Source of the DNA: Bacteroidales bacterium
GTDB taxonomy: Bacteria; Bacteroidota; Bacteroidia; Bacteroidales; UBA3663
Length of the DNA: 64,000 nt
Assembly (NCBI GenBank): GCA_017449065.1
Contig: JAFSKF010000052.1
Coordinates: 1 to 64,000 of the forward strand
Direction: 5' to 3'
Below are positions 1-64,000 of the stretch, one piece after another; the stretch's first letter is position 1, and every line of letters begins with the position of its first letter. The translations under genes and the position numbers were made by a program. Under the pieces are notes generated by a model that saw only the letters and a program-made list of their open reading frames with translations, made no database searches and was not told the origin of the DNA.

Positions 1-424
1 CTCCAGCTGCTGAATAAACAATTGCTGCTGAAGACCAAGAACCATTTGTTACGGTAAACAACGGAGTTGTGCCATCATCACCATAGACGGAAAGAACCGA
101 TTGATTTGAATTACTGCTGTACATGCCCCAATCAAAATCCAACTTCCATTCTTCTGCAGCAAGGAATTTCTCATTGGTAAAGGTGTACTTGTTGTCACGA
201 TCACCTTTCATGTTTTCCTTCACGTTCATGAAATGGGTGCCGTCACCTTTGTCGTTCTGATAGATGGTTACATTACCTCCAAGAACCCAACCCGATGAAA
301 AGCCTTCGGCATCTTCAAAATCGAGGATTGCAACTTGCGTATAGGATGCATCATCTGCCAATACGGGCGAGATAAAACTTCCTGCAAGTAACATCGTACC
401 CACTAAAGAAAGTACTTTCTTCAT
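1..424 (-). CDS. secreted protein of unknown function, C-terminus cut by window edge
   Basis: Only the first 141 or so codons are present; reading starts at the ATG complementary to 422-424 and stays open to the left edge. The product opens with a Sec signal peptide (MKKVLSLVGTMLLAGSFISP, cleavage likely after ...VLA). The mature part (AILDFEDAEGFSSGW, then alternating polar and aromatic strands with Gly/Asn/Asp turns) looks like an all-beta extracellular domain, perhaps a carbohydrate-binding or T9SS-exported protein. I cannot name the family. The next gene downstream in the same direction lies beyond the edge. Confidence 0.75.
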   Translation of the reverse strand, partial: MKKVLSLVGTMLLAGSFISPVLADDASYTQVAILDFEDAEGFSSGWVLGGNVTIYQNDKGDGTHFMNVKENMKGDRDNKYTFTNEKFLAAEEWKLDFDWGMYSSNSNQSVLSVYGDDGTTPLFTVTNGSWSSAAIVYSAAG

Positions 425-514
425 GTTTGTTTGTGTTTAATAGGTTAGTAATACTATGAAAAAAATATATATACATTATTAATATACGCGCACGCGAGAG
501 AAAATTTGCGCCCT

Positions 515-600
515 CGTTGGGAAAATATTTTTTCCCAGTTAGAGAAATATTTTTCTTTAGTTAGAAAAAAATTTGCTGAGTTAGGGAAATTTTGCGTGCA
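515..600. repeat. degenerate 22-bp tandem repeat (copy 1)
   Basis: Four imperfect units built on AGTTAGRGAAAWATTTTTCY occur here. The AGTTAG core is at 537, 559 and 579, and a variant (cgttgg) at 515, so spacing is about 22, 22 and 20 bp. Each unit is partly self-complementary (GGAAAAATTTTTCC-like). The same unit recurs at 56749-56812. The period is not a multiple of three, so it is not coding. It fills most of the 274-bp gap between genes 1 and 2; otherwise that gap shows only AT-rich sequence. Confidence 0.6.
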
Positions 601-698
601 CGTTAAAGCGCAAATAAACCTCCTCCAAAGGAGAAGGAATAAAATGCACGAAGAGCAACCCGAACTCATACGTTTTCAGGTTACTCTCCGTTGATCAT

Positions 699-3050
699 TT
701 ATTTTGCAAAGAATACCTTCTTGGTCTCAATCGTACCATCGGTATATCTTGTGGTAACGATATTCACACCGCGCTGGTAAGCGTTCACACGACGACCATC
801 AAGTGTACGGATAACGCGTGAAGCCACTGCGTGAGTCTCCTTCAAAGCAGTCTTGATATCCGAAGGATCGTTGTTAGTAGGATTCTGTTCCTCCTCTACC
901 GTACCATCGGCCTTATGAACCTGAGCACAGAGAGCGATGTTACCAGAAATGAAGAGATTCTTGAAGTCGAACCAGTAGTGAATAGTATCACCATTTGTCT
1001 GTGGAACGATGATTGGAGAGAACTTAGTTGACCAATCGATATACGATCCCAAGGTATCAATGCTGATTGTATCGCCTTCCTCAGATACATTTACCTGTCG
1101 GTTGTAACGAGTTTGAGGCCAAGTATAGTCAGTCATACCATAAACAGGAACCTCAGCCTCCTTGTCGGTAGTTCCCTTATAGGTTATCTGGAATGTTGAA
1201 CCGTTCGGAGCGGTGAATGCATCGGCGCCAATGCAAGTGAAGCCATTCAACTTAATCTGATTGTCCGACCAGTAGTAGTAAGGATAAGTGATTGCACCTA
1301 CGTATGAAGCATCATCGTTGAATGAACCGAAGCTACTACCATGAATACAACCCAGATTTGGCTTATAATACATAACAGAATCACCGGTACCAGGAACAAT
1401 TTCACGAGCCTCCAAAGAATCAACTGCATTGTAGAACCAATCATCAGGATCATCAGTCAAATACTGCTTGGCACCTCCCAATGGCCAAGGGTGAGCCGGG
1501 ATATAGTTTTCAGGAGAAGTCGTATTCTGATAGGTATCATCGTAAGCGTCAGAGCCATCAGCGTAAGTACCACGAGGCCATACACGGAGTGAATCCATCT
1601 CTCGGTTATTCACTTCAAGAACCTGTGCATTCGGGTGAGCCTTCAACAAGGTAGAAGGATAAGTATAATTGGTAGTGTCACCTTCGGCGCTGACTTCATA
1701 ATAACCAGAAGGATTCAGGAAGAAGAAACCGATGGTATCAAGCAAATATTTCATATCAGCATCGTAAGTTACGGCATCAATCACCTTGTAGTTCTTCACC
1801 TGAGGATTCAGGAAGAAATCAGAAGGCAGACGAAGCGTGAAGTCGTTACGACCTGAGAAGAAGTGCATCGTTCCAGGAATTACCAGACGGTCAGCATTAC
1901 CGGCGTTGTCGAAGTCAACGTCGATTACACTACCCTGATACATATACAAATCGCGGATAGTGAGAGTACCAACGCTACCAACAGCGCTATCGCCCGCAGA
2001 ATAGTGACCCGTACGGCCACTGTTAGTGGACAAATTCGTGTCAATATAACCGTTACCACAAGTCAGTGAAGCACCACGCATACTGATGTTGTTAACGTTC
2101 GAGAAGCTTGGCTCCTTCGAGTTGATGATTACAGCTGACGAACCAGAACGGTTGTAGAAGTAATCGTAAGTGGCATCGAAACGAGAACCCTCGTTCATAA
2201 TAAGCGTACCACCTGTCATGTGACAGTAACGTCCAGCAGTTGAAGTACCGCCCTCGATGACAGCATCATAACCGTTAGAAACACCAGCAGCAGCCAAAAC
2301 GGTGTAGCTACCAGGAATACGAAGCGTACAAGCACCCTCAATCTGAGGAACGATGCCAGGAGCACATACAATAACAGGATTATTCAAAGCAGAAACATCC
2401 AAGATTGTAGTTGTTGCAGCATAGATATCCATGCGGTTGGCTGCAAAGGAGAAAGCACCAGCACCATCGGCGTTCGTATAACCAGGACGGAAAGCATCAC
2501 CTAAGCGCAATGAATCTACCTCATAGCCATCCAAAGCCTTGAAATAAATGGTACCCTCGAATGCAGGGAAATCAGTATTGGCAGCATATGCACAAACACT
2601 ATTGATAACTGTATTGCGGGATACATAGATAGTCAAAGTACCACTACCGGAAATCGTACCGCCCATGGTGCAATATGAATCCAGGTAAATCTCGTTATCA
2701 TCACCGTCAATCACCCAATTGAAAGGCATGGCTGTGATATTCTGACCGGCAGCATCCTGAAAATTCGACCAGTCACCATCTTCCGGCTCAGGATAAGCCG
2801 TTTCGGGAGAATCGAAAAACTTCACCTTACCACCCTCAGACAGAGTGATTGTCTCACCCGACAGGAAAGGAAGAGCGGTGGTGTTACCCTGCTCGAAACC
2901 AATCGTAACTGTACAGTTGGCAATTACAACGTCGCCGTCGTAATTATCGCTGTAATTGGAATCCAGCGTAACGTCAGAGTTGAACTCCTGCTGAGCAAAA
3001 GCCAGAGAAGCGCAAGCTGAAAGAAGTGCAAAAGCGTAAATCTTTTTCAT
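699..3050 (-). CDS. secreted beta-rich surface protein with T9SS-like C-terminal tail
   Basis: The 783-residue product has a signal peptide (MKKIYAFALLSACASLAFA) followed by a long, low-complexity beta-strand region rich in Gly, Thr, Asn and Asp. Phrases such as GTISGSGTLTIYVS and MTGGTLIMNEG resemble autotransporter-associated/parallel beta-helix repeats. The last 50 residues contain TLDGRRVNAYQRGVNIV followed by TKKVFFAK, the pattern of short C-terminal sorting tails in Prevotella-like bacteria (DLxGRxV...KGxxI...KK). This suggests surface display through T9SS, but no enzymatic domain is recognisable. It follows the PL11 lyase gene on the same strand, has its own promoter, and shares with it a 33-bp upstream element, so a joint role in polysaccharide use is plausible. 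Confidence 0.75.
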   Translation of the reverse strand: MKKIYAFALLSACASLAFAQQEFNSDVTLDSNYSDNYDGDVVIANCTVTIGFEQGNTTALPFLSGETITLSEGGKVKFFDSPETAYPEPEDGDWSNFQDAAGQNITAMPFNWVIDGDDNEIYLDSYCTMGGTISGSGTLTIYVSRNTVINSVCAYAANTDFPAFEGTIYFKALDGYEVDSLRLGDAFRPGYTNADGAGAFSFAANRMDIYAATTTILDVSALNNPVIVCAPGIVPQIEGACTLRIPGSYTVLAAAGVSNGYDAVIEGGTSTAGRYCHMTGGTLIMNEGSRFDATYDYFYNRSGSSAVIINSKEPSFSNVNNISMRGASLTCGNGYIDTNLSTNSGRTGHYSAGDSAVGSVGTLTIRDLYMYQGSVIDVDFDNAGNADRLVIPGTMHFFSGRNDFTLRLPSDFFLNPQVKNYKVIDAVTYDADMKYLLDTIGFFFLNPSGYYEVSAEGDTTNYTYPSTLLKAHPNAQVLEVNNREMDSLRVWPRGTYADGSDAYDDTYQNTTSPENYIPAHPWPLGGAKQYLTDDPDDWFYNAVDSLEAREIVPGTGDSVMYYKPNLGCIHGSSFGSFNDDASYVGAITYPYYYWSDNQIKLNGFTCIGADAFTAPNGSTFQITYKGTTDKEAEVPVYGMTDYTWPQTRYNRQVNVSEEGDTISIDTLGSYIDWSTKFSPIIVPQTNGDTIHYWFDFKNLFISGNIALCAQVHKADGTVEEEQNPTNNDPSDIKTALKETHAVASRVIRTLDGRRVNAYQRGVNIVTTRYTDGTIETKKVFFAK

Positions 3051-3118
3051 GCTGATGTTTTTTTAAGTTAGAAATATTAGTTAATAATCGTTTTTTCGAA
3101 AGAAGGCATTTTATGGTG

Positions 3119-3150
3119 CAAAGATAAAGGAATAAATGGATAATGGCAAA
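3119..3150 (-). promoter_or_regulatory. promoter of the 699-3050 gene
   Basis: Read on the minus strand, TATCTTTG (3119-3126) is a perfect Bacteroidetes -7 box (TAnnTTTG), and TTTG (3147-3150) is a -33 box with a 20-bp spacer. The start codon is about 70 bp downstream. A perfect 12-bp inverted repeat (3136-3147 with 3169-3180) overlaps the edge of the -33 box. Confidence 0.75.
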
Positions 3151-3170
3151 TTTTTTGTTCAAAAAAACGC

Positions 3171-3203
3171 CATTATCCATAATTTTACAATAAATCTTCC
3201 ATA
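3171..3203 (-). promoter_or_regulatory. putative activator site, TCCAT-N17-TCCAT direct repeat (copy A)
   Basis: Two TCCAT half-sites start at 3176 and 3198 (22-bp centre spacing, about two helical turns). The 33-bp block matches copy B at 7888-7920 in 27 of 33 positions. It lies 50 bp upstream of the -7 box, exactly as copy B does. Direct repeats of this spacing are typical of AraC-type DNA-binding domains, including those of hybrid two-component regulators; the regulator itself is inferred. Confidence 0.55.
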
Positions 3204-3227
3204 TTTTTCATTTCAAAAAGGAGGAAT

Positions 3228-6200
3228 TTATCGTTTGATGTACTTTTTCTGAGCCATACCCTGAGCCGATTTCAGCAGGACGATATAGACGCCCTTCGGC
3301 AGATTACTGTCGGCCGACAAGCGGCTGTAAACCAAACCGACCTGTGTATCGTAGTTTGCCACTACAGTACCATCCACCGCATAGACAGTTGCCTGAACCG
3401 GCGAATCATACTGCAACTGATTCACAGCTGTTGAAGCCTTTACGGTAAGCTTACCATTCGTAGAAAGCAGTTCGCTGGTGTCCCACACCAGACCTTCGGG
3501 CAGTTCGGGCAGCGTAACAACGGCCAACGATGTGTTGCTGCTATACTTGGTGCAGGAGTACAGGTCGTAGGTATCGCCCTCTTTGAAGGTTACACCTTCG
3601 TTGGCAAAGATCTCCAGATTACCCTTCAGGAGCAGAGCGCTGTTGATAGTCAGCTTGGCTACAGGTGTTGCTGCACTTACGCCATTCAGACGGAACTGCA
3701 AAGTGCCACCCGACTGAATTTCCACTTGTCCGTTCACGGTAAGTTTCGAAGCGAAACTATTACCCGGTGCAAATACACCACCCGACTTCACGACAATCTT
3801 ATTGCCCATAAAACCGCGACCCGTAACGGTACCGCCTTTATTCACAGTAATCAAACCGGTACCTGTGCCCGTTGATGTGGCAGAAGCAGAGTTATAGCTT
3901 CGAACGGCACCCTCGTTGATATTGATCGGGCCGGAACCTGTATTCTTGGTCATCGACATCGTACCTGTACCCACCTTATTGATGGTTGCATTCGAAATAC
4001 CGGCAAATGTGAAATCGGTATTCAACGAACCTACATTGAAACTGTTCGAAGACGAAGCGCCTGCCTGCAATGTGCCGGAACCGGTCAAAGCGCCAATGGT
4101 GAACGAACCGGTCGTATTCACATTATCGCCACCCAACTGAACCACGCTCGCTGCCTCGATATTCATCGTAGCCTTCGGCATACCATAGGTATTATTCAGC
4201 GAGAACGGACGATCAGCCGTACCGCACTTGAAGTTCACGGTTCCTTCGAATCCTGACCAGTCACCTCGGAAGGTGGTACGCGGACAGCTGGTATCGTTCG
4301 GGAGATTGAGTGTCAAAGTTCCACTTCCCTTCAGCGTATTGTAATAGTCGCATCGACGATCCAAACTTACCGTTGCCGAGCATCCTTCCGGCACAATCCA
4401 AGGAGACTCCTGGGTGCCATACGAGTAAGAACTGTCATCGAAATGCAGGGTTCCGCCACGCAGAATCACCGAATCGCCCAAGCAGTTGTTGACCGTAGAA
4501 TTCGTATTAAAGGTACCTGCCTGAATCTCGACGATCTTTGCTGTCGGAGTCGTCTCGAAACTCATTGCACCGTTACCCTGCTTGACGAGCTTGCCTCCGC
4601 TGAGAGCAGCTTGCTGGTTCCAGGAACCTGCTGTATAGATAATCGAAGAATCGCCCAAAACAATCGCATTCGGATTGGTGATATTGGAAAGACCCCACAA
4701 ACGGGCTCCGGTTTCAATCACAATCTTGGCTTCGTCTGGAGAATAGGCTCCCAAAGCACCATCGTTCTGAAGATCGGCAATCGAAGAAATCTTCACCGTA
4801 CCCTCCTGAATGAGCGTGCCTCCTGTATAATTGTTCACGTTGGCAATTGTAAGCGTACCGCTACCCTTCTTGATGAGCTTGCAGGCGCCGCCAATCTTGC
4901 CATCACCCTTGATGTTAACATTATAGGTACCCAAGATGGTCAAGCTGCCCGGTTCTACATCCTCAGCCACATTGATGGTGACTGCACCTGCAGAAGCATC
5001 GATGGTCACAAAATCGCCCGTTACGAACGAAACCTTCTGGTCGTCGATCATGAACGATTCGGTCTTATTCAGATCCCAGTCGCCGGAACCGCTATAGACG
5101 ATTTCGGTAGCCACGCGCATACTTTCTACCACCAAGACAATCTTATTGCCGTCCTGCTTCAAAGAGGCCGATAGACCTTTCAAGCCATCAACCGTAATCT
5201 TCGAAACATCGCCCTTGATGCCCTTGTTGGCTGTAATAAGCGTATATTCACCAGCAGTCAAAGTACCGGCACCAGTTCGACGGATATAGAAGGTAGGAGT
5301 TGCGCCGATACAGTTAGCATCGCCCAAAATCAGAGAATCGACAACCAACTGGTCAACGGCAGAACCGTCATTCTGAATATCAAATTCAATAATGGCACCA
5401 CCCTGCATATCAACCGTCTTGGCTGTAAGGTTGCCGATGGTGGCAGAATTGCCTGGATAAAGAGTTGCGCCATATTCCATCGTAACACCTCCCAAGGTGG
5501 CATTGCTGTTCACCTTCGAGAATCGCTTCATCATCAAAGGAGATGTCGTATAGGCATTGCTGAGATTCAGCGTACCATACCAAACTTCCGTATTGCCTGT
5601 ATGGTTGTAAGTACCGCCCGAAAGCGTCAAAGTTCCCTGACCTTGTTTCAGAATAGAGGTATTACCGGTGAAAGAACCGCCGGTAATCGTATAGTCGGCA
5701 GGAGAATTGATCTGCAGATAAGAAGGAGAAACCGAACCGGAAGCGGTTACCGTCGTATTGGTAGTTTCACAACCCAGAACGAACTGGTTATTGGTTGCCG
5801 ATGTCAGAGAAGTACCCAACATCTGCTTGCCATTCGTTACCGATGGTGGCGGAGGCAGCAAGATGCCTTCCAGGTTACCCAAGAAGTAACTTACATGAGG
5901 CGGCTGGTTGTAACCAGAAGGCTGCCAATAGATAGCCTGACGATACTGCGGATCGTGCATCAATGTATAGATGCGGAAATCAGTCGGATCGACCGTCGTA
6001 TAGATGCGGACAGAGCGGTTGTTAACGGTCGGCAGAATAAACTCTTCACGCCAATCACCGAAAATATCTGCCTGCACACAAGGATTACCCTTAGTGGAAT
6101 TGATGGTCAGACAGCCGGAAGTAGCAAAAAGCACCTTGCCTCCAGCCTTATTGTACTTACGCACACTCATGTCGTAACCCTGATAGTTCGACACTGAAAC

Positions 6201-7781
6201 ATAATCCATCGATTCCTCCAAGATATCGCCATCCCAATAGATGCGGGCATTCATGGTAACACCAGGAGCCGAAGAAGCAACCGTTGCATCGGCATCACGA
6301 GAAAGCGAAGCCGACCAAAGCTTTCCATCGGTGGTCCAAAGCTCAGCGCCAGGGAAATCGTCCGTAAAGTTTCCGGCAAGACAACGTCCGTTATCAGTAG
6401 CACGTTTCCAGCGGAACAGGATCTCGTTCGTATTGGCATCTACAAAGACAGCACCCGGATTATCTTCCAAGCAACGGAAACCTTCCACACCATCGCGGAA
6501 CGGATCCAAATCGCCGTAATGCTGGGCATCACCGTGTCCGAGGTCAGCACTTGAATGGAACTTACCGAACTCATCGACTACCATATTTCCGTGACAGATC
6601 TCATCGCGTCCGTCCATATCCACATCGGCAATCGTGAAGTTGTGGTAACCCTGTCCGTAGAACACAGAAGAAGGATCATCGACCGCACAAGCCCAACGGA
6701 GCTTCAGTTTCTTGTTGACCACATCCCAAGCAGCGGCATGATAGTTCGTATAGCATCCGCGACCCAAGAAAACCGACGGGTGACGTCCGTCCAGATAAGG
6801 CGCACCAAAATGGAACTTGGTGGCACGGTGACCGCCATCGCTCTTCGTGCTTCCTCCATACCAGAAAGAAAAAGATCGGCGAGCCAAGTTGTTGCCCGGA
6901 GCAGCCGAACCCGGCTCATACACACCAGACGGAGGCGTCTTGTTGTTCGTCGTCTTGTTGTAACCGCCGTCGTTAGCATCGAAAATCTGATAGTCGAGTG
7001 TCTTACCCGTATAACCGTCGAGCATCACGATAAACTCATCGCCCTCCACCATATAGGCCTGGGAACCTGTCTGTCCGTCTCGATAGTTAACGGTAGCATT
7101 ACCCAACACAGTGCCGTCAGGCAAAATAGTACCATCTGCACCGCGGAAAATCACTTCTGCCCGACCATCCTCATCGAAGTCGAAAGCAAAACAGCCGTTC
7201 TCCGAGCCGTTACCGTCGCGCATGTTAGGACCGAGATTGATTTCCCACAACTTGGTTCCATCAAATTCGTAAGCCTCAAAGCGGGAATAAGCCGAATCGT
7301 TACCGATAGTGAAGTCGAGATTCTGACGCTCAATAATCAACTCATACTGTCCGTCACCATCCAAGTCGGCAACCGTACCGTCGGTGATATCCATTACCGA
7401 GGTAATATCGCGACCCGTCTTAGGATTATATACCGGCTGCAAGTCGATCTGGAAATACTGGTCTTTCCAAACCGATACGGCAGCACACTTCTCTCCTACG
7501 GTTCCATTCACAACCGGAGCGACGGTATAAGTGCTCGTCAATGAACCACCTGCATCCACATAGTTGGATACGTTCAAGTTAGTAGCAACCAAGGCACCAT
7601 CACGATAAAGATTATACTTCACGTCATAGTACTCTTCGCCAGGAATACGCCAGGAAGTATAGACACCGTTCGAAACCTTGATAGCGACCAGGCCTCGATC
7701 GAGCGTCTCCATCTGACGCTGTGCCCATGCTGAACCCAAACCTAACAGGAACAGGGAGGCAAGAACTAAGCTTTTCTTCAT
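3228..7781 (-). CDS. rhamnogalacturonan lyase (PL11) fused to autotransporter-type repeats and a T9SS tail
   Basis: Product of 1517 residues. After a signal peptide (MKKSLVLASLFLLGLGSAWA), residues 21-645 or so are a full-length family 11 polysaccharide lyase. The family-typical opening RGLVAIKVSNGVYTSWRI, repeated calcium-type DxDxDG loops (DLDGDGQYE, DFDEDGRAE, DVDMDGRDE) and the terminal segment with YNQPPHVSYFLG are all present. Known PL11 enzymes cleave the rhamnose-galacturonate backbone of pectin by beta-elimination. Residues 650-1440 are repeated beta strands of the PATR type (KQGQGTLTLSGGTYNHTGNT, KKGSGTLTIANVNNYTGGT). The last 65 residues are a classical T9SS type A sorting domain (YAVDGTVVANY, LPKGVYIVLLKS, KKYIKR). 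PL11 enzymes are usually about 600 residues, so the repeat region is an unusual addition. Probably exported and anchored on the cell surface. Confidence 0.93.
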   Translation of the reverse strand: MKKSLVLASLFLLGLGSAWAQRQMETLDRGLVAIKVSNGVYTSWRIPGEEYYDVKYNLYRDGALVATNLNVSNYVDAGGSLTSTYTVAPVVNGTVGEKCAAVSVWKDQYFQIDLQPVYNPKTGRDITSVMDITDGTVADLDGDGQYELIIERQNLDFTIGNDSAYSRFEAYEFDGTKLWEINLGPNMRDGNGSENGCFAFDFDEDGRAEVIFRGADGTILPDGTVLGNATVNYRDGQTGSQAYMVEGDEFIVMLDGYTGKTLDYQIFDANDGGYNKTTNNKTPPSGVYEPGSAAPGNNLARRSFSFWYGGSTKSDGGHRATKFHFGAPYLDGRHPSVFLGRGCYTNYHAAAWDVVNKKLKLRWACAVDDPSSVFYGQGYHNFTIADVDMDGRDEICHGNMVVDEFGKFHSSADLGHGDAQHYGDLDPFRDGVEGFRCLEDNPGAVFVDANTNEILFRWKRATDNGRCLAGNFTDDFPGAELWTTDGKLWSASLSRDADATVASSAPGVTMNARIYWDGDILEESMDYVSVSNYQGYDMSVRKYNKAGGKVLFATSGCLTINSTKGNPCVQADIFGDWREEFILPTVNNRSVRIYTTVDPTDFRIYTLMHDPQYRQAIYWQPSGYNQPPHVSYFLGNLEGILLPPPPSVTNGKQMLGTSLTSATNNQFVLGCETTNTTVTASGSVSPSYLQINSPADYTITGGSFTGNTSILKQGQGTLTLSGGTYNHTGNTEVWYGTLNLSNAYTTSPLMMKRFSKVNSNATLGGVTMEYGATLYPGNSATIGNLTAKTVDMQGGAIIEFDIQNDGSAVDQLVVDSLILGDANCIGATPTFYIRRTGAGTLTAGEYTLITANKGIKGDVSKITVDGLKGLSASLKQDGNKIVLVVESMRVATEIVYSGSGDWDLNKTESFMIDDQKVSFVTGDFVTIDASAGAVTINVAEDVEPGSLTILGTYNVNIKGDGKIGGACKLIKKGSGTLTIANVNNYTGGTLIQEGTVKISSIADLQNDGALGAYSPDEAKIVIETGARLWGLSNITNPNAIVLGDSSIIYTAGSWNQQAALSGGKLVKQGNGAMSFETTPTAKIVEIQAGTFNTNSTVNNCLGDSVILRGGTLHFDDSSYSYGTQESPWIVPEGCSATVSLDRRCDYYNTLKGSGTLTLNLPNDTSCPRTTFRGDWSGFEGTVNFKCGTADRPFSLNNTYGMPKATMNIEAASVVQLGGDNVNTTGSFTIGALTGSGTLQAGASSSNSFNVGSLNTDFTFAGISNATINKVGTGTMSMTKNTGSGPININEGAVRSYNSASATSTGTGTGLITVNKGGTVTGRGFMGNKIVVKSGGVFAPGNSFASKLTVNGQVEIQSGGTLQFRLNGVSAATPVAKLTINSALLLKGNLEIFANEGVTFKEGDTYDLYSCTKYSSNTSLAVVTLPELPEGLVWDTSELLSTNGKLTVKASTAVNQLQYDSPVQATVYAVDGTVVANYDTQVGLVYSRLSADSNLPKGVYIVLLKSAQGMAQKKYIKR

Positions 7782-7835
7782 AAGGTTGATTATGTGTTAG
7801 TAATTGAATGCGGTTAGAAATTTGTATTTACGGTG

Positions 7836-7867
7836 CAAAGTTAGGCACAATTAAGGAAGCAGACAAG
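7836..7867 (-). promoter_or_regulatory. promoter of the PL11 gene
   Basis: The minus strand reads TAACTTTG at 7843-7836, a perfect -7 box, with a TTG-type -33 box at 7864-7867 and a 20-bp spacer. The leader is about 50 nt long. Confidence 0.7.
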
Positions 7868-7887
7868 TTTTTTTATAAAAAAAGAAA

Positions 7888-7920
7888 CATTGTCCATGTT
7901 TTTACGACAAATCTTCCATT
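7888..7920 (-). promoter_or_regulatory. putative activator site, TCCAT-N17-TCCAT direct repeat (copy B)
   Basis: Half-sites start at 7893 and 7915. The block is 27/33 identical to copy A (3171-3203) and sits at the same 50-bp distance from its -7 box, which argues for binding by the same factor. Confidence 0.55.
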
Positions 7921-7966
7921 CTTTTTTGACAATTTGCAGGTCGTTTTTAACTTTTGAAACATAAAA

Positions 7967-7998
7967 TTTGGAATCCCAAGAAAAATAAGCTACCTTTG
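7967..7998 (+). promoter_or_regulatory. promoter of the iron-sulfur gene pair, leaderless
   Basis: TTTG at 7967-7970 and TACCTTTG at 7991-7998 are separated by exactly 20 bp. The ATG at 8003 follows the -7 box by only four bases (cggc), so the transcript should start at or within a base or two of the start codon. Confidence 0.75.
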
Positions 7999-8002
7999 CG
8001 GC

Positions 8003-8491
8003 ATGGAGAAAGAACCAATAACACGTCGGGAAGCTATTACCAGATTGGGCTTAGGGATACTAAGCTTAGGGGTATTGTCATCCCTGCCGATTGCATGCAA
8101 GCCGACATCGCAGAACAAGCACACTGACCAGTCGAATCTTCGTATTCCCTGCGACGATTGCACGACGTGTATCCCTTGTCCATACGGGATTGACATCCGA
8201 CAGAACATTCGGGTATATAATCAGGCTTGCGACGATGGCATCCTTCCTGTTCCGCGACAGAAAGGCAGCAAACAATATGCACGCGAAGGAGAAGCACTTA
8301 TCAAAGCCTTGAACCGGCAAGTGCCACGCTTGGCGCAAGCAGACCGATGTATCGGATGTAACAAATGTGCCGACCAATGCCAGCATCATCTGCCGATTCC
8401 GCAAACCATGCGCCAGATAGAAAACCTGACAAGCCGCGTTCAGGAAGATCTGTTCGACCAACTCTGCAAGAACGGCATTTTCAAGATTTAA
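8003..8491 (+). CDS. Tat-type lipoprotein with a stand-alone 4Fe-4S module of the aldo/keto reductase type
   Basis: Product of 162 residues. The N-terminus has twin arginines (TRREAITRLGLG) and a lipobox-like LPIAC, so export by Tat and lipid anchoring are likely. The remainder carries two cysteine clusters, CDDCTTCIPCPYGIDI and CIGCNKCADQCQHHLPIP, ending in MRQIENL. This arrangement is that of the C-terminal ferredoxin module found after the TIM barrel in Bacteroidetes Tat-exported aldo/keto reductases. Here the barrel is missing altogether: the signal leads directly into the cluster module. The ATG at 8003 is fixed by the adjacent promoter. Four bases separate it from the next gene, with which it is surely co-transcribed. 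Function is inferred to be electron transfer. Confidence 0.8.
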   Translation: MEKEPITRREAITRLGLGILSLGVLSSLPIACKPTSQNKHTDQSNLRIPCDDCTTCIPCPYGIDIRQNIRVYNQACDDGILPVPRQKGSKQYAREGEALIKALNRQVPRLAQADRCIGCNKCADQCQHHLPIPQTMRQIENLTSRVQEDLFDQLCKNGIFKI

Positions 8492-8494
8492 GCC

Positions 8495-9106
8495 ATGAAA
8501 GAGATTAAAGACACGATACGTTCATCAGACGGTTCCCTACAGGTGCTGACACAAGGCGGTGCCGAATTGGAACGGAAGTTCCGCACCATCATGCCCGACG
8601 GAAGTCCTGCTGCGGCACGCTATACAGGCATCATGCCTCCTTGTACGGTCGATCGCGATCCCTATTTAGATAAATGCAACCGCTGCGGCAAATGTATTGA
8701 AGTCTGCCCTCAGCACATCCTGCATCCGGCAGAGAAAGACGAACTGGGCCCGAAAGGAGAAGGTGCTCCGGCTGTCAGTTTCGAAAACGGCTGGTGTCTG
8801 CGCTATTGCAACCGATGTGCCGAAGTGTGTCCGACGGGAGCGATCAACTTGAAACCCTTAGCCGAAAAAGCCGATGACCGATTGGGTTGGGCGACTTTTA
8901 ACCGAATGACCTGCGTAACGCAAACCGACGATGTGGATTGCAACACCTGCGTACGCCATTGCCCGACCCATGCCATATCCGTCCAAGAATTCAACGGACA
9001 CAAGATTCCGAAAGTCAGAATCTCGCAATGTATCGGCTGCGGAGCCTGCGAGTTCTACTGTCCTGCCCGTCCGAAAGCCATTCACATCGAAGGATTGAAA
9101 TACTAA
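8495..9106 (+). CDS. polyferredoxin with four 4Fe-4S clusters (NapG-like)
   Basis: Product of 203 residues with four cysteine clusters: CNRCGKCIEVCP, CLRYCNRCAEVCP, CNTCVRHCP (with an upstream Cys in DDVDCN) and CIGCGACEFYCP. The order and the insertion around the second cluster resemble NapG/MauM-type electron carriers. No signal peptide is visible; it may work at the membrane with the lipoprotein encoded just upstream, or be carried along with it. No nitrate reductase or other partner oxidoreductase is nearby, so the electron donor and acceptor are unknown. Confidence 0.82.
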   Translation: MKEIKDTIRSSDGSLQVLTQGGAELERKFRTIMPDGSPAAARYTGIMPPCTVDRDPYLDKCNRCGKCIEVCPQHILHPAEKDELGPKGEGAPAVSFENGWCLRYCNRCAEVCPTGAINLKPLAEKADDRLGWATFNRMTCVTQTDDVDCNTCVRHCPTHAISVQEFNGHKIPKVRISQCIGCGACEFYCPARPKAIHIEGLKY

Positions 9107-9117
9107 CCCGGATTTCT

Positions 9118-9296
9118 TTTCAAATCTTCCGGAGTTCGTGCCGACTTTCGGGAAAGCATTTCAAAAGTTCCGGAGTTCGTGCCGACGCAGCAGATTTCAT
9201 TTCAAATCTTCCAGAGTTGCCGCCGACAACGTCAGCACGAACTCCGGAACGCGAGAAATGAAAAAAAATTTGTCGGCAGCAATTCCGGACGCCGAC
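9118..9296. repeat. 41-bp tandem repeat (three copies) followed by inverted copies
   Basis: A 28-bp core (TTTCAAATCTTCCGGAGTTC followed by GTGCCGAC) begins at 9118, 9159 and 9200, an exact 41-bp period. Inverted versions of its right half follow at 9231-9250 (GTCAGCACGAACTCCGGAAC) and more loosely at 9272-9296. The transcript downstream of the polyferredoxin could therefore fold into extended alternative hairpins. This repeat and the terminator fill the 274-bp gap. Confidence 0.7.
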
Positions 9297-9333
9297 AAAC
9301 CGTTTCCGAAAAATCAGAAAAGAGAATCATCAG

Positions 9334-9377
9334 AAAAACTAAAAGCGCCGGCAGTTTTGCCAGCGCTCTTAGTTTTT
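9334..9377. terminator. bidirectional rho-independent terminator
   Basis: A near-perfect 20-bp stem (AAAAACTAAAAGCGCCGGCA against TGCCAGCGCTCTTAGTTTTT) with a GTTT loop and A/T flanks lies between the converging iron-sulfur genes and the seven-gene SusCD/FAS1 operon. It can end transcription in both directions. Confidence 0.85.
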
Positions 9378-9380
9378 ATC

Positions 9381-11330
9381 TTAATGCCACTTCAAGAACC
9401 AATTGTCGGATGAAGTATAATTTGCATTGCCCAACACATTGTTGCGGCCTTGATTCTTTCTGTCAATCAGCGCTTGCAGATAAGCACCGCCGGACATACC
9501 GTCATTGCCTTTAGCATCCATACGGCGGGCCACACGAATCAGATCCGGGAAACGATTACCTTCGTGAGCTAACTCTCGGGACGTTTCATCGAGAATCAGT
9601 TTCTCTACCAAGTAGATGGAATCATTCAAGGTAGCACAATCAGCCAGGTCGGAATAGTTTCCTGCCAAATCGGCATCCAGTGTCTGATAATAGCTCATGC
9701 ACTGACGACCTACACGCAAACCGTAGTTCTCACGCCAGCCGCCTCGAACAGAATAACCATCGTACGGATTAGAGGAAGCGGAAGAATAGAAACGGGAATC
9801 GAAGTAGAGCAATACAGAATCCTGCGGATCTTTGGCGAGACCCATTGTAACCGGGTACAACACATCCAGAATCTGGCCATTTCCACGGAAATAGGCAGGA
9901 TCAGATGTAGGAAGCGGATTTCCTGCCTCGTCGGTCTTTCCGTTCAATGTGATGCCGGAAGGATAAGTCAGGCCATAGGTGCCGGCAATACCCTTCGTCA
10001 CAAAGTTCCAGGCAAATCCGGGATAACCCAGACGATTCATACACTCGGCAAAGCGAAGCTGCACCATCGCGGCACGATACAACCACCAACGGCCCTCCTG
10101 AACATACGACTGTGAAGGATCGAACAGACCCAGATACTTGGCACATACGGTATCTCCGCTGGCATTATCCTCGTTGAAGGTAGCGCCTTCTCCGCGAGGA
10201 TCGTAAGGAGCATCGTTGGTGCGAAGCAAGTCCTGACGGTTGTAGTTATAGACACAAGCCGAAGACGGACGCAACTGATAGCTACCACCCTCTGAAGCAG
10301 AAGCAAAGAGATCGACAAACGGATAGGCAGGTTCGTCTCCGGATGGGAACGTAATGGTCCAGATCCATTCATACTGAGCCGAGCGCGTAGTCATCTGATC
10401 GACAAACATATTCGGCCAGGAAGTGAAGTTGGCATTCACATTCGCATCGTTGTAGCGAAGGAAATATGCCTGATAGTAATTGCCGTATGCACCTTCGGTT
10501 GAGATCGTACCTGACGATGTACACTTATAGCGCATATAGTTGTTCGTCTCTGCCAGTTTTGAATCCTGATCCAGGAACTCCTTATACAAAAGGGCAGCCT
10601 TGCGGTAATCGTTGTTCCACAGATAGAGGTCGGCCAACAGCAGCTTCTTATGAATGAAATAGTACGACAAGAGCTGACCGTCAACAGTCGTGCTGGAAGC
10701 GGTTGTCGAAACCGTATTCACTACCAATGGAGATTCCTCATAAGGATTCATGAAAGGAAGAGACTCCATCGTGGCAATCAGGTGCGGCAACAACTCATCG
10801 ATCGTGTAGCGAGGAGCCGTCGCATAAGCCTTCTCCATATCGTTCACCGTAACGATAGGCTCGGTGATGTAAGGAATCTTTCCGAACTGGACAGCAGCCT
10901 GCAAATACACATAGGTACGGAGAGCCGCAATATCGGAATAACGCTCAGCATACTCGTCATCGGTCAGATCGTGACGTTTTAACATCTTGTCGAAGTTGTC
11001 AAGGCAATCGTTACATTCGTTGATCACAGCATAATACTGCGTAGGCTGCAGATAAGGATTGTCAGCATCATCGACATTCGCATCGACCTCTTGCAGATAG
11101 GTGTTCGAATTATTGGTGATGGTCATAAGGTCCCCTCGCAACTCATTCAGAACCACCATCTGCTCAGCCAATTCCATGAACTTGCTATACACACCCAGAA
11201 TATGCTTATCAGCATCTTCCATATTGGTGTAGGTGTCATCGTAGTCGAGCGCATCATCGATGTCGGCATCCACACAGCTGTTCAACGCAAACAGACCGGC
11301 AATCAAAAATAAAATACTATACTTTTTCAT
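9381..11330 (-). CDS. SusD/RagB-family outer-membrane lipoprotein (pair 1)
   Basis: The 649-residue product has a lipoprotein signal ending in LNSC (Cys19). The body shows the tetratricopeptide-like SusD fold signatures: AVINECNDCLDNFDKML, AALRTYVYLQAAVQFGKIPY, and the C-terminal LDETSRELAHEGNRFPDLIRVAR. SusD proteins sit on the cell surface and cap the partner SusC pore, capturing a glycan or peptide ligand. The gene starts two bases after the SusC stop and is the last of the operon, just before the terminator. The substrate cannot be read from sequence. Confidence 0.93.
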   Translation of the reverse strand: MKKYSILFLIAGLFALNSCVDADIDDALDYDDTYTNMEDADKHILGVYSKFMELAEQMVVLNELRGDLMTITNNSNTYLQEVDANVDDADNPYLQPTQYYAVINECNDCLDNFDKMLKRHDLTDDEYAERYSDIAALRTYVYLQAAVQFGKIPYITEPIVTVNDMEKAYATAPRYTIDELLPHLIATMESLPFMNPYEESPLVVNTVSTTASSTTVDGQLLSYYFIHKKLLLADLYLWNNDYRKAALLYKEFLDQDSKLAETNNYMRYKCTSSGTISTEGAYGNYYQAYFLRYNDANVNANFTSWPNMFVDQMTTRSAQYEWIWTITFPSGDEPAYPFVDLFASASEGGSYQLRPSSACVYNYNRQDLLRTNDAPYDPRGEGATFNEDNASGDTVCAKYLGLFDPSQSYVQEGRWWLYRAAMVQLRFAECMNRLGYPGFAWNFVTKGIAGTYGLTYPSGITLNGKTDEAGNPLPTSDPAYFRGNGQILDVLYPVTMGLAKDPQDSVLLYFDSRFYSSASSNPYDGYSVRGGWRENYGLRVGRQCMSYYQTLDADLAGNYSDLADCATLNDSIYLVEKLILDETSRELAHEGNRFPDLIRVARRMDAKGNDGMSGGAYLQALIDRKNQGRNNVLGNANYTSSDNWFLKWH

Positions 11331-11332
11331 AA

Positions 11333-14300
11333 TTACAAGCCAAGTTTAAGTCCAATATAGAAGGTGCGGGAAGTTGGTGTCGTAAAGGCATCAACACCCT
11401 GATACAACGGATTATTCGAAGAAGAGCAGACAACCTCAGGATCGTAACCTTTATATTTGGTCAACGTGAAAAGGTTCTCGCAGGTGCCGAATACGGTCAG
11501 ACCTGTAATGTAAGCACTCTTGATGTTGAAATCGTACGAAAGAGAAAGCTCCTTCAGTTTCAAATAAGAACCATCTTCAATCCAGCGATCTGAGAATCGA
11601 CTGTTGCCCAACGGATCTCCGTAAGTGGCACGTGGCATGGAAGCCTTGTCGCCTTCCGTACGCCAACGGGTCAGCACATTCTTCGTCTGGTTGGTATAGC
11701 TCGACATATTCTCCAGTTGAGAACGGGTGTAGTTGTAAATATCGTTCCCAATCGAGAAGTTGAACTGAGCGGTAAGAGTAAATCGGTTGTAGCGCATGAT
11801 GGAGGTCAGGCCACCGAAAAGATCCGGATTAGGATCACCGATCTGCACCATATCGTTCTCGTCAATGAGGTTGTTGTTATCCTGGTTGACAAAGCGGACA
11901 TCTCCACCTTCGAAAGGTTTGCGAACCGAACCTACCATGGTGCCCAGACCTTCAGCAGTTGCCTCAGCTGTGGTGCTATACACACCATTCGTCTTATAGC
12001 CGTAGAACACACCGATCGGAGAACCTACAGAAGTCAGGACAGTACCCTCACCTATCGAAGAACGGATGCTGCCGCAATCGAGTTTCTGCACCTCGTTCTT
12101 GTTGTGAGCCAAGGTCAGATTCAGATCCCATGCAAAAGTGTTCTTGAGTGACTTCTTATTCAGCACTCGTCCGCCCAAAGCGACTTCCACACCGGTATTG
12201 GTCAATTCGCCGCCATTGCTGACATACGAACCGAAACCGCTCAAGGAATAGGCATTGCTGTAAATCAGCAGATCTTTGGTTTGGCTATAATAACCATCGA
12301 CAGAAAGCGTGAGGCGTTCGTTGAAGAAAGCGGCATCAATGCCGATATTTGCCTTCGAAACACGCTCCGGTTTGATTTTCTGGTTCTTCAATCCGCCACG
12401 AACCAAACCGTTATTGTTCAGGAAGGATTGAGTGATGTAGTAACGGAGCGAAACATAGTTGCCGATATCATCGTTACCAGACATATTATAACCTGCACGC
12501 AACTTCAGATAAGAGTTCCAGCTGGCATCCTTCATCCACTCTTCACTCGAAATCAGCCAGGCAGCATTGACGCCCGGATAAATCTGAATGTTCGCGGTTT
12601 TCTCGCCATAGCGGCTGGAAGCGTCGTTAGACATCGTTACATCGACGAAATAACGGTTCTTGAATGCATATTCGGCATTCAAATAGAATGAAAGCCAGTT
12701 CCAGTTACCCAAAGCACCACCGTTCTGATAAAGTTCGCTATCACCGGCACCGATGGTCTGGTAATAGTTGCTGGCAGAGTTATAGCCATGTCCGAAGTCA
12801 TCTTCAGCCATGTTATGATAGTAACGGAAGCCTAAAGCACCATCGAGCTTATGATTACCCCACGTATTGCTATACGACAAACGGGTTTCATCGCTAATCG
12901 AGAAGAGACGCTCCACGCGGTGCATCTGCTGGTTGGTGACTTCAGCATTCGGCAGATTCGGATAAGGAATGCCCGAAGTAGGATAGAAAATCACTTCACG
13001 CTCCTTGTTGTAGTCAAGACCGAAGATAGTAGCAATCTTCCAGTTCTTCCACAAATCGGCCTCCAAGGTATAGCTACCCATGAAGCGATAGAAAGAATTT
13101 TCGCTCACCACATCGTCGGTTACGACAGCCGGGTTGGCGGCACCCAAGGCATCGACAGCCTCGAAAGCCGGTGAGAACACATTGTATTCGTCAACGCTGT
13201 GAACAGCCGTGAATGGAGCTTTCACCAAAGCCGTGTAAATTGGATTCACCTTGCTGGCAGAACCTTCATTCGACAAGTTCTTAGAACCATAGATGAAGCT
13301 CATGCTGGTGTTGAAACGAATGCGGTTGGTGAACTTGATAGCGGCATTCAGACGAGCGTTGAAACGCTGGAAGTCGGAACCCTTTACCAAACCGTCCTTG
13401 TTCTGGAATCCCAAAGAAACGCCATAAATAGCCGTTTCGTCACCACCGCTCACACTGAGCGAATATTGCTGCTTGAAACCTGTCTGGAAGATCTCATCCT
13501 GCCAATCCGTGTTCTGGTTGTACTTGTAGTAGTCACCGTATTTCCAGCTACCATCCGGATTCTGCTGCGGCTTGGTTGCATTCACCCAACTCAGCGCATT
13601 CACCTCCTTGGCCGACAAACCGGAAGTCTGTGCCAGATCGGTCAGGTAACGCTTGGAATCGGCAGCACCCAGCATCGGGTACTTCTTGGGTTGCATATTC
13701 AAGCCCCAGAAGGCCGACACATCGACATGCGTGGAAATATCTTCCGTACGCTTGGTTTGAATGAGAATGGCACCATTGGCACCCTTCACGCCATAGATGC
13801 TCGAAGCATCCTTCATGACAACAATCTGGTCGATATCCTTTACGTCAATACAACCTAACGGTGTGGAAATCTGACCTTCAACCATCGAAACGCCGAACTC
13901 CTGATTCTCGATAATCAAACCATCAATCACCAAAAGCGGATTGTTGTTGGTATAAATGGAATTATAACCGCGAAGCACCAGATTAGCGCCGCTCCAGTCG
14001 GTACCGGAACGGAACAAGGTATTCAAACCGGCAGCCTGTCCCTGCAGAACAGCTTCCGGACTTCCCTTCACCGACAGGGAGTTATCGATGCCAATCACGG
14101 AAACAGCAGAGGTATTCGTCGTAAGTTCCTTCTGACCCAACGGAGAGGCAATCTTCTTGTTGGTGATTGAATTATATCCCTTATACATCAAGCGGATATT
14201 CAGCTGATCCAGATTGCGGACCGGAACCATAATATCCTCTGTGGTAGGACCACTCACGGCAATTACCGAAAGTGCTTTGCCCTTTGCATCCACCGGAACC

Positions 14301-14536
14301 TTGATAGAGAAAGTACCGTCTTCACCGGTCATTGCCGAGAAACGGGCTCCCACCACTTGCAATGAGATACCGGCAAGAGGCTCTCCACTTGCATCGAGTA
14401 CAACTTTACCAGTCACAGTTTTCGAAGGCACCTCCGCAGCCTTCGAAGCAGCCACACGCACAGGTTCTGTCTGTGCCAAAGATACCGAAGAACAGGTCAG
14501 ACCTGCTAACAAAAACAATAAATATGCTTTTTTCAT
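11333..14536 (-). CDS. SusC/RagA-family TonB-dependent transporter (pair 1)
   Basis: The 1067-residue product has a signal peptide (to about residue 22), an N-terminal carboxypeptidase-regulatory-like domain (TVTGKVVLDASGEPLAGISL, residues 40-115), a plug domain with LVLRGYNSIYTNNNPLLVID and a SusC-typical VMKDASSIYGVKGANGAILI, and then the 22-strand barrel. It ends in FYIGLKLGL, so the terminal residue is Leu rather than the common aromatic. It forms the outer-membrane import pore with the SusD encoded next to it. The gene lies 20 bp after a FAS1 lipoprotein gene. Confidence 0.94.
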   Translation of the reverse strand: MKKAYLLFLLAGLTCSSVSLAQTEPVRVAASKAAEVPSKTVTGKVVLDASGEPLAGISLQVVGARFSAMTGEDGTFSIKVPVDAKGKALSVIAVSGPTTEDIMVPVRNLDQLNIRLMYKGYNSITNKKIASPLGQKELTTNTSAVSVIGIDNSLSVKGSPEAVLQGQAAGLNTLFRSGTDWSGANLVLRGYNSIYTNNNPLLVIDGLIIENQEFGVSMVEGQISTPLGCIDVKDIDQIVVMKDASSIYGVKGANGAILIQTKRTEDISTHVDVSAFWGLNMQPKKYPMLGAADSKRYLTDLAQTSGLSAKEVNALSWVNATKPQQNPDGSWKYGDYYKYNQNTDWQDEIFQTGFKQQYSLSVSGGDETAIYGVSLGFQNKDGLVKGSDFQRFNARLNAAIKFTNRIRFNTSMSFIYGSKNLSNEGSASKVNPIYTALVKAPFTAVHSVDEYNVFSPAFEAVDALGAANPAVVTDDVVSENSFYRFMGSYTLEADLWKNWKIATIFGLDYNKEREVIFYPTSGIPYPNLPNAEVTNQQMHRVERLFSISDETRLSYSNTWGNHKLDGALGFRYYHNMAEDDFGHGYNSASNYYQTIGAGDSELYQNGGALGNWNWLSFYLNAEYAFKNRYFVDVTMSNDASSRYGEKTANIQIYPGVNAAWLISSEEWMKDASWNSYLKLRAGYNMSGNDDIGNYVSLRYYITQSFLNNNGLVRGGLKNQKIKPERVSKANIGIDAAFFNERLTLSVDGYYSQTKDLLIYSNAYSLSGFGSYVSNGGELTNTGVEVALGGRVLNKKSLKNTFAWDLNLTLAHNKNEVQKLDCGSIRSSIGEGTVLTSVGSPIGVFYGYKTNGVYSTTAEATAEGLGTMVGSVRKPFEGGDVRFVNQDNNNLIDENDMVQIGDPNPDLFGGLTSIMRYNRFTLTAQFNFSIGNDIYNYTRSQLENMSSYTNQTKNVLTRWRTEGDKASMPRATYGDPLGNSRFSDRWIEDGSYLKLKELSLSYDFNIKSAYITGLTVFGTCENLFTLTKYKGYDPEVVCSSSNNPLYQGVDAFTTPTSRTFYIGLKLGL

Positions 14537-14556
14537 AATTAGAAGTGTCTTAAAGT

Positions 14557-16590
14557 TTATTCTTCATCATCTTCTTCAATGACTGGCTCGAAATGGATAT
14601 AATCCAAATAAATCGAGCCATGAGGCTGAATCGAGCCGATGCTCGGGTTTGCCGTATTCGAAACATTGAACACACCGCTTGTAACAAACAAGCTGGCATC
14701 GCCCTGATAGAAGCAGCGGAACACGTCTTTCTTAATGTATTGCGGACGACCGTTTGCCAGGAAGGTATTATTGTTATTCGGGCAAATACCGGTCACACCA
14801 CTATAATAGTATGCACCTGCCGTACGCACATCCTGCGTCATAACTGCCTGATTAGGCGTCTGACACCAGATAAGCGGGAACTCGCAGTTCGGATCATCAA
14901 CGCCATAACCGGCATTGATACCGAGATGCTTGAAATTGTTCGTTTCGCCTAACAACTCTTCCAGACGGGTGGCCGAAACCGTTTCAAACTCACCTTCGTC
15001 AAACACGGTCGGATCGTATGGAACCATGCAGCAGAATGCACGCTGGTTCGGCTGGAAATAGTTGCTGTAGCTATAGTTAATCAGGAAGTCGCTCTTGGTA
15101 TAGTCGTCCAGATAAGAAATCTGGTTATCACCCGGCTGAGACAGATAGAGTTTCTGATAGTTACGAATCACACCACCGCAAGGATAGTTGGCATCTGCCA
15201 GATACTTCTCGTAGTCAACGCAAAGCGTATCAGGATTGACGTGCGTCGGACGGTCATCGACCGAACGCATGTAAATCTTGTAGTCGCAGGAATACAACGG
15301 AGCGGTGTAACTCAGGTAAGAGCCGCCACGCGTCTGGTTCACCTGCGGATAGGTATTGCTGGCAAATGAAGTGCCATAATAACCGAAACGGGTAGAACTC
15401 CGATATACCTTTTCGGTTTCAGAAGTTACGTTACCGACCGAATCAAGCAAGTATCTCATATACGGACGAAGCGTATCGGTACCGCACAGAACCACATCGC
15501 GCTGACCACGTGCATGGATATTCACACGGGTAAAGATATACTCGCTCGAGTGTTTGATATAATCTTCACCTTCAATGTAAACCGGCTTGATCTTGTTGCC
15601 TGCCATGTGAATATGAACGTCTCCAGCCACCAAGACATTACCGTTACAAGCAGGAATGGCTGTGGCTACTCCGCTCTTCATCTTCACCTTCACGTCTGTT
15701 GTTGAAACAAAATATTTCGAAGGTGGCAAGAATCCTTCTGCATCGTCCACTGGATGGAACACCAAATCGGAAACCAAAGCTGTCTTAGCAGCAATGGTGG
15801 TTGCGGCTGAGTCAATCTTCCAACCTACATAATTAGGCTCCGGATGCAAGCCGTCGTTCTGCTTGAAATAATTCCAGTACAATGCTGTCAGACGTTCGAA
15901 GGTGGTATCGGCCAACAATACCAGATTCACCATCGAGTCGTTGTTGTTGATGGGGATTGCATCCAGAATCGGATTCGAATAAACCATCACCGTATCGTAA
16001 ACCGGATTATTATTTGCATCGATAGCAATCTGAATACTCTGATCCATATCCATCACGGAATCGCCCTGATCGATAATGAACTGCGCCATCTGATACTGGT
16101 CCTTCAGCTGATTCAGATGCTCGAAGATATTCAGACGGTGTCCGACAGCAGCATTGGCAAAACGCAGGATACCGTTGCGGCAAATAATCTCTTCGCTCTG
16201 CAACAACACCTCTGACACAGAGGTCTGCTTCCCATTGTAGGCAACAATGGTTGACATCGTATCAAGTGTCGATTTGTTATATTCCAACAAAATGATATGA
16301 GCACCTGGAACCGATTCCCTATCGGCACCAAACACAGCACTCATGGCCGTATTGGTGGGAGCCAAAACCGTATAAAGGCCATCCGATTGAAGAAGTTCGT
16401 CGTAGCCCCCCTCTTTCAATACTTTAGCAAATTCGCTCAACTCCTGCTTCTGCGAAATAACCGTCCACAAATCTTTCGACTTGTCGCCCGGCACGCTGTC
16501 GGCTTCCCAGGTATCATCGCACGAAGCCAGGCCGGCCAATGCGATCATACCCCAAGCGATGCTTTTGAATTGTTTCATAAATATTTTCAT
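14557..16590 (-). CDS. FAS1 (fasciclin) domain lipoprotein
   Basis: The 677-residue product has a lipoprotein signal (GMIALAGLASC). The first FAS1 domain follows (SEFAKVLKEGGYDELLQSDG, then YTVLAPTNTAMSAVF, the hallmark of the fold), then a diverged second domain and a C-terminal beta-sandwich (residues 430-677) that may bind carbohydrate. The ATG at 16590 is used here; a second in-frame ATG four codons later (16578) would do as well. FAS1 domains generally mediate adhesion or protein-protein contact. The tight placement between another FAS1 gene and susC suggests it is an extra surface subunit of the SusCD complex. Confidence 0.85.
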   Translation of the reverse strand: MKIFMKQFKSIAWGMIALAGLASCDDTWEADSVPGDKSKDLWTVISQKQELSEFAKVLKEGGYDELLQSDGLYTVLAPTNTAMSAVFGADRESVPGAHIILLEYNKSTLDTMSTIVAYNGKQTSVSEVLLQSEEIICRNGILRFANAAVGHRLNIFEHLNQLKDQYQMAQFIIDQGDSVMDMDQSIQIAIDANNNPVYDTVMVYSNPILDAIPINNNDSMVNLVLLADTTFERLTALYWNYFKQNDGLHPEPNYVGWKIDSAATTIAAKTALVSDLVFHPVDDAEGFLPPSKYFVSTTDVKVKMKSGVATAIPACNGNVLVAGDVHIHMAGNKIKPVYIEGEDYIKHSSEYIFTRVNIHARGQRDVVLCGTDTLRPYMRYLLDSVGNVTSETEKVYRSSTRFGYYGTSFASNTYPQVNQTRGGSYLSYTAPLYSCDYKIYMRSVDDRPTHVNPDTLCVDYEKYLADANYPCGGVIRNYQKLYLSQPGDNQISYLDDYTKSDFLINYSYSNYFQPNQRAFCCMVPYDPTVFDEGEFETVSATRLEELLGETNNFKHLGINAGYGVDDPNCEFPLIWCQTPNQAVMTQDVRTAGAYYYSGVTGICPNNNNTFLANGRPQYIKKDVFRCFYQGDASLFVTSGVFNVSNTANPSIGSIQPHGSIYLDYIHFEPVIEEDDEE

Positions 16591-16603
16591 AGTTGTAATT
16601 TAA

Positions 16604-18697
16604 TTATTGCGAAATAAGGTTACCGCTCGCATCGAACTTATCAGCATCGTGATTGATACACCATGACTGAGGGCATTCACCTGGATTAGCCGTACCAGCC
16701 ACCACCGGACATTGTCCGCCCGGGAAGATATGGCTACGATAGTTGGCGTTGAAACCAGTAATATCAATATACTTGGTCTCATCCTTCTTGAGCACACCGT
16801 TTTCATCTCGGTCGTAACGGTAGATACGGGCATCGTTGCCATCCACCATGACGCGCGGATTCACCTGATCGTCGGCTACCGGGATGAAATAAAGCATATC
16901 GAACCACTGAGCACGAGCACCCGAACCTGCGTTGTTGTCGTCCAATGCCTCCAGACGAAGCACGTGACTACCCTCCGACTTCACATCGATGGTGGCCAGC
17001 AGCAGACAGTTCATGAACTTCATGGACGGCAGATAAGCCTGTGGCTGATAATAACCCTTGGCCGACTGCTGCTCGTCATCGTTCTTGCTCGATGAACCGG
17101 CACCCATCTGCGAAAGAACGGCAGTACCGAACACCTGATCTTCCTGACCGGCCTGCAAGAAGGAAACCTTAACAGAACCTTCACCGGTCGAGTTCTTGTA
17201 AGTCGGACGCCAACGCAGCCATACCTTATACTTTCCTTCCACCAAAGTAGGTGTCTGGATTTCGAGGTACTGCATTACGTGCGTAGCCATACGGAAGTTC
17301 AGCTTGTCGCCATATACGAATTCCGGAGTATTGTGACCGTCAAAGTTCAAATCGCCCAACTTAGGCACGAACGAGCAGTTATACTCGACGTTCGGAGAGT
17401 TCTTGCCCGACCAGCTCATCATAGAAAGATCGGTTGGAACATAACCGGCACTGTTGCCCGTAGGAATCATGTAGGAAGCGTCAGCCGACAAAGTTGAATA
17501 GAAGTACAAAGTGGTACCTGCCTTCTGATAGCCCTTGTTGGCTCGAATTTCCGGCTGATCGGCCATATCCCAATTGATACGGGTGGCTGCACGTTCGATG
17601 ACTTCCAATTCTCCGTTCAACGACTGGATCACACCATTGGAGCAAGTGAAATCGACCATGTTACCGGTGGTAGAAACCTCGATACCGTCTTCGCCCAACG
17701 ACTCAAAACGGTTCAGGAAGATCCGTTCACCGATTGACGTAATGGTAATCACCTTTGCCACATTATAGATGGTATCCTGTCCGGCATCGGTCTTATCGGC
17801 TTTCGGGAAGGAAGTGCAGGTGTTCATCTGACCCTTGGTTAAGTCGGCTTTGAAGTAACGGCCGTTAACGAAATGATAACCGATCCAGTTCTTCAGCAAA
17901 GTCTCCATCGTGTAGTTCTTTGTATTATAGAACTCCAGACGTTCCTTCACTTTTTCGAGATTATCGATATTCTCAGCTCTCATCACAGAATCCGGCTGAG
18001 CCATGAAGGTCAGTTTGCCGGTATTGCCGACAATGTCTTCGAGGCTCCAGTTTAGGGAATCCAGAATCTGCTGCATGATACCGGTCATGATGGAGTAACC
18101 CATTCCCTCCGTATCGTACTGATCGATATTCATAAACACATCCTTCACGCTGTATGTCGGACGATGCAATACGTTATCGACCACATGAAGAATACCGTTA
18201 CCCGTCGAAATATCGCCGTGAACGATGTTGGCATTACGATTGATTACGTAGCTACCCGTTGCATAGGAAGAAGTCAGATAATCCTGCGACATATTCGGAT
18301 AGTTCAGACGTGTATCGATCATATCGGTCGTATGCAACGTATCTTCGAGCATGTGATAGCAGACGATGTTACGAGCACTATCTGCAGTCAGGTTCGAAAT
18401 AGCCGTTTCTGCATCCTGCACGGAAGAGGCTCCCAAATAACCGCACACAGCATCGTTGGTTGGCACAAACAGGGTATAATGTCCGTAAGCATGCACCATT
18501 CCTCGCAAATCCGCACGATCGACAATATCCAGGAAAAGACCCAGCGTCGAGTCGTTGGCTGCCATATATTCATCGAGCTGCAATGCGCTGTTTGCCACCC
18601 AATCCGTGCCATCCATATTGTCTTCGCACGCAACGAAGCCCAATGCGGAAGTGGCAACGGTGGCACACATGATATATTTTATGAAATTCTTTTTCAT
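16604..18697 (-). CDS. FAS1 (fasciclin) domain lipoprotein with C-terminal beta-sandwich
   Basis: Starting from the ATG at 18697 the product is 697 residues with a normal-length lipoprotein signal (MKKNFIKYIMCATVATSALG ending FVAC). An upstream in-frame ATG at 18730 would add eleven residues ahead of the signal and is less likely. Two FAS1 domains are seen: the first contains AYGHYTLFVPTNDAV and GNGILHVVDNVLHRP; the second runs from GYSIMTGIMQQILDSL to SNGVIQSLNGELEVI. After them comes a region with MQYLEIQTPTLVEGKYKVWL that looks like a carbohydrate-binding beta-sandwich. It is co-transcribed with the flanking SusD and FAS1 genes. Confidence 0.85.
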   Translation of the reverse strand: MKKNFIKYIMCATVATSALGFVACEDNMDGTDWVANSALQLDEYMAANDSTLGLFLDIVDRADLRGMVHAYGHYTLFVPTNDAVCGYLGASSVQDAETAISNLTADSARNIVCYHMLEDTLHTTDMIDTRLNYPNMSQDYLTSSYATGSYVINRNANIVHGDISTGNGILHVVDNVLHRPTYSVKDVFMNIDQYDTEGMGYSIMTGIMQQILDSLNWSLEDIVGNTGKLTFMAQPDSVMRAENIDNLEKVKERLEFYNTKNYTMETLLKNWIGYHFVNGRYFKADLTKGQMNTCTSFPKADKTDAGQDTIYNVAKVITITSIGERIFLNRFESLGEDGIEVSTTGNMVDFTCSNGVIQSLNGELEVIERAATRINWDMADQPEIRANKGYQKAGTTLYFYSTLSADASYMIPTGNSAGYVPTDLSMMSWSGKNSPNVEYNCSFVPKLGDLNFDGHNTPEFVYGDKLNFRMATHVMQYLEIQTPTLVEGKYKVWLRWRPTYKNSTGEGSVKVSFLQAGQEDQVFGTAVLSQMGAGSSSKNDDEQQSAKGYYQPQAYLPSMKFMNCLLLATIDVKSEGSHVLRLEALDDNNAGSGARAQWFDMLYFIPVADDQVNPRVMVDGNDARIYRYDRDENGVLKKDETKYIDITGFNANYRSHIFPGGQCPVVAGTANPGECPQSWCINHDADKFDASGNLISQ

Positions 18698-18747
18698 CGC
18701 TGTAAGAGTTTTTGATTTCATTTCTTTCATACATTCAAGCTCTTAAC

Positions 18748-20508
18748 TTATTCAGCCATTTCCCAATCGACCTTCTGATCGAGGAGCGAGTTCATCTGAA
18801 CATCGTTCTTCGGATAAGGCAGATAATGGCACTCATAATAGTTACTATAGCGCGAGCGGACACTTGAAGCCTTGGTGATGGTGGTTGCCGAAGTGACAAT
18901 GTTCAGCAGATAGCCGATACCGCCACCGGTACATTCGCCCGTACCGTAAGAATTGCGGGCAGCCGTACGCAGCACATCGAACCAGCGACGACCTTCGAAC
19001 GCCATTTCACGTCCTTCCTCGTCGAGCACGAACTGCTCCATTGCCTGACAGCTCAGGGTGTTGGATGCAAGCGTGAAGTCCTGATTGTTACGCAACTCAT
19101 CCCAATAAATATCCTGGAAGGCGTATGAACCGACGGTAACATCGGTGGTTTCGACAGCCGAAGCGCGGTTGCGAACCTTATATAATGCCTTGTAAGCCTC
19201 GAGAAGCATGGCCTGATCCTGATCGTTTGCCCAAGCCAACTGAACCAAGGCTTCTGCCTTCATCAGATAAATCTCGGCCAGACGATACACCAGAATGTTC
19301 TTCTCGAACTCGTCCGAAGATGCGTAGTAGTTTCCGTTCATATCCATACCGGCATACTTCCAGCAGAAGCCGCCGATACCCATGCAATTGATCAGATAGC
19401 GGACATCCTCATAACCGGCGCCACGACCCAGCAATTTCTCGGTGCTTGGGAAAACGTTATCGCTCATCAGATCCATATTCGGAATGTACGGACGGTTGGA
19501 TGCAACCAGCATTCCATAGAACGGAGTGGCGGTATAGGTATCAATCTGCAACTCGAAGATACTCTCGCTGCTATTGCCCTTTACATAAACGGCATCGAAC
19601 ATTTCCTGAATAGCATTCAGCGTGTTCACGTAGAAGTGATCTTCGTAGAGCATGCTGCTTACGTCCTCCAAATCGACACCGGCCTCGGTCGGTAACTGCT
19701 TGGTGATCGGAATCAGCGTAAATTGACCGCTTTCGATGATGGTATTACACTCATCGACGCACTTCTGATAAGCCGCCTGCGACTTTGCCAGATCGGTTTC
19801 CAAAGCACCCTGCCAACGATACATATCGGCCAAGAGAGCCTTGAGGAAGTACATCGTCACCTGACCCTTATTGGCTGCCACATTGGTGCTGCTATAAGAG
19901 AATGGAAGGGTTCCTTCCCGTTCAATGGTCTCCAACTGCGAGATCAGGTCGTCAAGAAGATCTTTCTGCTTGGTGACTGCGCAGTCGCGCTCCGTCTCGT
20001 CGCTGAAGTATGCCCAGGTAACGTAGGGAACATCCTTATAGACACGAATCAGATAGAAATACATCAAAGCGCGAACTGTGGTAGCAGCGGCCTTGTATTG
20101 CGCACACGAAGTAGCGCTGAACGAAGCATCGGCTGCCAAAGCCTCATCGGCTTTTTCGAGCAAGAGGTTACAGTTGTTGATAACCGTATAATATGGTTGC
20201 CATCCCACCCAAGTATTTGTACTGGCGATGTTGCACTCACGGATGTTGGTATAAGCATCGTTGTTGGTAAACGGAGCCAGATAATCGCCGCGCATCTCAC
20301 CGTGCATGAACATACGGTTCGTTACGTTGATCCACGAGCAGTAGATACCCGTCATAGCACTTTCCACATCCGATTCCGTCTTCCAATAGTCGGTAGCAGT
20401 AACGCTGCTTTCCGGCGAGAGGCCCAACCAGTCGTTGCAAGAGGTGGACATCAACATCGAACTGCCCAGAAGGGCAACAGAAGCTATTTTATATATTGTA
20501 GATTTCAT
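18748..20508 (-). CDS. SusD/RagB-family outer-membrane lipoprotein (pair 2)
   Basis: The 586-residue product has the lipobox MSTSC (Cys24), then NDWLGLSPESSVTATDYWKT and VINNCNLLLEKADEAL, typical SusD N-terminal features, and FVLDEEGREMAFEGRRWFDVLRTAARNS followed by YLPYPKNDVQMN at the C-terminus (the conserved LPIPxxExxxN motif in diverged form). It is encoded five bases after its SusC partner. Its sequence is clearly different from the SusD of pair 1, so the two pairs likely have different ligands or divide one ligand. Confidence 0.94.
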   Translation of the reverse strand: MKSTIYKIASVALLGSSMLMSTSCNDWLGLSPESSVTATDYWKTESDVESAMTGIYCSWINVTNRMFMHGEMRGDYLAPFTNNDAYTNIRECNIASTNTWVGWQPYYTVINNCNLLLEKADEALAADASFSATSCAQYKAAATTVRALMYFYLIRVYKDVPYVTWAYFSDETERDCAVTKQKDLLDDLISQLETIEREGTLPFSYSSTNVAANKGQVTMYFLKALLADMYRWQGALETDLAKSQAAYQKCVDECNTIIESGQFTLIPITKQLPTEAGVDLEDVSSMLYEDHFYVNTLNAIQEMFDAVYVKGNSSESIFELQIDTYTATPFYGMLVASNRPYIPNMDLMSDNVFPSTEKLLGRGAGYEDVRYLINCMGIGGFCWKYAGMDMNGNYYASSDEFEKNILVYRLAEIYLMKAEALVQLAWANDQDQAMLLEAYKALYKVRNRASAVETTDVTVGSYAFQDIYWDELRNNQDFTLASNTLSCQAMEQFVLDEEGREMAFEGRRWFDVLRTAARNSYGTGECTGGGIGYLLNIVTSATTITKASSVRSRYSNYYECHYLPYPKNDVQMNSLLDQKVDWEMAE

Positions 20509-20513
20509 AATGC

Positions 20514-23500
20514 TTAGAATTTGACGTTGATACCAAGAGTGTATTCATGAGGACGTGGAGTGTTGGAAGTATCGTAGCCCGGATTCTGCGGCTTCGAGAT
20601 AGATACCTCTGGATCCATACCTGTATATTTTGTCCAGCAATAGATATTCTGCATCTGAACATAAATCTTGGCATCGCTCAAGAAGGTGCCTTTCAGCAGG
20701 TTCTTCGGGAACGAGTAGCTCAAAGTCGCTGTCTTGAAACGCAGGAAGGAACCATCCTCAACATAGCGGCTGGAAGCCAATGAGTTGTATGTGGCATTGG
20801 ATCCGAAGTAGGCACGAGGCAGCAATCCGCTTGGAACTTCTCCGTTAGCAATCTGCTCATTCGTATATTCATGACGCCAGCGACGCAACACAGAGGTCGA
20901 TTGGTTGTTGAACGAATGCATCGACTCCATCGAAGCACGGGCAATATTCACGACATCGTTGCCGTAGCGGAAGTTGAAGAAGGTATTCAATGTCCATTGC
21001 TTGTACTTCACATTGATGCCGAAACCACCGGTGAACAAAGGCATACCGTTGCCCAGATAAACAACGTCCTGCTCATTGATGTTACCGTCGTGGTTCACAT
21101 CCTTATACTTGGCGTCACCAGCTTTGAAGGTATAGCTGTCGTCGTTGGTATAGTTGAAACGCATGTGCACATACTGCAACTGACCGTCCTTGTAAGTCAT
21201 GATCTTGTTGCCGTTAGCATCGCGGGCAATCGTCTGCTCGTCGTTCAGATAAACGCCTTCGTAGATGTAACCGTAGAATGAACCCAACGGCTGACCCTTC
21301 ACCAAGAGCGTAGGATAATAGCCGGAGATGGTGTTCGAGGTCCACGAACCTGAGGTCTCCAGGTCATCCTTCAGTTTGTTCTCGTTGCGGGCGAAGTTGG
21401 CCGACACCTTGATGTTCCAGTCTTTGGTGCGATAAGGAATGAAATCGAAGTCAAGTTCCCAACCTCGGTTCTCCATACCGGCATAGTTCAGATAAGCAGC
21501 GCTGGCAAAACCTGTGGAGGTAGGAATGGCACGCGACTTAACCACCAGATCTGCAGAACTCTTGTAGTACCATTCAAAAGTTGCCCTGATGCGGTTATCA
21601 ATAAAGCCCATATCCACACCGGCATTAAACGACTTCGTTTTCTCCCACTTCAACTGGCTCAACTCCAAACCTGTCTGATAGGTACCTTGCTGATTCAGAT
21701 AGGTGAATCCGTAGGTGCTGTAAGTGGCTTGCGAAGCATAGTTACCCAAAGAACGCGAAGAACCTGATTCACCGTAGCTGAAACGCAAAGAGAATTCGGA
21801 GAGCTTCACCTTCTCGGCCATATCCTGAATGAACGGTTCACCTGAAATACGCCAACGACCGGAAACAGAGGGGAACAATGCCCAACGGTTACCATCACCA
21901 AACTTCGAAGAACCTTCGTAGCTCAACGCTGCACCGAAGATGTAACGATCGTACAAAGAGTACTGCACCTGTCCGAAGGTATTCACCGAACGGACTTCGC
22001 TTGAAGAAGAACCGAAAGTTGAAGAATTGGCAACCGTACCACCGTTCGAAGGATCGGTCAACTCGACTGAAGCCGTGTTGCTCGTTCCTACAGCAAAGTT
22101 CTTGGTACGCGAATCAGAAGTATTCAAGCCCAAAACCACCTGAAGGCTCTGGTTCTCACCCAAATCAGGGGTAAAGAACAACTTGTTATATGTCTGGAAA
22201 GAGAACGATTCGTTATCCTTATCGAGAGCGACATTTACGCTCGATTCGGTCCAAGGACGACCGGTTGCCGACTGAGGCACGAAAGCGTTCTGTTTCTCAT
22301 TGTTGATGTCGAGACCGACTTCCAACTGGTAGCGCAACCACGACAATGGACGATACTGCAAAGAAAGGTTCGGAATTACACGGTTACCGCGAGTCTTATA
22401 GAAACCTTCTTTAGCCATTGCTACCGGGTTATATGGATTAGTAACTGCTCCGCTCCAATAACCGCCGGAAAGATCAGCAGCTGGTGTGAAATAGTTATCG
22501 GTCAGATTTCCGACTTCGTCATATTCATATACGCCCATGTTCGGTGCACGATTAAATGCCTGAGAAAGGACATTATAATTCTTATTAAGTGCAGTCACAT
22601 AGTTACGATCGGTATTGCTGTTCGTATAGGACATAGAAGCCGAGAACTTCAACTTCTCAGAAATATTGTAATCGACGTTCACACGGCTGGAGAGTCGGCG
22701 ATAGCCCTCACCTATCGTCGTACCCTTGCTGTCGTAGTAGTTGAACGAAGCACGATACATTGCCTTCTGCGAACCGCCGGAGATGGAAATAGAGTGATCC
22801 TGCACGAAACCGGTTTGCGTCAGTTCCTTGTACCAGTTGGTATTCTGACCGTAGTTATAGTAATTGTAAAGATTGTTACCGTCGTTGGCCAACTGAGGAT
22901 AGGTCTGCGGGTTGAATACTCGACCTGCATTGAAAAGTTCCTCCATAATCAGGTTGGTATATTCCTCACCGTTTAGCATCGGAATACCATCGCCTGGCTT
23001 GGTGATGGAACCCTTGAACGAATAGGCAACCGTCGGTTTGCTCACGGCACCACGCTTGGTGGTGATGAGGAGCACGCCGTTGGCACCCTTCGAACCGTAG
23101 ATAGCCGTAGCGGCAGCATCCTTCAAGACGGTAATTTCCTTGATGTCGTCAGGAGCGATATTCAGCATGGTAGCGTAATCGTCCTCATCGGCAGTCGAGA
23201 AATCGAAGTCATCGTCGATTGTGGTTTCGTATGGGAAACCATCGACAACTACCAAAGGCTCCGAAGAACCGTTAATAGAAGTAGTACCACGCACGCGAAT
23301 AGACATACCCGAACCAGGGGCACCGGAAGTGGCCACCATATCGACACCGGCCACACGTCCCTGAAGAGCATCGGTAGCATCGGCCACCGCCAAGTCTTCA
23401 AGTTCCGTCATATCAATCTTCTTGGCAGAGGTAGTGAGATCGCGCTCGGCAATCGACATCATGCCGGAATTCTGACGGCGAACCGCAGTAACTTCTACGT

Positions 23501-23834
23501 CCTGCAGCTGCACATTCTCCTCCACAAGCGTAACGTTATACACCGTCTGCGATGCGGTAATCGGAATTGTCTGCTTCTTATAACCCGTGAACGAAATGAT
23601 CAGGACATCGCCCGGTCGCACCATTTCGGCCATTGAGAAGTTACCGTTGAAGTCGGTTTGCGAACCGGTCAGGGTTCGTCCATCCTTATTCTGCCATACA
23701 ACGTTGGCACCAGCCATTGGTTCGTCGAAGGTGCCGTCCATAATGGTACCTCGAATCATTGTCTTCTGTGCCATTGCCGACAGAGACAAAGTGCTCAAAA
23801 GTATGAACAGTAAGATTCTGGTGAATGTTTTCAT
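20514..23834 (-). CDS. SusC/RagA-family TonB-dependent transporter (pair 2)
   Basis: The 1106-residue product has a signal peptide (residues 1-22), a carboxypeptidase-regulatory-like domain (MIRGTIMDGTFDEPMAGANV), a TonB-box-like stretch (LQDVEVTAVRRQ), and a plug domain with GSGMSIRVRGTTSINGSSEP and VLKDAAATAIYGSKGANGVL, the SusC hallmark. The barrel ends in EYTLGINVKF with the usual terminal Phe. It imports substrate with the SusD encoded directly after it. A FAS1 gene precedes it by 20 bp, the same arrangement as in pair 1. Confidence 0.95.
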   Translation of the reverse strand: MKTFTRILLFILLSTLSLSAMAQKTMIRGTIMDGTFDEPMAGANVVWQNKDGRTLTGSQTDFNGNFSMAEMVRPGDVLIISFTGYKKQTIPITASQTVYNVTLVEENVQLQDVEVTAVRRQNSGMMSIAERDLTTSAKKIDMTELEDLAVADATDALQGRVAGVDMVATSGAPGSGMSIRVRGTTSINGSSEPLVVVDGFPYETTIDDDFDFSTADEDDYATMLNIAPDDIKEITVLKDAAATAIYGSKGANGVLLITTKRGAVSKPTVAYSFKGSITKPGDGIPMLNGEEYTNLIMEELFNAGRVFNPQTYPQLANDGNNLYNYYNYGQNTNWYKELTQTGFVQDHSISISGGSQKAMYRASFNYYDSKGTTIGEGYRRLSSRVNVDYNISEKLKFSASMSYTNSNTDRNYVTALNKNYNVLSQAFNRAPNMGVYEYDEVGNLTDNYFTPAADLSGGYWSGAVTNPYNPVAMAKEGFYKTRGNRVIPNLSLQYRPLSWLRYQLEVGLDINNEKQNAFVPQSATGRPWTESSVNVALDKDNESFSFQTYNKLFFTPDLGENQSLQVVLGLNTSDSRTKNFAVGTSNTASVELTDPSNGGTVANSSTFGSSSSEVRSVNTFGQVQYSLYDRYIFGAALSYEGSSKFGDGNRWALFPSVSGRWRISGEPFIQDMAEKVKLSEFSLRFSYGESGSSRSLGNYASQATYSTYGFTYLNQQGTYQTGLELSQLKWEKTKSFNAGVDMGFIDNRIRATFEWYYKSSADLVVKSRAIPTSTGFASAAYLNYAGMENRGWELDFDFIPYRTKDWNIKVSANFARNENKLKDDLETSGSWTSNTISGYYPTLLVKGQPLGSFYGYIYEGVYLNDEQTIARDANGNKIMTYKDGQLQYVHMRFNYTNDDSYTFKAGDAKYKDVNHDGNINEQDVVYLGNGMPLFTGGFGINVKYKQWTLNTFFNFRYGNDVVNIARASMESMHSFNNQSTSVLRRWRHEYTNEQIANGEVPSGLLPRAYFGSNATYNSLASSRYVEDGSFLRFKTATLSYSFPKNLLKGTFLSDAKIYVQMQNIYCWTKYTGMDPEVSISKPQNPGYDTSNTPRPHEYTLGINVKF

Positions 23835-23854
23835 TGTTTTTCCTGTTTTAATCG

Positions 23855-26698
23855 TTACTGTTGTGACTCTTTACTAACAAACTTATAGAAGATGTATCCG
23901 TTCAAACTGTGAATGATACCTCTTCGACAGATGATGTTACTTTGACCCAAGCCTCGAACCACCTGATTGTCGAACGGATGTTCTTCTGTTGCTTCATCAG
24001 CAGCATTAATGGCGCGGTATGCCGTATATTGGCCAGTCTCATAATCTCGTCCAAGGAAGCGAAGATTGTGGTTGTCACCAGTCTTCGAAACGCGGATATA
24101 CAAACGCTGTGTTCCCGACATGAAATCTTCATAGTCGTCGGAAACCGGCTGGTAAGATGTACCGATCTGATATTCGTTCACCAGATTGACGGATGGGCAA
24201 TCCCAGGTGTTTGTGCTGTAGAAATAGGCAGCACCGTCATCCGGATAGGTATCGGTAACGGTCAGATATGCCTTCAGGAAAGCACAAATCGTATCACGAT
24301 AATTCAGGTTTCGGTTGGAACGGTTTAAGGTAGCCATCTCGTTACAGGTCTTCAGATAGCCCTTATCGATGGCAACCTGCAAAGCTTCGTCGGTCGGAAC
24401 CAGAATGGTGTAGCGGTTGGTGCCGAACTCAGGCAAAGTGGTGGCAGGAGAAACATTACGCCAACGGGCCAAGGCATTCGTATAGGTACCCCGGTTGTAG
24501 GCAAAGTCCCAATATTCTTTAAATAATGTGTGACGCATATTGGCAGGAAGTGAAGGATTCTGGGCATAGCGGGCAGAATCGCAACGCAGATACCATTCCA
24601 GATAAGACTGGATGCCATAGTAGTCGTCGTCCAGATAAGACTTGCCGTTGATGCCGTTGTAGGTTCCGGCAATGGCTCCATAGGAAAGTGGAACACTTCC
24701 CTCTTCCACACGATACACCTTTCCGTTCACGTAGCCGGCATATTCGTCTTCAACGACGGTTGTATAATAATCCGGAGTTGGCGCAGAAGCCTGCATACCG
24801 GCTGGAACAGCGCTATTGTCTGCGGTATTCCACAAAGGAGCTTCCGTCGGATCGTTCAGAATCGACCAGATGGACTGCACCATAATCTTGTCGGTTCCGT
24901 CAATCTTCTTATAACGAAGTACGTCGCCAAAATAGTTGGTGGTGAAGCCCCAACCTCCGTATGCGCCGTTCATGACATCGGTGCTCAGATCAAGGGCATC
25001 GGTGGCATCTCGCTCGATGAAGCTTCGCTGTGCCATCTCGTTGATGGCCGTGTTGGCAGTAGTCGAACTGGTGCTGACGGTTGCATCATAGCGGTCGCTG
25101 TAGGCAGAGTTGGCAGAGTTGTAGTTGACGCCTGACCAATCCTCGAGGTTCTTATCGCTATTCAGAATCAAAGTAAAGTTCACCTGAGGATAACCAGACA
25201 AACGGGAATAGAGCATGTGGTTATACATGGAATTAGCGTAGGTCTCGGAATAGGTCAGGTTGGCAACACCGTATTTCGGATCGAGCACGAAACGACTGCC
25301 TACGCCTTCGAAAGCTCCGGTTTGCGGCACATAATCAATAATGTGGTACATACCATTGGAAGCAAAGCCGGAAGACAGGACATTGTTATAATTGAATTTC
25401 GTAGAGTCGTTACTGTCAATAAACTCATTATAACCGAGAGAATTGTGAGCCGTAGCAAAATGAGACGGCCAGATGATGCCGTTTGCCTGCAAATCGCCCC
25501 ACAAGGTCGGAAGCACGTTTTCTGCCACCTGATTGAAAGCACGGTCGAAAGAAGCCTGGCTGGCATCCCATCCGGAATGATCGACATACGAGAGCACGCG
25601 GTTCTCGATATAGTCTTTCAGTTTGCTTTCTGTCGGGACGAAGAAAGTGACACCAGAGTTATAGGTATCGTCACCATCCACACTTCCGGTATAAGCTTCG
25701 AGATTCAAGGCGAACGGATTGGTCGATGTCTTATACATACGCATCTGCAGATTATCGAGATTCTGCTCCGGATACATCTTCTCGAAGTAGTGAGTAGCAG
25801 CGGTCGATTCCTCATAAGACAGGAACTGGTATTCACCCGAACCCATGCGGTGGTTCAAAATCTTCTTCAAAGTGGACCAAGAACCGTTCTGTGCGGAAGC
25901 CGGAATCGACGAAGCCTCAGGATAATCTGAAATCATATCATCGAGATTCTTGAGCGGAAGAACCACCTTATTGATGAGGTGTACGACACCGTTCTCGCAA
26001 TACAAATCGGCAGAGCCGTTGCTTGATGCCAGAATCTGGGCATCGACCACGTTACCGTAAGCGGAGAATGTGCGACCCGGGAAAACTTTGCTGTAATCGG
26101 ATTCGCTCAAGTTAGACCGACGGTAAGAATCGGCAATCGTAGGAAGATAACGGTAATTGTGCCAGGTCTCTGTCCATGCGCCCGGATAATCGTAGGCATA
26201 AATGGAATCTCCGTTGTAACTTTCGCGAGAAAGGACCTGATAAGAAGGAGTCTGGTGCTTCAAAGCACTTCCTTCCGGGTGTTCACTCGTGGTAGGATGG
26301 TAATTTCCCAGTGAATCGCAAACATACTGATTGTAGAGCATCAGATACGAAACGATGTTTGCCGCTTCTTCTTCGGGGATGTCGTCAACCGACCTCCATC
26401 CATACTCATTCTCGTTGAAGAACTCCTCGAACGCCTCGTCGGTAGGAACAAAGAAGGTGTAACTTCCTGAACCTTGCAACTGCTTCGAATAAAGGGTCTT
26501 CTCAACAAGCTTCATGTACTGCTCGCAGTCGTCGCGAGAGGAGAGCACTTCTGAAGCCGGTTTTTCCAGCCAACTTGGGCGCTCGTAGTACGAATCGAAA
26601 TCATCGGAACAACTGCTCGCCCCTATGAGAAGCAAAGCCGCTGCCGGTACTGACTTCAGGAACATACTGCGAAGATTCGCCTTTCCTTCAAGTTTCAT
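23855..26698 (-). CDS. large FAS1-domain lipoprotein, first gene of the SusCD/FAS1 operon
   Basis: The 947-residue product has a lipoprotein signal with GASSC (Cys30). At least three FAS1-type units are visible: residues about 50-250 (GSGSYTFFVPTDEAFEEFF ... CENGVVHLINKVVLP), a weaker middle one (SGVTFFVPTESKLKDYI ... SNGMYHIIDYVP), and a C-terminal one (NRYTILVPTDEALQVAI ... RRGIIHSLNGYIFYKF). It should be surface-exposed. As first gene behind the promoter at 26838-26869 it is expected to be expressed together with both SusCD pairs; it may hold them to the surface or to a host or plant glycoprotein ligand (inference). Confidence 0.87.
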   Translation of the reverse strand: MKLEGKANLRSMFLKSVPAAALLLIGASSCSDDFDSYYERPSWLEKPASEVLSSRDDCEQYMKLVEKTLYSKQLQGSGSYTFFVPTDEAFEEFFNENEYGWRSVDDIPEEEAANIVSYLMLYNQYVCDSLGNYHPTTSEHPEGSALKHQTPSYQVLSRESYNGDSIYAYDYPGAWTETWHNYRYLPTIADSYRRSNLSESDYSKVFPGRTFSAYGNVVDAQILASSNGSADLYCENGVVHLINKVVLPLKNLDDMISDYPEASSIPASAQNGSWSTLKKILNHRMGSGEYQFLSYEESTAATHYFEKMYPEQNLDNLQMRMYKTSTNPFALNLEAYTGSVDGDDTYNSGVTFFVPTESKLKDYIENRVLSYVDHSGWDASQASFDRAFNQVAENVLPTLWGDLQANGIIWPSHFATAHNSLGYNEFIDSNDSTKFNYNNVLSSGFASNGMYHIIDYVPQTGAFEGVGSRFVLDPKYGVANLTYSETYANSMYNHMLYSRLSGYPQVNFTLILNSDKNLEDWSGVNYNSANSAYSDRYDATVSTSSTTANTAINEMAQRSFIERDATDALDLSTDVMNGAYGGWGFTTNYFGDVLRYKKIDGTDKIMVQSIWSILNDPTEAPLWNTADNSAVPAGMQASAPTPDYYTTVVEDEYAGYVNGKVYRVEEGSVPLSYGAIAGTYNGINGKSYLDDDYYGIQSYLEWYLRCDSARYAQNPSLPANMRHTLFKEYWDFAYNRGTYTNALARWRNVSPATTLPEFGTNRYTILVPTDEALQVAIDKGYLKTCNEMATLNRSNRNLNYRDTICAFLKAYLTVTDTYPDDGAAYFYSTNTWDCPSVNLVNEYQIGTSYQPVSDDYEDFMSGTQRLYIRVSKTGDNHNLRFLGRDYETGQYTAYRAINAADEATEEHPFDNQVVRGLGQSNIICRRGIIHSLNGYIFYKFVSKESQQ

Positions 26699-26837
26699 GT
26701 GTTCTAATTTGGTTTTATTGTGTTAGTAATTGTTGTGCTTTGTGTCTTAAACGCTCTGTTCATGGAATACGTCCAAAAAAACGAATGGGTTCTTTCATTT
26801 CTTTAAAGAATGTTTTCAAAAGTATAACTTTCGCCTG

Positions 26838-26869
26838 CAAAATTAATATAAATTAATAAGCTGTCCAAA
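26838..26869 (-). promoter_or_regulatory. promoter of the seven-gene SusCD/FAS1 operon
   Basis: The minus strand reads TAATTTTG at 26845-26838 (-7 box) and TTTG at 26869-26866 (-33 box), spacer 20 bp. A second -7-like TACTTTTG at 26824-26817 lacks a well-placed -33 box. The leader would be about 130 nt. The 303-bp gap between this operon and the thioesterase gene holds both divergent promoters and the direct repeat at 26905-26931. Confidence 0.6.
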
Positions 26870-26904
26870 TTTTTGCTTCTCTTTTTATGAAAAAAACTGA
26901 AAAA

Positions 26905-26931
26905 TCCATATAAATTGCTTAAAATATCCAT
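26905..26931 (-). promoter_or_regulatory. putative activator site, TCCAT-N17-TCCAT direct repeat (copy C)
   Basis: TCCAT half-sites start at 26905 and 26927, the same 22-bp spacing as copies A and B. The block lies 60 bp upstream of the operon -7 box, one helical turn further than in A and B. Sequence between the half-sites is less conserved. Confidence 0.45.
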
Positions 26932-26947
26932 GATTTAACAATGGCTC

Positions 26948-26979
26948 TTTGGCTCTTTCTGCAAAATGTATTATCTTTG
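26948..26979 (+). promoter_or_regulatory. promoter of the thioesterase gene
   Basis: TTTG at 26948-26951 and TATCTTTG at 26972-26979 are separated by 20 bp; the start codon is 23 bp downstream. Confidence 0.75.
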
Positions 26980-27001
26980 CATCCGCTAAAACGACGAAAG
27001 C

Positions 27002-27415
27002 ATGAAACCATTTATTTTCAAGTGCGAAATGAAAACCCGCGATTACGAATGTGATGTGCAGGGTGTAGTGAATAACGCCAACTACCAGCATTATCTGGAA
27101 GTGACGCGACATGAGTTTATCCAGAGTATCGGAGAAAGTTTTGAAGGCTGGCATCGCCGGGGCATTGACGTGATGGTATCGAAGGTGGTGATTAACTACA
27201 AGGCTTCCCTGCACGGAGGCGAGGAGTTTATTTCCTGCCTGAACCTGAAGCGCCAGGGTGTGCGATATATCTTCAATCAGGAGATCTATCGCAAAAGCGA
27301 CGAGAAACTCTGTATTTCCGCTGAAGTGCATTGTGTCTGCGTAGTGGATGGGGTGTTGAGCCGGGGCGAGGAAATTGCCGACAGTTTCAAACAGTTTTTC
27401 ACCAACGAGGAATAA
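27002..27415 (+). CDS. acyl-CoA thioesterase, YbgC/FadM-like hot-dog fold
   Basis: The 137-residue product matches the size of single hot-dog thioesterases. It has TRDYECDVQGVVNNANYQHY, where the Asp before QGVVNN corresponds to the catalytic Asp of the 4-hydroxybenzoyl-CoA thioesterase family, followed by the conserved YLEVTRHEF helix. It should hydrolyse acyl-CoA or acyl-ACP in the cytoplasm. The dprA gene follows 36 bp downstream on the same strand, so they probably share a transcript. Confidence 0.88.
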   Translation: MKPFIFKCEMKTRDYECDVQGVVNNANYQHYLEVTRHEFIQSIGESFEGWHRRGIDVMVSKVVINYKASLHGGEEFISCLNLKRQGVRYIFNQEIYRKSDEKLCISAEVHCVCVVDGVLSRGEEIADSFKQFFTNEE

Positions 27416-27451
27416 TATCGGATTGCCGTAACTTGCTTTGTCAGAATCTCC

Positions 27452-28573
27452 ATGGAGGAAGCATTGAAATATACCATCGCCCTGATGAATATCCGGGGTG
27501 TCGGGTCGGCTGTCGCACGCCATCTGATTGAGGCTTTCGGATCGGCCAAAGCCGTGTATGAAACCGACAGCAAACTTTTACGGGATTTGCCCCGCGTCGG
27601 GCAGACGCTGATCGAACAACGCTCGAATCCTGCCAACATCGAAAAAGCGGAAAGGGAAATAGAGTTCATTCGCGAACATCACATCAAACCGCTGATCTAC
27701 GGACAAAAGGACTATCCTTCGCGACTGCTCGACTGCCCGGATGCTCCTACCCTGTTGTTCTACTTAGGCAGTGCGAATCTGGAAAGCAAGCATATTCTCA
27801 GCATCGTCGGCACCCGCAACTGCACACAATACGGCCGGGATATGGTGAACCGTCTGGTGGGCGAACTGAAGGAAGCGGTTCCCGATCTGATTGTCGTCAG
27901 CGGCCTCGCTTTGGGCATCGACGTAACCTCGCATAAGGCAGCCCTCGAGCATCAGGTTCCGACGATCGGTGTCATCGCTCACGGCCTGGATCGCATTTAT
28001 CCGGCCAGCCATCGGAACGTCGCATCGCAGATGATTCAGGCAGGAGGCGGCCTCATCACGGAATATTGCAGCGGAACGACGCCCGAACGCGGCAATTTCC
28101 TGGCCCGAAACCGCATCATTGCCGGTTTGGCTGATTGCATTCTGGTGGCAGAAAGCCGGGAAGTGGGAGGAAGTCTGGTAACAGCCTCCATCGCTCTTGA
28201 CTATGGCCGGGATGTCTTTGCCTTTCCGGGGCGCATCTCCGACGACCGCTCCAAAGGCTGCAACCGTCTTATCCGACTGAATCGCGCCGGCCTTATCACC
28301 AATGCTGCCGATTTGCTGGAATCGATGAACTGGGAATCGGAAAGCAAGAACCCGCGTGCCTTCCAGCAGAGCATTCACTTCGAAGAGGAGAACCTTTCGC
28401 CTTTGGGCCGGCAGATTATGGATCTCCTGCAAGATCAAGGCGATCTGCGTCTCACCCAAATTTGCGATTTTCTTCCGCAAGCCGACCGCTCCGCCATCAT
28501 CGAAGAACTGTTGGACCTGGAAATGAACGGAAAAATCCGAAACTGTCCTGGTGGCGTATATCAGCGCAGATAA
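27452..28573 (+). CDS. dprA: DNA-processing protein DprA
   Basis: The 373-residue product has the three DprA parts: an N-terminal helical/HhH domain (IRGVGSAVARHLIEAFGSA), the Rossmann-like core with SIVGTRNCTQYG (residues 118-129), VVSGLALGIDVTSHKAAL, GLDRIYPASH, ITEY and GGSLVTASIALDYGRDVFAFPG, and a C-terminal winged helix (LRLTQICDFLPQADRSAIIEEL). DprA loads RecA onto incoming single-stranded DNA in transformation. Length is normal and no key motif is missing. Confidence 0.96.
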   Translation: MEEALKYTIALMNIRGVGSAVARHLIEAFGSAKAVYETDSKLLRDLPRVGQTLIEQRSNPANIEKAEREIEFIREHHIKPLIYGQKDYPSRLLDCPDAPTLLFYLGSANLESKHILSIVGTRNCTQYGRDMVNRLVGELKEAVPDLIVVSGLALGIDVTSHKAALEHQVPTIGVIAHGLDRIYPASHRNVASQMIQAGGGLITEYCSGTTPERGNFLARNRIIAGLADCILVAESREVGGSLVTASIALDYGRDVFAFPGRISDDRSKGCNRLIRLNRAGLITNAADLLESMNWESESKNPRAFQQSIHFEEENLSPLGRQIMDLLQDQGDLRLTQICDFLPQADRSAIIEELLDLEMNGKIRNCPGGVYQRR

Positions 28574-28610
28574 GTAAAAAGTGGTCAAGGCCAAAGTGGT
28601 CAAACTCAAA

Positions 28611-28641
28611 AAAAGGGTGTAACGATTCGTTACTCCCTTTT
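28611..28641. terminator. bidirectional terminator between dprA and the membrane regulator gene
   Basis: AAAAGGGTGTAACG and CGTTACTCCCTTTT form a stem with one mismatch and an ATT loop. It overlaps the stop codon of the leftward gene and serves dprA from the other side. Confidence 0.75.
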
Positions 28642-29847
28642 CTCTGTTTTCTTATGGATAAAGAAAATTCTGCATTCTTTTAGCTGCTGGTTCATCTCCT
28701 TCACATTCGGGAAACCGCATTCCATTGCAATGGTTGCCTGAGGCTCATTGGGATGAAGTTTCCGATAACGACGATAATATTCCACGCGTTGAACCATCAC
28801 ATATTCCTCGTAGGTGATATGATACAATAAGCGCACCAACCGATCGACGGCGCTTCGCTTCACTTCGAGTGCTCTACTCACCACGTAGCGGTTCATGCCT
28901 TGCATCAGATAGCATTGCTGCTCGCGCATCAATTCCTTAAACTCATCGCGCAAGTTCAGCGTCCTGTAACTGTCTGCCTCCACATCGTCTGCTTCTGTCA
29001 GTTCGCGACGATAAACATACGCCTCATACACTTCTGCCGGCATATCTACGAAATATTCGTGGTTGTGGCTGCGGTTCCAATACATGCATGGCAGACGCAA
29101 CTTCAAACCCAAAAGGCCAAATGCCATGAACAGGATTCCCTGCACACAGAACATAGCGGAAATGGTGATCATGTGCGAACGGACATACGCAGGGGAAACG
29201 CCTAAACGGAATGCAGAAATACCGACCAAAAGTACAATAACTACCATTAAGAGATGAATGGGGCGAATCGGTCCTTTGTGAAACAGGAAGTTACCGACGA
29301 CCGAGGGTGTGAAGTCGGTGACAAACGCCAGATAGATGATATAGGCAAAGAGAAAGCACACCGACAAAGCCACAACAAACGTATAGACATCGAAAGCCAC
29401 GAAACGGAACAGGCCATACAGCCATTTATCCATATCGCTGGCTCCGAAAGGAATCGTATATTCGCTTTCTATGTAATCGGCAGCCGCCTCGAATCCTAAC
29501 ATGCTATAGACCACCAGCATGGCAAAGCCCATGGTGGCGGGAATCAGCAAGAAGAACAGATTCGCCCGATAATATCTTTGTCTGTGCGTATGCAGCGACC
29601 ATAGCAAAAAAGCCAGAAGTATGGGAAGAATCGGGGCGCAAAAACCACAGCACACACGTGCCCAGACGTAGGTATAAGCATCGGTGTACGGGAAACTTTC
29701 CAAGGCATCGCACAAAAAATACAAGGCCCCCACCAATGAGGTCCATACGATGATTCTCTGTGACAGATTCCGGTTCTTCTGTGTGGCATTGATGCCGCAT
29801 ACTAAGATCCCGACGAGACATGGTATAAAGAGCAGAATGATTTCCAT
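28630..29847 (-). CDS. membrane-bound AraC-like transcriptional regulator
   Basis: Starting at the ATG at 29847 (product MEIILLFIPCLVG..., 405 residues), seven hydrophobic segments fill residues 1-240 (FIPCLVGILVCGI, IIVWTSLVGALYFLCDAL, ILPILLAFLLW, FFLLIPATMGFAMLVV, FVVALSVCFLFAYIIYLAF and others). The cytoplasmic C-terminus contains LEVKRSAVDRLVRLLYHITY, then VQRVEYYRRYRKLHP and ATIAMECGFPNVKEMNQQLK, the paired helix-turn-helix pattern of AraC regulators in diverged form. An in-frame ATG at 29895 is rejected because it lies in the terminator of the tRNA gene. A membrane sensor joined to DNA binding would allow one-step signal transduction. Its target is unknown; the TCCAT direct repeats nearby are candidates. 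Confidence 0.8.
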   Translation of the reverse strand: MEIILLFIPCLVGILVCGINATQKNRNLSQRIIVWTSLVGALYFLCDALESFPYTDAYTYVWARVCCGFCAPILPILLAFLLWSLHTHRQRYYRANLFFLLIPATMGFAMLVVYSMLGFEAAADYIESEYTIPFGASDMDKWLYGLFRFVAFDVYTFVVALSVCFLFAYIIYLAFVTDFTPSVVGNFLFHKGPIRPIHLLMVVIVLLVGISAFRLGVSPAYVRSHMITISAMFCVQGILFMAFGLLGLKLRLPCMYWNRSHNHEYFVDMPAEVYEAYVYRRELTEADDVEADSYRTLNLRDEFKELMREQQCYLMQGMNRYVVSRALEVKRSAVDRLVRLLYHITYEEYVMVQRVEYYRRYRKLHPNEPQATIAMECGFPNVKEMNQQLKECRIFFIHKKTEKRE

Positions 29848-29851
29848 CGAC

Positions 29852-29912
29852 GAAAATAAAAATAAAAAAAAGTGACTCCCGCGATTAATTATCAACCTTG
29901 CGGGAAATCACA
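29852..29912 (-). terminator. terminator of tRNA-Arg
   Basis: On the minus strand TTTCCCGC and GCGGGA pair around an AT-rich loop and are followed by a long T-rich tract (29852-29873 on the plus strand is A-rich). It lies just downstream of the tRNA 3' end. Confidence 0.65.
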
Positions 29913-29920
29913 AAGTTTTG

Positions 29921-29994
29921 TGACTCCCGCGGGATTCAAACCCACAACCTTCTGATCCGTAGTCAGATGCTCTATTCAGTTGAGCTAGGGAGCC
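29921..29994 (-). tRNA. tRNA-Arg (anticodon ACG)
   Basis: The minus strand folds into a full cloverleaf of 74 nt: acceptor GGCTCCC with GGGAGTC plus discriminator A, D-arm GCTCAACTGAATAGAGC, anticodon arm CTGACTACGGATCAG with ACG in the loop, and T-arm GTGGG TTTGAAT CCCGC. The CCA end is not encoded. A near-consensus promoter (TAACTTCG at 30022-30015) lies just upstream. Confidence 0.95.
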
Positions 29995-30141
29995 AATTTT
30001 TATTTTTTGCGGTGCGAAGTTAACGCTATTTTCCGAGAAAACAAAAAACGGGGAATATTTTTGTCCATTTATCCGACAGAATGCTCCAAAATTCCGAAAA
30101 TTCGACAACTGAAGTTGTCATCTGGGGCTCTTGTCCGAGCA

Positions 30142-30837
30142 TCAATGCAGGTCGAAGAATTGCTCAACAATCCCGTCAAAACGTTCAGCCAACTCGCTCA
30201 TACTGCCAAGCACAAGGTCAGCTCCCGCCTCTTTGAGCACCTGAGGATCAAGCGGTCCTGTGTTGACACCAATGGTGAAGACGCCAGCTGCATGACCGGC
30301 CTGAACACCCATGGGCGCATTTTCCACCACGATTGCTTCCGTAGGCAGAATATTACCGGCTTTCTTCAATCCCATCAGATAAGGGTAAGGATGCGGCTTG
30401 CCCTGACCTATCGGACAATCCTTGGCAGAAACAATATGATCGGGCGTGAACACACCCGGATAGGCCAACGACAACTTATTGATCAGCGTTGCCTGTCCGC
30501 TGCCGGTCACCAGCACGCGCGTCAGCCTCTTCTCTCCCACTTTACGCAGCACATCGCCAGCTCCCGGCATCGGTTCTGCCGGACCCAACTGCGTAAAGCA
30601 GTTCGATTTCTCTGCATAGATGGTTTCTATCTCATAATCCGTCGCGTGACGTCCTCTTTGTTCGCGAAACAAAGCATCGATGGTCTGCGCACCGGTCGAA
30701 CCCTCATACAAATAGAAATGGATCCTATCGCACACAAAACCATAATGCTCACACAAGGTCTGATACCACGCCTCTGCGTGATTCTTCATGGAATCGAACA
30801 AGACTCCATCCATATCGAACAAGACTGCCTTCAGCAT
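30142..30837 (-). CDS. HAD-superfamily phosphatase, beta-phosphoglucomutase-like
   Basis: The 231-residue product starts MLKAVLFDMDGVLFDSM, with the nucleophile and acid/base Asp of motif I (DMDGV). VLVTGSGQ is motif II, GKPHPYPYLMGLKKAG carries the motif III Lys, and VVENAPMGVQAGHAAGV is motif IV with Glu/Asn in the acidic positions. The cap between motifs I and II is the small helical type (YEGSTGAQTIDALFREQRG). Sugar phosphates are the usual substrates; the exact one is not readable. It is the last gene of the leftward pgi-esterase-HAD run. Confidence 0.87.
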   Translation of the reverse strand: MLKAVLFDMDGVLFDSMKNHAEAWYQTLCEHYGFVCDRIHFYLYEGSTGAQTIDALFREQRGRHATDYEIETIYAEKSNCFTQLGPAEPMPGAGDVLRKVGEKRLTRVLVTGSGQATLINKLSLAYPGVFTPDHIVSAKDCPIGQGKPHPYPYLMGLKKAGNILPTEAIVVENAPMGVQAGHAAGVFTIGVNTGPLDPQVLKEAGADLVLGSMSELAERFDGIVEQFFDLH

Positions 30838-30841
30838 ATCG

Positions 30842-32287
30842 TTACTTTCTGTATATTTTGTGACCTGCCGAGAACAGCAGACCTTTCGTTACCTCGTTAG
30901 TGGGACGTCCATACAAATCGAAAAAATGTTCGTCCGGGAACTGCCCGTCGCTCAGTATGGCGCCCAGATCCGTTGTCGGAAGCGTTACGTGCTTGCCCAA
31001 AAAATCGTACATTTTCCGCAAATTCTCAACGTCTTGCGGCACCGAATGTCCCGTGCCGTAATCTTTTATCAATGCGGTTTCGACCCCCAGATTCTCGAGC
31101 AATCCCTTCAGATATGCGGCTTGGGTCGCATAATTCACATCGTCGCTGCTGTTGTAGAAGAACAATACCGGTGCCGACTCTTTGGTTTCAATGGTCGCAT
31201 GGGCACCTTGCATCTGCCATCCATAGGCAGGAAAAGCAGCCACATAATCCGCCATTTTCTTATATTCGTTGGTCGATGCCTCCATCCACTGATAATTGAA
31301 AACACCCGGCCCCAAGACCGCTGCAGAGATCCGGCTGCTTTCTTCTGCGAACCGCCCCCGACGGGCATCCTCCAGCTCCGTCACGTTTTTATCCCCGACA
31401 AGCAGCGATGCAGCCGTTGAACCTCGCGAAAAGCCGGTAACTGCCACTTCGCCATTCAATCCGAATGATTTTCCGATGCCCCGCACCGTACGGACAGCTG
31501 ACTTTACCTTTCTGCAGGCATCGGGGTTCACCTCAACCGATGCCAAGCTCTTGTTGGCACCGCCTGTATATTTTCCATTGCCCCAAGCGCAATACTTCGG
31601 ATGGTCGCAAATGGCCCAAGCCATTCCCACCGCCGCTGCTCCTTCCAGAAAAGAATCCTTGAAGGCACCGAAGGTATATCCCAGATACATTCGCTTGTTG
31701 GGGTTGTTGTGCTCGCTATTGCTGTAGGAGAAACTAATAAGAACCGGCACCGTCTGCACCGGGTTGGACGGATAAACCAGATCCAGATAGAGGGAATCGC
31801 CCACAGTGGTCTTATAGTCATCGGGCAGGTTGTAAACCGTCGGATCATCCAAATAGTAGCTCACATTCCGCTGCAATCGGTAGCCCTCCATCAGGATGTA
31901 TGCCCTATCTGCTGAAATGCTGTTAGTGCTGCAGAAGGAACCTGTCTGCAAAGCGGAGTTGATCAACTGGATATCCAGATTCAGATAAGGAGACACGGCC
32001 TTCTCGTGATGGGCATAATCTATTTCAATCACCCGATAGCCTTCAGCACGCAGCCAAGCCACATCTTCTGCATTCGAGTTCTGTCCGATTTTCCGGAAAC
32101 CCAGGTTTTCCAGATAAACGACGGTCATAAATTTCCCCTCTGCATCCTTGGCCGCCGTCCCGACCGCCTCCGATGTCGTGTATTTCAGGGCTGTACCCGT
32201 TGCAGGGCTTGTCCAGGTCCCCGTACCGGCCCAAAGCAGAACCGGCAAACAGAAGATGACAGAAAACAAAAGACGCAAAGATTTCAT
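30842..32287 (-). CDS. secreted alpha/beta-hydrolase (putative esterase) with T9SS-like tail
   Basis: The start at 32287 gives a 481-residue product with a good signal peptide (MKSLRLLFSVIFCLPVLLWA); an open frame extending upstream to 32446 is ignored because it would bury the signal. AVTGFSRGSTAASLL is the nucleophile elbow (G-F-S-R-G), SSDDVNYA offers the acid, and GTGHSVPQD the histidine. The last residues, FFDLYGRPTNEVTKGLLFSA followed by GHKIYRK, match the short sorting-tail pattern (DLxGR...KGL...GxKxxxK) seen on exported proteins of this group. Probably acts on acylated sugars or lipids outside the cytoplasm. Confidence 0.75.
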   Translation of the reverse strand: MKSLRLLFSVIFCLPVLLWAGTGTWTSPATGTALKYTTSEAVGTAAKDAEGKFMTVVYLENLGFRKIGQNSNAEDVAWLRAEGYRVIEIDYAHHEKAVSPYLNLDIQLINSALQTGSFCSTNSISADRAYILMEGYRLQRNVSYYLDDPTVYNLPDDYKTTVGDSLYLDLVYPSNPVQTVPVLISFSYSNSEHNNPNKRMYLGYTFGAFKDSFLEGAAAVGMAWAICDHPKYCAWGNGKYTGGANKSLASVEVNPDACRKVKSAVRTVRGIGKSFGLNGEVAVTGFSRGSTAASLLVGDKNVTELEDARRGRFAEESSRISAAVLGPGVFNYQWMEASTNEYKKMADYVAAFPAYGWQMQGAHATIETKESAPVLFFYNSSDDVNYATQAAYLKGLLENLGVETALIKDYGTGHSVPQDVENLRKMYDFLGKHVTLPTTDLGAILSDGQFPDEHFFDLYGRPTNEVTKGLLFSAGHKIYRK

Positions 32288-32351
32288 AATAGCATTGGCT
32301 GAAAAAAGAATTCCGAGGACGCCCTCCGACGCCTCGGAATCACATATCATT

Positions 32352-33692
32352 TTACTTGCCCAAGCGAGCCTTGATGGCCTTGGTTGCCTCTTCGTAACCA
32401 GGCTTCTCAAGCAGGGCGAACATATTCTTCTTATAAGCCTCGACACCCGGCTGGTTGAATGGGTTCACGCCCAACAGATAGCCGGAGATACCGCAAGCAC
32501 GCTCGAAGAAGTAGATCAGCTGACCCAAGTTATATTCATCGAGCTTGTCGATTTCCACCTTCATGTTAGGCACGCCGCCATCCACGTGAGCTATCTGGGT
32601 TCCGAGTTCTGCCATCTTGTTCACCTGATCGACACGCTTGCCAGCCAGGAAGTTCAAACCGTCGAGGTTCTCTTCATCGGTGGGCACAACCACTTCGCGA
32701 TTCGGAGTCTTCACACTGATGACGGTTTCGAAAATGGTGCGCTCGCCTTCCTGAATCCACTGGCCCATCGAGTGCAGATCGGTGGTAAAGTCAACCGATG
32801 CCGGGAAGATGCCCTTGTGGTCTTTTCCTTCGCTCTCACCGAAGAGCTGCTTCCACCACTCCGACATATAGTGCAGTTTAGGCTGATAGTTCACCAGAAT
32901 CTCAGTCTTCTTGCCATACTGGTACAAAGCGTTGCGCATGGCAGCATATTGTGCAGCCGGGTTCTGCTCGTAAGGAACATCCACACCGGTAGCCTTTTCC
33001 ATATCCTGAGCGCCCTTCACCAGCGCCTTGATGTCGTTTCCGGCACAGGCGATTGCAATCAGGCCCACTGGAGTAAGCACCGAGAAACGTCCGCCCACAT
33101 TATCCGGAATGACATACTTCTTGTAACCCTCTTTGGTAGCCAAGGTGCAGAGAGCACCACGCTTGGCATCGGTAACAGCCACAATGCGCTTCTGAGCCTC
33201 AGCCTTACCGACCTTCTCTTCCAGCAAAGTCTTCAAAAGACGGAAAGCCAAAGCCGTTTCTGTGGTTGTGCCCGACTTACTGATATTGATAATACCGAAC
33301 TGTTTGTCTTTCAAGAGGTCGAACAGGTCTGCCAGATAATCCTCACCGATATTGTTGCCGGCATAAACCACAATCGGATTCTTGCGTGTTGTCTGATAGG
33401 CATCGAAAGCGCTTGCCAGAGCCTCGTTCACGGCACGCGGACCCAAATAGGAACCACCGATACCGGCCACCACGATCACCTCGCACTTCTCGCGAAGCAG
33501 GTTGGCGGTTGCCTGCACGTCGTTCAAAAACTCGTCGGTAATGCTCGATGGCAGATGCACCCATCCCAAAAAGTCGTTACCGGCACCTTTGCCCGACTCC
33601 AAAAGTTCGTTACATGACTGGGTAGCAGCCGCCACCGTTGCCAAAGAACCAGCAGGAACAAAAGCCTGCGCTTTCTCAAGACTTAGTTTCAT
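32352..33692 (-). CDS. pgi: glucose-6-phosphate isomerase
   Basis: The 446-residue product is the compact bacterial form. Motifs include [58 protein letters not shown] and a [14 protein letters not shown] segment. It interconverts glucose 6-phosphate and fructose 6-phosphate in glycolysis and gluconeogenesis. gpsA lies upstream in the same orientation, separated by a 168-bp gap that is largely a fold-back repeat element. Confidence 0.96.
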
Positions 33693-33745
33693 AAATATTA
33701 AAATTTAAAGATGTTGTTTGGTATAATAAAAATTCAAGTTTTGTA

Positions 33746-33851
33746 GGGGAGTTAAAGGGGAGATTAAGGGGTGTAAAAAGGACGTTTGTTCCTTTTGTCG
33801 GAAGTTTTAGGGACTTTTCTATCGTCCCTTTTACTCCCCTATTACTCCCTT
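33746..33851 (-). repeat. MITE-like fold-back element, copy 1
   Basis: About 106 bp whose reverse complement matches 40507-40615 at roughly nine of ten positions by eye. The ends are themselves inverted repeats of G-rich strands (GGGAGTAAAAGGGGAG-like against CTCCCTTTTACTCCCC-like), so the element can fold into one long hairpin. It fills the gap between gpsA and pgi and runs up to within ten bases of the gpsA stop codon. Confidence 0.75.
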
Positions 33852-33860
33852 TCTTTGCCC

Positions 33861-34874
33861 TTACTGAAGCAAATCGCTCAGGAGTTTGATTTCTACGAAC
33901 GGGCTCATGCGCTTGTACAGAATATTGTACATAGCATCGACGATCGGAATCTGGATCTGGTACTTCTGGTTGATTTCCTTGATACACTTGGTGCCGTAAT
34001 AACCCTCAGCAATCATTTCCATTTCCAGTTGTGCCGACTTCACGCTATAGCCCTTGCCAATCATATTTCCGAACATATGGTTGCGGCTGAACCGGCTGTA
34101 GGAAGTCACCAGCAGGTCGCCGGTATAGACGCTTTCGCTCACATGGCGGTCCTTCTTATAGCTCGGATCGTAGCCATTGATGAAGCGCTTCATTTCGCGA
34201 ATAGCGTTGGCCACCAGCACCGCCTGGAAGTTGTCGCCGCACTTCAATCCTTCGCAAATGCCCGAAGCGATCGCGTAGATATTCTTCAATACGCCTGCCA
34301 GCTGCACACCTACGATGTCTTTCGAGATGGTGGTATGCACGTAATGGTTCTGGAAGAAATCGGCAATTTCCCGAGCAACGTCCAGATTCTTGCAGCCAAC
34401 CGTCAGATAAGTCAGACGCTCGTAGGCAACCTCCTCCGCATGGCTCGGACCGCTCAAAGTTGCCACTTGGCTGTCCGACAGATGCAGACGCTGCTTCAAA
34501 TAATCTGAAATCAGGATATTGTCTTCCTGCACGATACCTTTGATGACCGAAATGACAATCTTACGGTCGCACGAAACCGTCACTTGCTCCACATGCTGTT
34601 TCAGGTAAGGCGACGGCATCGCAAAAATCACCATTTCGCAATTCTTGATGGCTTCGTTGATGTCGGTGGTGAAGCGAATCTTCTCGATGTCGAACTTCAC
34701 GCTCGACAGATATGCCGTATTATGGCTCTGCGCCTTAAACGCATCAATACGATCCTGACGGCGAATGTACCAATACATCTGCGCGCCGTTCTGCTGCACG
34801 ATTTTGGCAATGGCAGTTGCCCAACTGCCGCTACCCAAGATAGCTACTTTCTCCGGAAAATTCATGACCGCCAT
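33861..34874 (-). CDS. gpsA: NAD(P)H-dependent glycerol-3-phosphate dehydrogenase
   Basis: The 337-residue product has the nucleotide-binding VAILGSGSWATAIAKI at its N-terminus, VIKGIVQED, TLSGPSHAEEVA and GVLKNIYAIASGICEGLKCG with the catalytic Lys. It makes sn-glycerol 3-phosphate for phospholipid synthesis. The start codon shares one base with the lysS stop (TAATG), so translation is probably coupled. Confidence 0.96.
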   Translation of the reverse strand: MAVMNFPEKVAILGSGSWATAIAKIVQQNGAQMYWYIRRQDRIDAFKAQSHNTAYLSSVKFDIEKIRFTTDINEAIKNCEMVIFAMPSPYLKQHVEQVTVSCDRKIVISVIKGIVQEDNILISDYLKQRLHLSDSQVATLSGPSHAEEVAYERLTYLTVGCKNLDVAREIADFFQNHYVHTTISKDIVGVQLAGVLKNIYAIASGICEGLKCGDNFQAVLVANAIREMKRFINGYDPSYKKDRHVSESVYTGDLLVTSYSRFSRNHMFGNMIGKGYSVKSAQLEMEMIAEGYYGTKCIKEINQKYQIQIPIVDAMYNILYKRMSPFVEIKLLSDLLQ

Positions 34875-36667
34875 TATTTACTTGCATTCTCGATCCACGC
34901 TGCCACATCCTGCTGGCTTGGGTTGACCAGATCTGCCAAATATTCCTTGTATTTCTTCTTGAGGTCGATCATCTCCTGGAAGAGTTTGCCCGGCTTCACG
35001 TCCATCAGCTGTGCTACTGTCGTATAACCGGCTTTCTGAATCACAGGCACCCATCCCTCCGGAATGCCCAGAGCCACATACTTTTCGACGGCATCCTTAG
35101 GTGTCACCTTCTCCGGTTTCATGGTCGGGAAGAGCAGCACTTCCTGAATGGTAGGCTGACCGGTCATCAGAATGCAAAGGCGGTCGATACCGATACCGAT
35201 GCCCGATGTCGGAGGCATACCATACTCCAAAGCACGCACGAAATCGTGATCGATCACCATGGCCTCATCATCGCCCTTATCGGCCAGCTTCATCTGATCG
35301 ACGAAGCGGTTATACTGATCGATAGGATCGTTCAGCTCCGAATAGGCATTCGCCAGCTCCTTACCGTTCACCATCAGCTCGAAGCGTTCGGTCAGGCCCG
35401 GCTTGCTGCGGTGCATCTTGGTCAGCGGCGACATTTCCACCGGATAGTCGATGATGAAGGTCGGCTGGATGAAGCTGCCCTCGCAAGTTTCGCCAAAGAT
35501 CTCGTCGATCAGCTTACCCTTGCCCATCACTTCGGTATCTTCCACACCATACTTCTTGGCTACCTCGCGCATCTCGTCTTCGGTCATTGCCGACAGATCG
35601 TAGCCGGTCTTCTCCTTGATGGCATCGAGGATAGGCAGACGACGGAACGGAGCCTTGAAGCTGACAATATTGTCTCCGATCTTCACTTCGGTGGTACCGT
35701 TCACGGCCACACAGATCTTCTCGAGAAGGTTCTCGGTGAAGGTCATCATCCAGTTGTAATCCTTGTACGAAACATAGAGCTCCATACAGGTAAACTCCGG
35801 ATTGTGGCTGCGATCCATACCTTCGTTGCGGAAATTTCGTCCGATTTCATAGACACCTTCGAAACCGCCCACAATCAGACGCTTCAGATAAAGCTCGGTA
35901 GCGATACGCAGATACAGATCGACATCCAAGGCATTGTGGTGTGTGATAAACGGACGGGCGGATGCACCGCCTGCAATCTGCTGCAGAATCGGAGTTTCCA
36001 CTTCTGTGTATCCTGCCTCATCGAACACCTGGCGCATGGTGCGCAGAATCGTGGCACGTTTCTCGAAAATCTGCTTCACGCCATCGTTTACCACCAAATC
36101 GAGATAGCGCTGGCGATAGCGGAGTTCAGGATCATTAAATCCGTCGTAGGCAACGCCATCCTTATATTTCACAATCGGCAGCGGACGGATGCTCTTCGAA
36201 AGCACCGTCAGCGTGGCAGCATGTACGGAAATTTCGCCGGTTTGGGTACGGAACACATATCCCGTCACGCCCACAAAATCGCCGATATCGAGCAATTTCT
36301 TGAAAACTACATTGTAGAGGTCGGTATGTTCGGGATCTGGACAAAGGCTGTCGCGGCTCACATACACCTGAATACGGCCTTTCGAATCCTGCAACTCCAT
36401 GAACGCAGCCTTACCCATGATACGACGGCTCATGATGCGTCCGGCAATCGAGACGTTCCGGCTGTTCTCGGCATTGGCTACACCGGGCACTTCCTCCCCG
36501 GCTTCGTTCTTTTGTGTAGGAAGATCTACAAAGGAAGACTTGATTTCGTTGCTATACCCCGTTACTACATACTCGGCTGCAGGATAAGGCTCTATGCCCA
36601 TACGGCGCAATTCATCCAACGAATTACGACGGATAATCTCCTGCTCACTTAAATCCAGAATTGACAT
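34874..36667 (-). CDS. lysS: lysine--tRNA ligase, class II
   Basis: The 597-residue product has the N-terminal OB fold (VSIAGRIMSRRIMGKAAFME) and class II catalytic motifs: motif 2 in FRNEGMDRSHNPEFTCMELY and motif 3 in SGIGIGIDRLCILMTG. Lysyl-tRNA synthetases are usually about 500 residues; the excess lies in a C-terminal extension of roughly 90 residues (VALGIPEGWVPVIQKAGYTT, then DLKKKYKEYLADLVNPSQQD), a helical add-on seen in some Bacteroidetes enzymes. It is first gene of the lysS-gpsA transcript. Confidence 0.96.
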   Translation of the reverse strand: MSILDLSEQEIIRRNSLDELRRMGIEPYPAAEYVVTGYSNEIKSSFVDLPTQKNEAGEEVPGVANAENSRNVSIAGRIMSRRIMGKAAFMELQDSKGRIQVYVSRDSLCPDPEHTDLYNVVFKKLLDIGDFVGVTGYVFRTQTGEISVHAATLTVLSKSIRPLPIVKYKDGVAYDGFNDPELRYRQRYLDLVVNDGVKQIFEKRATILRTMRQVFDEAGYTEVETPILQQIAGGASARPFITHHNALDVDLYLRIATELYLKRLIVGGFEGVYEIGRNFRNEGMDRSHNPEFTCMELYVSYKDYNWMMTFTENLLEKICVAVNGTTEVKIGDNIVSFKAPFRRLPILDAIKEKTGYDLSAMTEDEMREVAKKYGVEDTEVMGKGKLIDEIFGETCEGSFIQPTFIIDYPVEMSPLTKMHRSKPGLTERFELMVNGKELANAYSELNDPIDQYNRFVDQMKLADKGDDEAMVIDHDFVRALEYGMPPTSGIGIGIDRLCILMTGQPTIQEVLLFPTMKPEKVTPKDAVEKYVALGIPEGWVPVIQKAGYTTVAQLMDVKPGKLFQEMIDLKKKYKEYLADLVNPSQQDVAAWIENASK

Positions 36668-36710
36668 GTCAATATTTTGAAATTATTTGTTTATCTGTTT
36701 GTGTGGTACT

Positions 36711-36740
36711 AAAAAAGCCCGCCAGTATTACTGACGAGTG
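36711..36740 (-). terminator. terminator of the cysteine desulfidase-Crp operon
   Basis: On the minus strand CGTCAGT and ACTGGCG pair around AAT, followed by GGGCTTTTTT. The hairpin begins directly after the -7 box of lysS, so lysS transcripts start inside it and cannot form it, while read-through transcripts can. Confidence 0.75.
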
Positions 36741-36771
36741 CAAAAGTAACCAATAATCGGAGATTTTCAAA
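36741..36771 (-). promoter_or_regulatory. promoter of lysS-gpsA
   Basis: Minus-strand TACTTTTG (36748-36741) and TTTG (36771-36768) with a 19-bp spacer. Confidence 0.7.
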
Positions 36772-36793
36772 ATTATTTCCTCAAAATTTGGAT

Positions 36794-37486
36794 TTATTGC
36801 CTTGAATTGGCATTTACGAAGTGCTTTAAGGCATATCTATCTGTCAATTTCAGACATCCCTCACACTCTTCGACACAGCCCTTTCCCTCTAAAACCGCCA
36901 CGCTTCGCCAAAGGTCGCTGCTCTGCATTCGCAGCATATCCAGCAGGTCCTGACTTTCTGCCTCGACCGTCATGCTCAGCGCCTTGTGGTGCGATACGGA
37001 AAGCATCCAAGCTGCCAGACGCACTTCCATCTGTTTTTCCACCAAGAAATCGAGCGCGCAGCGACGGCGTTGCGCCAATGTCGAAAGCATATTCAGCACA
37101 TGCAGCAAGATGATCCGATTGCCCTGCACCATATCGAGGAAAGCGCTCTTTTCCAGACGCATCACGCCTGTGTCGCTAACGGCTTCCAACTGGATGGCCG
37201 ACTTGTTCTGCACTCCGAAAAGATAATGGAAAGGAGCCGTGAAAGGGGCTTCGAAATCCTGCATTACCCCGATTTTTCCCTGAAAGACCGGCGTCCGCAA
37301 TCGCACCTTGCCGCTCAAGACAAAGGTAACATGCTCCTGATCTTCGTCCGACCGGACAATCACCTCACCCGCCGGATATTGCTCGAAAGAGAATGGAATC
37401 TTTTCGATGATTCCTGTAAACTGTTCAACGCTCAACCCCTGAAAAAGAGGCAGTTCCAACATCACGTCGTAGATACTTTTCTTCAT
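36794..37486 (-). CDS. Crp/Fnr-family transcriptional regulator
   Basis: The 230-residue product has an N-terminal cyclic-nucleotide-binding-type beta-barrel (residues 20-115: FEQYPAGEVIVRSDEDQEHV, FVLSGKVRLRTP), a dimerisation helix (HVLNMLSTLAQRRRCALDFL) and a C-terminal winged helix (LLDMLRMQSSDLWRSVAVLE). The Fnr-type iron-sulfur cysteines are absent, and the typical cAMP-binding Arg/Ser cassette is not evident, so the ligand is unknown. It begins three bases after the cysteine desulfidase gene and may control it. Confidence 0.85.
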   Translation of the reverse strand: MKKSIYDVMLELPLFQGLSVEQFTGIIEKIPFSFEQYPAGEVIVRSDEDQEHVTFVLSGKVRLRTPVFQGKIGVMQDFEAPFTAPFHYLFGVQNKSAIQLEAVSDTGVMRLEKSAFLDMVQGNRIILLHVLNMLSTLAQRRRCALDFLVEKQMEVRLAAWMLSVSHHKALSMTVEAESQDLLDMLRMQSSDLWRSVAVLEGKGCVEECEGCLKLTDRYALKHFVNANSRQ

Positions 37487-37489
37487 CTT

Positions 37490-38794
37490 CTACGATATTA
37501 CGTTGTCCTCTTTCTCTGTCATTATGCGCAATATCATGCTGTCGTTTTCAAGGATGGCGTCACGTCCGATGTTTGCCAGATTGTCTATGCTCCGATCGAC
37601 GCTGTCTTCAATAATACCATCGGTCGATGACACGCAAATGCCCTCTTTGGCCATCATGGCCGACTGCATGGCGCTGCTTACGCCCGTACTCAGCTTCAAG
37701 GTACAGCTTGGCTTGGCTCCATCGCACACCATACCCACCAACGAAGCAATCTGATTCTTGATGGCGGCACAAACCTTGTCGTAATCGCAGCCCACCAGAT
37801 AGGCTAACGCACAGGCGCTTCCGGTGGAGGAAATCACGCAACTGCAATGCGAAGACATCTGTCCCAGCAGTTGCCTAATGTAAATAATCACCAGATTACT
37901 GAGAGCCAAGGCACGCAGCAGCTTAGCGTTCGAACAGCAGTTTCCTTCGGCAAATACCAGGACGGGTAATGTGGCCGCAATGCCCTGGTTTCCGCTGCCG
38001 CAAATGCTCGATACAGGAACCCGTGTACCGCTCATCCGCACATCGCACGCCGCACAGGTATAGGAGACCAGTCGGGGCATGACATCCTGGCCCACAATAC
38101 GTTCCTCAAAGCTTCCTTTCAGCATTTTTCCGAGATTCAGGCCATAATCGCCCTGAAATCCCATTTCCGCCACTTTCCGGTTCTGAAGTGCTCCGTCCAA
38201 GAGGAACTGGATCTGCTCCAACGGCACTTCGGTCGAAAAATCCCAGATCAGTTGCATGTTCAGTTCCGTTTCGTGGCAGCGATTGTAGTCTTGCGCCAAA
38301 GTATAGCGTTCATCCACCAGCACCTTATTGTCGATTTTCAGGCAAATAAAACGGGTGCATTCCTTGGCAATAATCACACGGGCGGTATGTTCTCCCAACG
38401 ATGCCTCTACTTCGATATAGATCAATTCGAAAGAATGGGAAGGACGCATCGAATAACGGCGCTCGGCAATGAACTGTCTGGCTTTCCCAAGGTCCTCATC
38501 CGTCAGGTTCTCCAGACATTCCAAACCCTTGGAGGCATCGCCTGCCACAGCTCCTAACGCAATGGCAGAAGGAATACCGACCATCCCCTCAATGCCACGC
38601 ACAAGTACGCTCGCTGAATTCTTGATGATTCTCGGACTCAGTTTGGCCACCACTTTTTCCGGCACATCACCCAACAATTCTTTGGCTTTGGCCACCGCCA
38701 AGGCTATTGCCAGCGGTTCGGTCCCCCCTACTGTCGGAGTGACCGATTCGCGCAACAATCGCAGAATTTTATTGATTTGTATCTTCGATATCAT
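37490..38794 (-). CDS. cyuA: L-cysteine desulfidase (CyuA/YhaM, UPF0597 family)
   Basis: The 434-residue product has the family's full length. VTPTVGGTEPLAIALAVAKA is the conserved N-terminal block and SSICGSGNQGIAATLPVLVF, SSTGSACALAYLVG and MVCDGAKPSCTLKLSTG the cysteine-containing blocks that bind the 4Fe-4S cluster. The enzyme breaks L-cysteine down to pyruvate, sulfide and ammonia. The ATG lies four bases after a perfect -7 box (TATCTTTG at 38806-38799), so the mRNA is probably leaderless. It is co-transcribed with the Crp-like regulator gene. Confidence 0.92.
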   Translation of the reverse strand: MISKIQINKILRLLRESVTPTVGGTEPLAIALAVAKAKELLGDVPEKVVAKLSPRIIKNSASVLVRGIEGMVGIPSAIALGAVAGDASKGLECLENLTDEDLGKARQFIAERRYSMRPSHSFELIYIEVEASLGEHTARVIIAKECTRFICLKIDNKVLVDERYTLAQDYNRCHETELNMQLIWDFSTEVPLEQIQFLLDGALQNRKVAEMGFQGDYGLNLGKMLKGSFEERIVGQDVMPRLVSYTCAACDVRMSGTRVPVSSICGSGNQGIAATLPVLVFAEGNCCSNAKLLRALALSNLVIIYIRQLLGQMSSHCSCVISSTGSACALAYLVGCDYDKVCAAIKNQIASLVGMVCDGAKPSCTLKLSTGVSSAMQSAMMAKEGICVSSTDGIIEDSVDRSIDNLANIGRDAILENDSMILRIMTEKEDNVIS

Positions 38795-38798
38795 GCCG

Positions 38799-38806
38799 CA
38801 AAGATA
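38799..38806 (-). promoter_or_regulatory. -7 box of the cyuA promoter, leaderless
   Basis: Minus-strand TATCTTTG followed by CGGC and then ATG, the same junction as at 7991-8005. A clear -33 box at the usual distance is not visible; TTTG at 38835-38832 is 25 bp away. Confidence 0.6.
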
Positions 38807-38899
38807 AGCAATTTTTTATTCAATTGTGAAACAAACTTAATTTTTTTGTTTTTTAGGCTAAAAAATGGCGTATTTTAAACATTTTTTAAGCAGAGTTGC

Positions 38900-40315
38900 C
38901 TATTTTAGCACCAATCGGAATGCTTCTTCTACCCTTTTGACAGGACAAACTTCGATGTGCAGTTTCTTCAAGTCGATGCTCTTCAAGCTGTAGTCGGGAA
39001 TCAGAATCCGGTTGAAGCCCAATTTTTCAGCTTCCAGAATGCGCTGCTCCAATCGCGACACCGGACGTATCTCTCCGCTCAGGCCCACTTCTCCGGTGAG
39101 GCAGGTGCGCGAATCGACGGGCATATCCATATTGCTCGACAGTACTGCCGTTATGACGGCCAGATCCATCGCCGGATCGGACACTCTCAATCCGCCGGCA
39201 ATATTCAGGAACACGTCTTTCTGTCCCAACTTAAAACCGACTTTCTTTTCCAGCACCGCCAACAGCATATTCAGGCGTCGTCCGTCGAAGCCTGTCGTGC
39301 TTCGCATCGGAGTGGCGTATGCGGAACTTGAAACCAGACTCTGGGTCTCAATCAGGAACGGTCGCAAGCCCTCGATGGCTGCTGCAATCGTGATGCCGCT
39401 CAGCCCTTCGTGCTGCGACGACAGCAAGAGTTCCGAAGGATTCGACACCTGACGCAACCCCGTGCCTAACATCTCATAGATACCCAACTCGGACGTGCTT
39501 CCGAATCGGTTCTTCGTGGCACGCAAGATACGGTACATATAGTGCTGATCGCCCTCAAACTGGAGCACGGTATCGACAATGTGCTCCAGCACTTTGGGAC
39601 CTGCCAGACTTCCTTCTTTGGTAATATGTCCGACGAGTATCACCGGCGTTCCGCTCTCTTTGGCGAACTTCAGCAATCGCGCGGCACACTCGCGGATCTG
39701 TCCCACGCTGCCTGCCGACGATTCCAGTTCATCGGTGGCAATGGTCTGAATGGAATCGACAATCAGAATGTCGGGATTCAGGTTGGCCACATGCACGAAA
39801 ATCTGGTCCAGATTGGTCTCACAGGCCACATAGCACTCTTCGGGCATCTGTTGGGTTTGCGAAAGACGGACCGCCCGCAGTTTGAGCTGATAGGCACTCT
39901 CCTCTCCCGAACAGTATAGGATTTTCCTGTCGTGCAGATTCATGACCGTCTGCAGCAGGAGCGTCGATTTTCCGATGCCCGGATCGCCTCCCAAAAGCAC
40001 CATCGAACCCTTTACGAGCCCCCCGCCCAGCACGCGGTTCAGCTCGGCATCGCACATGTCGATGCGAGTATCCTCCGTTGCTTCGATCTCTTTCAGTTTG
40101 TGTGGTTTTTCATTCTGTCCGGGCAAGCCCAATGCTCCGGAATGGGTCCATTGTATGCCGCCCGACGATTTCCTCTTTTTCCCGATGGTACCGTCAGCTG
40201 AAACAATCTCTTCCACGCAGGTTCCCCACTCGCCACACGAGGGGCACTTACCGAACCACTTGGGTTCCTCGCATCCGCAGGAATTGCAAAAATAGGCAGT
40301 CTTCTGTTTTGCCAT
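38900..40315 (-). CDS. radA: DNA repair protein RadA
   Basis: Starting at the ATG at 40315 the product is 471 residues (MAKQKTAYFCNSCG...), the usual RadA length; the frame open to 40426 passes through the promoter and is not used. It contains the four-cysteine zinc finger (CNSCGCEEPKWFGKCPSC), Walker A (GGDPGIGKSTLLLQT), the RadA-specific KNRFGSTSELGIYEM and a C-terminal Lon-like domain. RadA promotes branch migration and recombination intermediates processing, also in natural transformation, which fits the presence of dprA. Confidence 0.96.
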   Translation of the reverse strand: MAKQKTAYFCNSCGCEEPKWFGKCPSCGEWGTCVEEIVSADGTIGKKRKSSGGIQWTHSGALGLPGQNEKPHKLKEIEATEDTRIDMCDAELNRVLGGGLVKGSMVLLGGDPGIGKSTLLLQTVMNLHDRKILYCSGEESAYQLKLRAVRLSQTQQMPEECYVACETNLDQIFVHVANLNPDILIVDSIQTIATDELESSAGSVGQIRECAARLLKFAKESGTPVILVGHITKEGSLAGPKVLEHIVDTVLQFEGDQHYMYRILRATKNRFGSTSELGIYEMLGTGLRQVSNPSELLLSSQHEGLSGITIAAAIEGLRPFLIETQSLVSSSAYATPMRSTTGFDGRRLNMLLAVLEKKVGFKLGQKDVFLNIAGGLRVSDPAMDLAVITAVLSSNMDMPVDSRTCLTGEVGLSGEIRPVSRLEQRILEAEKLGFNRILIPDYSLKSIDLKKLHIEVCPVKRVEEAFRLVLK

Positions 40316-40364
40316 TGCGCTGTAAATTGGGTGTTTTATCGGTTTTGTCCGTAGATTTTTTGTG

Positions 40365-40396
40365 CAAAAGTAGGGTAAAAAATGTACAAATCCAAA
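40365..40396 (-). promoter_or_regulatory. promoter of radA
   Basis: Minus-strand TACTTTTG (40372-40365) and TTTG (40396-40393), spacer 20 bp. Confidence 0.75.
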
Positions 40397-40409
40397 TTTT
40401 TGATTCTTT

Positions 40410-40444
40410 TTTGTTGCGACTGTCAATAAAATTGCTTACTTTTG
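40410..40444 (+). promoter_or_regulatory. promoter of the GH43 gene
   Basis: TACTTTTG at 40437-40444 is a perfect -7 box; TTG at 40414-40416 gives a 20-bp spacer. The leader would be about 200 nt and would contain the whole fold-back element at 40507-40615. Confidence 0.6.
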
Positions 40445-40506
40445 CGCTGAATTCTTTTAACAAAACAACATTCTCAAGCTTCAGGGAAGAGTAGAAAAAA
40501 AGTTGA

Positions 40507-40615
40507 GAAAGGGAGTAAAAGGGGAGTAAAAGGGACGATAGAAACGTCCTTAAAAACTTCCGACAAAAGTAGCAAACGTCCTTTTTACTCCTCTTAATCT
40601 CCCTTTTTACTCCCC
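40507..40615 (+). repeat. MITE-like fold-back element, copy 2
   Basis: The element matches the reverse complement of copy 1. Its arms (GGGAGTAAAAGGGGAGTAAA at 40511-40530 against TTTTTACTCCCC at 40604-40615 and neighbours) are inverted repeats. It lies in the 5' leader of the GH43 gene, where a long RNA hairpin could affect expression. Confidence 0.75.
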
Positions 40616-40651
40616 TTCCGAACTTGAATTAAACTAAACTATAATACTTTT

Positions 40652-42409
40652 ATGTTCATGAAGCACTCTTTCTTAACTACCGTTGCCGGTGCTGCGGCCT
40701 TGTTGTTCGGAGTTACTTCTGCTTTGGCACAGACCCCAAGCAAAACGTGGAACCCGAATCTGAAGAACGGCTACTATCAGAACCCCATCATCGATGCCGA
40801 TTACTCCGACCCTGACGTGTGTCGCGTTGGTAACGACTACTACATGACGGCATCTTCGTTTGCCTGCTTCCCCGGACTGCAGATCCTGCATTCCACCGAT
40901 CTGGTCAATTGGGAGATTATCGGTCAGGCGCTGACCGACGACTACGACGTGTTGCCGGAGTTCCGAGGCACAGAGCTCGACTGGCATAAGCAGATTCAGC
41001 ACGGCAACTACGTGTGGGCTCCTGCCATCCGCTATCACGACGGCTGGTTATACATCTATTGCGGCGATCCCGACCAAGGTCTGTTCATGACCAAAACACA
41101 GGATCCTGCCGGCACCTGGGAGCCTATCGTCTGGGTGAAGAAAGGCAAAGGTCTGATTGACTGCTGCCCGTTGTGGGACGAAGACGGCAAGGCTTACCTC
41201 AGTCACGGTTGTGCCGGTTCGCGTGCCGGTGTGAAGTCGGTACTGTTTGTGGCTCCGATGTCTGCCGATGGCACGAAGGTGATCGGTCCGTCTCGCATTG
41301 TTTACGACGGACACGAGGATCAGCCCACCATCGAGGGCACTAAGTTCTACAAGCGTAACGGCTATTATTATATAATGTCTCCTGCCGGCGGCGTGAAGTA
41401 CGGTTGGCAAGTGGAACTCCGCAGCAAGAATCCTTTCGGTCCCTACGAGGAGTATGTCGGTTTGGCACAGGGCAAATCGAAGGTGAACGGACCACACCAA
41501 GGGGCTTGGGTGGATACGCAGAACGGGGAAGACTGGTTCATCCACTTCCAGGACAAGCATGCCTACGGCCGTGTGGTTCATTTGCAGCCTGCCCGTTGGA
41601 TAAACGACTGGTTAGTGATCGGAGAAGATAAGGACGGTGACGGTTGCGGCGATGCTGTCGCCAAGTGGAAGAAACCGAATCTGCCGTCATCGGGCGACTT
41701 CCAGCCCAACGAAAGCGATGAGTTCGACAGCAACGAACTGGGTAAGCAGTGGCAGTTCGAAGGTCCCTACAGCCACTATTGGTATTTTGCCGACGCCAAC
41801 AAGTCGAAACTCCGTCTGTATGGTGTCCAGGCGCCCGAAGGATTCAAGAATCTCTCGGATCTGCAGAATGCTGTTTTGCAGAAGCTCCCGACCGAGAACT
41901 TCACCGCTACTGCCAAACTGCAGTTTATTCCGAACCCCAGCTACAAGCCCAAGGGCGAAGAAGCCGGATTGATTCTGAAAGGTCAGGATTATGCTGCCAT
42001 CAAACTGGTTTCCACCGCCAATGGCTGCGTGTTGCGCTACGTCACTTGCAAGGATGCCATGAAGGGAAAAGCGGAACAAGTGGTTTTCGAAACGCCCGTC
42101 GAACTGAAGCAGTTACCCGCCCCCTACACCGTCAAATATGCGGTTGATGATATTCCCCAGGCCCGTTTTGCCACCCCCGACATCTACGTCCGCGTAAAGG
42201 TTCACAGCGAGGGTACTGGCAATGCCATCAAGGCCTACGCTGATTTCTCCTACAGCCTGGACGGCAAGAAGTTCGAGAAGCTGGGATCGCGATTCACCAT
42301 CAAGGAAGGACGCTGGATTGGTGCCAAACTCGGTTTCTACAATGCCCGTCCGTCTGTTTCCAACGATGGTGCCTTCCTCGACATCGATTGGATACGTTTC
42401 GAAAAATAA
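40652..42409 (+). CDS. secreted GH43 glycoside hydrolase (beta-xylosidase/arabinosidase type)
   Basis: The 585-residue product has a signal peptide (MKHSFLTTVAGAAALLFGVT, ending ALA). The five-bladed propeller of GH43 spans residues 40-340: NPIIDADYSDPDVCRVGNDY holds the catalytic base Asp, GNYVWAPAIRYHDGWLYIY and DCCPLWDEDGKAYLSHG the middle blade motifs, and TIEGTKFYKRNGYYYIMSPA the likely catalytic acid Glu. Residues 355-585 are a C-terminal concanavalin-like beta-sandwich, the usual partner in this GH43 branch. Such enzymes release xylose or arabinose from plant glycans. It is not part of a visible SusCD operon. The ATG at 40658 is an alternative start. Confidence 0.93.
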   Translation: MFMKHSFLTTVAGAAALLFGVTSALAQTPSKTWNPNLKNGYYQNPIIDADYSDPDVCRVGNDYYMTASSFACFPGLQILHSTDLVNWEIIGQALTDDYDVLPEFRGTELDWHKQIQHGNYVWAPAIRYHDGWLYIYCGDPDQGLFMTKTQDPAGTWEPIVWVKKGKGLIDCCPLWDEDGKAYLSHGCAGSRAGVKSVLFVAPMSADGTKVIGPSRIVYDGHEDQPTIEGTKFYKRNGYYYIMSPAGGVKYGWQVELRSKNPFGPYEEYVGLAQGKSKVNGPHQGAWVDTQNGEDWFIHFQDKHAYGRVVHLQPARWINDWLVIGEDKDGDGCGDAVAKWKKPNLPSSGDFQPNESDEFDSNELGKQWQFEGPYSHYWYFADANKSKLRLYGVQAPEGFKNLSDLQNAVLQKLPTENFTATAKLQFIPNPSYKPKGEEAGLILKGQDYAAIKLVSTANGCVLRYVTCKDAMKGKAEQVVFETPVELKQLPAPYTVKYAVDDIPQARFATPDIYVRVKVHSEGTGNAIKAYADFSYSLDGKKFEKLGSRFTIKEGRWIGAKLGFYNARPSVSNDGAFLDIDWIRFEK

Positions 42410-42579
42410 ACTTTAACGGTAAGGAAACATTTTACATAGTTAGAGAACATTGGCCGCCCTACAGGAGAATCAATTTTTTCCTTGTAGGACGGTCTCGTTG
42501 TCCTTATAGTATAGCCAAGCACTTCCCATATCATTGCCTCGTCTTTCCCCCTACCGATGCTCGGCATATGCACGCTATT

Positions 42580-42633
42580 TGTTCGGTACATGTTCGGTAT
42601 ATGTTCGGTGTTTTACCGAACATATACCGAACA
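42580..42633. repeat. 11-bp direct repeat and 19-bp perfect palindrome
   Basis: TGTTCGGTAYA occurs at 42580 and 42591, and again in variant form (TGTTCGGTGT) at 42602. The segment 42591-42609 pairs perfectly with 42615-42633 around a 5-nt loop (GTTTT). No T-tract follows. It could be a transcription stop for the GH43 gene, or an operator for a dimeric regulator; function unknown. Confidence 0.7.
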
Positions 42634-42863
42634 AATGCCGTACCTGTACCGCATAATTACCGGCCAAGGATGGGTGCTAATTCTTGGCATCACTATGGCT
42701 ATGGCGAGACAAAGACTTGCTTGCGGTGCTATCTAATATAATCGAGGATAAACAGATCTGGTACTCAAAGAAATTCTGAGTGTTGAGAGAAAGCGATTGC
42801 TACACTGACTTGATTCTGTTGTTTTCGTCAATAACAAACTTAAAACTCCTTAGGAGAGATTTA

Positions 42864-42903
42864 AAACACGAAACCGCCCAATTGGTTGGACGATTTCGTG
42901 TTT
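42864..42903. terminator. hairpin inside the invertible segment, probable terminator
   Basis: AAACACGAAA (42864-42873) pairs with TTTCGTGTTT (42894-42903), and the stem continues inward with a few mismatches to a TTGG loop. It is followed by TCCTATTT. In the present orientation it shields the promoter from transcription entering from the GH43 side. Confidence 0.65.
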
Positions 42904-42997
42904 CCTATTTGGATAGTCTGCTTAACAAAACAAACTATTTTGTTTATGAACTATATTTAAAATGCTATAAATGAACAGCTGAATCAAATATTTTTCT

Positions 42998-43005
42998 TAT
43001 CTTTG
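42998..43005 (+). promoter_or_regulatory. -7 box of the glycan operon promoter, ON orientation
   Basis: TATCTTTG is a perfect TAnnTTTG match; transcription would start at about 43012, just before the right inverted repeat, and read into 43044. No convincing TTTG -33 box is seen 19-21 bp upstream. Confidence 0.7.
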
Positions 43006-43043
43006 TCCGAAATTTAAATCTCTCCTAAGGAGATATAAACAAA

Positions 43044-43976
43044 ATGTACAATTATTCAGGCGAAATAAACGACAAAAAGAGTATTGTCACAAAAGTCGGC
43101 ATTCTGATTAAGCGTCTTACTGGAATTCGCAATTTAACCGAATTCCGAAAGAAACTAAAGAAGGAATGTGGAAAACTCATTTGGCTCCGCAGCTATACCG
43201 CAGATGAACTCGTAAATCTCATGCAAGAAATGGGAATGAAAGAAGGAAGTATCGTTTGTATCCATTCTTCAATGAGAGAATTCTACAATTACAAAGGGTC
43301 TGCTCAAGAACTTATTGAGAAAATCATGCAAGTCATTACCCCTAATGGAACATTACTTATGCCTGCATATTCTTTTCAAGGCCGCGAACAACTTATGAAT
43401 CCGGATTTGATTTTTGATCCTCAAAAAGATAAAACAATCGCAGGTTATCTTGCTGAAACATTCCGGAAAATGGAAGGTGTTAGGCGAAGCATAAATGTCA
43501 GACATTCTGTCTGTGCATGGGGAAGGTATGCTAATTACCTTATTTGTGATCATCATAAAGGACGTAACTGTTGGGATGAGTATTCACCATGGTATCGCCT
43601 ATGCGAATTAGGAGGTCTTGTTTTTACTTTAGGATTACCGCGTTCTTTCATGGGAACATTTAACCATTGTGTTGAAGGGCTGTTAGCTCGCGAGCACCCC
43701 TATTGGGCACAATTTTTCAACAAGCGCATGACTTATCGCTATAGAGACGAGCATGGTCAAATTCAATCTTATACCTCTGATGAAAGTTTCATTGAAAGAC
43801 GCACTCATAAACGAGTAATCACACGTCATTTTGGTTCAGATATATATAAAATAAGACGTATCTCAAATCTTGAGATTAAACTTTTTCAAGCCCAACCATG
43901 CTTAAATATTATGCTTGAACTTGGTCGGAAAGGCATCAGTATGTATTACGTCCCCAAACCTTTGAAAAGTAAATAG
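43044..43976 (+). CDS. AAC(3)-family N-acetyltransferase of the surface-glycan locus
   Basis: The 310-residue product belongs to the aminoglycoside 3-N-acetyltransferase fold: GSIVCIHSSMREFYNYKGSA, LLMPAYSF, and SINVRHSVCAWGRYANYLIC carry the family's conserved Ser/His positions, and GLPRSFMGTFNHCVEG follows. Members inside polysaccharide loci acetylate an amino sugar or its lipid-linked precursor rather than a drug. It is first gene behind the invertible promoter, and the locus from here on is visibly AT-richer than the flanking housekeeping genes. Confidence 0.82.
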   Translation: MYNYSGEINDKKSIVTKVGILIKRLTGIRNLTEFRKKLKKECGKLIWLRSYTADELVNLMQEMGMKEGSIVCIHSSMREFYNYKGSAQELIEKIMQVITPNGTLLMPAYSFQGREQLMNPDLIFDPQKDKTIAGYLAETFRKMEGVRRSINVRHSVCAWGRYANYLICDHHKGRNCWDEYSPWYRLCELGGLVFTLGLPRSFMGTFNHCVEGLLAREHPYWAQFFNKRMTYRYRDEHGQIQSYTSDESFIERRTHKRVITRHFGSDIYKIRRISNLEIKLFQAQPCLNIMLELGRKGISMYYVPKPLKSK

Positions 43977-43984
43977 TTAATATT

Positions 43985-45325
43985 ATGTTTGACAATCCAC
44001 TTTTCAAAAATACGCTCAAGATGTCATTAAGCAATGTACTGATGTACTTTGTTCCGATTGTTGTTACCCCTATACTATCCCGCATGTACTCACAAGAAGC
44101 ATTTGGCGAATGGGGGGTGTTCTCCAGCACAATCGCTATACTTAGTGTGGGAATGTTCTGGGGATATGAACACGCAATTGTTAAGGCATCGTCTGAATCA
44201 GACGCACAACACGTCGGCATTATTTGCCTCATAAACAGTTTAATAACTATTTTATTTACAGTTCTCGCATTTGAAGTAGGAAGTACTACAAACGTTTCAT
44301 TCTTTCAATCATTTCCTGAAAAATATCTTCTTATTATATACCTCTTTATATATGCCCTTTATTTGATTCTATACAATTTCTGCAACCGACAAGAAAAATA
44401 TAATGTACTTGCCATCTCCCATGTGGTATTAGGAGGAAGCCAAGCTATATTCCGCATCTCTTTTGGACTAATTGTTCTCGTCACGGTCAATGGCCTCATA
44501 TTGGGAACCACTTTGGCTCAAGCACTAAACGTTCTTTTCATTTTAGTATGTCTAAAAGGGTTACTAAATAATATGAGATGGACTAGTTTTAGTATAGAAA
44601 AAGTCAAAGAATTATATCTTCAGAATCGTCGGTTTCCTTTGTACGATGCTCCAGCAAGTATAATGTCTTTTGCAGCATTCCAATCTCCCACTATCATACT
44701 TAGCCAATTCTTTACGAAAGCAGAAATTGGCTGCTTTTCTATTATCATACAACTTCTCCTCATGCCAATGTCCTTCATTGGGACAGCAATGGGGAAAGTT
44801 TATTATCAACAATTATGCAGGACACAAGGAGATTACGATGCCATAAGAGAAGTAAGTAAAAAAGTTGTAAACACGGTGTGTCTTATTTCAATTATGCCGT
44901 TGCTTTTTTTGTCTGTTGGCGGAGATCAACTTCTCGTTATTTTCCTTGGTGAAAAATGGACAGCATCAAGTGAAATTGCACTATGTCTAGCACTTTGGTC
45001 TTTTCCTACTATCTTGTCGCAACCTTTAATACCTTTGTATCGGAAATTGGATCGTCAAAAAAACCTACTTCTTTTCAATGCTCTTTATTTCATTGGCGGC
45101 GTAGGATCTATCACGTATGGTTGTCTATCGGGAAGACCCCTGAGTCTCATTTTGCTAATCTTTTCTTTAGTGACAGCTCTCTGTAAATTCTGCATGTTTA
45201 CGAATTTGCTTAAACTCTGCGGTCTGGGATATAAACAATTAAACAAATACATTGTCTTTCTTTGGCTAATAAGCATTATGCTCTTGGCGATTCGCATAAA
45301 AGACATTGTAACGGTTTCCATTTGA
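43985..45325 (+). CDS. wzx: O-antigen/capsule flippase (Wzx family)
   Basis: The 446-residue product is almost entirely hydrophobic with about twelve membrane segments (VLMYFVPIVVTPILSRMYSQ, YLLIIYLFIYALYLILYNF, LVLVTV..., LLPLFLSVG and others) and the FGEWGVFSS segment common near the N-terminus of polysaccharide flippases. It would move the lipid-linked repeat unit across the inner membrane. It follows the acetyltransferase gene by eight bases. Confidence 0.9.
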   Translation: MFDNPLFKNTLKMSLSNVLMYFVPIVVTPILSRMYSQEAFGEWGVFSSTIAILSVGMFWGYEHAIVKASSESDAQHVGIICLINSLITILFTVLAFEVGSTTNVSFFQSFPEKYLLIIYLFIYALYLILYNFCNRQEKYNVLAISHVVLGGSQAIFRISFGLIVLVTVNGLILGTTLAQALNVLFILVCLKGLLNNMRWTSFSIEKVKELYLQNRRFPLYDAPASIMSFAAFQSPTIILSQFFTKAEIGCFSIIIQLLLMPMSFIGTAMGKVYYQQLCRTQGDYDAIREVSKKVVNTVCLISIMPLLFLSVGGDQLLVIFLGEKWTASSEIALCLALWSFPTILSQPLIPLYRKLDRQKNLLLFNALYFIGGVGSITYGCLSGRPLSLILLIFSLVTALCKFCMFTNLLKLCGLGYKQLNKYIVFLWLISIMLLAIRIKDIVTVSI

Positions 45326-45352
45326 TGTCTCATTAAATAACACAATAGCGAT

Positions 45353-46630
45353 ATGTTATCCGACAGAGTTTATTCAACGCTTAACCTTTTTTTTGCGATT
45401 ATAGGCTATCAATTTGCTACTTGCTTAGCAATGCCTATATATGGAGGAGACATTATGGGAGCGACCAATAAAGTTACCATTCCATATCGTCTATTTACGA
45501 TGTTACTTGCCACAATCGTTATTGTACGAAGTTTTATTTTGCAGAAGAACTTAACTTTTAATTTGAATCGGACAATCAAACTCCTAACCTTCTTTTGGGC
45601 TTTATGGATTCTTAGACTATTTTACGATTTGGAAATCAGGTTTGATTTCGACATTCTACCAGATGAAACTTCCCGTGTATGGATGTACGTTTTTTTGCTT
45701 TGTCTTTACAGTGCCTTCTCGATTGCTGTCAGTTTTGATAAAATTGATCTGCATTTAGCATTTCGCCTTACTGCCTTTGCTATCACCATTTGTTTATTAA
45801 TCTCGCTTATTTACAACCCGCTTCTTCTGGCTAATACAGAAGAAATCATGATGAGGGTGGATGGCAATGCTGCCTTAGGAACCATTGCCTTTGGACAAAT
45901 GGGGTTAACTGCAATAATCATAGGAGCATGCATGATGCGTACAGAACATCATACGTTTTTGAAATATATCATTCCTGTTTTTTTAATCTCTGTTGGCTCT
46001 CTTATCACTTTGCGAGCTGGAAGTAGAGGTCCTTTGTTAAGTCTTTGTTGTGTAGTTGCATTCGTTATTATAACAAGCAATAAAAAACCACTGCTGGGAT
46101 TCTTTTTAGCTTTCCTTTTTATCAGTTTTTTGAACTTTTTTTTGCGAGATATCATTATGATGATTGCAAATGTCGCTCCCGTTCTTGCTGAGCGACTAAT
46201 AAACACTTCTTCCGATGATGGCAGAACCATTCTATACCAAGAAGCTATAAAATCATTCTTGCAACATCCATTTTTCGGTGATCGATTTGCCATAATTTAC
46301 TCTGACAAAACATTTATATATTCCCATAATATGATTCTTGATGCATTTATGGGTACAGGAATACTAGGTGGAATAATCTTTATCGCCATGTATGTTTCAG
46401 TAATTATGGACGGATACAAGTTGATAAAATCCGATCGAAAAAAATATATGTGGATTGTATTGATTTTAATACAACAGATGGCTGCTGGCATGACCTCTAG
46501 CGCCTTTTACCTAAAACCCATTCTCACCATTCTTATCATATTTTTAGCTTTGTCTTCCATAGATGACAGACTCAAGAAAAAAACAATCAAAAAGAAATAC
46601 AAATATGAAACAGAAAGTCTACCTTTATAA
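45353..46630 (+). CDS. wzy: O-antigen polymerase (Wzy-like)
   Basis: The 425-residue membrane protein has about ten to twelve hydrophobic segments and a long periplasmic loop. SLITLRAGSRGPLLSLCCVV matches the arginine-containing motif typical of Wzy/WaaL-type polymerases and ligases, and HPFFGDRFAIIYSDKTFIYS HNMILDAFMG is the conserved H-N periplasmic region of that family. It should join repeat units in the periplasm. Its last codons overlap the following frame by 26 bp. Confidence 0.85.
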   Translation: MLSDRVYSTLNLFFAIIGYQFATCLAMPIYGGDIMGATNKVTIPYRLFTMLLATIVIVRSFILQKNLTFNLNRTIKLLTFFWALWILRLFYDLEIRFDFDILPDETSRVWMYVFLLCLYSAFSIAVSFDKIDLHLAFRLTAFAITICLLISLIYNPLLLANTEEIMMRVDGNAALGTIAFGQMGLTAIIIGACMMRTEHHTFLKYIIPVFLISVGSLITLRAGSRGPLLSLCCVVAFVIITSNKKPLLGFFLAFLFISFLNFFLRDIIMMIANVAPVLAERLINTSSDDGRTILYQEAIKSFLQHPFFGDRFAIIYSDKTFIYSHNMILDAFMGTGILGGIIFIAMYVSVIMDGYKLIKSDRKKYMWIVLILIQQMAAGMTSSAFYLKPILTILIIFLALSSIDDRLKKKTIKKKYKYETESLPL

Positions 46631-47369
46631 TCAGTTTACAAATTCATCTCAAAAGTTACTGGCATACTATGTGGCAGTAATAATCTGGACTTGCGCATGT
46701 GTTACAGCCAATGCTGAAAACAACGTCTTGCAAAAGCCCAATCTGAAAGTCCTTGACATCGGTAACAGCTACACTAACGATGCAACTGCCCTACTGCCAA
46801 AGATTGTTGCTGCCAGCGGTTCCGACATCAGCGATTTATGTCTTTACAAGGCAACACGCGGAAGCGGGAGTTTCAAGAGCTGGTATGACCTTTACAACGA
46901 CAATGACAACACAACCTATACCATAGCAAAGGTTATGGGTGGCATCAATGCCAATATCACCACCGGCAACGGGGAGGCCGGCGACGGCACTCACTGCGAA
47001 GTAGGTTTGTGCAGATATACGGCGGCCTGTTGCTACTACGAATCACTGATAGCGCCGCGCAGCGGAATCTCCGCTCTTGGTAACACATTCAGATATGATG
47101 CTTCAAAAACTGAAACGACCTATCCGAATGTCAGCGTTACCGACGAAAATGCGCTCATTGCACAGACAGCCGCTATCCTTGCAACCGAGAACTGGTACGA
47201 ATGCATCAACCCAGAGACAAGGATTACAGGTATTCATCCTATAAACAATAGTTCAATGGGTGGAAATATAACCATTTACGACTTAAATGGAATCAGGGCA
47301 TCATCAGCGACCAGAGGCATCAAAATTATCCGTGGAGCGGATGGAACCACAAAAAAAATATTGCACTAA
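46605..47369 (+). pseudogene. chimeric, internally deleted DUF4886-like secreted protein
   Basis: From the ATG at 46605 the 254-residue product opens with MKQKVYLYNQFTNSS and a signal-like segment (YYVAVIIWTCACVTANAEN). PNLKVLDIGNSYTNDATALL is the start of a DUF4886 (SGNH-like hydrolase) domain, and GDGTHCEVGLCRYTAACCYY its very end; the middle part, which normally holds about 120 residues including the WDYISLQQ block, is missing. The C-terminus (IYDLNGIRASSATRGIKIIR) resembles a T9SS-type tail. The first 33 bases match the start of the next glycosyltransferase gene at 24 positions. The GC-richer core contrasts with its AT-rich neighbours. Most likely a decayed insertion; expression as a small protein cannot be excluded. 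Confidence 0.65.
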
Positions 47370-47374
47370 AGACA

Positions 47375-48481
47375 ATGCAACATAAAGTCTGCTTTTTCAA
47401 TCAAAGTTCTGTGCACTATCGCAAGAACATCTTTATGCTTATGGACCAAGAGGGCATAGACTTCTATTTTGGTGACTCGCGAAAGCAAGGAGCCATTAAG
47501 GAGCTTGACACAACTTGCCTCAAAAACTTCAAAGGATATTTTCATAATATCGGTTTTGGATCTGTCTATTGGCAAAATGGAGCTATCAAGTTGTTATGGA
47601 GCGATTACACCGACCTCTTTACCACTGCAACTCATTACTGTCTTTCTGCTTGGGTCATCCTACTGTTAGCGCCCCTCTTTGGCAAACGCGTATATCTGTG
47701 GTCGCACGGAGCATACGGGGACGAGCGGGGACTAAAAAAATGGCTTACAAAATGGAAAATGAAACGCGCCACAGGTTCTCTCCTCTATGGAAACTACGCA
47801 AAAAGAATTCTATTGGAATGGGGCGTACCTGATGAAAAACTGCATGTATTCTACAACTCATTGGCTTACGATGAAGAAATAGAGATTCGTAAGGGGCTTG
47901 CTCTTTCTGCCTTTTATCAGGATCATTTTGGCAACAACCGACTCAACTTAGTCTTTATCGGAAGACTTACTCCAGTCAAGAAGCTGGACATGATTGTTCA
48001 GGCTATGGCAATACTTCGAGATCGTGGCATTGAGACAAACTTGACTTATGTGGGTGACGGACCTAAAAGACATGAACTCGAAAGCCTCGTTACTGAACTG
48101 GGGTTGGACAATAACGTATGGTTCTTCGGTTCATGTTATGATGAAAGACAGATAGCTCAAATTATCTATAATGCAGACCTCTGTGTTTCCCCAGGCGATG
48201 TAGGGCTGACTGCCATGCACGCTATGACATTCGGCACTCCAGTCATCAGTCACGACAACTTCTGTCACCAGATGCCAGAATTTGAAGCAATAGAAGAAGG
48301 TAGAACTGGCAGTTTCTTCCACGAAAACGATGTGGAAAGTTTGGCTGATTGTATTCAATCGTGGCTCTCCAACGGATTGAACAGAGAACAGATAAGGCAA
48401 AACTGCTACGATGTCATCGACCATAAATACAATCCTCATCTCCAGATGGAAATGATACGCAAGGTAATATTTAAAGACTGA
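47375..48481 (+). CDS. glycosyltransferase, family 4 (GT-B)
   Basis: The 368-residue product has a GT-B fold. The C-terminal half contains [49 protein letters not shown] and [20 protein letters not shown], the nucleotide-sugar-binding signature of GT4. It transfers a sugar to the lipid-linked repeat unit at the cytoplasmic face. Donor and acceptor cannot be read. It starts five bases after the chimeric DUF4886 frame. Confidence 0.92.
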
Positions 48482-48486
48482 TAATT

Positions 48487-49143
48487 ATGCTACAATACCT
48501 ATCTTCTATTATCTCGCCAAAAAAGTTATTATATAAGGACATTTCTTTACTATCCTATTGGGATAGAAGGAGCACCTTTACCCCTTACACTTCTCTGCAA
48601 CGATACTCCAAGCTACTCAATTCACACGTCGGAAAGTACTCAAGAATCTGCATCAATACACACTTGCTCAATACAACGGTGGGCAACTTCAGTCTTATCT
48701 CTCGAGACACTTTAGTGGGATTGGGCGCACATCCGACCAACTTACTTAGCCCACACTCCATTTTCTATAGAAAAGGACGATGGAAATGGCATCCTGAATG
48801 GAGTGACGGCGCGATTTTTCAGGAAGAGGACTATCCTATAACAATAGGAAATGGAGTATGGGTGGCGCGAGGTTGCATTATCATGGACGGAGTCACTATT
48901 GGAGACGGAGCCATTATCGCAGCTGGTGCTGTGGTCACAAAAGATGTTCCTCCGTTTGCTGTTGTTGGCGGTGTGCCAGCCCGTGTATTAAAATATAGGT
49001 TTCCCGAGGAAACAATTAACAGGTTGCTGAAAATTCAGTGGTGGAATCTGCCCGATGATGAAATTACACGTGTTAAGAATCTTTTCCACATACCTAATCC
49101 GACAATAGAGGACATAGATACTTTTTTCCCTGGTTTTGAATAA
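48487..49143 (+). CDS. hexapeptide-repeat O-acetyltransferase
   Basis: The 218-residue product has a left-handed beta-helix: [20 protein letters not shown] followed by [20 protein letters not shown] and [15 protein letters not shown], the classical maltose/WcaF-type C-terminal motif. The N-terminal third is a helical lead-in. It should O-acetylate the glycan repeat unit. It is encoded five bases after the GT4 gene. Confidence 0.9.
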
Positions 49144-49176
49144 TTACAGAGCAATGGCATACAAAGGCATACAGCA

Positions 49177-49932
49177 ATGAGAATATCGATTATAACGGCG
49201 ACCTACAACAGCGAAAAGACAGTGCGAGATACGCTCGAAAGTATTTTGGCACAAACCTATCAGGACATCGAAAGTATCATCGTGGACGGTGCATCCAAGG
49301 ATGGCACCATGGATATTGTTCGTGAATACGAACCACGTTTTCAAGGCAGAATGCATTGGATCTGTGAACCAGACAAAGGTCTCTATGATGCTATGAATAA
49401 AGGCATACAGATGGCAAGTGGCGATATAATCGGACTACTGAATTCCGATGATTTCTATACATCTCACAATGTATTAGAAACTGTTGTAAGATCATTTAAA
49501 AACAATGATATAGATGCCTGTTATGGAGATGTTCATTATGTAGCAGACAACAATCTTGGCAAATGCATCCGCTATTACTCGTCAGCGAAATTCACACCAG
49601 AACGGATGATGTATGGCTACATGCCCGCTCACCCTTCGTTCTACTGCAGTAGGGAAATATATCATAAGTACGGACTCTTTGATATCTCTTTCAAAATAGC
49701 TGCGGATTTCGAACAACTGCTACGGCTTATATATATTGAAAGAATTAGGATTAAATACATTCCAATGGATTTTGTAACGATGCGAATGGGTGGGGCATCA
49801 ACCTCAGGTATTCGAGTCCGGATAAAAATTATGAAAGAGCATTTAAGGGGTTTCCGTAAGAATGGAATCCGCAATAATTTCTTTAGACTTTCATTAAGAT
49901 ATTTTGGTAAAATTTTAGAATATATACACTAA
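49177..49932 (+). CDS. glycosyltransferase, family 2 (GT-A)
   Basis: The 251-residue product starts MRISIITATYNSEKTVRDTL, with VDGASKDGT and the metal-binding LNSDDFY motif (DxD position), then AHPSFYCSREIYHKYGLFD, as in WcaE-like transferases. It adds a sugar to the repeat unit. Together with the GT4 and the WecA-type initiator it suggests a repeat unit of about three sugars. Confidence 0.93.
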   Translation: MRISIITATYNSEKTVRDTLESILAQTYQDIESIIVDGASKDGTMDIVREYEPRFQGRMHWICEPDKGLYDAMNKGIQMASGDIIGLLNSDDFYTSHNVLETVVRSFKNNDIDACYGDVHYVADNNLGKCIRYYSSAKFTPERMMYGYMPAHPSFYCSREIYHKYGLFDISFKIAADFEQLLRLIYIERIRIKYIPMDFVTMRMGGASTSGIRVRIKIMKEHLRGFRKNGIRNNFFRLSLRYFGKILEYIH

Positions 49933-49937
49933 TAATT

Positions 49938-51008
49938 ATGGCGCATGATATTTATCCTGTAGTAGTCATTTTTGGGGTATCGCTACTTGTCGCAATACTG
50001 CTATACCGTCCCATCTTGAGTGTTTCCAGAAAACTGAACATCTATGACAATCCAGAGGCACGGAAACTCCAAAAGGTTCCTGTCCCTGTAATGGGAGGCT
50101 TCGTAGGTTTCACAGGAACGATTGCCGGATCTCTTTGTCTTGGTGCCATTTACGACTACAAGACCATCATCCCCCTTATAGTGGCCATGCTGATAATGTT
50201 GGCCGCAGGAGCGTGGGATGATATCCGAAATCTATCTCCATACACGAAGTTCATCATAGAAATCATTGTGGTTCTATCGCTGGCTTATGTCAACGAAAGT
50301 CCTTTGAATGACTTCCACGGTCTATGGGGCGTTCATGAGATATCGCCATGGATAGCGTGGCCGCTGACAGTTGTAGCATGTGTGGGAATCATCAACGCTA
50401 TCAATATGGCTGACGGAATCGACGGTCTCTCGTCGGGTTTCTGCATCATGATCTTCACTTTCTTTTCCTGGCAGTTATTCAGATCTCATGACTTTGTCCG
50501 TGCGGCTTTTGGTCTGACGATAGTTGGAAGTCTTATCCCATTCTTTATCATGAACGTATTCAGTCGGAAAGCAAAAATGTTCATTGGAGATGCAGGCACG
50601 ATGATGCTTGGCATTGCTATATGCGACTTCGTAATGGCCATTCTGACCAAAGACTCGCCATCAGCCTTGTTTTTCGACAAAAAAGATGTCTGCCTTATTG
50701 CCTTTGTTCTGGCCGTGCTGGGCATTCCTGTTTTCGACACACTCAGAGTAATGTTTGGTCGCATCATGCACGGCTGCTCTCCTTTCCGTCCAGACAAGAC
50801 CCACCTTCACCACGCCTTTCTCGATTACGGATTCCACCATCTGGAAATAACTCTTATGGAGATTCTTCTCAACATGCTCATCATCTTCTTCTGGATGGCA
50901 TTAGACAGTTCTCACTTTTCCATAGAGTGGCAGTTGTATGGAGTAATCGCGGCAAACATAGCATGTACCTTTGGACTTTATTGGATATTACTCCACCTTA
51001 AAAAATAA
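49938..51008 (+). CDS. initiating sugar-phosphate transferase, MraY/WecA family
   Basis: The 356-residue integral membrane protein has about eleven helices and the family motifs AAGAWDDIRNL (aspartates for Mg binding), INAINMADGIDGLSSGFC, FIGDAGTMMLG and RPDKTHLHHAFLDYG. It transfers an N-acetylhexosamine 1-phosphate to undecaprenyl phosphate and so starts the glycan. Its place as last gene of the operon is common in Bacteroides capsule loci. The tolC-like gene converges from the right with only two bases between, and no terminator is visible. Confidence 0.93.
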   Translation: MAHDIYPVVVIFGVSLLVAILLYRPILSVSRKLNIYDNPEARKLQKVPVPVMGGFVGFTGTIAGSLCLGAIYDYKTIIPLIVAMLIMLAAGAWDDIRNLSPYTKFIIEIIVVLSLAYVNESPLNDFHGLWGVHEISPWIAWPLTVVACVGIINAINMADGIDGLSSGFCIMIFTFFSWQLFRSHDFVRAAFGLTIVGSLIPFFIMNVFSRKAKMFIGDAGTMMLGIAICDFVMAILTKDSPSALFFDKKDVCLIAFVLAVLGIPVFDTLRVMFGRIMHGCSPFRPDKTHLHHAFLDYGFHHLEITLMEILLNMLIIFFWMALDSSHFSIEWQLYGVIAANIACTFGLYWILLHLKK

Positions 51009-51010
51009 TA

Positions 51011-52339
51011 CTACTGCCCATTGTAAAACTGCAAAATCCGTAGCCGCATCAGGAACTCGTACTTGGCTTGCAGTTCATCGTGCTGCGCTTTCTGGCGGTT
51101 CGTGCTTGCCTGCTGCAAGTCGTAGTTAGTTCCCTTGCCGGAAGCATAGCGTTCTGCTTCATACTGGTAGGCCAAGGAGGTCGATTGGTGGGCTTTCTGT
51201 GCCGACGCATAGTTTTCGCGTGCCTTCACAGCATTCCAATAGGCTTGCTGAATTTCCTTGCGCAGATTCTGCTGGGCTTCGGTTAAGGCAAGATGCTGGC
51301 TCTCGATGTTGAGTTTCGCCTGACGCACGTTGTTGCGAGTTGAGAAGCGATCGAAGATAGGAATGTTGAGCGACAAACCCAGATATTCCGACCCGTTCAG
51401 ATCGAGCTGCTTGTGCAACGACATATTCTGACTGTTGTACAGATGATAATAGCTGTTGCTGTAGGAAGCATTGAACGAAAGAGTTGGCATATATCCGCTC
51501 TTTGTGGCCTTGAGCTGATATTTGCTACTCTCCAGATTGTATTTTGCAGCCATGATGGACGGATGGTTTTCCAAAGCAGCATGAAAAACCTGGTCGGCAG
51601 GCTCAATCTCCGCTCCCATCTTCTTCGTATCGATGTCCTGAATGGAGAATTGTTCGACATTGCCCTCCAAGTTCAGCATCTGCATTAGGTCGAGGCGGGC
51701 TAATATCTCGTTGCCTTGTGCCTCAGTCAGGTTATGCCGGCTCATCGCCAGTTGCGCTTCTGCCGCAGCCACCTCCGACTCCGGACGCTTTCCTGCCTCG
51801 AACAACGCTTTGGCATTCTCACAATTGACGCTATCGAGTTCAAGCTGACGTTGCTGCACCAGAGTCATTCCTTTGTAGTAAAGGGCATTCAGATAATACG
51901 TAGCCACCTGTATGCCGATGTCGCGACGTGCTTTCTCGAGCGTTGCAGATGCTGCCTCCAAAGAATACCGGTTCGACTTGATCTGGTTCGGAATGCGGAA
52001 CCCTGTGAACAAGGGCACCGAAGCACCGATGCTGAAACTGGTTTGCGAAGAGGTCTGATCGACGGTCGATCCGTCGCGACCTGTGCTTCGACCGAAGCCC
52101 CAACCCTGCCCCACGGATGCATTCACGTCAGGCAGACGGTTCATCTTAGAGGAATTGAGGGTAATCTCCTGATTCTGACGGGAAAGTTCCTGCTGTTGAA
52201 TGGAAACATTGTGCCCGATTGCATAGTCGATACAGTTCTGCAGGCTCATGCTCTGAGCCGACAACGTTGAGCCGGAAAGCGACAGACAAAGGAGAGCCGC
52301 CAGGCTTATTCCCCGAACATTATTCTTCAGTCTTTTCAT
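51011..52339 (-). CDS. TolC-family outer-membrane efflux protein
   Basis: The 442-residue product has a signal peptide (LAALLCLSLSGSTLSAQ) followed by two long-helix repeats of the OEP type (SLQNCIDYAIGHNVSIQQQE, and RQAKLNIESQHLALTEAQQN). It forms the trimeric exit duct through the outer membrane. Its first codons overlap the end of the adaptor gene by 20 bp. It is last gene of the five-gene efflux operon. Confidence 0.93.
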   Translation of the reverse strand: MKRLKNNVRGISLAALLCLSLSGSTLSAQSMSLQNCIDYAIGHNVSIQQQELSRQNQEITLNSSKMNRLPDVNASVGQGWGFGRSTGRDGSTVDQTSSQTSFSIGASVPLFTGFRIPNQIKSNRYSLEAASATLEKARRDIGIQVATYYLNALYYKGMTLVQQRQLELDSVNCENAKALFEAGKRPESEVAAAEAQLAMSRHNLTEAQGNEILARLDLMQMLNLEGNVEQFSIQDIDTKKMGAEIEPADQVFHAALENHPSIMAAKYNLESSKYQLKATKSGYMPTLSFNASYSNSYYHLYNSQNMSLHKQLDLNGSEYLGLSLNIPIFDRFSTRNNVRQAKLNIESQHLALTEAQQNLRKEIQQAYWNAVKARENYASAQKAHQSTSLAYQYEAERYASGKGTNYDLQQASTNRQKAQHDELQAKYEFLMRLRILQFYNGQ

Positions 52340-53426
52340 TGCCTCGCAGTTTCATATCGTTGGTAACTCCGTTCAGAATCTCAATGTAGATGCCATCGCT
52401 CTGTCCCACTTCGACCGGAACCTTCCGGAAGGTCTGCGGAACAACGGCCTCATCGGAAGTGAGCTGATAGACAAAAGTGGAATCCTCGACGAACTCGACT
52501 GCCGTTTCCTTAACAGCCAGCACCTGATTGCGACGCACCAATTCGATTTCGCTGTTGGCACTATATCCGGCACGAATCACAATCGTATCGGGAATCTGTG
52601 CCGCAGCCTTGATTTCGAACATCACAGCGCCGTTGCTCTCCGTACCCTTAGGAGAAATATATTCAAGGGTGGCCGGTAACTTCACGCCCTGAATGGCACC
52701 GATGCTGAGGTTTACACCCATACCGACCTGCATCTTCCCGACTTCGGTCTCATCGATGCTGCCCCTGAAAATAATATCGTTCATGTCGGCAACGGTGGCT
52801 ACGGTCGTACCTTCGTTGTACGAGTTGGCATTGATGACCGATGTACCGATCTTAACGGGAACATCGAGCACCATACCGGTAATGGTGCTGCGCACAATCG
52901 TGGTATTGATCTTGCCGGAACGCTTGCTGATGCCATCGGTCACAATATCGAGGGCATCCTGTGCCGCCTGCGCATTTTCGCGGGCTTTCTCCAGATTGTT
53001 CTGGCTCTGTTCGAACTCTTCTTTGCTCACCACCCCTTTCCGGTAAAGCCCTTCCACACGGGCGTGTTCACGCTCCATCTCTTCGAGAGTCAGATTCGTG
53101 GTTCGCACCTGACTCTGGGCACTGGCCAACGCCTGAATGTCGGGAATGACGGCCACTTTGGCGATAGCGTCGCCTGTCTTGACACGATCGCCGGCTTCGA
53201 CATATAGTTCGGTAATGATTCCCTGGATCTGTGGCTTGATATTCACCTCGTCGCGTGGTTCGACCTTACCGCTTGCCACCGAAGTCTTCACGATGTCGCG
53301 CACCTCGGGCACTATCAGTTCATAGACGATCTCTTTGGGTTGCGACTGCTTCCAGAGGAAGTAGAAGGTGTAAAGCACAAAAGCACCTACAAGACACCAC
53401 AATACAATTTTTACATACTTTTTCAT
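52320..53426 (-). CDS. periplasmic adaptor subunit (HlyD/MacA family)
   Basis: The 368-residue product has one N-terminal membrane helix (IVLWCLVGAFVLYTFYFLW), then SGKVEPRDEVNIKPQIQGII (lipoyl-half motif), a coiled-coil hairpin (LEEMEREHARVEGLYRKGVV and following), and beta-barrel and membrane-proximal domains. It bridges the ABC permease and the TolC channel. Confidence 0.93.
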   Translation of the reverse strand: MKKYVKIVLWCLVGAFVLYTFYFLWKQSQPKEIVYELIVPEVRDIVKTSVASGKVEPRDEVNIKPQIQGIITELYVEAGDRVKTGDAIAKVAVIPDIQALASAQSQVRTTNLTLEEMEREHARVEGLYRKGVVSKEEFEQSQNNLEKARENAQAAQDALDIVTDGISKRSGKINTTIVRSTITGMVLDVPVKIGTSVINANSYNEGTTVATVADMNDIIFRGSIDETEVGKMQVGMGVNLSIGAIQGVKLPATLEYISPKGTESNGAVMFEIKAAAQIPDTIVIRAGYSANSEIELVRRNQVLAVKETAVEFVEDSTFVYQLTSDEAVVPQTFRKVPVEVGQSDGIYIEILNGVTNDMKLRGNEKTEE

Positions 53427-53509
53427 AGTGATATATTTTTATTTTTTGATTCTAATTCATGTTTCGCAAGTTTTCAACTCGCTCGTTATTAAGGGGAGTA
53501 AAAGGGGAG

Positions 53510-54766
53510 TTATTCTTCCCGCAAGGCATCGATTGCCTTGATTTTCATCGCCCGATGTGCCGGCATCCAGCCGGCCAGCAATCCTCCGAGCACTATCACG
53601 AAGAAAGCCGCGATGGCTACCGAGAACGAGATGTGCGGGTTGGACATACTGAACTCCCCATCGGGTGCCGGATTCGCTTTCAGAATGGAATCGGCAATGT
53701 GGAGAATCCAAATGCCCAACATCAGGCCCGATATACCGGCAGCTGACGTGAGCACCAGACTTTCTGCCAAGATTTGCGAAAGAATGGTGAAAGGCTTGGC
53801 ACCCAAAGCACGCCGCACGCCAATCTCCTGCGTGCGTTCCTTCACGGTGACCAGCATGATGTTGGAGATACCAATCAAACCGGCCAGCAACGAACCGCAC
53901 CCGACAATCCACAGCAGGATATTGATGCCCAAAAACAGCATCTTGAAACTATCGAAGATCTCTTGCAGATTGAATGACCAGAAGGCGGCCTTGTCATCGG
54001 GATGCACAAAATGATGCTCTTTTGGCTTGCTCAGAATACGGTCTTCCCACTCCGAAATCGGGTACTTTTCCTTCAGCGTAACCACAATCAGATCAATGTG
54101 ATCGCCCTGATTGTAAGTCAGCTGCGCGGTTGTTAGCGGAAGCAGAATGGAACGATCGATGTCCGCTCCCAGATTGATCATGCCGGACAGTTTCTTCACC
54201 ACACCTACCACGGTGTAATAGATGCCTCCCGTTTTGATCAGCTTGCCGCATGGATCACCTCCGGCCGGGAAAAGCGTTTCATACACCTCAAGGCCTAACA
54301 CACAAACCTTCCGATGCTCATGTAAGTCGATATCGTTAATATACCGACCATAGAGCACCTGTTGCGGTATGACGTGATAGTAACTGCCATAGGTGCCTAC
54401 CATCGTGGCGCTGTATTTCTGGTCCTGATAGGTAGCCTCGTTGCCTCGCACGAAATTGAGCGGCGTAAGATATTCCATCTGTTTGGCCAGATCCTCTTTC
54501 AGCAGCACCAGATCGTCGTTATCGGTCTGAATCGTACGGTTGATGCCAAAACCTTTGTAGGTCATTGAGGTGTGGTCGCCCCCGAAGAACATACTGTTGC
54601 TCGGAATGGACGACAAACTGCCCACAATACCTCCAAAAATACCTTCACCGAAACCGACCAACAGAATCAGCATCAGCAGGCCCCAGAAGACACCGAAAGC
54701 CGTCATGATCGAACGCCACTTGTTGCGGCGTATCGTTTGCCATATTTCTACCCAAAGTTCTGTCAT
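53510..54766 (-). CDS. MacB-like ABC transporter permease (second)
   Basis: The 418-residue product has one N-terminal helix (IMTAFGVFWGLLMLILLVGF), a large periplasmic domain and three C-terminal helices with NIMLVTVKERTQEIGVRRAL, the FtsX/MacB signature. The ATPase is encoded separately. It starts within the last codon of the preceding permease gene (4-bp overlap). The 83-bp gap to the adaptor gene contains a short remnant (53491-53510) of the fold-back repeat arm. Confidence 0.93.
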   Translation of the reverse strand: MTELWVEIWQTIRRNKWRSIMTAFGVFWGLLMLILLVGFGEGIFGGIVGSLSSIPSNSMFFGGDHTSMTYKGFGINRTIQTDNDDLVLLKEDLAKQMEYLTPLNFVRGNEATYQDQKYSATMVGTYGSYYHVIPQQVLYGRYINDIDLHEHRKVCVLGLEVYETLFPAGGDPCGKLIKTGGIYYTVVGVVKKLSGMINLGADIDRSILLPLTTAQLTYNQGDHIDLIVVTLKEKYPISEWEDRILSKPKEHHFVHPDDKAAFWSFNLQEIFDSFKMLFLGINILLWIVGCGSLLAGLIGISNIMLVTVKERTQEIGVRRALGAKPFTILSQILAESLVLTSAAGISGLMLGIWILHIADSILKANPAPDGEFSMSNPHISFSVAIAAFFVIVLGGLLAGWMPAHRAMKIKAIDALREE

Positions 54767-56016
54767 GATGCTGCCAATGCTTCTACAGGTTTAACACTCA
54801 CCGCACGCTTGGCCGGCACATAGCCGGCAATCATTCCGGCCACAACCATCACCAAAGTGGCAGCAACAACAATAGGCATATCGACGGTCGGATGTTGGAA
54901 CGGGAACGACGATTCGGAGGTCTGCGCTGCCATCGTGAGAATGAAATCGACCAACTGCGTGAGTCCGATTCCGAAAAACAGTCCCATATAACCGAAAACC
55001 AACGTAATGGCTACCGATTCCAACAGCACCAACGTGATGATCTGTCGAGGACGTGCCCCCAATGCCTTGCGGATACCGAACTCGTGGGTTCGCTCGCGCA
55101 CCGTGATGAGCATGATGTTCGAAATACCCGTCACGCCGGCAATCAACGTTGCAATACCGATCAGCCAGATGAAAAGCTGCAATCCGGCAAAGATGGATTG
55201 TGCGGTCACGTAATCCTCATAGGAATTCCAGATATACATGGCAGAACGGTCGTCTGGATCAAAGTAATGCCGCTTGGACATTACCCGACGCAGCGCTCTG
55301 TTGAACTCTTCGTTGGCTTCATTAGTTTCCAGATTCCCTACAATCATGCGCAACTCGGAATAATAGCCATCAGGCTCATAGATGGTGCCAACGGTAGTGA
55401 TGGGTGCTGATATCGGTGTCTGCTGATATTGATTAGAGGAATGGAAGATGCCTATCAGCTGAAACGGGATATTATTCAGTTTGATCCAGGTGCCAATAAC
55501 GGCATCCGACGAACTGCCAAACAGTTTTTCCACATCCTTATCGACCATGAGACACACTTTACGCTGTTCGCGCACATCCATCTCGTTCAAAGAGCGGCCT
55601 GCCACAATCTTGTAGCCGCTGCTTTTCACATACGACGGATAGACACCTTCGAGCGTGGTGCTCTGATATTGGGTTCCGTAACTGACCTGCACGCTGGTTT
55701 CGAACACCGGCTGAATCTCGTCGATAATCTCGGGAAAATTCTCTTGCAAATAATCCAGATCACTTGCCGTGAAATGCGTATTCCGGTATTTGGGCAATCC
55801 ATTGTAGGATTTGGAAGCCCATCCTGGCCAAAGCGTAACGCGATTGACCGACTGCTTTCCGAACTGCTCCATCATGCCGTTCATCAGGCCATTACCGGCA
55901 CCCAGCAGCACAATGAGCATAAAGATGCCCCAGGCGATGCTGAAACCGGTTAAGGCGATGCGCAGCTTGTTGCGGCTCATCGAAACATAAACTTCCGAAA
56001 AACTATCGAAAATCAT
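54763..56016 (-). CDS. MacB-like ABC transporter permease (first)
   Basis: The 417-residue product has the same topology as the other permease: an N-terminal helix (IALTGFSIAWGIFMLIVLLG), a periplasmic domain of about 250 residues, and NIMLITVRERTHEFGIRKAL before the C-terminal helices. The two permeases are similar but distinct, so they probably form a heterodimer. Transported substrate unknown; macrolide or peptide export is typical for the family. Confidence 0.93.
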   Translation of the reverse strand: MIFDSFSEVYVSMSRNKLRIALTGFSIAWGIFMLIVLLGAGNGLMNGMMEQFGKQSVNRVTLWPGWASKSYNGLPKYRNTHFTASDLDYLQENFPEIIDEIQPVFETSVQVSYGTQYQSTTLEGVYPSYVKSSGYKIVAGRSLNEMDVREQRKVCLMVDKDVEKLFGSSSDAVIGTWIKLNNIPFQLIGIFHSSNQYQQTPISAPITTVGTIYEPDGYYSELRMIVGNLETNEANEEFNRALRRVMSKRHYFDPDDRSAMYIWNSYEDYVTAQSIFAGLQLFIWLIGIATLIAGVTGISNIMLITVRERTHEFGIRKALGARPRQIITLVLLESVAITLVFGYMGLFFGIGLTQLVDFILTMAAQTSESSFPFQHPTVDMPIVVAATLVMVVAGMIAGYVPAKRAVSVKPVEALAAS

Positions 56017-56030
56017 AAGCTTTTTCCCTA

Positions 56031-56693
56031 TTATTCGACAATCAGCCCGTCCTTGATATGAATCAGGCGGTCGGTCTGATCAGCAATGTCTTTTTCGTGG
56101 GTGACGATAATCACCGTCTTACGCTGTTCGCGGTTCACCTTCTTCAAGAGGTCCATCACCTCTTGCGTCGTCTTGCTGTCGAGGGCTCCTGTCGGTTCGT
56201 CAGCGAGGATGATTTTAGGCTGTGCAATCAGGGCTCTGGCGATTGCCACTCGCTGTTTTTGTCCGCCCGACATTTCGCTCGGATAATGATCAGCCCAATC
56301 TTTCAGGCCCATCATGTCGAGGTACTCCAACGCCAGTTCGTTGCGTTTGCGGCGACCCACGCCCTGATAGTAGAGCGGCAACGCTACGTTCTCCATCGCG
56401 TTCTTGAACGTAATCAGATTAAACGACTGGAACACGAAACCGATCAGACGGTTACGGAGTTCAGCCGCACGCGTTTCGCTCAAATGGCGGATCAGCGTAC
56501 CGTTCAGGTGATAGGTTCCCTCGTCGTAGTCGTCGAGGATGCCCAGAATGTTGAGCAAGGTGGATTTTCCTGAGCCGGAAGCACCCATGATGCTCACCAG
56601 CTCGCCTTCACCGATGTGAAGGTCGATACCTTTCAGCACATGCAAAGGCGTGGCCGACTGGTAAGTCTTCTGAATTCCTTTCAATTCAATCAT
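56031..56693 (-). CDS. ABC transporter ATP-binding protein (MacB/LolD type)
   Basis: The 220-residue product is one nucleotide-binding domain with Walker A (GASGSGKST), Q-loop (FVFQSFNLI), ABC signature ([14 protein letters not shown]), Walker B ([12 protein letters not shown]) and H-loop (VIIVTHEKD). It is the first gene of the leftward efflux operon and energises the two permeases. Confidence 0.96.
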
Positions 56694-56748
56694 TGTGGTT
56701 TAGAGTTAATAGTTATAAAAAAGCCAGACGCTATAAAAATACTTCTTC

Positions 56749-56812
56749 AGTTAGGAAAAACTTTTTCCCCAGTTAGAAAAAAATTTTTCTCCAGTTAGGG
56801 AGCAAAAATCCC
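56749..56812. repeat. 22-bp tandem repeat (copy 2)
   Basis: Three units with the AGTTAG core at 56749, 56771 and 56793, an exact 22-bp period, and interleaved palindromic GGAAAAA/TTTTTCC tracts. The unit is the same as at 515-600. Both arrays lie between the 3' end of one leftward gene and the 5' end of the next. Confidence 0.65.
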
Positions 56813-57649
56813 TTATTCTTTCAGGCGAATTCCCGTTGCTTCAAGTTCGATTCTCTGTTGCTTGTAAAGAGCACCGACTGCTTTCTTGAAATTCTTCTTC
56901 GACATTTGCAAAATTTCGCTGATTTCTTCCGGATCGCTCTTGTCGGTAAGACCCAGGAAACCGCCATGCAGATGCAAGGCTCGCAACAGAACCGCTTCGG
57001 TCGATTCGATGACATTACGATACCCCATCGGTTGCAAGGAAAGGTCGATCTTCTCGTCGTCCCTCACTTCCCTGACCCAAGCCCGCAAGCGTTCACCGAC
57101 ATGAATGGGCCGGAAAATCTGATTCTTGTAGATCAAGCCGGTGTGAGCATGATTGATAATAACCTTATATCCCAACGGCGTAGGTTTCCACACCAGAATC
57201 TCCACTTCCTCATTGGGTTCGTAGGGGGCAGGCACATTGTCGAGATACTTGTCCAAGCGTGCGGTTCCGGCAATACGGCCCGATACTTCATCTACATATA
57301 TATAAACAATGTATCGGTGCCCCTCCTCCAGCTCCTTGGGTTGCTCGCGATGCGGAATAAGCAGGTCCTTCGAAGTGCCCCAGTCGGCAAAGGCTCCCAC
57401 CTGATTGACTGCTCTCACTTCGAGCGATGCAAACTCGCCCACTTGGGCATAGGGGTGTTCCGTTGTGGCTATCAGACGCGCTTCGCTGTCCTGATAAACG
57501 AAGCATCGGATCTTGCTTCCCACTTCCGTACCGGCCGGCACATACTTGGCGGGCATCAGAATATCGACACCTTCGCCATCGGTGACATAAATGCCGAAAT
57601 CGACCTCACGAGCCACCTTCAGTTCGTTATATTTGCCTAATTGAATCAT
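56813..57649 (-). CDS. cvfB: CvfB-type S1-domain RNA-binding protein
   Basis: The 278-residue product has consecutive S1-like OB folds (FGIYVTDGEGVDILMPAKYV; NQVGAFADWGTSKDLLIPHR; NHAHTGLIYKNQIFRPIHVG) and a C-terminal winged helix (EISEILQMSKKNFKKAVGAL). CvfB proteins bind RNA and affect expression of varied genes. The gene overlaps the end of comB by four bases (ATGA), so the two are translationally coupled. Confidence 0.92.
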   Translation of the reverse strand: MIQLGKYNELKVAREVDFGIYVTDGEGVDILMPAKYVPAGTEVGSKIRCFVYQDSEARLIATTEHPYAQVGEFASLEVRAVNQVGAFADWGTSKDLLIPHREQPKELEEGHRYIVYIYVDEVSGRIAGTARLDKYLDNVPAPYEPNEEVEILVWKPTPLGYKVIINHAHTGLIYKNQIFRPIHVGERLRAWVREVRDDEKIDLSLQPMGYRNVIESTEAVLLRALHLHGGFLGLTDKSDPEEISEILQMSKKNFKKAVGALYKQQRIELEATGIRLKE

Positions 57650-58368
57650 AGATTTTCCTGTGGTATCACCAGTTTATCGACTTTTAACTCCGGAACGACC
57701 CCGAAAATCGATTTGCGCAAGCAGAAGTTCAAGTCGCTGCGGAAACCGTGATCGATCAGACGCTTGGCATGTTCACTCTGTATCAGAAAGCGTGAGAAAT
57801 CGCGGTTGGCTTGATGCAAAAGCGACTCGGCAATGCGGGCAACGTCGCTGGCCGACTCGAAGCCTTCTTCAGCAATCAAGGTTGAAACCAAAGCTCCGGC
57901 AAAAAGCGAATCTTCCAGACAAATGCGACCGTTCGAGCCGGAACATACCACCAGCACATCGCGATCCAGCTGCTGAATGCGCTTCACCAATGCCTGCAAG
58001 TTGACAAACGCTCCGATCAGCAACCGATAGCAGTTCTGTGCTCCCTTGATGGCTTTGGTTCCGTTGCTGGTAAGCATCACCAGCGACTGCTTGTTCACTC
58101 TTTTCACCGTATATTCGGAAGGCGAATTTCCGAAGTCGGCAAACTCATATTTCTCAGTATCGTGCTCAGCGCCCGTCAGATACCCCATCGCCTTATAGCT
58201 GATGGCTTCAGCTTCGGTAGCTACAGGAATAATAGAAACGGCACCATTGGCAAAAGCCGTACACATGGTGGTTGTGGCACGAAACACGTCGGTCACCACT
58301 ACTATACTGTCGCTAAATTCGTACTGATTTAGCAAGGCAGGCGTCAAGCAAATCTCTATTTTGTGCAT
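57646..58368 (-). CDS. comB: 2-phosphosulfolactate phosphatase (ComB family)
   Basis: The start at 58368 (product MHKIEICLTPALLNQ..., 240 residues) is chosen because the upstream in-frame ATG lies beyond the promoter. Motifs VVTDVFRATTTMCTAF, LVMLTSNGTKAI and VCSGSNGRICLEDSLFAGAL match the family. In methanogens the enzyme makes sulfolactate for coenzyme M; in Bacteroidetes the physiological substrate is uncertain, possibly sulfolipid precursors. Promoter: minus-strand TATCTTCG (58398-58391) with TTTG at 58422-58419, spacer 20 bp. Confidence 0.88.
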   Translation of the reverse strand: MHKIEICLTPALLNQYEFSDSIVVVTDVFRATTTMCTAFANGAVSIIPVATEAEAISYKAMGYLTGAEHDTEKYEFADFGNSPSEYTVKRVNKQSLVMLTSNGTKAIKGAQNCYRLLIGAFVNLQALVKRIQQLDRDVLVVCSGSNGRICLEDSLFAGALVSTLIAEEGFESASDVARIAESLLHQANRDFSRFLIQSEHAKRLIDHGFRSDLNFCLRKSIFGVVPELKVDKLVIPQENL

Positions 58369-58481
58369 TCTGATTTTCGATTTAGCGCTGCGAAGATAGC
58401 AATTTAATGTCAAATATCCAAATAAAACTGAAAAAAAACATTTTATGTCCGAAAAAATTACCGCTCTTATTTATTTTTGTC

Positions 58482-58489
58482 TATCTTTG
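58482..58489 (+). promoter_or_regulatory. -7 box of the thioredoxin promoter
   Basis: TATCTTTG is a perfect -7 match 30 bp before the ATG at 58520. It rules out the earlier in-frame ATG at 58445 as the start. Confidence 0.65.
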
Positions 58490-58519
58490 CAAAGAAATCA
58501 ACCAAACAACTGTTTTATT

Positions 58520-58834
58520 ATGGCAATGAAAATTACCGATCAGAATGCGCCTGAGTTGATCGCAGGTGAAAAGCTTGTAGTTATTGATTTCTGGGCACCT
58601 TGGTGCGGTCCTTGCCAGAGCCTCGCTCCTACCATCGAAGCTTTGGCTGAAAAGTACGAAGGCAAGGCTGTCATCGGAAAGTATAACGTCGATGAGGAAG
58701 AAAACCTTGCTATGGAATTCAGTATCCGAAACATCCCTACCCTGATTTTCCTGAAGAAGGGTCAGCCAGTGGGCAAGATTGTCGGTGCTGCCACGCAATC
58801 GACTATCGAAGCTGAAATCGAAAAGAATCTGTAA
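58520..58834 (+). CDS. trxA: thioredoxin
   Basis: The 104-residue product (MAMKITDQNAPELIAGEKLV...) has the active site WAPWCGPC and the cis-proline region RNIPTLIFLKKG. It reduces protein disulfides in the cytoplasm. It lacks a signal peptide. pgk starts 42 bp downstream on the same strand. Confidence 0.96.
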   Translation: MAMKITDQNAPELIAGEKLVVIDFWAPWCGPCQSLAPTIEALAEKYEGKAVIGKYNVDEEENLAMEFSIRNIPTLIFLKKGQPVGKIVGAATQSTIEAEIEKNL

Positions 58835-58876
58835 ATTTACAAACTTATATACAGTTAAAATAACAAACTAAGCATT

Positions 58877-60124
58877 ATGGAAATTAAGAATTATGACTTC
58901 AAAGGTAAGAAGGCCATCGTTCGTGTGGACTTCAATGTACCTCTTCAAGATGGTAAAATTACCGATGACACCCGTATTAGGGGCGCTCTGCCAACCCTCA
59001 AACTGATTTTGGAGAAGGGTGGCGCTCTCATCATCATGAGCCACATGGGCAAGCCAAAGGGCAAAGTGAAGGCTGAATTGAGCCTGAGCCAGATTGTAGA
59101 TGCTGTCAGCGCTGCTCTGGGTGTTCCGGTGAAGTTCGCTAAGGACTGTGCCAATGCTGATGCCGAGGTAGCTGCCTTGAAGCCAGGTGAGGCTCTGTTG
59201 CTCGAGAACCTCCGCTTCTATCCTGAAGAGGAAGGCAAGCCAGTAGGCATCGAGAAAGAGGATCCTGCATACGATGCTGCCAAGAAGGAAATGAAGGCTA
59301 AGCAGAAGGACTTCGCCAAGAAGCTTGCTTCCTACGCTGACTGCTACGTTATGGATGCCTTCGGTACCGCTCACCGCAAGCACGCATCAACCGCCGTTAT
59401 TGCTGATTACTTTGGTGCTGACGACAAGATGCTGGGTCTCTTGATGGAGAAAGAGGTGGCTGCCGTTGATGCTGTGCTCAACAACATCCAGCGTCCATTC
59501 GTCGCCATCATGGGTGGATCGAAGGTTTCTTCGAAGATCGGCATCATCGAGAACCTGCTCGGCAAAGTGGATCGCCTCATCCTTTGCGGCGGTATGACCT
59601 ATACCTTCGCTGCTGCTCACGGCGGTAAGGTCGGTAAATCTATTTGCGAAACCGATAAGTTCGATGTGGCTCTTGGCGTTGAGGAACTGGCTAAGAAGAA
59701 CGGCGTTGAACTCGTTATGGCTCCTGACGCTATCTGCGCAGAGGACTTCAACAACGATGCTCCTCAGAAGGTATTCCCAGCCAATGCTATTCCTGATTCT
59801 TGGGAAGGTCTGGATGCAGGTCCTGAGGCCCAGAAGAAATTCGCTGCTGCCATCAAGGGTGCCAAGACCATCCTCTGGAACGGTCCTGCCGGCGTATTCG
59901 AGTTCGACAACTTCTGCAGTGGTTCACGTGCTATCGGTAATGCTGTAGCTGAGGCTACTGCTGAAGGCGCTTTCTCTCTGATTGGTGGTGGTGACTCTGT
60001 AGCTTGTGTCAACAAGTTCGGTTTGGCCGATAAGGTCAGCTACATCTCTACCGGTGGTGGCGCTCTGCTCGAAGCCATCGAAGGCAAGGTTCTCCCAGGC
60101 GTTGCTGCCATCAAGGGCGAATAA
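58877..60124 (+). CDS. pgk: phosphoglycerate kinase
   Basis: The 415-residue product has the N-terminal substrate-binding [12 protein letters not shown], the central [12 protein letters not shown] and [20 protein letters not shown], and the C-terminal nucleotide motif [16 protein letters not shown]. It makes ATP from 1,3-bisphosphoglycerate in glycolysis. Length and motifs are normal; codon use is biased as expected for high expression. Confidence 0.97.
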
Positions 60125-60140
60125 GATATAAGTCTTTAAT

Positions 60141-60178
60141 ACAAAAAAGCTGTGGCAACCTTGTCACAGCTTTTTTGT
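60141..60178. terminator. bidirectional terminator between pgk and the Fur-family gene
   Basis: ACAAAAAAGCTGTG and CACAGCTTTTTTGT pair perfectly around GCAACCTTGT, with U-tracts in both directions. Confidence 0.9.
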
Positions 60179-60180
60179 AT

Positions 60181-60621
60181 TTATCTCTCATGATTGTGGC
60201 AAACACATGCCGCCCGATGCCCATTGACCGTTTTGTGAGCACAACCGGCACAAACACCTTGTATAATATAAGTAATGTGCTGCACTTCGAAACCTTCGGG
60301 AACATGAACCTCCGGAATCACTTCGTCTTCGAGACAAATGGTTTTGCCACAGACGGTGCACGACAGATGAACATGCTGGTTCTGGTGAATACAATATTTC
60401 TGCTGTCCGCTCCCATCGTCAAGAACGTGCAGCAAATCATTTTCGACAAAAAGCGACAAAGCACGGAATAAGGTGCTGCGATCGACGGTTGGTAGCAAGC
60501 CCTCCAAATCGGAAAGGGCAAAGGCAAAGTCCAGTTTCGACAAAGTGCGCCACACCAAAACACGAATAGCCGTGGGTCGGACCCCATGCTGACGGAAAAG
60601 AAGTTCTATGCTATCGTTCAT
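60181..60621 (-). CDS. Fur-family metal-responsive regulator
   Basis: Starting at the ATG at 60621 the product is 146 residues (MNDSIELLFRQHGVRPTAIR...). An N-terminal winged helix (LPTVDRSTLFRALSLFVEND) is followed by the dimer/metal domain with QNQHVHLSCTVCGKTICLED and CAGCAHKTVNGH, whose two CxxC pairs form the structural zinc site. A further His/Cys-rich end (CVCHNHER) could bind another metal. Whether it senses iron, zinc or peroxide cannot be told. Frame extension to 60675 would cross the promoter. Confidence 0.88.
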   Translation of the reverse strand: MNDSIELLFRQHGVRPTAIRVLVWRTLSKLDFAFALSDLEGLLPTVDRSTLFRALSLFVENDLLHVLDDGSGQQKYCIHQNQHVHLSCTVCGKTICLEDEVIPEVHVPEGFEVQHITYIIQGVCAGCAHKTVNGHRAACVCHNHER

Positions 60622-60644
60622 CGATCCATTTATTTTTTCGTGAG

Positions 60645-60676
60645 CAAAGTTAACATTTTTCCCTAATAATTCCAAA
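60645..60676 (-). promoter_or_regulatory. promoter of the Fur-family gene
   Basis: Minus-strand TAACTTTG (60652-60645) and TTTG (60676-60673), spacer 20 bp. It is divergent from the kinase promoter 37 bp away. Confidence 0.75.
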
Positions 60677-60712
60677 TGATAACGGAAGAAAACCTACATT
60701 TCGAGTATAAAA

Positions 60713-60744
60713 TTTGGAGAAATGCGAAAAAGAGAGTAACTTTG
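60713..60744 (+). promoter_or_regulatory. promoter of the pyridoxamine kinase gene
   Basis: TTTG at 60713-60716 and TAACTTTG at 60737-60744, spacer 20 bp; the ATG at 60753 follows after eight bases, so the leader is a few nucleotides at most. Confidence 0.75.
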
Positions 60745-60752
60745 CGGCCGTT

Positions 60753-61583
60753 ATGGGTAAAAAAATTGCGATTATTAACGATATTTCCGGCTATGGGCGA
60801 TGCAGCACATCGGTCATTCTTCCCATTGTCAGCTATTTAGGCATACAAGGTTGTGCGCTGCCTACCGCTATTTTTTCGAACCACACCGGATTCCCCTCTT
60901 TCTTTTGCAAGGATTTTACCCAGTACATGACTGCCTACATGGCAGAATGGAAGAAACTGGATCTGCAGTTTGACGGTATTCTGACCGGTTTCTTAGGTTC
61001 GGAAAAACAGATTGCCATCGTAGAAGACTTCATCCGGCAGTTCCGGAACGAACACACGAAAGTGATCATCGACCCCGTGATGGGCGATAACGGCAAAATC
61101 TATTCTACCTACACAGACAAACTCTGTCAGAAGATGCGCAGGCTGGTAGCTTATGCTGACATCGTCACCCCGAACCTGACAGAAGCCTGTATTCTGACCA
61201 ATACCCCCTACAAAACTTACGGATGGACCCATGCTGAACTGAACCAGATGGTGCAGAAACTGCATGACATGGGTGCCAAGCAGCTGGTGATTACCGGCAT
61301 CCTAATGGGCAAGGATTCGGTAGGAAATGCAGTATCGGAAGAAGGTAAAATGACCATTTTCCAACGTCAGCGCGTAGTGGAGGAAACACGTTCGGGCACA
61401 GGCGACGTTTTTGCCGGCATTATCGGTGCTGATGCCATAAACGGCGTTGATTTTGCCACTTCGGTAAAAAGAGCAAGCCGCTTCGTTCGCCTGAGTCTGA
61501 TTGAAACCCTAAAAAGCGGAGAAACAGCTCGCAATACCGGTATCGATTTCGAAATGACGCTTTACAAGCTTAAAAGAAAATAG
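60753..61583 (+). CDS. pyridoxamine kinase (ribokinase-like)
   Basis: The start at 60753 gives 276 residues (MGKKIAIINDISGYGRCSTS...); an earlier in-frame ATG at 60714 lies inside the -33 box. Motifs: AIFSNHTGFPSFF (substrate lid), ILTGFLGSEKQ, IIDPVMGDNGK, IVTPNLTEACILT and ETRSGTGDVFAGII with the anion hole and catalytic Asp. It phosphorylates vitamin B6 vitamers towards pyridoxal phosphate. Confidence 0.92.
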   Translation: MGKKIAIINDISGYGRCSTSVILPIVSYLGIQGCALPTAIFSNHTGFPSFFCKDFTQYMTAYMAEWKKLDLQFDGILTGFLGSEKQIAIVEDFIRQFRNEHTKVIIDPVMGDNGKIYSTYTDKLCQKMRRLVAYADIVTPNLTEACILTNTPYKTYGWTHAELNQMVQKLHDMGAKQLVITGILMGKDSVGNAVSEEGKMTIFQRQRVVEETRSGTGDVFAGIIGADAINGVDFATSVKRASRFVRLSLIETLKSGETARNTGIDFEMTLYKLKRK

Positions 61584-61688
61584 AGAGGAATGAAGACACG
61601 TTCGACAGCCTCCTAAAACTGATTCAGGAGGCTGCTGACAAGGGTGAAGAAATCTGGATAGAGATTGGGTGACCCATGCAAGGTAACA

Positions 61689-61719
61689 CAAAAAAGCACT
61701 CTCCGCTTGGAGAGTGCTT
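61689..61719 (-). terminator. terminator of the Cys-rich lipoprotein gene
   Basis: AAGCACTCTCC (61694-61704) and GGAGAGTGCTT (61709-61719) pair perfectly around GCTT; on the minus strand a U-tract follows. The region 61584-61688 between the kinase and this terminator holds only a second hairpin (CAGCCTCC with GGAGGCTG, 61608-61635) and no gene that I can support. Confidence 0.8.
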
Positions 61720-61743
61720 AATCGTGATTGCTGTAAAAGCAAT

Positions 61744-61976
61744 TTATTTGTTGCAAGCAGCAGAATCAGCACAGCATGCAGCGCAAGAATCGCAAGCAGC
61801 AGAATCAGCGCAACAAGCGGCAGAATCAGCACAACAAGCAGCGGTGTCGTTAGCAGCGCAGCAATTTTCAACAGCCTCAGCAGGAGCCTCAGTATTCTTT
61901 GAACCACACAAGCTACCATGCAAACACTAACCATTGCTGTCATCATTACGACAGCCATAATACGAAGAGCCTTCAT
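61744..61976 (-). pseudogene. small Cys-rich lipoprotein, frameshifted at the lipobox
   Basis: The reading frame from the ATG at 61976 gives a lipoprotein signal (MKALRIMAVVMMTAMVSVCM followed by VAC). Immediately after the lipobox Cys the frame is off by two bases; in the other frame the sequence continues GSKNTEAPAEAVENCC and then a repeated cysteine tract (CCADSAACCADSAACDSCAA and on to CNK, stop at 61744-61746). The slip coincides with a TGTGTG run (61905-61910, CACACA on plus); removing one GT restores a 77-codon gene. Promoter (minus-strand TAACTTTG at 62031-62024) and terminator look intact. Cys-rich tails of this kind could bind metal. It may be a real mutation, slippage variation or a sequencing error. 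Confidence 0.7.
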
Positions 61977-62023
61977 AACACAAAAAGTATAAATTGTTAA
62001 TAATAATGTTTTTATTTCGGGCG

Positions 62024-62057
62024 CAAAGTTACGAAGTTTCGCAATCGATAAAACAAA
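62024..62057 (-). promoter_or_regulatory. promoter of the Cys-rich lipoprotein gene
   Basis: Minus-strand TAACTTTG (62031-62024) with TTTG at 62057-62054; the spacer is 22 bp, slightly long. Confidence 0.55.
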
Positions 62058-62142
62058 TTAAAACAATTTTCTTAAAAATACTTAAATATGCAGGACTTTA
62101 TGCCTATAAAATGCATTGCGCAGTTGACAAATTTGCACCGGC

Positions 62143-62799
62143 TTAATAGCGGACATCCGGAATTTTCCGCATCGTTCCGCGGGGAACAATCTTAATCTGA
62201 TCCTCCTTGATGGTGAGAGCAACCGCCAGATTGTCAGTGAGTCGCAACTGGAACAAGGCATTGCCTCTATCCCGAACTACTTCGCCTACAAATCCCTCGT
62301 AAGGACCGCTGAGAATCTGTACCGTATCTCCTACTGAAGGTGTCACCAACGAGATGTCGGTTTCATGCTCGACAATCGTCCGGAACTGCACCATGACCTC
62401 ATCATCGATGGCAGCCGGTTCCTTTTTGTCCTTATTATAAAGGAAAGCATTCACATAGTCGGCAATATACAAGCGACGGCGTTCCTCCAGACGGATGCGG
62501 ACAAAAATAATGCCCGGAGTCAGCACAACCGGAACAATACGCGTTCTGTCCGACCATTTGTGCTTCTCTTCGCGAATAGGCACATAGGCTTCGATGGGAG
62601 GATCGAGTTTGGCTAAAGCCCGGTTGGCCCTTCCCCGTTGCGTCCGGGCGTATGGATCGGGCACGCCGGTATAGGCCTCCAACAACTGACGTTCGTGCAA
62701 AGGCGTGACATATATGGCATACCAATGCAGTTCCTTCTGCCGCCTTTCGCGCAAGATCCGTGCCTTTTCACTATCCGGCAACTCACTGATTGTTTTCAT
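62143..62799 (-). CDS. UpxY-like transcription antiterminator (NusG paralogue)
   Basis: From the ATG at 62799 the product is 218 residues (MKTISELPDSEKARIL...). ELHWYAIYVTPLHERQLLEA is the NusG N-terminal domain start, VPVVLTPGIIFVRIRLEERR its core, and VGDTVQILSGPYEGFVGEVV the C-terminal KOW motif. Such NusG paralogues associate with RNA polymerase and allow it to read through long polysaccharide operons in Bacteroides. It lies 11 bp after a glycosyltransferase gene instead of heading an operon, and it is 11 kb beyond the glycan locus in this window. Confidence 0.85.
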   Translation of the reverse strand: MKTISELPDSEKARILRERRQKELHWYAIYVTPLHERQLLEAYTGVPDPYARTQRGRANRALAKLDPPIEAYVPIREEKHKWSDRTRIVPVVLTPGIIFVRIRLEERRRLYIADYVNAFLYNKDKKEPAAIDDEVMVQFRTIVEHETDISLVTPSVGDTVQILSGPYEGFVGEVVRDRGNALFQLRLTDNLAVALTIKEDQIKIVPRGTMRKIPDVRY

Positions 62800-62810
62800 G
62801 CTTCTCCGTT

Positions 62811-63940
62811 TTATTGTATCAGCGATATAATGGCATGGGCCATCGTATCCCAACCGTACTTCTTCTTCTCTTCTTTGATTCCTGCCGCAAATACTTCCTT
62901 ATGGGGATCTTTTGCAAAATCAGCAAGAGCAGCAGCTATGGCATCCACATGGGGTTCGACGGCATAGCCCACTTTCCCATCCGGGACAATCTCGGGCAAT
63001 CCGCCCACGCGGGTCACCAGCATCGGTTTCTCGAAATGATAGGCAATCTGCGATACGCCCGATTGGGTGGCACTCTTGTAGGTCTGCATAATGAGTTCTG
63101 CTGCTGAGAAATAGTAGCGAACCTCATGGTCGGGCACAAACTGCGTCTTCCAGATGATTGCCTCCTCAACGCCCAATTCCTGCGCTAAGGCATGATAGCG
63201 TTCCCGGCCGCTATAGAACTCGCCGGCTACTATCAGCTTGCATCCGTGTGCATCGAGGACATCCTTTGCCTTGGCATAGGCTTCGATCAGCCAATCCAGA
63301 CCTTTGTAATCGCGAATCAGACCGAAAAACATCAGGTAGCGATATTGCGGATCGAGCCCTAAGTAGCGGCAGGCTTCCTCATGGCTGACCGGTTCCCCGA
63401 AACTGTCGTACAACGGATGGGGCGACGCGACGGTTGGCATCCCGGGCACGAACTTATGCACATCGTCGCACACATTCTGCGAAAGCGCCGTCACGCCATC
63501 CACCGAATGGACCAGATACTTCGACAGGAACATATCGCCCAAACGCTTTTCGTGCGGAATGAAATTGTGGCAGAGCACCACCACTTTCGTCTTCCCGTTG
63601 CGACGGGCAATGCGAGCCGTCGTTCCCATACAAGGTGCCATGAAAGGAATCCAATAGGCAAATACCACCAGATCGGGCGCTTCTTTGCGGATGCGTCGTC
63701 CCAAACTGAACCAGGTGAACGGATTGACCGACGACAGTTTCCGTTCGATCTGCAAATCTGCCGGAGCAGGCTCTGAACTGTATTGGGTCTCGCCCGGGAA
63801 CAGCAGGCTCGGATACTGAAGCGTGAACGTATAGAGTTTGACCTGATGACCCTGTGCCATAAACTCCCGTGCCAGACGCTCCGAAAGACGGCAATTCCGC
63901 CGCGATAGGGCCAGGCGGTACCCACAATGGTTATATTCAT
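62811..63940 (-). CDS. glycosyltransferase, family 4, with an apparent N-terminal frameshift
   Basis: The main frame (62811-63860) encodes 349 residues of a GT-B enzyme with VVLCHNFIPHEKR, MFFGLIRDYKGLDWLIEAYA, LIVAGEFYSGRERYHAL and the acceptor/donor region VTRVGGLPEIVPDGKVGYAV. Its natural N-terminus (MNITIVGTAWPYRGGIAVF) lies upstream at 63940 in a different frame; adding one T at the AAA run 63884-63886 (plus strand) joins them as ...GIAVF-SERLAREFMAQGHQ. A single-base deletion or an assembly error is the simplest reading. If real, translation could restart at the ATG at 63860. The gene probably acts in cell-surface glycan synthesis. Confidence 0.8.
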
Positions 63941-64000
63941 GATTGCAGATCGGAATTAGCAGGACGTTTCACCCAATCGTAAATACCCTTTATGAGACAG
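63937..64000 (-). CDS. C-terminal end of an upstream gene, cut by window edge
   Basis: An open frame enters from the right edge and ends with ...IKGIYDWVKRPANSDLQS and a TGA that overlaps the glycosyltransferase ATG as ATGA. Twenty codons are too few to name the family; the coupling suggests another gene of the same glycosylation operon. Confidence 0.5.
   Translation of the reverse strand, partial: CLIKGIYDWVKRPANSDLQS

Follow-up and report, generated by a model that had tools for sequence, protein, structure and literature searches.

In Bacteroides fragilis, the tyrosine recombinase Tsr19 (BF2766) inverts both a local promoter, lying directly 3′ of its own gene, and a distant one (PMC4747536). 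The serine recombinase Mpi of the same species inverts many capsular polysaccharide (PS) promoters (PMC4747536). Lower expression in B. fragilis accompanies a larger number of repeat copies between promoter and gene (PMC4747536). Invertases encoded directly 5′ of invertible promoters have been widely described in the Bacteroidales, including ones that regulate resistance genes (PMC8748976, PMC11892184). Termination at or near the invertible element plays a part in two other tyrosine-recombinase switches, Clostridioides difficile cwpV (RecV) and Escherichia coli fim (PMC2784873).

We analysed a 64-kb stretch of Bacteroidales DNA (the window). A 187-bp module in it (42846–43032) belongs, with near certainty, to a familiar class of gut Bacteroidales elements that turn genes on and off reversibly. 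By layout, its nearest counterpart among published systems is the pair of B. fragilis Tsr19/BF2766 switches IVp-I and IVp-II (PMC4747536, PMC3090145). In both cases a tyrosine recombinase is encoded directly 5′ of an invertible promoter, a distant promoter is also inverted (here by prediction) and a glycan operon is the target; in the present genome inverted repeats surround a predicted promoter, and a tyrosine recombinase gene sits beside a matching module. Unlike in the Tsr19 system, the genome studied here holds at least seven copies of the module, and the window copy carries a hairpin opposite the promoter. With the Mpi-controlled PS promoters the locus shares inverted repeats round a promoter, an association with Wzx/Wzy loci and probably one master enzyme for many loci. 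It differs from them in that the evidence favours a tyrosine recombinase and that the operon opens with an Antibiotic_NAT-like gene and a flippase gene, neither of them recognisably UpxY/UpxZ-like. Compared by description, the other Bacteroidales promoters resemble it in having an invertase immediately 5′, TAnnTTTG within the segment and repeat motifs that are similar within the group. Tyrosine-recombinase inversion with terminator involvement, putative here, is common to cwpV and fim; the cwpV promoter lies outside the segment, whereas in the window promoter and putative terminator would occupy opposite ends of one segment. The locus would then be a known kind of switch, with the opposed hairpin as a possible variation on it.

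Inverted repeats and sister modules

An earlier note on this DNA had described perfect 20-bp inverted repeats 147 bp apart, and we found these again at the same coordinates, far beyond chance expectation. The left arm, CTCCTTAGGAGAGATTTAAA, occupies 42846–42865 on the plus strand and is a predicted recombination site with homologous arms in the sister modules; the right arm, its exact reverse complement, lies at 43013–43032 on the minus strand and includes the AAGGAG preceding the ATG of the first operon gene. Between them lies the putatively invertible segment of 147 bp (42866–43012, no strand assigned). Stretched to 26 bp, the arms are 92% complementary. The 42846/43013 pair is the one perfect inverted repeat of at least 18 bp with a spacing of up to 600 bp in the 64 kb; none appeared, even at 14 bp, in ten windows generated at random from a Markov model of matching composition. 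The repeat core had been called palindromic; it is better read as two half-sites, CTC and GAG, flanking a 7-bp spacer, as in the left-arm core CTC-CTTAGGA-GAG at 42846–42858.

A search for further copies of the repeat, which the note had proposed, identified at least six sister copies when the genome's own contigs were queried with the window arm and, in a second round, with one of the sisters. Related modules were present on contigs C8, C15, C40 and C36, with two partial ones at contig ends (C36 and C41). The four sisters that could be cut at both arms measured 188–189 bp, about the length of the window module. The 147-bp middle of the window module aligned with theirs over its full length and without gaps at around 60% identity, compared with a mean of 28% and a maximum of 41% for shuffled sequences. 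Three changes (TCTGGG to TTAGGA) set the window arms apart from the sisters, giving a spacer of CTTAGGA in the window and CTCTGGG in the sisters; that the changes are the same in the left and the right arm suggests that the two arms have kept exchanging with each other through recombination.

The modules on C8 and C15 have similar left and right flanks and lie in opposite orientations. When the C8 module was inverted in silico, it matched C15 at 186/189 positions; uninverted, it matched at 89/189. This pair, a comparison of two loci of one assembly, gives the most direct sign of inversion. Both orientations thus occur among sisters with matching flanks; the window copy is seen in one, in a single assembly. 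That assembly, in 55 contigs, is incomplete and broken at several of these repeats, so the sister flank pairings could include misassembly. Across 393 genomes of the order, no genome other than the window's own matched the strict paired-site pattern, and the sister arm had no match in viral contigs.

Several features of the sister loci were recorded alongside. Left-flank-like sequence stands on both sides of the C40 module, inverted relative to each other (L008:1-290, G000:C40), an arrangement that either recombination between two module loci or misassembly would be expected to leave; by eye, this module comes after the 3′ end of a gene run including sugar-metabolism and polysaccharide-export-like products. 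Behind an OFF-oriented sister on C36, a composite open reading frame (L067:2120-2836; G000:C36:117119-117832) joins the shared flank peptide, a weak Dam methyltransferase-like stretch (E 0.071) and a GAPDH C-terminal domain without its N-terminal half, with other GAPDH matches on C12 and C53; we take it to be a rearrangement or a misassembly. The idea that the sisters sit inside an IS4-family transposon, raised by their common right flank (FQYIKARFTDVFSLSLHSKMRCP), was dropped, as the encoded peptide had no Pfam or NCBIfam match.

Promoter and hairpin within the segment

A predicted Bacteroidetes-type −7 box, TATCTTTG (TAnnTTTG), lies at 42998–43005 on the plus strand, ending 7 bp from the right arm, and is similarly placed in the recombinase-linked relatives described below. 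Its position and its direction into the operon agreed with the earlier reading, by which the copy as assembled would be ON. A conserved AGCTGAWTCAAATATTTT stretch precedes the box. By-eye inspection upstream of the box yielded no good candidate for a −33 TTTG. A sigma-70 scan is expected to tell little about a Bacteroidetes-type promoter, and that of the window promoter was uninformative. The leader of an ON transcript would include the right arm, which folds weakly (−5.9 kcal/mol).

At the opposite end, a terminator-like hairpin with a U-rich tail (42862–42903, minus strand; ΔG −27.7 kcal/mol, z −7.4) reads outward through the left arm; the plus-strand fold of the same stretch is weaker (−18.1 kcal/mol). 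The sister modules have a hairpin at the matching place whose sequence is unrelated to the window's: similarity between the stems is at chance level, and a hairpin is nonetheless present in both groups. In the flipped segment this putative terminator would face the operon and could block read-through. If it is a true terminator, a flip would insulate the OFF state besides removing the promoter. A further reading, which we rate as somewhat less likely than not, is that the module is a two-ended toggle, with a promoter at one end and an intrinsic terminator at the other, so that each flip would swap active transcription for active insulation, and that it spreads among loci, or is kept uniform across them, as a cassette whose flanks are at times swapped between loci.

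Candidate recombinases and competing explanations

The note had reported no recombinase gene in the window, and indeed the whole window contig (C48) contained no PF00589 and no PF00239 match. The search it proposed elsewhere in the genome identified, on another contig, a 400-amino-acid tyrosine recombinase (PF13102 and PF00589; C36:164176-165375) whose stop codon is 17 bp from the start of a partial sister module. In total the genome encodes five PF00589 proteins, this enzyme and four more, and one PF00239 protein. At E ≤ 1e-50 the C36 recombinase was absent from the 14 other members of the genus searched. Its relatives came from two sources: a scan, in which the named ones belong to Segatella, Prevotella, Porphyromonadaceae and Bacteroidales metagenome-assembled genomes (MAGs), and a search of 393 genomes of the order, 31 of which had a match at E ≤ 1e-80. 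These names, along with the promoter type, point to Bacteroidales as the source.

We examined 700 bp on either side of the homologous genes for perfect repeats of at least 13 bp spaced 60–450 bp apart. Such a pair lay 3′ of the recombinase in 13 of 26 loci and 5′ in none; three of the 26 had little downstream sequence. Adding L077 and L082 to the 13 gave 15 segments, among which TAnnTTTG occurred 4–20 bp inside an arm in 14, some facing right and most left. The arms carried CTC-N7-GAG in 9/15 (shuffled-arm mean 0.015), the motif having first been noticed on L077, L082 and the own-genome sites and then counted in the remaining segments. Within 55-nt stretches, none of the 15 contained a hairpin of stability comparable to the window's. 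L077 itself (4830-5856, a Prevotella MAG) encodes a related recombinase; beside it are a segment bounded by inverted repeats, in which a promoter box is present, and then an open reading frame that looks UpxY/NusG-like by eye and has no Pfam match.

Taken together, the recombination site in the window, its sisters elsewhere in the genome and the C36 enzyme next to one of them point to a tyrosine-recombinase switch like that of Tsr19 more than to an Mpi system. We consider it likely that a tyrosine recombinase, most probably the C36 enzyme, inverts the 147 bp and so controls the Wzx/Wzy operon, which would be ON as assembled. The anatomy, the homologous modules, both orientations among the sisters and the linkage of the recombinase family to such segments are observed; from these we infer inversion of the window copy, the identity of its enzyme and the activity of promoter and terminator. 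The recombinase would bind CTC-N7-GAG in both arms and invert the DNA lying between them. In the ON state the promoter would fire into the glycan operon; in the OFF state it would point away, with the hairpin now facing the operon and stopping read-through from upstream. The C36 enzyme probably flips the sister modules too, which would generate a population of mixed surface states. At its own locus, the OFF promoter would read backwards into the 3′ part of the recombinase gene, which might create feedback of the fim kind. The proposal of a phase-variable promoter with its invertase encoded elsewhere thus gains comparative support, with the window copy known in one orientation. As for the B. 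fragilis capsule-promoter model, its layout fits, whereas its serine enzyme (Mpi) does not, should the C36 tyrosine recombinase be responsible. The C36 enzyme and the window site would form a testable pair for a phase-variation network in a Bacteroidales-like genus. Other genomes could be screened for such switches by looking for a CTC-N7-GAG core immediately 3′ of a recombinase gene.

Because the window spacer differs from that of the sisters, the C36 enzyme might act poorly on the window copy, and the flipping could instead be done by any of the genome's four further tyrosine recombinases or, in an Mpi-like case, by its single serine recombinase. We judge this unlikely: none of these genes adjoins a promoter-sized inverted-repeat pair in the regions examined (3.4 kb around the PF00239 gene), whereas a homologous module directly adjoins the gene of the C36 enzyme, and CTC-N7-GAG is common to the sites of that enzyme's relatives. 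The different spacer, the roughly 60% identity to the sisters over 147 bp and the visibly degenerate arm of one sister (C36:116928-117128) would also fit a decayed copy, homologous by descent, that has lost recombination and is locked ON; with the window arms still perfect and changed in concert, and the promoter stretch and a hairpin kept, this is less probable again. A small MITE-like inverted-repeat insertion with an outward promoter and no inversion switch, as might be suggested by homology to the sisters ending at about the repeats and by several near-identical copies at separate loci, is very improbable given that C8 and C15 share flanks on both sides of a reversed module and that in many genomes such segments immediately follow genes of the linked recombinase family.

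The downstream glycan operon

The operon that an inversion of the 147 bp would control had been described as eight glycan genes, and we found eight tightly spaced plus-strand genes of Wzx/Wzy type at 43044–51008. They encode an Antibiotic_NAT (aminoglycoside 3-N-acetyltransferase-like) protein (43044–43976), a Wzx-type flippase (43985–45325), a member of the Wzy_C/O-antigen ligase–polymerase family (45353–46630), a DUF4886 protein (46563–47369), a group 1 glycosyltransferase (47375–48481), a hexapeptide acetyltransferase (48487–49143), a family 2 glycosyltransferase (49177–49932) and a WecA-like undecaprenyl-phosphate sugar-phosphate transferase (49938–51008). A flippase, a polymerase/ligase family protein, glycosyltransferases and an initiating transferase, as characterise a Wzx/Wzy glycan locus, are thus all present. 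The first gene had no match at E ≤ 1e-60 in 59 other genomes and scores far under the curated AAC(3) cut-offs; its product is more probably a sugar-modifying acetyltransferase here. Upstream of the module, 3′ of a GH43 gene, an imperfect long hairpin at 42562–42651 (38-nt arms, 82%, with TTCGGTA/TACCGAA units) is possibly the terminator of that gene.
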